Below, piece by piece: positions 1 to 23,732 of a stretch of 23,732 nt of DNA (position 1 is the first letter of the stretch; each line of letters opens with the position of its first letter). The notes beneath the pieces were generated by a model. That model was not told the DNA's origin, searched no databases, and saw only the letters and a list, made by a program, of their open reading frames with translations. A program made the translations under genes and the position numbers. This DNA is from a virus, in IMG/VR virus record IMGVR_UViG_3300006108_000063, positions 1-23,732 of that record. One strand, 5' to 3'.

Positions 1-1679
1 AACGGAATCGGTTCACCCGCGTACGGGTCGTTTTCTGGATCGTCAGGCCGCATGTCGGCATCTGGGTCGACATTCTCATACACCATTTTCCGGGCCTTGT
101 CATCGTAGGATGCGAGACGCCCGAGGAGCTTCATGACGACGGCGAGCGACATGATCGTATCGTCCGTGCACCCTGATTTTGCCTGATAGGTTCCACCTGC
201 CGCGACGAAGTTCTGCAGCTCGAAGAGAAGCTTGTCAGAATAGATCTTCATCCCGTTCTCTGAACCCTTTTCCAGTAGGCTCTTGATCTGCATGCAGGCA
301 AGAAGCTTGGACTTACCGGTCGTATAGCACCCGAGACGCGCAGAGTTCTCGTTGTAAAGGTCCACGCCGTCGATGTAGATGCCACCATCAGGGCTGTCAT
401 CATTCTGGATCATCGCGACCAGCGCTTCACCGATACCGTTTCGTTCAAACGACCAGATGATCTCAGCTCGACCACCATTTGGTCCGGGCTTGCGAAGGTA
501 TTTGAACAGCCACTTGAGCTTGGCGTAGATCAATGGGATGTTGACGGTGTTCAAGCGTAGCTCGGCTATCTGCTCGAGGCGTGGGAACTCAAAGACCTGG
601 ATGACAGTGAAGTCCTTACCGTTACCAGTTGCAGGGTCGAGACCGACCATGTAGGTAACGTTTCGACCACCAAGCTGATCCTCCGGCTTCCAGAATCTGA
701 AGCCCATGTTCTCGAAGACAGGCGGCTTCGACTTGATGTAGGACAGCTTGAGCGAATCGATGAGCATCGCTTCAGACGAGATGAACTCGCAGTTGTGAGA
801 CACGATACCATCAGAGTAGTACTCGTGTCCGTCTGCTACCTCGACAGGATCATACACTGTCTCAGCTGCTGCTTCTCGATCTAAGTACTTGACAGCTGAG
901 AACCCATCTTCCGTCTTTACGACATCGTCGTAGGTCAGGGCTGACACGGCAATGAATCCGTTTGCAGTCTCAACACGATGGTCGGGTGTGCAGCGTAGGA
1001 CTGTCCCATTTGACAGAGTAAGCTTGAACATCCCGCGCGCTTGGTGCGCGCGCACCCCCGCAAAGTCTTTGAACCCACTTGGGGTTAGGATCTCGTACTC
1101 GTTGTTCTTCTTGAACTCAACCTCTTTCCAACTGTCACCCTTCAAGATCTTTCGGATTCCAGTAATCGTGAGCTGCGGGTAGTGATTCTCCTGAAGCCAC
1201 CAAGCGAGGCTGCTCAAGTAGTCAGAATCCTTTCTTCGCGGTTGAACATTAACTTGATCAACAAGCAAGCTGCGCATGAAGATGACATCAGCAGGCGTGA
1301 CCTTTGATGAGTAACGGCTACCTGCCCTGGATATCTTCAACTTGTAGCCACCCTTGCCTTTGTTCCAGGCTTCCTTCTTTGACGCTCTCCGTGCTGAGCT
1401 AATGCTCATGCGGGTCTTGGCTGGGTGCTTGTTTCCACGCTGTAGCGCAGACAGCTCCTCTGGAGTCTTGTCCATCCGGCGCGCAATCAGCATCGCGCCG
1501 CCCCAATCACCTTGTTCTACATGTATGTCAAAGTGTTCCTGGATGGTGACACACTGCAGGTTCTCGAGTCTGTTGTCGGAGTGATCCTTGTTGATGTGAT
1601 GGATCTCGTAAGCTCGCCCATCAGCGTCACGCGGAATAGGACCATGTGCGTCGATCCATACTTGGCGGTAGTGCTTCAT
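1..1679 (-). CDS. terL: HNH endonuclease - C-intein - terminase nuclease domain (second half of split large terminase; runs off window)
   Basis: The frame opens at ATG 1679, overlapping the stop of the first terminase half by 4 bases (ATGA), and stays open to the left window edge. I translated it by hand and found no stop. Residues 1-183 are an HNH homing endonuclease: EIHHINKD at 25-32, NRLENL near 36-41 and EHFDIH at 48-53, followed by a helix-turn-helix-like segment ending GDSWKEV. Residues about 184-296 are an intein C-part with block B (CTPDH) and a C-terminal block ending DGIVSHN. Cys297 is the +1 extein residue, after which the terminase resumes as CEFISSEA. The extein carries RNase H-like nuclease acidic residues: Asp in GLDPATG, Glu in SFERNG and Asp-Asp in CTDDTIM. 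The protein should trans-splice to the N-half to rebuild TerL, which cuts and pumps DNA into the prohead. A -1 frameshift producing one long protein is the alternative. Confidence 0.85.
   Translation of the reverse strand, partial: MKHYRQVWIDAHGPIPRDADGRAYEIHHINKDHSDNRLENLQCVTIQEHFDIHVEQGDWGGAMLIARRMDKTPEELSALQRGNKHPAKTRMSISSARRASKKEAWNKGKGGYKLKISRAGSRYSSKVTPADVIFMRSLLVDQVNVQPRRKDSDYLSSLAWWLQENHYPQLTITGIRKILKGDSWKEVEFKKNNEYEILTPSGFKDFAGVRAHQARGMFKLTLSNGTVLRCTPDHRVETANGFIAVSALTYDDVVKTEDGFSAVKYLDREAAAETVYDPVEVADGHEYYSDGIVSHNCEFISSEAMLIDSLKLSYIKSKPPVFENMGFRFWKPEDQLGGRNVTYMVGLDPATGNGKDFTVIQVFEFPRLEQIAELRLNTVNIPLIYAKLKWLFKYLRKPGPNGGRAEIIWSFERNGIGEALVAMIQNDDSPDGGIYIDGVDLYNENSARLGCYTTGKSKLLACMQIKSLLEKGSENGMKIYSDKLLFELQNFVAAGGTYQAKSGCTDDTIMSLAVVMKLLGRLASYDDKARKMVYENVDPDADMRPDDPENDPYAGEPIP
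792..1130 (-). other. C-intein fragment, about 113 residues
   Basis: This segment follows the endonuclease tail GDSWKEV without a stop. It begins around EFKKNNEYEILTPSGF, contains the block B TxxH motif in CTPDHRV, and ends VADGHEYYSDGIVSHN before Cys. The exact boundary with the endonuclease is inferred from where HNH-type similarity ends and intein-type beta sequence begins. Confidence 0.8.
1034..1052 (-). other. GC-only hairpin inside C-intein coding sequence
   Basis: A perfect 7-bp stem of alternating C and G (1034-1040 with 1046-1052) closes a 5-base loop. On the coding strand it is followed by GGGATG, an in-frame Met codon. It has no T-run, so it is not a terminator. It may be only a consequence of the codons used. 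Confidence 0.35.
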
Positions 1680-2545
1680 GATAGTCTCTCCATCAGTTCG
1701 GACATGCTGATCTTCTCAACCTGCCCAGTCTTCTTGTTTCGAACTGTCACGATTGATTCCCCGGCAAGGCAAAGCACTTCCTGACGGAATCCGATAGGAC
1801 CAAGCTCACCCTGCATCTGCGCGAGGTAGTCCTCGGCACGATCTGGGTGGCGATGCCATGGGTAGAAGACCGGCTTGAACGAGTTCTCTTCGGAGTTAGC
1901 ACCGCGCCATAGGGTTGCGAACAGCTCTGTATCGCCGTTTGGAGTCGAGCTGATGATAGCGTCACCACCAGTGGACAGCGTAGGAGCAAGGGATCGCCAC
2001 ATTTCGGTCTGAATGCGAGGCGAGATAAACGCCAACTCATCAAGGTACAGCTTAGAGATAGCAAGACCACGACCGGTTTTTTCAGTCGTTGCTTCTGACT
2101 TGATTCGAGAGCCGTTGTCAAACTCGATGTTGTGCTTGTTGTAGTAGCGGCATCCGGCCTTCAGCCAATGTGGAAGTTCTTCGTAGGCGAAGCGGATACG
2201 GTCCATGATTTCCATTGCGTGGCCGTTGTTCTTCGATGCGATGACGATGGTCTTGTCGGGCGTGAACATGGCGTACCACAGAAGGTACATGGAGATGGTT
2301 TGTGTCTTACCCATCTGACGCGAGATGAGCGCGATGACACGTGAGTTATCCTCACAGTGGCGGATCAACTCTTCTTGGTAGTCGTAGAGGTTGAAAAGAA
2401 TCTTACCCTTGGTAGGGTGCTGAAGCCAGACGTAGTTCCGGATGAAGTGCACCGGATCCTTCTTGCACTTCACGAGCTCTTGAATGAGCTCCGGGGTGTA
2501 CTCGCTTTCCGCGTACGCCCTTTTGATTAGGTCGTTAGCCAACAA
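1676..2545 (-). CDS. terL: Large terminase ATPase domain with N-terminal intein fragment (first half of split terminase)
   Basis: This 289-residue protein carries the packaging ATPase of a T4 gp17-type terminase. Visible motifs are Walker A SRQMGKT (75-81), Walker B LYLDE (166-170) and the coupling motif SSTPNG (199-204), followed by GFRQEVL. Cys259 then begins an intein block A (CLAGESIVTV) that runs 31 residues to a TGA stop at 1678-1676. The rest of the terminase is in the next frame, joined by an ATGA overlap. No ATG is available near the N-terminus. TTG at 2545 or 2542 is used, with AGGAG four to seven bases upstream. A late-promoter-like box lies about 60 bases upstream. The ATPase motifs look intact, so I read this as a split-intein gene rather than a dead one. 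A simple frameshift mutation is less likely because both intein halves keep their splicing residues. Confidence 0.9.
   Translation of the reverse strand: MLANDLIKRAYAESEYTPELIQELVKCKKDPVHFIRNYVWLQHPTKGKILFNLYDYQEELIRHCEDNSRVIALISRQMGKTQTISMYLLWYAMFTPDKTIVIASKNNGHAMEIMDRIRFAYEELPHWLKAGCRYYNKHNIEFDNGSRIKSEATTEKTGRGLAISKLYLDELAFISPRIQTEMWRSLAPTLSTGGDAIISSTPNGDTELFATLWRGANSEENSFKPVFYPWHRHPDRAEDYLAQMQGELGPIGFRQEVLCLAGESIVTVRNKKTGQVEKISMSELMERLS
1679..1771 (-). other. N-intein fragment (block A), 31 residues
   Basis: The segment starts with Cys (TGC at 1771-1769) and reads CLAGESIVTV, a typical block A, then an acidic amphipathic tail ending MERLS immediately before TGA. Naturally split inteins usually have N-parts of about 100 residues. 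Very short N-parts are the mark of the atypical class found in phage terminases. Confidence 0.85.
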
Positions 2546-2603
2546 TAGTCTCCTATCTTATAGCGGGGGCACGTGCTTACGTTTTCTTAAACCCGCAGAC
2601 AGG

Positions 2604-2723
2604 TTATTTATTGCTCCCGAAGATGAGCGTTTTGAGCGCGCCTATAGTTTGCTCATCTTGAAGCACTTCGAAGTGGTTGGTGTCTACTTCGACTACGTTA
2701 ATGGATTGCGCTGGTTTTCTATT
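2604..2723 (-). pseudogene. Possible gene remnant in the terL leader (open frame without start codon)
   Basis: The 195-base gap between the ADP-ribosyltransferase-like gene and terL (2546-2740) contains a 39-codon open frame with protein-like composition (for example VVEVDTNHFEVLQDE and ALKTLIFG), ending in TAA at 2606-2604. It has no ATG, GTG or TTG at its beginning, so it could be the C-terminal stump of a lost gene. The stop codon overlaps the late-promoter-like box. A 9-bp inverted repeat (2620-2628 with 2651-2659) and a 12-base palindrome (2664-2675) fall inside it. The open frame may be chance. Confidence 0.25.
2605..2612 (-). promoter_or_regulatory. Late-promoter-like box AATAAATA upstream of terL
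   Basis: The minus strand reads AATAAATA about 60 bases before the terL start. It differs by one base from the T4 late consensus TATAAATA, which serves as the -10 element for the gp55 sigma factor. Six such boxes occur in the window, each just upstream of a gene. Confidence 0.55.
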
Positions 2724-2740
2724 TTACCAATCATTTACCG

Positions 2741-3619
2741 CTATACGGCTTTCATGATCTTGGCATAAGTGACGTTTATGTCAAGCACCAGCATTTGACC
2801 CTGAATCCAAACTTCAGTGTCGCGTCTTACGACATCCTTAGGAATATCGCGGCCATAGTGCCACTCATGCCCAGTTTTCTTTGGCGAGTAGGCATTGTTT
2901 AGAAGCTCGATAAAGTGATTACTGCAGTCATTTGCAATTTTATCCAGGGTTTCTTTGTCAGATTCTTGCTTAGGGTCTAGATAATGATTGAAAAGAAATC
3001 CCGAGCAGTTCGCAAGTGCTTTGTAAAGTGTCTTATTGGCGCGCACATCTCCGGTCTTAAGGAGATGTGCAAAAGCTTTGATATCTTGCCACGTTTCCTC
3101 AAGTCCAAGATGTCTGTAGAAGCTGTTAACTTCATTCATAGCTGTTTCGAACTTGAACATGTTAGGCAGAAAGCTGATGGGTGTATTCCAAATATCGTTG
3201 GTGTTGGCGATCCCGACCTTTGCGCTGTCGAAGGGAATGATCTGTACTGGCTTCGACCCGTAATTTCCGGCTTCTAGCGGGTCAGTCGTGCAGATTATAG
3301 ACTTGGATCTCTTAGGAAAGTCGTGACGAGAAGGAATATTATCCATGATGACCGTATAGTGGTTTGTGGTCATGTTCTGACTTTTTCTAGTCGTCAGCTC
3401 AGAGTTTAGAGTCGCGTAGTGGTCATGAGCTAACGCTCTTTCCATGCTGTCATCACCGCGATAGAAAGGTGTGTTATGCTTGAGCATCCAAATGCTGCCA
3501 GCGCAGTGGGTTTCAAGTATATCGGCGATTTGCTTGGCGCTCTTGATGTCAAGAGTTGGAGCTGCACTGTCTTCAGCCGCGGCTTCATTTAGATCTATAA
3601 GCTCACGAATCAACTTCAC
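2741..3619 (-). CDS. Putative capsid-internal ADP-ribosyltransferase-like protein (paralogue 1)
   Basis: The protein has 292 residues from GTG at 3619, with AGAGGA upstream. It aligns end to end with the next upstream gene product, so the two are tandem paralogues. Shared blocks are PFYRGD (Arg54), a TRKSQN segment, FPKRSKS followed by ICTT, a TGHE segment, and a late E-x-W-I motif near the C-terminus. An Arg in FYRG, a Ser/Thr block and a C-terminal Glu are what the R-S-E class of ADP-ribosyltransferases shows, so I infer that fold. The match is by motif only. The leader MKLIRELIDLNE before AAAED resembles T4 capsid-targeting peptides cut after Glu. T4 packages and injects such an enzyme (Alt, which modifies RNA polymerase). 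The target here is unknown. Confidence 0.65.
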   Translation of the reverse strand: MKLIRELIDLNEAAAEDSAAPTLDIKSAKQIADILETHCAGSIWMLKHNTPFYRGDDSMERALAHDHYATLNSELTTRKSQNMTTNHYTVIMDNIPSRHDFPKRSKSIICTTDPLEAGNYGSKPVQIIPFDSAKVGIANTNDIWNTPISFLPNMFKFETAMNEVNSFYRHLGLEETWQDIKAFAHLLKTGDVRANKTLYKALANCSGFLFNHYLDPKQESDKETLDKIANDCSNHFIELLNNAYSPKKTGHEWHYGRDIPKDVVRRDTEVWIQGQMLVLDINVTYAKIMKAV

Positions 3620-3623
3620 TGCG

Positions 3624-4475
3624 TTAGTCCTCTTCTGGGAACATTCCTGCTTTAATTCTGCTAAGTGTGTGGGCGGTGATTACCACAATGTCACCTTCAA
3701 TCCAGGCCTCTGACTTTTCTTTATAAAAGTCGTGTGGCAGAGTTGCCCCAGTGAAGGCTTCGTGTCCGGTTGATTCTGGAGAGTACGCGTTGTTGATCGC
3801 CTGCAGGAAGTGATCCTTCAGATAGTCAACGACCTCTTGGACCTTTTCGGGTGTAGAAAGGCCGTATGATGTAAAACGCGTGACTGCAAATCTAAGACTC
3901 TTTATGGCTTCTTCATCGCCACTCTTGAGCTTTTCTGCAAACCGCACAATATCTTCCCAGCTATCATCGATATCACTTCTCGCAAAGAACTGATTCATGC
4001 TATCGATGTTGATTTTTCTAGTGAGGAAGCTGGGAATAAAGGATATTAGGGTGTCCCACATGTCATCTCGGTGCACAAGTCCGATCTTTGCATCATCAAA
4101 TGGAATCAAGCACGTAACTACTCCACTATAGAGGGAGGCAGTTTCGCGGCTGGTTGTGCAAATCAATGACTTTGATCTTTTGGGAAATCCTCTGGTTGAA
4201 GGGGTGTTGTCAAATATGACTGTATAATAGTTGGCGGTGTTCTGACTCTTCCGAGTTGTCTTACGTGTATCTACAATTCCGGTGTCAGCTCCACCTAGCA
4301 GACCTCTGTCACCGCGGTAGAAAGGCCTGACCTCCTTAACCATCCACATCGTGTGTTTACAGTGCTTCTTGAGAATGTCAATCGCCTGCTCTATTTGCAG
4401 CTCTTCTGCTCTGGCGGGCTTGCTACCGTAGGCAGTAGCTTCTGAGATGTTAAGTAGGTCTCTTATGAGTTGCAT
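3624..4475 (-). CDS. Putative capsid-internal ADP-ribosyltransferase-like protein (paralogue 2)
   Basis: The protein has 283 residues with ATG at 4475 and AAGGG upstream. Its layout matches its downstream neighbour: leader MQLIRDLLNISE then ATAYG, Arg54 in PFYRGD, TTRKSQN at 74-80, RGFPKRSKS then LICTTS at 95-109, a TGHE segment, and SEAWIEG near residue 260. The motifs fit an ADP-ribosyltransferase fold (Arg, STS-like block, Glu), but no structure or search supports this yet. The stop lies only 4 bases before the next gene, so the pair is co-translated. The leader suggests cleavage after Glu12 and packaging in the head. Base composition is visibly more A+T-rich than the structural genes, which fits accessory cargo. 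Confidence 0.65.
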   Translation of the reverse strand: MQLIRDLLNISEATAYGSKPARAEELQIEQAIDILKKHCKHTMWMVKEVRPFYRGDRGLLGGADTGIVDTRKTTRKSQNTANYYTVIFDNTPSTRGFPKRSKSLICTTSRETASLYSGVVTCLIPFDDAKIGLVHRDDMWDTLISFIPSFLTRKINIDSMNQFFARSDIDDSWEDIVRFAEKLKSGDEEAIKSLRFAVTRFTSYGLSTPEKVQEVVDYLKDHFLQAINNAYSPESTGHEAFTGATLPHDFYKEKSEAWIEGDIVVITAHTLSRIKAGMFPEED

Positions 4476-4478
4476 AGT

Positions 4479-5219
4479 TTAACCCTTATACCAACCATCG
4501 ATCTTCTTCTGAAGAACTTGGTCTGAAATGATCGAAGGAACAAGATACTTATCACCATTCTCTTTCAGCTCTTCAATGACCCTCTTGCCGATTGGGTTCT
4601 TGACAGGTGAAGAGAAGAATGACTGTGAGGACACAAAGAGCTTTTGCATCAGCTGATTGTCAAGCTGATCATTGTTCACAATCTTCTTTGAGAATCCAAC
4701 CTTCGACATTAGGTACTGTGCATTCTCTTCGCTATGAGTGAAGACGCTTTCGATGAATTCTTTGTCAACATGGCGCTTGATTTTCTCAGCGCGTTCTTCT
4801 GCACGTCGAATAGCAACATCCAAGTCAGCGTGAACGTAGATGACACCTACGTCGTAGCCTAGTGACTCAAGGATGCCCATGCGGTGTTGAATGTTCGAGA
4901 GATCGTTGGACGTGCCGTCTACAAAGAGTGGCAGCATTCCATCAACGTAGTAATACAGAGACTTGATGGTTATTCTGACCGACGAGTCTCTAAAGTCAGA
5001 GAACCAGTTGCTTGAAGTAGCAGCCTTGTCATACTTTGCAGACAAGAACTCAACGGCTCTATCGGTGTTGACAATCTTTGGGGATATGGTTCCAGACAGT
5101 TGCTTAACAGTATAGCTCTTCCCAGCACCTGGCAGTCCGATAACGAATATTGTCTTGAAGAGACCCTTATCGTTTATCGACTCATTTACGAATGCTTTGA
5201 AGGTAATCCTATTTGTCAT
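4479..5219 (-). CDS. Zeta-toxin-like P-loop kinase with capsid-targeting leader
   Basis: From ATG 5219 the protein has 246 residues. A Walker A motif GLPGAGKS (28-35) follows a beta strand IFVI, and VNTDRA near 52-57 resembles the substrate-binding Asp region of zeta-toxin and polynucleotide kinases. FVDGTSNDL and the basic stretch RRAEERAEK follow the usual order of that family (strand, lid). Predicted activity is ATP-dependent phosphorylation of a small substrate or nucleic acid; the substrate cannot be read. An ATG at 5246 adds nine residues. I prefer 5219 because it places the leader ITFKAFVNE/S at the N-terminus like its neighbours, though neither start has a strong Shine-Dalgarno. It overlaps the upstream gene by 11 bases. 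If the leader is real, this kinase is packaged and injected. Confidence 0.75.
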   Translation of the reverse strand: MTNRITFKAFVNESINDKGLFKTIFVIGLPGAGKSYTVKQLSGTISPKIVNTDRAVEFLSAKYDKAATSSNWFSDFRDSSVRITIKSLYYYVDGMLPLFVDGTSNDLSNIQHRMGILESLGYDVGVIYVHADLDVAIRRAEERAEKIKRHVDKEFIESVFTHSEENAQYLMSKVGFSKKIVNNDQLDNQLMQKLFVSSQSFFSSPVKNPIGKRVIEELKENGDKYLVPSIISDQVLQKKIDGWYKG

Positions 5220-5439
5220 TTTTGTCACAAGTGTTATTGAAGTCATGGAAGCTGATGGACTCTTTAACGCCCATCATCTTCTTCGTGATTCCAGTAACAA
5301 GTGCCCAGAAGGATGGGTCGTCTTCTGACTTACCATATTCTTTCTTGACAATCTTCTTTGCGTGCTGCCAGTCATGTTCAGCATCGGCCATTGTCTTGCC
5401 GGACTTCTTGACTAGCGATTTGAGAACTGCTGCGGGCAT
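5209..5439 (-). CDS. Small conserved-looking phage protein, function unknown
   Basis: The 76-residue basic protein starts at ATG 5439, two bases after the preceding stop. The N-terminal half is helical and Lys-rich (LKSLVKKSGK, then AKKIVKKEYG), and the middle reads DPSFWALVTGITKKMMG. The C-terminus reads ESISFHDF, which looks like the FKxF leaders found at the N-termini of neighbouring proteins, here at the other end. I do not recognise a catalytic motif. Its place in the cargo block suggests a head-internal or DNA-associated role, but that is inference. Confidence 0.7.
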   Translation of the reverse strand: MPAAVLKSLVKKSGKTMADAEHDWQHAKKIVKKEYGKSEDDPSFWALVTGITKKMMGVKESISFHDFNNTCDKNDK

Positions 5440-5441
5440 GT

Positions 5442-6611
5442 TTAGCTTCTTGCGAGTTGCTGCCAGATGATCAATGGCATTGCGAGACGGGTAAGACCCT
5501 TACCGTCGATGATGTGAACTTGGTCGTTGTCGGCCAATTCAACGCGATATTGGTCAGCCTTTGCGATGACGCGAGGTTCTGCTGCCTTAGGTGCAGCAGG
5601 AGCTTCAGGCTTCTTTTCAGGAGCTGCATTGGCTGCTGGTTCGTCGTCTGCAGAGGCTGGCGCTGTGTCAGGAGTCGCATCACCGGCAGAAGCAGGTGCG
5701 TCTTCATCTTCCTTCAGCTTCTTGTTCTTTGAATGCTCAGCTGCCATCTTCTTGGCTTCAGGACTGTCAATCCACTTCAGCATTTCCTTGGCGGAATACG
5801 AAGTGTGATAGTAGTTGCGATCGTGGCCAGCGTAGTGGTCGTCAGACAGTACAGCTTCAAGTTCCATGCCGTTGGCATCGATCCAATACTTCTTCTTTGG
5901 ATTCATGTAGAACCCGATGCCCGATTCTTTCCAGCCTGGAGCATTGTCAAGAACGCGAGTGTTGCCTGACGCCACGATGTCAAGCACAGTCAGAGCGTGA
6001 TCAATGCCATACTTCTTAGCAAGCTCTTTGGCAATCGTGTGCTCAAAATCCCAGTCTTCTTTTTCAGAAGCAGTGGCATGATCAAAGCGATGCATGAACT
6101 CGGCGTAAATCTTTTCCCAATCCTTGTGGTAGTGGGAAGGATCGAAGTCTTCCTTGACTGACTTTTGACCAGCAACCCACTCAGCAGCTTCCTTCTTTGA
6201 ATCGAAGCCGTGCTTTGTCTTGTCGGTCTCTTCGCAGTGGGCGCCCCATGAGTCGTCGTCATCTTCAAACCAAACAGCGCCTAGACGAGTCTTACCGTCC
6301 ATGACATAGAAAGCCTTGGTGTCTGGCTTCAACTTGATGTCTTCGACGACGTTGTTCTCTTCGGCGCTGCGATCCATGTCTTCATCATCAAAGTGAAGCA
6401 TGATCAGATCCTTCAGAGCTTCATCACTCATCGAAGAAGTGCAATCGTGCTTGTCCTTTGCGCGGACTGCTGCCATGATCTTAGCAACTGTTTCTTCATA
6501 GGACATCTTGCCGATCTTTACAGACTTGATGGCGTCGTTAACCAAGTCCATAAGCATTTCCTTATGGTCTTTCTTGGCCTTAACGCTTGAGAGTTCTTTT
6601 AGCAGGCTCAT
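5442..6611 (-). CDS. Modular internal/structural protein, function unknown
   Basis: The 389-residue acidic protein starts at ATG 6611, one base after the previous stop. Residues 1-90 are helical, with leader-like MSLLKELSS at the start. A beta module around FYVMDGKTRLG, ending KKEAAEWVAG, follows, then a helical segment. A second module (GIGFYMNPKKKYWIDANG, ending SAKEMLKWID) resembles the FYVAFYDSD to DIMRWIHKD module of the 1162-residue protein next door. A low-complexity Ala/Pro/Glu linker of about 45 residues leads to a short C-terminal domain (YRVELADNDQVHI, then MPLIIWQQL). No enzymatic motif is visible. The shared module and co-directional one-base spacing suggest that it works with the 1162-residue protein, probably inside the head. 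Confidence 0.75.
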   Translation of the reverse strand: MSLLKELSSVKAKKDHKEMLMDLVNDAIKSVKIGKMSYEETVAKIMAAVRAKDKHDCTSSMSDEALKDLIMLHFDDEDMDRSAEENNVVEDIKLKPDTKAFYVMDGKTRLGAVWFEDDDDSWGAHCEETDKTKHGFDSKKEAAEWVAGQKSVKEDFDPSHYHKDWEKIYAEFMHRFDHATASEKEDWDFEHTIAKELAKKYGIDHALTVLDIVASGNTRVLDNAPGWKESGIGFYMNPKKKYWIDANGMELEAVLSDDHYAGHDRNYYHTSYSAKEMLKWIDSPEAKKMAAEHSKNKKLKEDEDAPASAGDATPDTAPASADDEPAANAAPEKKPEAPAAPKAAEPRVIAKADQYRVELADNDQVHIIDGKGLTRLAMPLIIWQQLARS

Positions 6612-6612
6612 G

Positions 6613-6903
6613 TTAGTCCTCGGTGTTATAGTTTACGAAGTACATCGTTGGGGCGTCAAGGTCCTTAGGAGGAACGACTTGAACAAAGGTCTCGCCCTTC
6701 TTCTTAAGAGCGGTTGCTACCCAAGGACCATCCTTCGTGTCAATGAACTTGTGACCAACTTCCTTGGCACCATCGATCTTTGAGAACTCAATGTGGTCGA
6801 GTTCTTCAACGGTGTCTACGTCAAGAAGCTGCTTGGCGACGGTCTGTGCCTTCTTACGCACAGTGTCTGCGCCGAGGAAGGACTTGAAGGATACTGCAGG
6901 CAT
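6613..6903 (-). CDS. Small protein of the internal-protein block, function unknown
   Basis: The 96-residue protein starts at ATG 6903, nine bases after the stop of the 1162-residue gene, with AAGAGA upstream. It begins MPAVSFKSFLGAD, similar in character to the FKxFL leaders of the block but without the Glu-Ala/Ser cleavage context. An amphipathic helix with several Lys (VRKKAQTVAKQL) follows, then a mixed alpha/beta C-terminal part ending TMYFVNYNTED. I see no known motif. It could be a scaffold or core component. Confidence 0.7.
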   Translation of the reverse strand: MPAVSFKSFLGADTVRKKAQTVAKQLLDVDTVEELDHIEFSKIDGAKEVGHKFIDTKDGPWVATALKKKGETFVQVVPPKDLDAPTMYFVNYNTED

Positions 6904-6912
6904 GTTGTTCTC

Positions 6913-9900
6913 TTAAGCGTTCTTTGGAGTTGACAGGTCGCGGATAAGAGAGATGCGAGCTTCAGCACCCTTTCTATGTCCGGCTTCTGGTTCGTTACCA
7001 GTCTTGGAAGGTTCCGACATCTTTTTGACAAGTTGGCGGCGAGCTTCTGCTTCCTTCTGACGCTTAGCAGCGCCACGATCCTTCATCAGCTTGTTGAGGA
7101 AAGGAATGTCCTTTTCGTCAGCTGGTGAAAGTGAGAAGGAACCAAACTTCAGTTCTTCTTCCACTGGTTCTGGTGCGTAGATGGCCTTAGCCTCATCGCG
7201 CATATACTCTGGGTGCTTGTTCATGATGTGCATCATCTGCTGCCAGTCAAGCTTTTCAAAGTCATGCTTGCCAAAGTCCTTAGCCGCATGGTCGGAAGCC
7301 ATCTTGTAGTTGATGTACTTGTCCATGATGGCTGGAGTCAGCTGCGAGAAGTACTCAACGCCATGACGCTGAGCAAGCTTGGTCAGAACATCCCAGGGTG
7401 TCTGCTCGGTGCCTTCATTAAGAGCATCTAGCGCGCTACCAATCAGGAGCTCTGGGTGTGACTCGATGACCTGCTGCATTTGAGAAGGTGAAAGGGTCCA
7501 GAAGCGCTTTACACTTTCGACAGTGATGTCCTTCGTAGAGACGCTGCACTTGTCCTTCTTGCCGTTGGCGCCAGTGTATTCCATCTCGCACTCAGTGCCA
7601 TCGTCGTTGCACCAAACAACCTTGCCCTTGTGACCAGACATGTTGTGCTTTGGGTTAGAGATGCGGATCATCTTACCCATGAGCGACTTGGCTTCTGTAA
7701 GACCACCGAACATCGACTCGGTAACCTCGTTAGCAGCCTTGAAGTCTACAAGGTTGGCAGCGTCGATAGCGGAAAGACGCGAGAAGGTTTCTGCACCCAT
7801 CGCGCGAGCAGCATCATTGAGAACTGCCCAAGCAGCTGCATTTTCCTTAACACCCTTGACAGTTCTTTCGTAGGTGTTGAAGTCCTTACCTTGCTTCTTC
7901 AGACGCTGAGCGTGCTGATGGCGTTCGTTGCGAGTCTTGTACCACGTCGTGTTGCCGCGTTCCCACTCGCCCTTGTCGTTGTAGGATCCAGCATCCTTTT
8001 CAGAGATGCCCCACTCAGTGCGCTCATCGGCTTCTTCTACCTTCTTGACGTAAGGCGCGACGATAGGAACGACTTCAGCATCGATGACGCTTGGGTAGAA
8101 GGCGCCCTTGTCAGTCTCGACACGGCCCGTGCTGCCTGGGTGGCGACCTGGCCACCAGCCCATGACCTTTACCTTTTCGCCGCGGAAGTTCTTTACGGTC
8201 TGACCGACCTTAATCTCTTCACCAGTGATCTTGCTGACCAGCTTGTGGGTCTTGGTAAAGTCCTCGGTGACCTTTGCGTTCTTCTTCGGCCAGGTTTCTG
8301 CAACGTGATAGGCGTTGTCAAGATCTTCGGTGTGGTGATTAGACGTATGCTCACCATTCTTAAACAGCTTTACCTGGTATTCGCCAGACTCAGAATCCTT
8401 ATAGACCTTTGCCATAGCGTTACCGACAGTAACCGTCTTAAGCAGGCTAAGACCTTCTGGCAGGATTTCTTCTGCCATTGCTTTTGGTTCCTCTGCCTTG
8501 GCTGCATCAAGTTCCTTAGCCGAGCGATTGACGCGAGCGATTCTTTCCTTAGACATCATCATCTCTTCGCCGCTTGGCTTTATGATCTTGTAGTGAGTGC
8601 TGGTGTGGCCGTCTGTGGCGATCTTGTAACGCGCTGGAGCCTTTGGATTGGTTACACGAACCATCGAGCCAGGCTTAAGGAAGCCGCCCTTGTCTGGGTT
8701 CTGCTTTGCTTCGTGCATGTCCTCTGCAGTCGAAAGGTTGGCTGCTAGACCCATAACGGTTCTCTTACCAAACTTGCCGTCTTTTTCAAGCTCTACGTGG
8801 GCACGACCTACGTCGTCGATCTGAAGAAGCTTGCCAACGTATCCAGCGCCCCCCTTGACACCAAAGCCAATATGAACTCTGTCACCTGGCTTAAATGACT
8901 TTTTCGACTCTTCAACGGCCTTAGGAGCATTCATAAGATCGTTCAGCGCTGCCTTGTGAGCGTAGTATTCTTCACCAAACTTCTTGGCTTTCTTCTTGTA
9001 CGCCTGGCGCTCTTGGAAGCTTCTAACAGAACCAGCGTTGAAGTCCATGGCACTTTCCATGTGCTCGCAGTACTTCATCATTGCTCTGTGGTAGCCGCGC
9101 ATGTCACCAGCGCGCTTGAGACGGTTGGCCTGCAGCTTCATGTCTGAGCCAGCGCTTTCTTCAAGCGACTCTCTAGTTTCCATGTCCATCATGATCTTGC
9201 CGTTCTTAAGCATTCTCTTGATTTCATTGCCAGAGCACTTTACGGAAACTGTTCTATCTGGCCAAATGACGTTGTATGCATCATGCCCGGTCTTCTTGAC
9301 CGTAACACGACCATAGCTGCCATCATCCTTTTGCATGGTGTAGCGGCCGCTGTAGTGATCTTCGTCTTCATCATCAGCGTCGTGGGATTCGGTAAGCTTG
9401 AAGTGCTTCTTGAAAGAATCGTAGTCGTTGATCTTTTCGTCGTAGACTGGATCCATCAGAGCATCGAAGCCATCTGGGTACTGAAGGAATGCATCCTTCC
9501 ATGCCTTCTTAAAGGCAGCGACGTCGTCATCTTCAAGAGGATTGCGCAGCATCTTGTAAGCTGCAGTCATTTCCTTCTTGACCTTGTCAGACATCGTCTT
9601 GTCACCCAGCATCTTGCGATATGCGGATGCGAGAATCTTGTTCGCCTTGTAGCAAGCGCTCTCAGCGTTAACGCTTTCAGCGAGGGTGCCCCAGTTCTGC
9701 TTCACGTGATCTATTGCCTCCTGGGCATCATAAAATGGGCCTTCGATTTCAACCGAGCGACCATAGTCCTTGTGGATCCAGCGCATGATGTCTTCTGGAG
9801 AAAGGTATGACATGTAGGTCTGGCCCCAGCGATACTCAGGCTTTCCTTTGAAAGTCTTCTCGTGCCACTTGCCGCCGTGTTCCTTGCTGATCATGCCGAT

Positions 9901-10401
9901 CCAGCTGCGCTCTTCATCGCTGTCATAGAACGCGACGTAGAACTTGTTGTGCTCTTCAGCACCTTCACCTTCATCCTCGTCGAAGTCTCTTTCAACTTCA
10001 GAGACGTCAGATGAGTGGAAAGAGTGTTCGCCACCGGAGTGAAGCTTGACAACTACGAAACGCTTGTCCTTGCCAAAGTGGGTGATTTCACCGGTCTCGC
10101 CCTTAAAGCTTACGTCGCCCGTGATCTCAACAGGGTCACCAACTTCTAGGTGCTCGGCCTTTCTACGATTTGCATCGTCCATTTCAGAAGCCTCGGTTAC
10201 TGATTTCTTGCGGAGGCTTTGCTTCAAGGTCTTGTCACCATCTGTGACAACCTGCATAGCTCCGCCATTGCCCTTGCGAAGGACGCCACCGCGCTTTACC
10301 AAAGTTTCATTGTCCCTGTTGATGTCTGCATCAGTCACTGGCTCGTAGATGCCTCGTGCTTCAGTGACGCTGGTTGAAAGAAGTTCTTGAGTAAGTTTCA
10401 T
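6913..10401 (-). CDS. Giant modular protein, candidate head-internal polyprotein
   Basis: The protein has 1162 residues from ATG 10401. A TTG twelve bases upstream is possible, but it would bury the leader. The leader reads MKLTQELLSTSVTE/A and looks like a gp21-type capsid-targeting peptide. At least five small SH3/KOW-like beta modules are visible: EVGDPVEI (86), KPGDRVHI (504), KPGSMVRV (576), KVGQTVKN (731) and GKMIRISN (909). Helical Lys/Glu-rich segments alternate with them. Glu followed by Ala or Ser with a hydrophobic residue at P3 recurs near module boundaries: after 14, 70, 242, 338, 415, 498, 564, 790, 895, 903 and 980. Two ~35-residue segments (around 857-890 and 1003-1038) look like repeats. 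The C-terminus reads SLIRDLS, like the leaders of neighbouring proteins. I infer a packaged core protein cut by the prohead protease. A late-promoter box lies 24 bases upstream. No enzyme motif was seen. Confidence 0.85.
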   Translation of the reverse strand: MKLTQELLSTSVTEARGIYEPVTDADINRDNETLVKRGGVLRKGNGGAMQVVTDGDKTLKQSLRKKSVTEASEMDDANRRKAEHLEVGDPVEITGDVSFKGETGEITHFGKDKRFVVVKLHSGGEHSFHSSDVSEVERDFDEDEGEGAEEHNKFYVAFYDSDEERSWIGMISKEHGGKWHEKTFKGKPEYRWGQTYMSYLSPEDIMRWIHKDYGRSVEIEGPFYDAQEAIDHVKQNWGTLAESVNAESACYKANKILASAYRKMLGDKTMSDKVKKEMTAAYKMLRNPLEDDDVAAFKKAWKDAFLQYPDGFDALMDPVYDEKINDYDSFKKHFKLTESHDADDEDEDHYSGRYTMQKDDGSYGRVTVKKTGHDAYNVIWPDRTVSVKCSGNEIKRMLKNGKIMMDMETRESLEESAGSDMKLQANRLKRAGDMRGYHRAMMKYCEHMESAMDFNAGSVRSFQERQAYKKKAKKFGEEYYAHKAALNDLMNAPKAVEESKKSFKPGDRVHIGFGVKGGAGYVGKLLQIDDVGRAHVELEKDGKFGKRTVMGLAANLSTAEDMHEAKQNPDKGGFLKPGSMVRVTNPKAPARYKIATDGHTSTHYKIIKPSGEEMMMSKERIARVNRSAKELDAAKAEEPKAMAEEILPEGLSLLKTVTVGNAMAKVYKDSESGEYQVKLFKNGEHTSNHHTEDLDNAYHVAETWPKKNAKVTEDFTKTHKLVSKITGEEIKVGQTVKNFRGEKVKVMGWWPGRHPGSTGRVETDKGAFYPSVIDAEVVPIVAPYVKKVEEADERTEWGISEKDAGSYNDKGEWERGNTTWYKTRNERHQHAQRLKKQGKDFNTYERTVKGVKENAAAWAVLNDAARAMGAETFSRLSAIDAANLVDFKAANEVTESMFGGLTEAKSLMGKMIRISNPKHNMSGHKGKVVWCNDDGTECEMEYTGANGKKDKCSVSTKDITVESVKRFWTLSPSQMQQVIESHPELLIGSALDALNEGTEQTPWDVLTKLAQRHGVEYFSQLTPAIMDKYINYKMASDHAAKDFGKHDFEKLDWQQMMHIMNKHPEYMRDEAKAIYAPEPVEEELKFGSFSLSPADEKDIPFLNKLMKDRGAAKRQKEAEARRQLVKKMSEPSKTGNEPEAGHRKGAEARISLIRDLSTPKNA

Positions 10402-10424
10402 GGTGGGCCCCAATATCGATTAGT

Positions 10425-10432
10425 TATTTATT
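10425..10432 (-). promoter_or_regulatory. Late-promoter-like box AATAAATA upstream of the 1162-residue gene
   Basis: AATAAATA on the minus strand, 24 bases before ATG 10401, in the gap just after the acetyltransferase stop. It would give the internal-protein block its own late transcript. Confidence 0.55.
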
Positions 10433-10831
10433 CTAAGCGCTGTGATCTTTCTGAGACCAGAACTTCTTTCCAAGAGATGTCTGCTTGCTTGAGCGCTGGA
10501 TGTCGTTTCCGAGCTCTCTGGCGAACTTGTACATCTCAGTTGCGATGCCCTGGCGACGGTGCTTCTCGTTCACCACCAGATCAAGGGCTTCAAGCTTGTC
10601 GTTATTCTCGAAGAAGTTAACCCAGCCAACCATCGACCCGCCTGGACGAGTATGAACCTCAATGCGGAACTGGTGGCTCTTGTACTTGTTCTCATTCGAC
10701 AGCTTGATCCATCCGGCCTTGGCAACGAGAACGTACTTGCCATCAAGGATGGTCTTCCTCTTCTCATAGCCCTTCCAGAAAAGGTCATCGTTAACCTTTT
10801 CCGCCAGCAGATATTCTTTGAACGTCATCAT
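10433..10831 (-). CDS. GNAT-family N-acetyltransferase with capsid-targeting-like leader
   Basis: The product has 132 residues from ATG 10831, which overlaps the upstream lipoprotein stop (ATGA). ATG 10828 is an equal choice, and a TTG at 10858 would add nine residues. The core of a GNAT fold is visible: GSMVGWVNFF (strand), then LDLVVNEKHRRQGIATEM with the acetyl-CoA pyrophosphate loop RRQGIA (92-97) and the following helix. The family transfers acetyl groups from acetyl-CoA to amines; the acceptor cannot be predicted. The N-terminus MMTFKEYLLAE closely resembles the leaders MRFKEFLAEA and MTFKDFLAE found elsewhere in this window, so the enzyme may be packaged and injected. Lys rather than Ala/Ser follows the Glu, so cleavage is less certain. 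Confidence 0.8.
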   Translation of the reverse strand: MMTFKEYLLAEKVNDDLFWKGYEKRKTILDGKYVLVAKAGWIKLSNENKYKSHQFRIEVHTRPGGSMVGWVNFFENNDKLEALDLVVNEKHRRQGIATEMYKFARELGNDIQRSSKQTSLGKKFWSQKDHSA

Positions 10832-11184
10832 TCGTGAGTAGCTCCGAAGCAGTGCCAAGCTTCATGGCCAAAGACCTGAAGACGATCAGTATCGTCGAAG
10901 CTGCTTGGTCTAACCGTATAGACTTCACAGATGTGAATATTGCCCGGCTTGCTTCTAGCACATCCATTGTAGTCAGCGCCATCACCACCGTCATGGGTGC
11001 CAAAGCCCTTACAGACGCTATCAATCTCTGTTGGGCTAACCCAGTGAGTTTCGATAGTCATCGTGTTCCACTTGTCTTGGCTCGTGGTGGTGTAGTTTAC
11101 GCCTACGTTGGTGTTGCTTGACTTGCCACACGATACGACAGTCAGGGCAAGCATTGCAACTGCAACTACTAGAAGCTTACGCAT
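10828..11184 (-). CDS. Lipoprotein ending in a metzincin-like HExxHxxGxxH zinc motif
   Basis: The 118-residue protein starts at ATG 11184, one base after the small terminase stop. A signal peptide with RK charges, a hydrophobic core and the lipobox VVSC (Cys19) predicts a lipid-anchored envelope protein. Gly at +2 would favour the outer membrane in enteric bacteria. The C-terminus carries HEAWHCFGATHE (107-118), which fits the metzincin signature HExxHxxGxxH exactly. The chain stops one residue later, so the Met-turn that metzincins need is missing. Four further Cys residues (SVCK, NGCA, HICE, HCFG) could form disulfides in the periplasm. It may be a zinc-binding lysis, entry-exclusion or envelope factor. 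Protease activity is uncertain given the truncated catalytic domain. Confidence 0.8.
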   Translation of the reverse strand: MRKLLVVAVAMLALTVVSCGKSSNTNVGVNYTTTSQDKWNTMTIETHWVSPTEIDSVCKGFGTHDGGDGADYNGCARSKPGNIHICEVYTVRPSSFDDTDRLQVFGHEAWHCFGATHE

Positions 11185-11185
11185 G

Positions 11186-11653
11186 TTAGACCTTCTTATT
11201 CTCGCCGTCGATGGTGATCATCTTGAGAATCTCTTCACGGCTAGCGATGACTACGTTGGTTGTGCTCTTGCCGCCGCCTTGGTTGGCATAAGGAACGAAA
11301 GACTGGTTTGCTCTCTTACGATCGACCTTAACCTTGGCGCGGCTGTTTGCTGCAGCCAGTGCTATATTTAGGAACCCAGCTGCAACTTCAGCATTTCTGG
11401 CTGCAAACTTTGGTTCGATAACTTCGATGAAGGAGGTCTGGGTTTGGAATGCTTCCATAGCCGCGTCATAGACTTCGTCGATGCGCTTTTCAACAAGGAT
11501 GTCATCCTCGTCTTTGATGTCTGGCGGCATGTCTTCAGGATTCATCGGTGCGGTCGGACGTGGTGCGTCCGTCATCGCGTACTCGTTCTCAATATCCAAA
11601 TCACTACCGCCTTCAATGTTGAAGACGCTGTCTAGTGGGTGCTTGAAGCTCAT
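11186..11653 (-). CDS. Probable small terminase subunit (gp16-like)
   Basis: The 155-residue protein starts at ATG 11653, overlapping the stop of the second gp4-like gene by 4 bases. The N-terminus is acidic (DSVFNIEGGSDLDIENEY, then PPDIKDEDD). A central helical pair around DEVYDAAMEAFQTQTSF and ARNAEVAAGFLNIALAAANS follows. This layout (acidic head, coiled-coil helical centre, small C-terminal part) and the length resemble T4 gp16, which recognises concatemeric DNA and stimulates gp17. The call also rests on position beside head-completion genes. Unusually, about 8.6 kb of other genes separates it from terL. Confidence 0.6.
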   Translation of the reverse strand: MSFKHPLDSVFNIEGGSDLDIENEYAMTDAPRPTAPMNPEDMPPDIKDEDDILVEKRIDEVYDAAMEAFQTQTSFIEVIEPKFAARNAEVAAGFLNIALAAANSRAKVKVDRKRANQSFVPYANQGGGKSTTNVVIASREEILKMITIDGENKKV

Positions 11654-12129
11654 TTCCTCGTTCCTTGCGTGCTCTTAGTCCCGCGAGTTGTCCTTGCTCT
11701 TTTAGGAGTCTTGGTCACCTTGCGTCTGAACAGCTGATTCTCTGTGATCACTCGAAAGCGAGCACCGATAGATTTGGCGAAGCGATCAGCTGCTGCCCAC
11801 TTTGCCATGTTCTTGATAAGGCTAAGCTTATCGTAAGTTGACTTTGCGTTTTCTGCCAGCGATTCTTTAAGAGGCTTAATCTCCAGAATCTCAATACTGT
11901 TGTCTGTGTACTGCACCAAGAAGTCTGGCCAGTACTGGTGAACCTTCTTGTCAAGTGGATTGACGTATGAGATATTTAGAGTTTTCGGCTCGCTAATCCA
12001 CCGGGCGACCATACTTGAGTTGTCGAGAGCTTGCATGTACATGAGCTCCCACTTAGAACGAGCAACAACGCGGCGAGCATCGCCTGCATACTTAGCAACG
12101 TTCTTAACGGTGTAGCGATACTCAGCCAT
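11650..12129 (-). CDS. gp4: Head-completion nuclease, gp4-like (copy B)
   Basis: The 159-residue product has a PD-(D/E)xK nuclease plan like T4 gp4: ARSKWE with Glu, then KVHQYWPDFLVQY with the catalytic Asp, and EILEIKPLKE with the E-x-K pair. The C-terminal half has AKWAAADRFAKSIGARFRV and ITENQLF, as in gp4 proteins. In T4, gp4 acts in head completion before tail joining. It starts at ATG 12129, overlapping the upstream copy by 8 bases. The tail is basic and Lys/Arg/Thr-rich. It differs from copy A in having Ile-Ser-Glu-Pro where A has Gly-Ser-Glu-Glu, but its active-site residues remain, so both copies could be active. Confidence 0.85.
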   Translation of the reverse strand: MAEYRYTVKNVAKYAGDARRVVARSKWELMYMQALDNSSMVARWISEPKTLNISYVNPLDKKVHQYWPDFLVQYTDNSIEILEIKPLKESLAENAKSTYDKLSLIKNMAKWAAADRFAKSIGARFRVITENQLFRRKVTKTPKRARTTRGTKSTQGTRK

Positions 12130-12586
12130 CTACTTTCTTCTTTCTTGATTTCTTAGGCTGCTTTACGCCTTGGTAGAATATGGACTGCTCTGTAATAACT
12201 CGAAACTTCATGCCGTAGTTTTCACACCAGATCGCTGCTGCCTTCCACTTGGCTTCATTGACTTCAAGTGCTGCCTTGGAACGATCACTTTTAGCATGTG
12301 CTGCTTCACTTTCATGGAGCGGCTTTACCTCAACGATCTCCTTAAGGACGTTGCCATTGGCATCACGATACTCAACGAAGAAGTCTGGGTGGTACTGGTG
12401 GACCTTGTGATCTACTGGGCTGAAGTATGGAATGACGACCTCTTCACTTCCCCACCTGATGACTGCGGGGGTAAGGTCCATCCACTTCATCACCGTGACC
12501 TCCCACCGGGAACGGGCAAAGATTTTGCTGACATCCCCTACATACTTGTCGGGGTTCTTGGGTATGAAGCGGCCTCTGAATGCCAT
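12122..12586 (-). CDS. gp4: Head-completion nuclease, gp4-like (copy A)
   Basis: The 154-residue product is the closer match to T4 gp4. It begins MAFRGRFIPKNPDKYVGD, comparable to the T4 start that also reads PKN-x-x-KY-x-GD. It continues ARSRWEVTVMKW, WGSEEVVIPYFSP, YHPDFFVEY and EIVEVKPLHE, giving the Asp and E-x-K residues of a PD-(D/E)xK nuclease. AKWKAAAIWCENYGMKFRV and ITEQSIF complete the fold. It starts at ATG 12586, two bases after the stop of the upstream structural gene. The two gp4-like genes are tandem paralogues, whereas T4 has one. Confidence 0.9.
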   Translation of the reverse strand: MAFRGRFIPKNPDKYVGDVSKIFARSRWEVTVMKWMDLTPAVIRWGSEEVVIPYFSPVDHKVHQYHPDFFVEYRDANGNVLKEIVEVKPLHESEAAHAKSDRSKAALEVNEAKWKAAAIWCENYGMKFRVITEQSIFYQGVKQPKKSRKKKVDG

Positions 12587-12587
12587 A

Positions 12588-13958
12588 TTAACCGAATAGG
12601 CTGGAGGTTACGTCTGAGACGGTTGATGCTGCAGAATCTGTAAAGTCACCGACTGCGTCAGAGACCTGTGACATAGCCCCGCCGCCAGCGCTGTCGTCGG
12701 ACAAGAATGGAAGAGTTGGAGGAGTGATCGCTGACCCAATGCCGCCACCAAGAGCAGCAAGAGTTCGTGATGCGTTCGTTCCAAAGGCGGTCGTTAGCTG
12801 AGACGTGACATCACCAAGGGCACCGCCAGGGCTTAGTGACATGAAGCTCTTAGGAATGGCACTGGCGAAGTCCATCGATGGCATTCGCAGGCCTTGAGCT
12901 GCAATGCTGTTCGTGAACTGCGAGATTCCATTACCACCGAATCCGCCAGAAGCAGCAAGACCAGATGCGCCAGTGGAGCTACCGCCACCGGACAGAATGT
13001 CGTTGGTCTCCATGAAGCCAGATGATGGTCTGTCGATGGAATCTGCAATCTCACCGGTCTTGATGTAGAGCGCGTCGAAGTCGAAGCCGCACGAGATAAA
13101 GTTTGGAGCGGTACCACCTTCGTGGTCTTGCTCATCGATCGTGAAGTTCGTAAGACGTGGATTGGTGAAGATGTACGAGTTGACCTTAATCGCTTGGCGG
13201 ATTTGAGCACCCACCAGAGCGTTGTTGGAGCGGTCAAGGTAGTACTGCTCAATGGTCATTGAGTTTAGAATGCCGCGGGATGATCCGTGAGGACCAATAG
13301 GAGCTCTCATCGAGGTGTCTGGAGTAGATGGATCGCTTGAGAAAGCAAAGCCATGGTCTTCAAGAGCGTAGTTAGATGTCCAAGACTGGCGGGACAGTGG
13401 AACCAAGATCTGAAGATAGGTGTTTACGAACTTGACTGCATTGTTCGCTACGTCATCAAAGAACTTGAAGTTAAGCTCTTCGTGCTTAATCTTCGTCAGT
13501 ACCTTCGTTCTGAAGTTGTACATGTTGACTTCGTCATACTCGAAGGTATACTTGGGAAGATCAATCTGCTTAATGACGTAGGTAAGGTCACGACTTAGAA
13601 CGTTCCCAACATCTACTCCCAGTGCTTGCGCCATCTGCGCGGCTTCTGGATAGAAGCTGAAGCTGACCTTGAAGAGGAACTTTTGCTTTGGGTCGTAACC
13701 ACCGATGCCGGAGGCAATCGCGGATGCGTATGGAGTTACGTTCCAATCGCGAGATGCACCGTCGGGACCGCTGCTGTATGGGCTTCCGTTACCGAAGCTA
13801 CCAAGATTAGAACCAGGAGCAAGAGTTCCAAATGCGGCCGATTCGATAGTTGCTGCAAGGGTGCCAGGCAGTTGACTGCTAACAGCAGCACCGAAGGCCT
13901 TGAAGGCTTGTGCCTCAAGGTTAATCCCTGTAGAAGATAGAAGTCCAGAAATATCCAT
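12588..13958 (-). CDS. Structural protein, possibly tube/baseplate (gp48/gp54 type)
   Basis: The 456-residue protein starts at ATG 13958 with AGGAA upstream, and a late-promoter box lies about 31 bases before it. The N-terminus (1-85) is Gly/Ala/Ser-rich. The centre from KQKFLFKVSFSFYPEA through YVIKQIDLPKYTFEYDEV and YNFRTKVLTKIKHEELNF looks like a tail-tube-like beta barrel, the fold also used by T4 gp48 and gp54. A second beta section contains NFISCGFDFDALYIKTG. About 140 C-terminal residues are Gly/Ser/Ala-rich and low in complexity. Its position after the tube genes fits a tube-cap, tube-initiator or tape-associated role. I could not assign it to one T4 gene. Confidence 0.65.
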   Translation of the reverse strand: MDISGLLSSTGINLEAQAFKAFGAAVSSQLPGTLAATIESAAFGTLAPGSNLGSFGNGSPYSSGPDGASRDWNVTPYASAIASGIGGYDPKQKFLFKVSFSFYPEAAQMAQALGVDVGNVLSRDLTYVIKQIDLPKYTFEYDEVNMYNFRTKVLTKIKHEELNFKFFDDVANNAVKFVNTYLQILVPLSRQSWTSNYALEDHGFAFSSDPSTPDTSMRAPIGPHGSSRGILNSMTIEQYYLDRSNNALVGAQIRQAIKVNSYIFTNPRLTNFTIDEQDHEGGTAPNFISCGFDFDALYIKTGEIADSIDRPSSGFMETNDILSGGGSSTGASGLAASGGFGGNGISQFTNSIAAQGLRMPSMDFASAIPKSFMSLSPGGALGDVTSQLTTAFGTNASRTLAALGGGIGSAITPPTLPFLSDDSAGGGAMSQVSDAVGDFTDSAASTVSDVTSSLFG

Positions 13959-13988
13959 TGCAGTTCCTGCGGTGCTACACCAACAGAC

Positions 13989-13996
13989 TATTTATT
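13989..13996 (-). promoter_or_regulatory. Late-promoter-like box AATAAATA upstream of the 456-residue gene
   Basis: AATAAATA on the minus strand, just downstream of a terminator and about 31 bases before the next start codon. The terminator-promoter pair marks a transcription-unit boundary. Confidence 0.6.
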
Positions 13997-14013
13997 GACA
14001 ACCTGTAGGTACA

Positions 14014-14040
14014 GAAAAGGGCTCCCATTAAGGAGCCCTA
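14014..14040 (-). terminator. Rho-independent terminator after the Ig-like gene
   Basis: On the minus strand GGGCTCC (14038-14032) pairs with GGAGCCC (14025-14019) around a 6-base loop, with an extra closing A-T pair, followed by TTTT. It lies 31 bases after the stop of the Ig-like gene and before the next late promoter. Confidence 0.85.
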
Positions 14041-14070
14041 ATCATTGACCGTCTATTTGATATTCAGGTG

Positions 14071-14478
14071 TTATGCAACAACTGGACCGATGATGTTGGA
14101 CGTCTTAGTCTCAACGCCAACAGAGTTGGTTGCTGTTTCGACGCAAGCAATGCCCTTGCCGATGTCAGATGCTTGAAGAGTGTAGGTAAGACCGGTTGCA
14201 CCAGCAATATTGCCAGAGTCATTGCGCCACTGATGGGTAATGACTGGAGCTGGAGTACCAGTCCAAGTACCTGGGGTTACCGTTGCCATACCTGTGCCGG
14301 CAACCGAAAGGCTGGAAGCTGCGATGTGTGGTAGTACGGTGTTGCTTGGCTTTACTGGTTCTACGCCGGTTGCCCAGTCGACCTTCCAGTCTGCCTTCGC
14401 GTCTTCTTTCCAGTCGATCTTGAAGTCATCCTTGGTTCCAGTGATAGTCGTATACAAAACAGTAATCGAAGTAGTCAT
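14071..14478 (-). CDS. Ig-like domain virion protein, probable decoration or tail surface protein
   Basis: The 135-residue protein starts at ATG 14478 with GGGGA upstream, shortly after the tail tube gene. Residues 15-35 hold a short tandem repeat of the type D-x-K-x-DWK (FKIDWKEDAKADWKVDW). The remaining about 90 residues form one bacterial Ig-like module: VTPGTWTGTPAP, a core Trp in ITHQWRN, YTLQASDIGKG and CVETATNSVG. Such modules decorate phage capsids and tails and bind carbohydrates weakly. The last gene of the unit, it is followed by the only strong terminator seen. Which virion part carries it cannot be told. Confidence 0.75.
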   Translation of the reverse strand: MTTSITVLYTTITGTKDDFKIDWKEDAKADWKVDWATGVEPVKPSNTVLPHIAASSLSVAGTGMATVTPGTWTGTPAPVITHQWRNDSGNIAGATGLTYTLQASDIGKGIACVETATNSVGVETKTSNIIGPVVA

Positions 14479-14495
14479 GACGTCCCCATTTGAAA

Positions 14496-15086
14496 TTATG
14501 CAAAACCGGCAAGGGCAGTACCATATCCCTGACCCGTAATAGTTTGAAGCGCGTGGTCAAATCTTATAGAAAGACTAATGGTAACAGCTTCACCATTTTC
14601 ATATGTAACCTGACCATAATCTGCTGATTTAATAAAACACCCAGACAATGCCCATTGCTCTACAACTCCTTCATTACCATCTAGCATCTGAAGAATAGTA
14701 CCAAACTTGTAATCAGATCCGGTCGCGGCAGAAGCAAGCCACTGTCCTGTTAAATCTGCTCCTATAAGGCGCTGTTGTGTTTCGAGCTGACCCTGGATAG
14801 CACTTGAAGCAAGACCAGTAAGATCATCTTCTACTGTGATTTTAATAGGTTCCCATTCATATTTTCCAGCGATGTATGCAACGCTGTTATATCTGTGAAT
14901 AGGTATTTCCGAAAATGAAATATTAGGTCTATCTACTTCAACAGCTTGCCGCGTTATATCCCGAGAAGAAACAGCGGGAACAAGTGAGGCAAGCTTTGTA
15001 AATGTAACTTGCCATCTATTTTTTTGTTTTGGCTGCAAAATACCAAATCCTGCAGCAGGTACACCCATCTGAGATAGAGTAGCCAT
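14496..15086 (-). CDS. gp19: Tail tube protein (gp19-like)
   Basis: The 196-residue protein starts at ATG 15086 with AAGGAGA upstream. It has the T4 gp19 tube plan: NRWQVTFTKL, a segment rich in beta strands around VDRPNISFSEIPIHRYN, YIAGKYEWEPIKITVEDD, a central helix near AIQGQLETQQRL and a C-terminal strand pair ending VTISLSIRFDHA. Tube monomers stack as hexamers inside the sheath to carry DNA. Gene order (sheath, one small gene, tube) supports the call. The gene is visibly more A+T-rich than its neighbours, with many AAA, ATA and TTT codons, which suggests a different history or selection for high expression. Confidence 0.88.
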   Translation of the reverse strand: MATLSQMGVPAAGFGILQPKQKNRWQVTFTKLASLVPAVSSRDITRQAVEVDRPNISFSEIPIHRYNSVAYIAGKYEWEPIKITVEDDLTGLASSAIQGQLETQQRLIGADLTGQWLASAATGSDYKFGTILQMLDGNEGVVEQWALSGCFIKSADYGQVTYENGEAVTISLSIRFDHALQTITGQGYGTALAGFA

Positions 15087-15133
15087 TGTGTCTCCTTAAC
15101 GTTCAATGTGGTGTAGATCACCTTTTAACGATC

Positions 15134-15141
15134 TATTTATG
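15134..15141 (-). promoter_or_regulatory. Late-promoter-like box CATAAATA upstream of the tail tube gene
   Basis: CATAAATA on the minus strand, 48 bases before ATG 15086 and after the stop of the Dps-like gene. It would allow separate strong expression of the tube protein, which is needed in many copies. Confidence 0.6.
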
Positions 15142-15179
15142 CCCGTAACCTGTTTTATAGGCACCGGTCACCGGGGTCG

Positions 15180-15542
15180 TTAGGCTAGGTTCTCTAACTT
15201 ATATTTTGCTCTGTATACCAGCGCGAGGATTTCCTCCCACTGGTTAATGATGTAGCTGTCTGCTGGATTGAGTTGGCTATGAACCTTCTCAGCCCAGTCT
15301 GCTACGCTTCGGATGAACGCAACCGCATCTGTCTGCGCGAAAACTGCAGGATTCTGGCAAGGCTGAATCGTCAGCGTGCCGTACTTGCCTGAATAGGTTT
15401 CTGCAAGACCATCAGCTAGGTCAACGATCTCTTCGTAAAAGTCACCAAGTGCAAGATGCTGAGAGAATGATCTTGTGCGAAGGTGAATCGCGTGAGCAAT
15501 GTCTCTAGCTGCAAACAGTTGAGCAATAATTTCGTTCATCAT
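15180..15542 (-). CDS. Small Dps/ferritin-like helical protein
   Basis: The 120-residue all-helical protein starts at ATG 15542 or 15539, between sheath and tube genes. The N-terminal half has the residues of a Dps ferroxidase centre at Dps spacing: His17, His29 (12 on), Asp44 (15 on) and Glu48 (4 on). E. coli Dps uses His51, His63, Asp67, Asp78 and Glu82. Only the equivalent of Asp67 is not conserved (Gly33/Asp34). I recall similar phage proteins grouped as a domain of unknown function (DUF5856). It is shorter than a Dps (about 165 residues), so it may be a half-bundle that dimerises. Whether it binds iron is unknown. It is probably not structural despite its position. Confidence 0.7.
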   Translation of the reverse strand: MMNEIIAQLFAARDIAHAIHLRTRSFSQHLALGDFYEEIVDLADGLAETYSGKYGTLTIQPCQNPAVFAQTDAVAFIRSVADWAEKVHSQLNPADSYIINQWEEILALVYRAKYKLENLA

Positions 15543-15563
15543 ATCATCCGATTACATAGGTTA

Positions 15564-15587
15564 GGAGAGGCCATTGCTGACCTCTCC
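15564..15587 (-). other. Stem-loop after the tail sheath gene
   Basis: A perfect 7-bp stem, GGAGAGG with CCTCTCC (15581-15587 with 15564-15570), around a 10-base loop in the 53-base gap after the sheath stop. No T-run follows, so it may protect or attenuate the sheath message rather than terminate it. Confidence 0.4.
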
Positions 15588-15595
15588 ATCACCCA

Positions 15596-17443
15596 TTAGG
15601 GAAGCGTAGCACCCGTCGAAAGAACGCGGATTGGGATGTAGATAAATTCCGCCGCCTTAACTGGCTTCAGAGCCACATCCATGTACATCTCATTGTTGTC
15701 GATGACGTCAGGAGTGTTGTTTGACGTATCGCAAAGAGTTACGAAGTCATAAAGACCGCGCTTAGCCATAATGTCGTTCAGGAAACCGTCCGCTGCAGCC
15801 TTGAGGTTGTCGCGGGTGATCTTGTCGTTTGGTTCGAAGACGAATGGGAATGCACCCTTGCGCAGTTGGCGCTTGATGTACATGACCAGACGAACCACGT
15901 TGACGCGGTCCAGAGCAGAAGCTGCACCGGCAGAAGTCTTCTGACCCCATACGATGAGACCTTGACCTGGGAAGAACACGATTGGGTTGATGTTGTTGTA
16001 GGACTGGTAAAGGTTGTCGCGTTGACCTTGGTTCAGGTTGACCTGATTGAAGGTGGTTGCGGTACCAAGAGTACCAGATACATAACCAACAGACGAAACG
16101 CCCGTGACAGAACCGCGGGAGACACCAGCTGGAGCGAACCAAACGTAGGATTGGTTGTCCGAGAATGCATAGGTGCGGAGTGCGATGCCTGATGGAGCAA
16201 TAACAACCGTCGTACCGTCGAGGTTAGCTGCTTGACCCCATGGGTAGTAGTAACCAACGTTGGTGTTCGAAGCGCGGCCAGTAGTAGTGGACCAAGCTGC
16301 AACTTGTTCTGCAGTAAGGTTAACTGGAGTGTCGGCGATTACGAATGCTTCGTCGTTGATTTCGTCAGACAGAGCAAGCAGATCGGTTACAACTTCTGGA
16401 TAACCAGGGCAGACGATCAGGTTGTACTCGTAGATTTCCGAACGTACTTCAGTGTTGCCATTGATCTGAGCAGCCAGAGCGGTGGTGATCGAAACACGCT
16501 TTGCAGCGTCGTTTGCACCGAGTGGGTTGAACAGATTTACCTGCGACAGAGACAGCTGGAACTCATCGCCAGAAACGAATGGAGTCGAACCAGCGTGAAC
16601 GATGAAGCTGATGTGGCTGCCAACGTCTTGGAAGGTAGAACCAACGGTGCCAGTACCGAGAGGACCAGACACAGAACCAGAAACCGCAAACGAAGTTGCG
16701 CTCGTGAACGTAACCGACAGGATTTCTGCGATTGCGCTGGTCAGTGGGGTAATTTCGGTCATCGTGCCATTGCCCGTACCAACGTAGCTGGTTGGAGCAT
16801 AGACGAGATCAAACTGGAAGTAGTCACCCGAAGAGAATGGGGTGAGGCCGGCGGTTACGGTGAAGTTAACCTTCGTAGAAGTGAATGCTACGCCAACAGT
16901 ACCAACGCCGATGATGCCAGACAGAGAACCTTGAACGGTAAAGTCCGTCGCAGAGGTCATGATGACATCGACAGTCTCAGGCTTTACGAATGCAGATGTT
17001 GCCGTGATGCTTGAGATCGTACCATTGCCAACACCAACTCTAGTCGCAGTAGTAGCGACTGGGGTGCCGATGCCGATGAACGATTCAGCTGCGTCCGTAA
17101 GGTCGATATTTGCGCGAACGACATAGGCAAGGTTGCCAATGCCGAGGAATTGGTTCAGTGCGAACAGGCCATACTCGTTACGAGCGTCACCGTTGAACTG
17201 GTTGCCAGAAGAATCGCTCCAGAAGTAAGGTACGCCGTAGAGCTGGGTGCTCTGACCGATCGAAGTAACGGTACGAACAACACCACTTTCGGTGGTACCA
17301 GCAGCCGACGTTACGCCGTCTGGTTGGGTCTTGTTAGCACGAGTCGCTACGAACAGCAGCGGAACTGTAGGTGCGCTGGCTGGGATGTAAAACGACTCGT
17401 TGATAACGGTGACGCTTACACCAGGGCTGACTAGGGTTGCCAT
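15596..17443 (-). CDS. gp18: Tail sheath protein (gp18-like)
   Basis: The 615-residue protein starts at ATG 17443 with AAGGAGA upstream. It begins LVSPGVSVTVINES, the usual sheath N-terminus. It ends with the conserved sheath domain: DRVNVVRLVMYIKRQLRK, FEPNDKITRDNL, DVALKPVKAAEFIYIPIRV. The C-terminal domain forms the contractile handshake around the tube. T4 gp18 has 659 residues, so the length is normal. Residues 136-214 and 220-298 are two copies of a beta module (GNGT..., TSAT-F-V-G, GTVG, TPF-GD-FQ) inserted in the part that faces outward in other sheaths. The same module occurs in the 637-residue neck protein. A late-promoter box lies about 73 bases upstream. Confidence 0.95.
   Translation of the reverse strand: MATLVSPGVSVTVINESFYIPASAPTVPLLFVATRANKTQPDGVTSAAGTTESGVVRTVTSIGQSTQLYGVPYFWSDSSGNQFNGDARNEYGLFALNQFLGIGNLAYVVRANIDLTDAAESFIGIGTPVATTATRVGVGNGTISSITATSAFVKPETVDVIMTSATDFTVQGSLSGIIGVGTVGVAFTSTKVNFTVTAGLTPFSSGDYFQFDLVYAPTSYVGTGNGTMTEITPLTSAIAEILSVTFTSATSFAVSGSVSGPLGTGTVGSTFQDVGSHISFIVHAGSTPFVSGDEFQLSLSQVNLFNPLGANDAAKRVSITTALAAQINGNTEVRSEIYEYNLIVCPGYPEVVTDLLALSDEINDEAFVIADTPVNLTAEQVAAWSTTTGRASNTNVGYYYPWGQAANLDGTTVVIAPSGIALRTYAFSDNQSYVWFAPAGVSRGSVTGVSSVGYVSGTLGTATTFNQVNLNQGQRDNLYQSYNNINPIVFFPGQGLIVWGQKTSAGAASALDRVNVVRLVMYIKRQLRKGAFPFVFEPNDKITRDNLKAAADGFLNDIMAKRGLYDFVTLCDTSNNTPDVIDNNEMYMDVALKPVKAAEFIYIPIRVLSTGATLP
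16550..16786 (-). repeat. Sheath surface module, copy 2
   Basis: Residues about 220-298 of the sheath: VGTGNGTMTEI, TFTSATSFAVSG, GPLGTGTVGSTF, STPFVSGDEFQL. It aligns with the preceding 79 residues. Confidence 0.75.
16802..17038 (-). repeat. Sheath surface module, copy 1
   Basis: Residues about 136-214 of the sheath: VGVGNGTISSI, MTSATDFTVQG, GIIGVGTVGVAF, LTPFSSGDYFQF. It lies directly before copy 2 with a linker of about 5 residues. Confidence 0.75.
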
Positions 17444-17515
17444 CTATGTGTCTCCTTGAATGTCTTTCTAATAGCTTATCAGCTTCACGCTGGGCACTGA
17501 TGTTTTAGACAAAGA

Positions 17516-17523
17516 TATTTATG
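17516..17523 (-). promoter_or_regulatory. Late-promoter-like box CATAAATA upstream of the sheath gene
   Basis: CATAAATA on the minus strand in the 110-base gap between the gp15 stop and the sheath start, about 73 bases before ATG 17443. Confidence 0.6.
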
Positions 17524-17553
17524 CCTGGGTCAGGTTTCCGGTCCAGATCTAGC

Positions 17554-18303
17554 TTAACTTCCGTCGACTTCAATAGTGCCCCAGTCGTAGCCGGGGAGGA
17601 ATGGTGAGAGATTTCCATCGGCATCATACTCATCTGGCACGAAACCCGCAAGATCACCGATCCGGATGAAGATCTTTCTGACGATTTCATCTCGAACATC
17701 GAGTGGAATCGAAAGATAGATTGGCATATCGAACGTCAGAGTCCACATGATTACTCGACGATCGCCACCAGGTGGGTAGTTTTCTTCGTTGTTGATTGCT
17801 GTAAGCTCAACATTGGTAATCTTCGTCCAGTCAAACGCAGCATCCGTGGTCTGAATCTGCAGGAATGGATCGAACAGCACAAGCAGTTGCTCAAGAATCT
17901 GGTGCAACTGCTGAGTGTTTGAAGCATAGAGCGCGAGCTCTATCGTCATGACATACGGGATAGGCATGACACGGACGACGGTCTTCAAATCCTGTGGATA
18001 GACGCCGCCTTCTGGAAGGAAGACGCGGCGGTCTACGACGCCAATACCCTTACGGTTCGGCGCACGTGCCAGCCCTGTCATGAAGGCAGACATCATAGGA
18101 AGAGAGAATGGCTTGTTCTGAGTATTGCCAGCTTCCAGAGCCGCAACAACTCGGTCCTTACTTCCTACGCGAATAGGAACAGTCATGAACTCTGGTTCAT
18201 CGCACTCACCCTTGCCGGTTTCTACCTTGAGACCAGTGAAGATGTTGCAGAACTGAATGAGGTACTTTCTAAGCTGCCCTTCGTAGTAATAGAATGGGAT
18301 CAA
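17554..18303 (-). CDS. gp15: Tail sheath stabiliser / tail terminator (gp15-like)
   Basis: The 249-residue protein starts MIPFYYYEGQLRKYLIQF, matching the start of T4 gp15, which also has an aromatic run followed by an R-x-Y segment. It continues with VPIRVGSKDRVVA, MPIPYVMTIELALYASN, LEQLLVLFDPFLQIQ and RRVIMWTLTFDMPIYL, in the order seen in gp15 (middle strands, helix, IxWSLTFE-like strand). In T4 a gp15 hexamer caps the tail and joins it to the neck. The start codon is TTG, overlapping the previous stop, with AAGGA ten bases upstream, so it probably depends on translational coupling. The protein is close to the T4 length (272). Confidence 0.88.
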   Translation of the reverse strand: MIPFYYYEGQLRKYLIQFCNIFTGLKVETGKGECDEPEFMTVPIRVGSKDRVVAALEAGNTQNKPFSLPMMSAFMTGLARAPNRKGIGVVDRRVFLPEGGVYPQDLKTVVRVMPIPYVMTIELALYASNTQQLHQILEQLLVLFDPFLQIQTTDAAFDWTKITNVELTAINNEENYPPGGDRRVIMWTLTFDMPIYLSIPLDVRDEIVRKIFIRIGDLAGFVPDEYDADGNLSPFLPGYDWGTIEVDGS

Positions 18304-19418
18304 AGCGCGAAGTCCTTCTTAAACTTGAGTCTAGAGATGTGATCGTGACCATAGTATTGATCCACATCGTCAGACTGAGCTGTGGATTTACGCAGCAGCT
18401 TCTTGAAGAACCCAATCTCTGCAGAGTTGAGCGAAGTATTCTGGCTCTTGGCTGCTGCCATAGCTTTATTTATCAGGACGAACAGAGGCGTTCTTGCATG
18501 ACCATGCTCGGCGTCTGCTTCATAGTGCTTCCATGCCGCAAGAACTTCTGCGTCGTACTTGTATAGACGGTAGAGATCGCTAGGCAGATTCTTTTCATTC
18601 TTGGTTACAGCAGTGTTCGTTGCTCCCGAGAAGATGTCGCCCAGGCGATGCAGATACTCGGCTCGTTCACTTGCTGGATCACAAGCAAGCTCTACTGCGC
18701 GGGCAAGCTTATACGCCTTCTTGGTAAGAGCATCCATGTTGTGCTCGTAACCGGCACCACCACCGACTCTAAACTCGATGACATCGTCATCCATGTTTCC
18801 AAAGTTGGTGTAACCATCTGCTCTCTTACCAAGATAGGCAGTTGCCGCCTTGTTAAGGTCTTCAGCGCCAGAGAGCTTGCCAGAAGTCTTGACCTTCTGA
18901 AGCATGATTTCTACAGCTGAAGGAGTGTATGACTTGGTTTGATGAGCGAATGCATGCTCAGCACCTGGAGCATCAAGGAACACGACGAGCTTTACTGGGT
19001 CAAGCTTGTCCTTGATTCCCTTTGTCTCAATCGCTACTCGAACGCTGTCGGCATCCGTAGTCTTGGCTTCATTTTCATCCATCCACGCTGCAACCTTTCC
19101 GGCTGCTCTCATGGCAACATCAGGGTGCATGAGTGGGGAGATGATTTCAATGCCGTGATAGCCCTTTGGGTCTGCGTTGTCAGATGGTTGAATGAGCCAC
19201 TTGGATTTGCTTCTAGCACCTGAAGACATCTTTACAGAGACATCCTCACCTAGAGCGCGCGCAAGAGACAGCGCAGCGAAGTCTGCAGCGGTCTTGAACG
19301 TGTCACTAGCCTTCTCATCGGGAAGATTGGTCTTCACGACTGGAACTGAAAGCTCGAAGTCTAGGCCAAGCTTTACAGCTGGGGCCACTGCTTCTGCAAG
19401 GAACTCTTTGAATCTCAT
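18300..19418 (-). CDS. Amidoligase-like protein with capsid-targeting leader
   Basis: The 372-residue protein starts at ATG 19418, overlapping the mini-gene stop (ATGA). The leader MRFKEFLAE before AVAP is the best gp21-type capsid-targeting sequence in the window. The body resembles glutamine-synthetase-fold amidoligases: LGLDFELSVPV near the start (metal-binding Glu region), KWLIQPSDNADPKGYHGIEI then ISPLM, and a later VIEFRVGGGAGYEHN. That order (G-x-E/D-x-E, W-x-x-x-D, G-x-E-x-x-SP, EFR) is what I know of the putative amidoligase family. It is a motif match only. Such enzymes form amide bonds between amines and carboxylates. It sits between neck and tail-terminator genes, an odd place for a head-internal enzyme. 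Confidence 0.7.
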   Translation of the reverse strand: MRFKEFLAEAVAPAVKLGLDFELSVPVVKTNLPDEKASDTFKTAADFAALSLARALGEDVSVKMSSGARSKSKWLIQPSDNADPKGYHGIEIISPLMHPDVAMRAAGKVAAWMDENEAKTTDADSVRVAIETKGIKDKLDPVKLVVFLDAPGAEHAFAHQTKSYTPSAVEIMLQKVKTSGKLSGAEDLNKAATAYLGKRADGYTNFGNMDDDVIEFRVGGGAGYEHNMDALTKKAYKLARAVELACDPASERAEYLHRLGDIFSGATNTAVTKNEKNLPSDLYRLYKYDAEVLAAWKHYEADAEHGHARTPLFVLINKAMAAAKSQNTSLNSAEIGFFKKLLRKSTAQSDDVDQYYGHDHISRLKFKKDFAL

Positions 19419-19582
19419 TCGTAATACTTACCGTTTGAAATACCATCAAGCGAGCCAGTGCTGTTGCTTGCATGGATCTGTTTGCTAGGAGTCATCGCGC
19501 GATACTTCTTGGCACGAATCTTTTCCTTGACCTTTTCAATAGACGTCGCGTCTACTTCTGCCAAAAAGTCCTTGAATGTCAT
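19415..19582 (-). CDS. 55-residue mini-protein with capsid-targeting-like leader
   Basis: ATG 19582 overlaps the stop of the 637-residue gene by 4 bases, and its TGA overlaps the ATG of the amidoligase-like gene by 3 bases within ATGA. The small frame is therefore locked into a coupled chain, a strong sign that it is translated. It begins MTFKDFLAEVDATS, nearly the same as the neighbouring MRFKEFLAEAVAP leader, and continues with a basic helix (EKVKEKIRAKKYR) and a Ser/Gly-rich tail ending GKYYE. It could be a small internal protein injected with DNA, similar in kind to the T4 internal proteins IPI-IPIII. Function unknown. Confidence 0.75.
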   Translation of the reverse strand: MTFKDFLAEVDATSIEKVKEKIRAKKYRAMTPSKQIHASNSTGSLDGISNGKYYE

Positions 19583-21492
19583 GTCAGTTTCTTTCCCAGT
19601 GGTTGGTTATTGGCAGACTGCATGATGCTCTGAACAGATGGCTTGAACGAGCTGTACTTGGCTCGTCTGTCTGTTTCGAGGTAGATCCATCTGTTCTTTA
19701 CCGCGGAATAACGGTAGAGGCGAGGTGGGATTGCAGTCTCCGGTGGATAGTACAGGCGGAAGTATTCACCGTCAGTAAGACCAGCAACTGGTGGAAGCTG
19801 GAAGCCTTCACCGTATGGCTGATCATCCGGCGGAAGGGCCGACTCAATGTAGAGGTTGGCGCGCTGTTCTGGATTTGGAACTGCAACCGCTGGTGGCTGG
19901 CCCTTTGGATTGGCGGGCGGTGCTGCTCGTGGCAGGGGGATGCCTGCGACCGAACGAATGTCATCCGATCCAGTTTTTGGTACCTCATCAAACGCGTTCT
20001 TGTTGATTTCTTCTGTCGCGGTGAGAGGGTACGTGTTTAGCTGTTCGCCGATACCATCCGTTAGAATAGCATCTGGGATAAGATACTTCTGAGTGTCCAG
20101 CGTTCCAAAGATGTCGCGAGTCTCTTGGGAAGGAAGAGCCTGCTGAGCATTGAAGCGATAGACTGTTGGGTTGTAAGCTGGGCCGTATCCAGATGCCGCC
20201 CATGCTGTGTCCGTAACTTCAAGGAACTTGCGGATTGGCATGAGGTTCTGGTCATACTGAAGTTCTGGGATAACTTCAATGATGTCGCCAGTTACAATAG
20301 GGCGTCCCAAAGTTTGGACCATCGCTGCGAAAGAAACAGTGAAGACATACTGGTCAAGCATGCTCAGACCGAAACGTGATAGGTCAGAGACGTTGTCACC
20401 TGGAGTGTATTGGCACTTGATGAGCAGCGGTTCTTTGGCGTAGTCACGATCTCTGTTCTCGTTGAAGAACAGATCCTGAATGTTGTTGATGTCTGTAGGT
20501 GGGCTATCAAGAACGTCCAGCGCCAGCACTTCCCAGCTGTTAGCACCCGTAAAGAGAGTTGGCGTAACTCGGATTGCCTTGACCTTGGTGACGGTCTTTA
20601 GGTTGAGAATCTGTGGAGCGTTGGTTTGGATCAGGTTGAACATTGCAACTCTGTTCCAGTTGTAAACGACCACAACCGAGAACATGTCTCCACCAACGAA
20701 TGGGATCATTCCATCGGAGATGGTGAAGTTCAGGAACGTGCTGTAGAATGGAACGCCGACCGTTGCGGTACCAAGACCAATGACGGTGTTGTCTGGGAGA
20801 GTTGCATAGCAGTTAAAAGTCGTTGCGGTAATGGCAACAGCAGTCACGACGCCTTGAGTAGCATCAGAGCCAGTGCCATTTACAGTCAGAAGACCCGTGC
20901 CAGTTCCCGTGAAGTTTGTTGCTCCAACGGAAACATCACCAGTCGTAAGCTCTACTCGGACCTGTTGTGCCCAATACCCAGGGACGTTAGACTGCGTAAT
21001 GGAGATTGCACCAACATCAGTCCACTTCTGGGCTTGTGGCTCGTACTCAGAAGTACCACCAACTGACAACACCTTGATGCCAAAGTCTACGCCAACGTAG
21101 ACATTTGACGTGGTGACGTTGGCTCCAGACGCAAGTGATCTCCAGCTAGTCGTGTTAATGCCAGACGCTGGATAGCCCGGATAAGGAGCAGACGTGATGA
21201 TGCGACCCTCTGAAAGGATCGATCCTACGCCTTGGTCATGGATGCCCAGAAGCTTGAAGACATTCATGGGAGCCCCAGAGATGTTTAGCGTCTCGGCTAC
21301 ATACGTCTGTTGGTTAAGCTGTTCGTTTGTACCACAGGTGTCTGGGTTCAACCCAGTGATAGCCCAGTCACCAATCGGTAGAGTTGGTGGAACGTATGGC
21401 TTCAGCGCAGGGTTATTCGTCCCAATCTGAGCTGGGGTACCGTTAGGATTGTTGAGGCTGCCGCCTCCGTTTTCGCACGGCAAGGTTGGCAT
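19579..21492 (-). CDS. Probable neck protein (gp14-like) with extra beta domains
   Basis: The 637-residue protein starts at ATG 21492, sharing one base with the stop of the homing endonuclease (TAATG). Residues about 75-320 resemble a discoidin-like beta sandwich (ending VKAIRVTPTLF, then SWEVLALDVLD), with the sheath-type surface module inserted at about 195-277. The C-terminal part (about 340-500) reads GRPIVTGDIIEVIPEL, MPIRKFLEVTD and NPTVYRFNAQQALPS, which resembles the G-D-x-I segment of T4 gp14 and similar neck proteins. A Pro-rich tail follows. Position between gp13-like and gp15 genes is that of gp14. T4 gp14 has only 256 residues, so this would be an expanded version. It could be another neck or head-tail surface protein. 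Confidence 0.6.
   Translation of the reverse strand: MPTLPCENGGGSLNNPNGTPAQIGTNNPALKPYVPPTLPIGDWAITGLNPDTCGTNEQLNQQTYVAETLNISGAPMNVFKLLGIHDQGVGSILSEGRIITSAPYPGYPASGINTTSWRSLASGANVTTSNVYVGVDFGIKVLSVGGTSEYEPQAQKWTDVGAISITQSNVPGYWAQQVRVELTTGDVSVGATNFTGTGTGLLTVNGTGSDATQGVVTAVAITATTFNCYATLPDNTVIGLGTATVGVPFYSTFLNFTISDGMIPFVGGDMFSVVVVYNWNRVAMFNLIQTNAPQILNLKTVTKVKAIRVTPTLFTGANSWEVLALDVLDSPPTDINNIQDLFFNENRDRDYAKEPLLIKCQYTPGDNVSDLSRFGLSMLDQYVFTVSFAAMVQTLGRPIVTGDIIEVIPELQYDQNLMPIRKFLEVTDTAWAASGYGPAYNPTVYRFNAQQALPSQETRDIFGTLDTQKYLIPDAILTDGIGEQLNTYPLTATEEINKNAFDEVPKTGSDDIRSVAGIPLPRAAPPANPKGQPPAVAVPNPEQRANLYIESALPPDDQPYGEGFQLPPVAGLTDGEYFRLYYPPETAIPPRLYRYSAVKNRWIYLETDRRAKYSSFKPSVQSIMQSANNQPLGKKLT
20662..20910 (-). 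repeat. Sheath-type surface module inserted in the 637-residue protein
   Basis: Residues about 195-277: TGTGTGLLTVNG, TAVAITATTFNCYA, IGLGTATVGVPF, MIPFVGGDMFSV. It shares the GTG, T-AT-F, GTATVG and PF-GGD-F pattern with the two sheath modules. Confidence 0.65.
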
Positions 21493-22202
21493 TATGCTTT
21501 TCTCAATATTCTAAAACCATCTGAGTATTTACCATTAACGACGGTTTTATAGAGCTTTGAGATGCTCGTTCCGTTTTCAATTGCAAACTTCTTTATGTTC
21601 GTAACCGTAATTTTTCCCGATGGCGTTTCAACTATCCAAGATTGGGACTTTGCTCTTGAACGGTTTGCATGTTCTTCTGCTCGCTTTTCTGGAGTAACAG
21701 TTGCAAGATATGCGGCTTGGGCTTCTCTCATCTTTTGCCGGGTTTCTTCAGTACGCTTTTTCCCGGTATTCTTTGCGACCCTATTAGCAATTGTTTCTGC
21801 AGATTGTTTTTGTTTCTTGTAGCCGCTTTCCTTCAGATTAGCCCACATCTTTTTCAGTGATGCAGACATCTTTGCTTTGGTTTCTTCCGTAAGAGCTTTA
21901 CCCGGTTGATTTCCTGTTCCTCCGGTCCTAATGTTCATGCACATAGGGTTTTTACGATGTTCATCTGTGATGATCTGTTCCTCACGAAGAGAAAGAGATT
22001 TTCTGTCTGGTAAAAACTCAAGCACCTCATAGACATGATTTTCTTTTCCGTACTTTTTTACCGACCGTGACAGAATAGAACCACTCCCAAGATAACCATC
22101 ATTTATGTTATCAGTAGAGTGCATGCCTAAGTAATACTTTCCAGTTACGGTGCACGTTGTCTTGTATATGACGTGGTACTTTCTTTGTTCTGCTCTGTTC
22201 AT
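21492..22202 (-). CDS. Free-standing GIY-YIG homing endonuclease
   Basis: The 236-residue protein starts at ATG 22202 with AGGAG upstream and a perfect TATAAATA box 24 bases before it. The GIY-YIG domain covers about residues 8-100: YHVIYKTT, then YYLGMHS, SRSVKKYGKENH, LREEQIITDE with the metal-binding Glu, and MNIRTGGTGN. Two NUMOD3-type DNA-binding motifs follow (LTEETKAKMSASLKKMW and RTEETRQKMREAQ), then a C-terminal helix-turn-helix part like other phage Seg/Mob enzymes. It cuts DNA to copy itself between related phages. It lies between gp13-like and gp14-like genes, ends in TAATG overlapping the downstream gene, and is more A+T-rich than both. It is a mobile gene. Confidence 0.93.
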   Translation of the reverse strand: MNRAEQRKYHVIYKTTCTVTGKYYLGMHSTDNINDGYLGSGSILSRSVKKYGKENHVYEVLEFLPDRKSLSLREEQIITDEHRKNPMCMNIRTGGTGNQPGKALTEETKAKMSASLKKMWANLKESGYKKQKQSAETIANRVAKNTGKKRTEETRQKMREAQAAYLATVTPEKRAEEHANRSRAKSQSWIVETPSGKITVTNIKKFAIENGTSISKLYKTVVNGKYSDGFRILRKA

Positions 22203-22225
22203 GATGGCTCCTATAAGTTCTGAAG

Positions 22226-22233
22226 TATTTATA
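22226..22233 (-). promoter_or_regulatory. Late promoter box TATAAATA upstream of the homing endonuclease
   Basis: A perfect T4 late consensus TATAAATA on the minus strand, 24 bases before ATG 22202. It would also drive the neck genes downstream, so the insertion kept or brought its own promoter. Confidence 0.7.
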
Positions 22234-22253
22234 GCAGCCCTGCAAAAGTGTGC

Positions 22254-23711
22254 CTATCCTATGAAGAACGCAGTATTCCCAAAGTTGACTCCACCATTGC
22301 CGACTTCGAAGTCGTTGATTTGACGGCGAAGCTCGGTCTTCTTTTCAGAGGCCATGGCCAACAGAGAATCACCGTTCAGGGTGATGCCACCGTTCGCGCC
22401 TGGCAGAGTGCCGTACTTGCTGCGGATCAGGCCGAGCTGCTCGAGGCAGTCAGCGTAGGTCCAGTCTTGGATCCACATCTTGGTCCAGCGATCGTTGATG
22501 AGCTCCTGCTCTTCACGTTCCATTACAACTTCAAGAACGACTCGCTCTTGAGCTTGCAGAAGGCGGCGAAGAATGATGAGCTCACGAGATGCTTCGTCCC
22601 AAGTGAACATGATGTTGCCAGCGAAAATCTTCTCGTAGGTCTCAGACAGCTGGTTCATCAGGTGAATAGACAGAACGTCTACGTTGGAACCCTGATAGAG
22701 CTGGTTGAAGAATGCCTGAGCATACAGACCGCTTTCAGCAGAGAGTGAAGAGATACCAAGCGAGTTGATTCTGTGGATCTTCACGACGTTGACAATCTTG
22801 TCAGTCTTGTCGCGAGGATCGTTCAGGTAGTAAACGTTCTGACCACCAGTCGGACCACCGATCAGGGTGTAAGAGACATGGCGGTGAGCGTACGCGCTGT
22901 CAGACAGCTGGCGGAAGGTTGCGATCGCGTTGTTGATAGCCACATCAAAGTTGGTGTCGTTAAGCTCAACGCAGACTGCTGGATAACCCATACGCGCCTT
23001 GACTTCATTCATGAGTTGGACGCGAGCCGCATGAGTGCCGTCTGTTCCAACCGCTGTCTTGTCAGTCGATGGAACGCCTGGTTGAGCTGTGTCTGCCTTC
23101 GTCCAATCCGCACCGGTCCAAACAAGAAGATCCTTGGTTGACGTGTTGTAAAAGAAGTCACCAACCATTGGGATTGGTGGATCTTGAGGTGCGTAGATGT
23201 TCGTGCTGGTTGGAGTAGCGATAGGAGTCCAGACACCACCGATCAGAACCTCAACCATTCCTGGGGTGATGTTGAACCACTGCCCGAGGCTGAAGAACTT
23301 AATCGCATAGGTCGTAGGAGAGCTGATGGCACCTGCGATTACGAAGAAAAGGAAGTCACCGACTGCAGGAGTAGGAGGATAGCTTCCGCTCTGGGTGATC
23401 TGCGTGTAAGGTGCCCATGCCGCACCCATCTTTACGCGAGTGTTTGCTGAAGTAACTGGGACCCAAGTAGCACCATCAAAGAACTTCAGAACCGCTTCGC
23501 CAGTATGGTAGAACATCTGGGCGACACTGATGGATGGTGCAGCGCCAATAGGAACGGTCTGCTGATTGGCCTTGATCCATGCTGCCTGCATGGTGCTCCA
23601 CATGAGAACCGTATTCGAGCCGGTGTCAAAGTAGACTTGGCCGTCAGTAGGATTCTGTGGAGGAGTGGTTGCCTGAGGAATAGAGCCGGCGTATGGCGAG
23701 CTCATCTTCAC
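22254..23711 (-). CDS. Neck protein (gp13-like) with N-terminal fibre-like repeats; start possibly outside window
   Basis: The reading frame is open to the right edge (no stop from 23732), so the true start may be beyond the window. GTG 23711 and ATG 23705 are the candidates inside it, neither with a good ribosome site. The C-terminal half (about 230-485) matches the gp13 neck plan: NEVKARMGYPAVCVELND, ending in INNAIATFRQLSD, then VVKIHRINS, LINDRWTKMWIQDWTYA, GTLPGANGGITLNG and a final helix. About 220 N-terminal residues hold four repeats of the type GD-x-[FY]-[FY]-[ND]-T-x-[ST]-x-x-L-x-V-W-x-x-x-W, as in tail-fibre and decoration proteins. Gp13 seals the packaged head and binds the tail. 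The repeats add an outer appendage that T4 gp13 lacks. Confidence 0.75.
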   Translation of the reverse strand: MKMSSPYAGSIPQATTPPQNPTDGQVYFDTGSNTVLMWSTMQAAWIKANQQTVPIGAAPSISVAQMFYHTGEAVLKFFDGATWVPVTSANTRVKMGAAWAPYTQITQSGSYPPTPAVGDFLFFVIAGAISSPTTYAIKFFSLGQWFNITPGMVEVLIGGVWTPIATPTSTNIYAPQDPPIPMVGDFFYNTSTKDLLVWTGADWTKADTAQPGVPSTDKTAVGTDGTHAARVQLMNEVKARMGYPAVCVELNDTNFDVAINNAIATFRQLSDSAYAHRHVSYTLIGGPTGGQNVYYLNDPRDKTDKIVNVVKIHRINSLGISSLSAESGLYAQAFFNQLYQGSNVDVLSIHLMNQLSETYEKIFAGNIMFTWDEASRELIILRRLLQAQERVVLEVVMEREEQELINDRWTKMWIQDWTYADCLEQLGLIRSKYGTLPGANGGITLNGDSLLAMASEKKTELRRQINDFEVGNGGVNFGNTAFFIG

Positions 23712-23732
23712 TGGGTCATTAGCTTCCAGTGG

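What the first reader, a model, noticed from the sequence alone, without database searches (positions are those of the whole stretch)
1..2545. Terminase gene broken by an atypically split intein (31-residue N-part)
The ATPase half ends 31 residues after an intein-type Cys, and the nuclease half begins in the next frame by an ATGA overlap. Both intein halves retain Cys1, TxxH, His-Asn and Cys+1. Known split inteins mostly have long N-parts; the few with very short ones include terminase inteins from viral metagenomes. If it works in trans, this phage must assemble its packaging motor post-translationally from two proteins. Short N-parts of this type are also of interest as natural protein-ligation modules.
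Basis: partly seen in the sequence, partly recalled or inferred. Interest (0 to 1): 0.85.

Follow-up and report, generated by a model that had tools for sequence, protein, structure and literature searches.

The report
Split terminase intein carrying a homing nuclease

Summary
On the minus strand, TerL-N (ATPase) plus a 31-residue IntN (1679-2545) ends in an ATGA overlap with a second ORF that carries IntC and TerL-C. IntN and IntC are real: models built without the window hit exactly these stretches (E 3.9e-7 and 1.5e-32), and the closest solved structure is CatN/CatC, the consensus of the AceL-TerL and GOS-TerL split inteins. A 91-95% identical TerL with an empty site exists (L001). The split is typical for this site: of 46 other same-site TerL inteins classified, 40 are split with IntN of 24-46 aa (median 30). 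In relatives this nuclease is normally a separate gene whose stop overlaps IntC's start out of frame. HEN-IntC fusions otherwise turned up only in cultured Aeromonas phages of the PX29 type (GIY-YIG) and Vibrio phage Va1 (EDxHD-like). Best reading: a mobile, trans-splicing TerL intein that releases HEN-IntC. Splicing and cleavage are inferred, not shown. The family is known; the fused variant is apparently undescribed in papers.

The parts
1772..2545 (-). TerL N-terminal half (ATPase domain, 258 aa), TTG start with SD AGGAG at 2550-2554
   Evidence: Pfam Terminase_6N E 1.7e-16, phrog_5989 E 6.7e-60; Walker A SRQMGKT, Walker B LYLDELAF read from the translation
1679..1771 (-). IntN, 31 aa, Cys1 first, ends after the first helix (S2-type split)
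   Evidence: HMM of 40 relatives without the window: E 3.9e-7, profile positions 1-30; only PDB hit at E<10 is CatN 6dsl_A, end to end, E 0.74
1676..1679 (-). ATGA overlap of ORF1 stop and ORF2 start
1686..1691 (-). Shine-Dalgarno-like GGAGAG, 6 nt before the ORF2 ATG
   Evidence: read from sequence
1116..1679 (-). HNH homing endonuclease, ORF2 residues 1-188, own start codon, fused in frame to IntC
   Evidence: HNH_3 E 2.9e-11; aligns to the I-TevIII-like endonuclease of phage HY03 from residue 2, 53.9% identity; C-terminal part matches the free-standing HENs at the same place in relatives
792..1115 (-). IntC, ORF2 residues 189-296, with TPDH (978-989) and terminal HN (792-797); no ATG of its own
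   Evidence: CatC 6dsl_B E 5.6e-9 single sequence, 4.7e-32 by profile; AlphaFold2 pLDDT 95.8, top Foldseek hit 6dsl Cat, TM 0.83
3..791 (-). TerL C-terminal half (RNase H-like nuclease), starts with Cys+1 (CEFISSEAM), runs off the contig
   Evidence: phrog_36964 E 6.7e-21; Pfam Terminase_6C E 0.0044, below cut-off; PDB 3c6a terminase nuclease E 2.1e-7

Best explanation
A mobile, naturally split intein of the AceL-TerL/GOS-TerL type sits between the ATPase and nuclease domains of the phage's TerL. Two overlapping ORFs are translated from one message: TerL-N-IntN, and HEN-IntC-TerL-C, the second by its own ribosome site at the ATGA overlap (sequence shown; coupling inferred). IntN docks on IntC, Cys1 and Cys+1 with the terminal Asn carry out protein trans-splicing, and full-length TerL is released (inferred from the family). 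By-products are the 31-residue IntN and a 296-residue HEN-IntC protein. The HNH nuclease, whose C-terminal region is shared with HENs of the same TerL site in other phages, cuts intein-free terL alleles such as that of L001 and lets the cassette copy itself in (inferred). In most relatives the HEN is a separate overlapping gene; here that overlap has become an in-frame fusion and IntC has lost its own ATG.
For: Catalytic residues and both extein halves intact. Independent profiles find IntN and IntC; CatN/CatC are the nearest solved relatives. Same insertion site (HN|CEF) as AceL-TerL, found as L072/L087. 40 of 46 other classified same-site inteins are split at about the same point. The gap holds a free-standing HEN (HNH, GIY-YIG or EDxHD-like) in about 23 of the 40; in the 21 where it could be measured the HEN stop overlaps IntC's start, always out of frame. 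The HEN's first residues align with I-TevIII's own start, so ORF2 begins at a real start codon. Empty allele L001 at 91-95% DNA identity with exact junctions; most close TerL relatives are uninterrupted, a few carry other inteins of the family at the same site. Cultured phages carry the same layout in this essential gene: PX29 with 17A 'contains putative N-intein' and 17B 'contains putative GIY-YIG endonuclease and C-intein', and Va1.
Against: No splicing or cleavage was measured. No close relative of the whole HEN-IntC cassette was found, so purifying selection on this copy could not be tested. IntN alone is too short for a strong match to solved structures (E 0.74). An internal TTG (ORF2 codon 179) could in principle start a HEN-free IntC.
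Confidence: 0.84

Rival explanations
1. The two frames are one ORF broken by an assembly or sequencing error: a contiguous intein with an HNH insert.
For: Single contig, no reads available; contiguous inteins at this site exist (L034, L068, L085, L088, L090, L109).
Against: ORF2 starts exactly where I-TevIII starts, with GGAGAG 6 nt upstream; IntN ends where 40 other IntN end; cultured phages PX29 and Va1 have the same two-ORF layout; none of the six contiguous inteins found contains a HEN.
Confidence: 0.05
2. The intein halves no longer splice; TerL works as two separate polypeptides held together non-covalently, or the phage lineage is failing.
For: Splicing not measured; TerL-C is cut off by the contig end; each half is a whole TerL domain.
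Against: All splicing residues and TerL motifs intact; IntC modelled confidently as a Hint partner; about 100 cultured phage records carry related TerL inteins, which would be odd if they did not splice.
Confidence: 0.06
3. Trans-splicing works, but the HEN is a passenger that has lost nuclease or homing function, and was fused because nothing selects against it. (A variant of the best explanation, not exclusive of its splicing part.)
For: The window HEN lacks the GVG...NG..SYE motif conserved in relatives' C-terminal part; fusions are rare among relatives; 17 of 40 relatives have no HEN ORF detected in the gap.
Against: HNH motif intact (EIHH...N...H), frame open over 188 codons, and sporadic presence in close TerL relatives suggests recent movement.
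Confidence: 0.3

Closest known systems
AceL-TerL / GOS-TerL split inteins and the consensus Cat intein (PDB 6dsl)
   Same: Same gene; same insertion site |CEF (seen for AceL-TerL, L072/L087); same split position; IntN 25, 37 and 30 aa against 31 here; Cys+1
   Different: Here a HEN is fused to the N-terminus of IntC; in the AceL-TerL loci the two halves abut without a HEN
Aeromonas phage PX29 gp17A/gp17B (and AsFcp_1/2/4)
   Same: TerL-N-IntN (33 aa) followed by an overlapping ORF HEN-IntC-TerL-C; annotated as such by the submitters
   Different: GIY-YIG (SegE-type) instead of HNH; insertion site shifted by one residue; a common origin with the window intein is weakly rejected (p-AU 0.041)
Vibrio phage Va1 TerL
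   Same: IntN 33 aa, overlapping ORF2 = HEN-IntC-TerL-C at the |C.F site
   Different: HEN is Vsr/EDxHD-like (DUF559 E 2.5e-5)
'Fractured genes' of Dassa et al. 2009 and the layout of L041, L046, L043 etc.
   Same: Split intein halves flanking a HEN in a phage gene
   Different: There (paper not held; from memory, and seen here in relatives) the HEN is a separate ORF
I-TevIII (HNH homing endonuclease of T4-type nrdB introns)
   Same: N-terminal 80 residues 54% identical to the HY03 homologue, same start
   Different: The C-terminal part is that of the TerL-site HENs, not of I-TevIII

Membership tests
AceL-TerL-type atypically split TerL intein | Inserted in phage TerL at the |CEF site between ATPase and nuclease domains | tested here: met
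   Site identical to AceL-TerL loci L072/L087 and about 70 other loci
AceL-TerL-type atypically split TerL intein | Split after the first helix; IntN about 25-37 aa, IntC about 104 aa | tested here: met
   IntN 31, IntC about 104-108 aa; IntN HMM match 1-30; CatC aligned along its whole length
AceL-TerL-type atypically split TerL intein | Hint fold of IntC completed by IntN | tested here: met
   IntC model pLDDT 95.8, top hit 6dsl Cat; the complex with IntN was not modelled
AceL-TerL-type atypically split TerL intein | Cys1, block B His, terminal His-Asn, Cys+1 | tested here: met
   C1 at 1771, TPDH, HN, C+1
AceL-TerL-type atypically split TerL intein | Protein trans-splicing activity | not testable with these tools
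   Needs co-expression
HNH homing endonuclease (I-TevIII-like) | HNH motif in an HNH_3 domain | tested here: met
   HNH_3 E 2.9e-11
HNH homing endonuclease (I-TevIII-like) | Cuts the intein-free allele near the insertion site | not testable with these tools
   An empty-site allele exists (L001)
Bifunctional (maxi-)intein with HEN at the canonical C35 site | HEN inserted about 35 residues before the intein C-terminus | tested here: not met
   HEN lies before IntC, at the S2 split; nothing of HEN size within IntC
Fractured gene with free-standing HEN | HEN as a separate ORF between the halves | tested here: not met
   HEN and IntC are one open frame; the usual IntC ATG reads GAG

The most novel reading that the evidence does not exclude
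Homing endonucleases do become covalent parts of inteins away from the canonical C35 site: at the S2 position of split TerL inteins, fused to IntC by three unrelated nuclease families (HNH here, GIY-YIG in PX29, EDxHD-like in Va1) or to IntN (Vibrio phages VP-1, K469, 1.244.A). Gene splitting makes this possible because the HEN is tethered on one side only. HEN invasion at S2, bringing its own start and stop, would also explain how these inteins became split.
Probability: 0.5. Interest if true: 0.6.

Novelty: new variant of a known kind. Interest (0 to 1): 0.47.

Why it matters
The fused nuclease matters more: a published account holds that all intein HENs sit at one conserved site because other sites would clash with the host protein (PMC6801210). 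TerL inteins with a HEN on IntC or on IntN are natural counter-examples, some in cultured phages, and make both that steric rule and the origin of atypically split inteins directly testable. The survey also adds some 40 natural short-IntN split inteins to the pool for protein ligation.

Tried and rejected
Scans with the whole HEN-IntC protein found no close copy in viral contigs or genome contigs. Programmed frameshifting: no slippery heptamer seen by eye at the overlap, and ORF2 has its own start and SD; not pursued. A regulatory hairpin over the ORF2 ribosome site, as reported for I-TevIII (PMC2988022): a 6-bp hairpin overlaps the SD but the region folds no better than shuffles (z -0.19); dropped. 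Separate acquisition from the inteins of the closest TerL relatives (L014, L049, L066): suggested by about 30% IntC identity to L014 against 65-77% for TerL-C, and by the tree, but holding them together is not rejected (p-AU 0.23), so not claimed. An alignment for folding HEN-IntC as one piece (A2) put HEN C-termini onto IntC and was discarded; IntC alone was folded instead. Stenotrophomonas phages RAS14/CM1, where BLAST ran on into IntN, proved to have an uninterrupted TerL in RAS14.

Full report
What is there. The window is a whole virus record of 23,732 bases from a myovirus-like phage (tail sheath, tail tube, head closure genes). On the minus strand, ORF1 (2545-1676, TTG start with AGGAG) encodes the TerL ATPase half, then 31 residues CLAGESIVTVRNKKTGQVEKISMSELMERLS and a stop. 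ORF2 starts at the overlapping ATG (1679, ATGA) with GGAGAG six bases before it and runs 559 codons to the contig end. Its parts are an HNH homing endonuclease (HEN, residues 1-188), IntC (189-296) and the TerL nuclease half from Cys+1. The TerL motifs (SRQMGKT, LYLDELAF, STPNG; GLDPATG, SFERNG, CTDD) are read as intact from the translations.

Is it more than chance. HMMs built from 40 IntN and 43 IntC of other phages, without the window, were run on all six frames of the window: IntN E 3.9e-7 and IntC E 1.5e-32, both exactly here, with nothing else near. In the PDB the IntC's best match is CatC (5.6e-9 alone, 4.7e-32 with the profile) and IntN's only match is CatN, weak but end to end (E 0.74). 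AlphaFold2 gives IntC a confident all-beta fold (pLDDT 95.8) whose top structural match is again the Cat intein 'with atypical split site'. The IntN-IntC complex was not modelled.

Surroundings and relatives. A DNA pattern for an intein end followed by |CEF found about 75 IMG/VR loci with an intein at the same TerL site. Among 46 other distinct cases with TerL-N in view, 40 are split and 6 contiguous; IntN lengths are 24-46, median 30; position 1 is Cys in 34 and Ser in 6. L072/L087 carry the sequence I know as AceL-TerL (recognised from memory; the 25-residue IntN agrees with PMC11766414). Of the 40 split loci, about 23 have a HEN ORF in the gap (8 HNH, 9 GIY-YIG, 4 EDxHD-like, 2 unclassified by my motif search) and 17 have none that was detected (a few of these are truncated or degenerate). 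In the 21 loci where both ends could be measured, the HEN stop overlaps the IntC start by 8-101 bases, out of frame in every one. The HNH and GIY-YIG HENs share one C-terminal region with different nuclease heads, which fits one target site with swapped catalytic domains (inference).

The unusual point. In the window the HEN and IntC are one frame...KGDSW KEV EF KKNNEYEILTPSGF. The usual IntC start (ATG TTT) reads GAG TTC, and no ATG lies near; only TTG codons 155 and 179 could start inside. Such HEN-IntC fusions were found elsewhere only in the PX29 group (GIY-YIG, annotated 17A 'contains putative N-intein' and 17B 'contains putative GIY-YIG endonuclease and C-intein'; AsFcp_2) and in Vibrio phage Va1 (EDxHD-like). 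Vibrio phages VP-1, K469 and 1.244.A have the GIY-YIG HEN fused to IntN instead; Providencia phage PSTRCR_127 has a free HEN and EniLVp02 none. PMC6801210 states that all HENs within inteins sit at the C35 site and proposes a steric reason; the fusions here lie at the S2 split (nomenclature of PMC13014065), about ten residues before the N35 loop by my alignment to NpuDnaE, made by eye.

Mobility. L001 has the same TerL without the intein, 91% and 95% identical in DNA on the two sides, with clean junctions. Of 19 contigs found with ORF2, 13 are uninterrupted at this site, five contigs (three of them identical here) carry a different split intein of the family at it, and L018 has an intein after residue 80 (Walker A) instead. 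This patchwork is what a homing element produces, but homing itself is inferred.

How it probably works. Translation of both ORFs from one message; docking of IntN on IntC; trans-splicing through Cys1, Asn and Cys+1; release of full-length TerL and of HEN-IntC; HEN-driven copying into intein-free terL during mixed infection. Shown: the anatomy, family and site, the empty allele, the open HEN frame. Inferred: splicing, translation by re-initiation, nuclease activity, homing. Support by analogy is good because isolated phages carry the same arrangement in this essential gene.

Compared with what is known. It works like, and by every tested feature is a member of, the AceL-TerL/GOS-TerL/Cat family; IntN of 31 lies within the published natural range of 15-37 (PMC13014065). 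Campylobacter phage IBB_35 was already reported with a terminase interrupted by an intein and a HEN-containing element (PMC3322345), and MIJ3 with a split PolB intein around an HNH gene (PMC6892783). It fails the definitions of a canonical maxi-intein (HEN at C35) and of a fractured gene with a free-standing HEN. No paper found here describes a HEN fused to IntC at the short-IntN split, but the library lacks many subscription papers, and Dassa 2009, Bachmann 2015 and Stevens 2018 were not held; PX29's GenBank note shows the arrangement has been seen. Hence 'new variant of a known kind', close to 'new member'.

Noticed in passing
window 21492-22202 (-): A second, free-standing homing endonuclease (phrog_314 E 3.8e-38, NUMOD3) between a head-tail adaptor-like ORF and a virion protein ORF; its stop overlaps the next start at 21492.
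   Followed up: partly
window 2741-5246 (-): Two adjacent ORFs (2741-3619, 3624-4475) match the same N-terminal part of phrog_12810 and a third (4479-5246) its following part with kinase-like matches: tandem duplication or a broken gene.
   Followed up: no
window 11650-12586 (-): Two neighbouring head-closure paralogues (both phrog_218).
   Followed up: no
L053, L058, L073, L077, L104; L130 (Vibrio phage VP-1), L137 (VmeM-32): TerL genes with two or three inteins at different sites (Walker A, Walker B, |CEF), several of them split with short IntN, so one TerL would need to be joined from several polypeptides.
   Followed up: partly
L053, about 1-1500: TerL intein at the Walker B site with a GIY-YIG endonuclease fused in frame to IntN.
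   Followed up: partly
L131 (Campylobacter phage CPX) 2501-3832: An ORF starting with IntC followed by TerL-C (Walker B site), directly after an unrelated neck gene; TerL-N is not adjacent and must lie elsewhere in the genome.
   Followed up: no
L002 4409-5000 (same in L003, L004): The gap between IntN and IntC holds what looks like a frameshifted remnant of a Vsr/EDxHD-like endonuclease.
   Followed up: no
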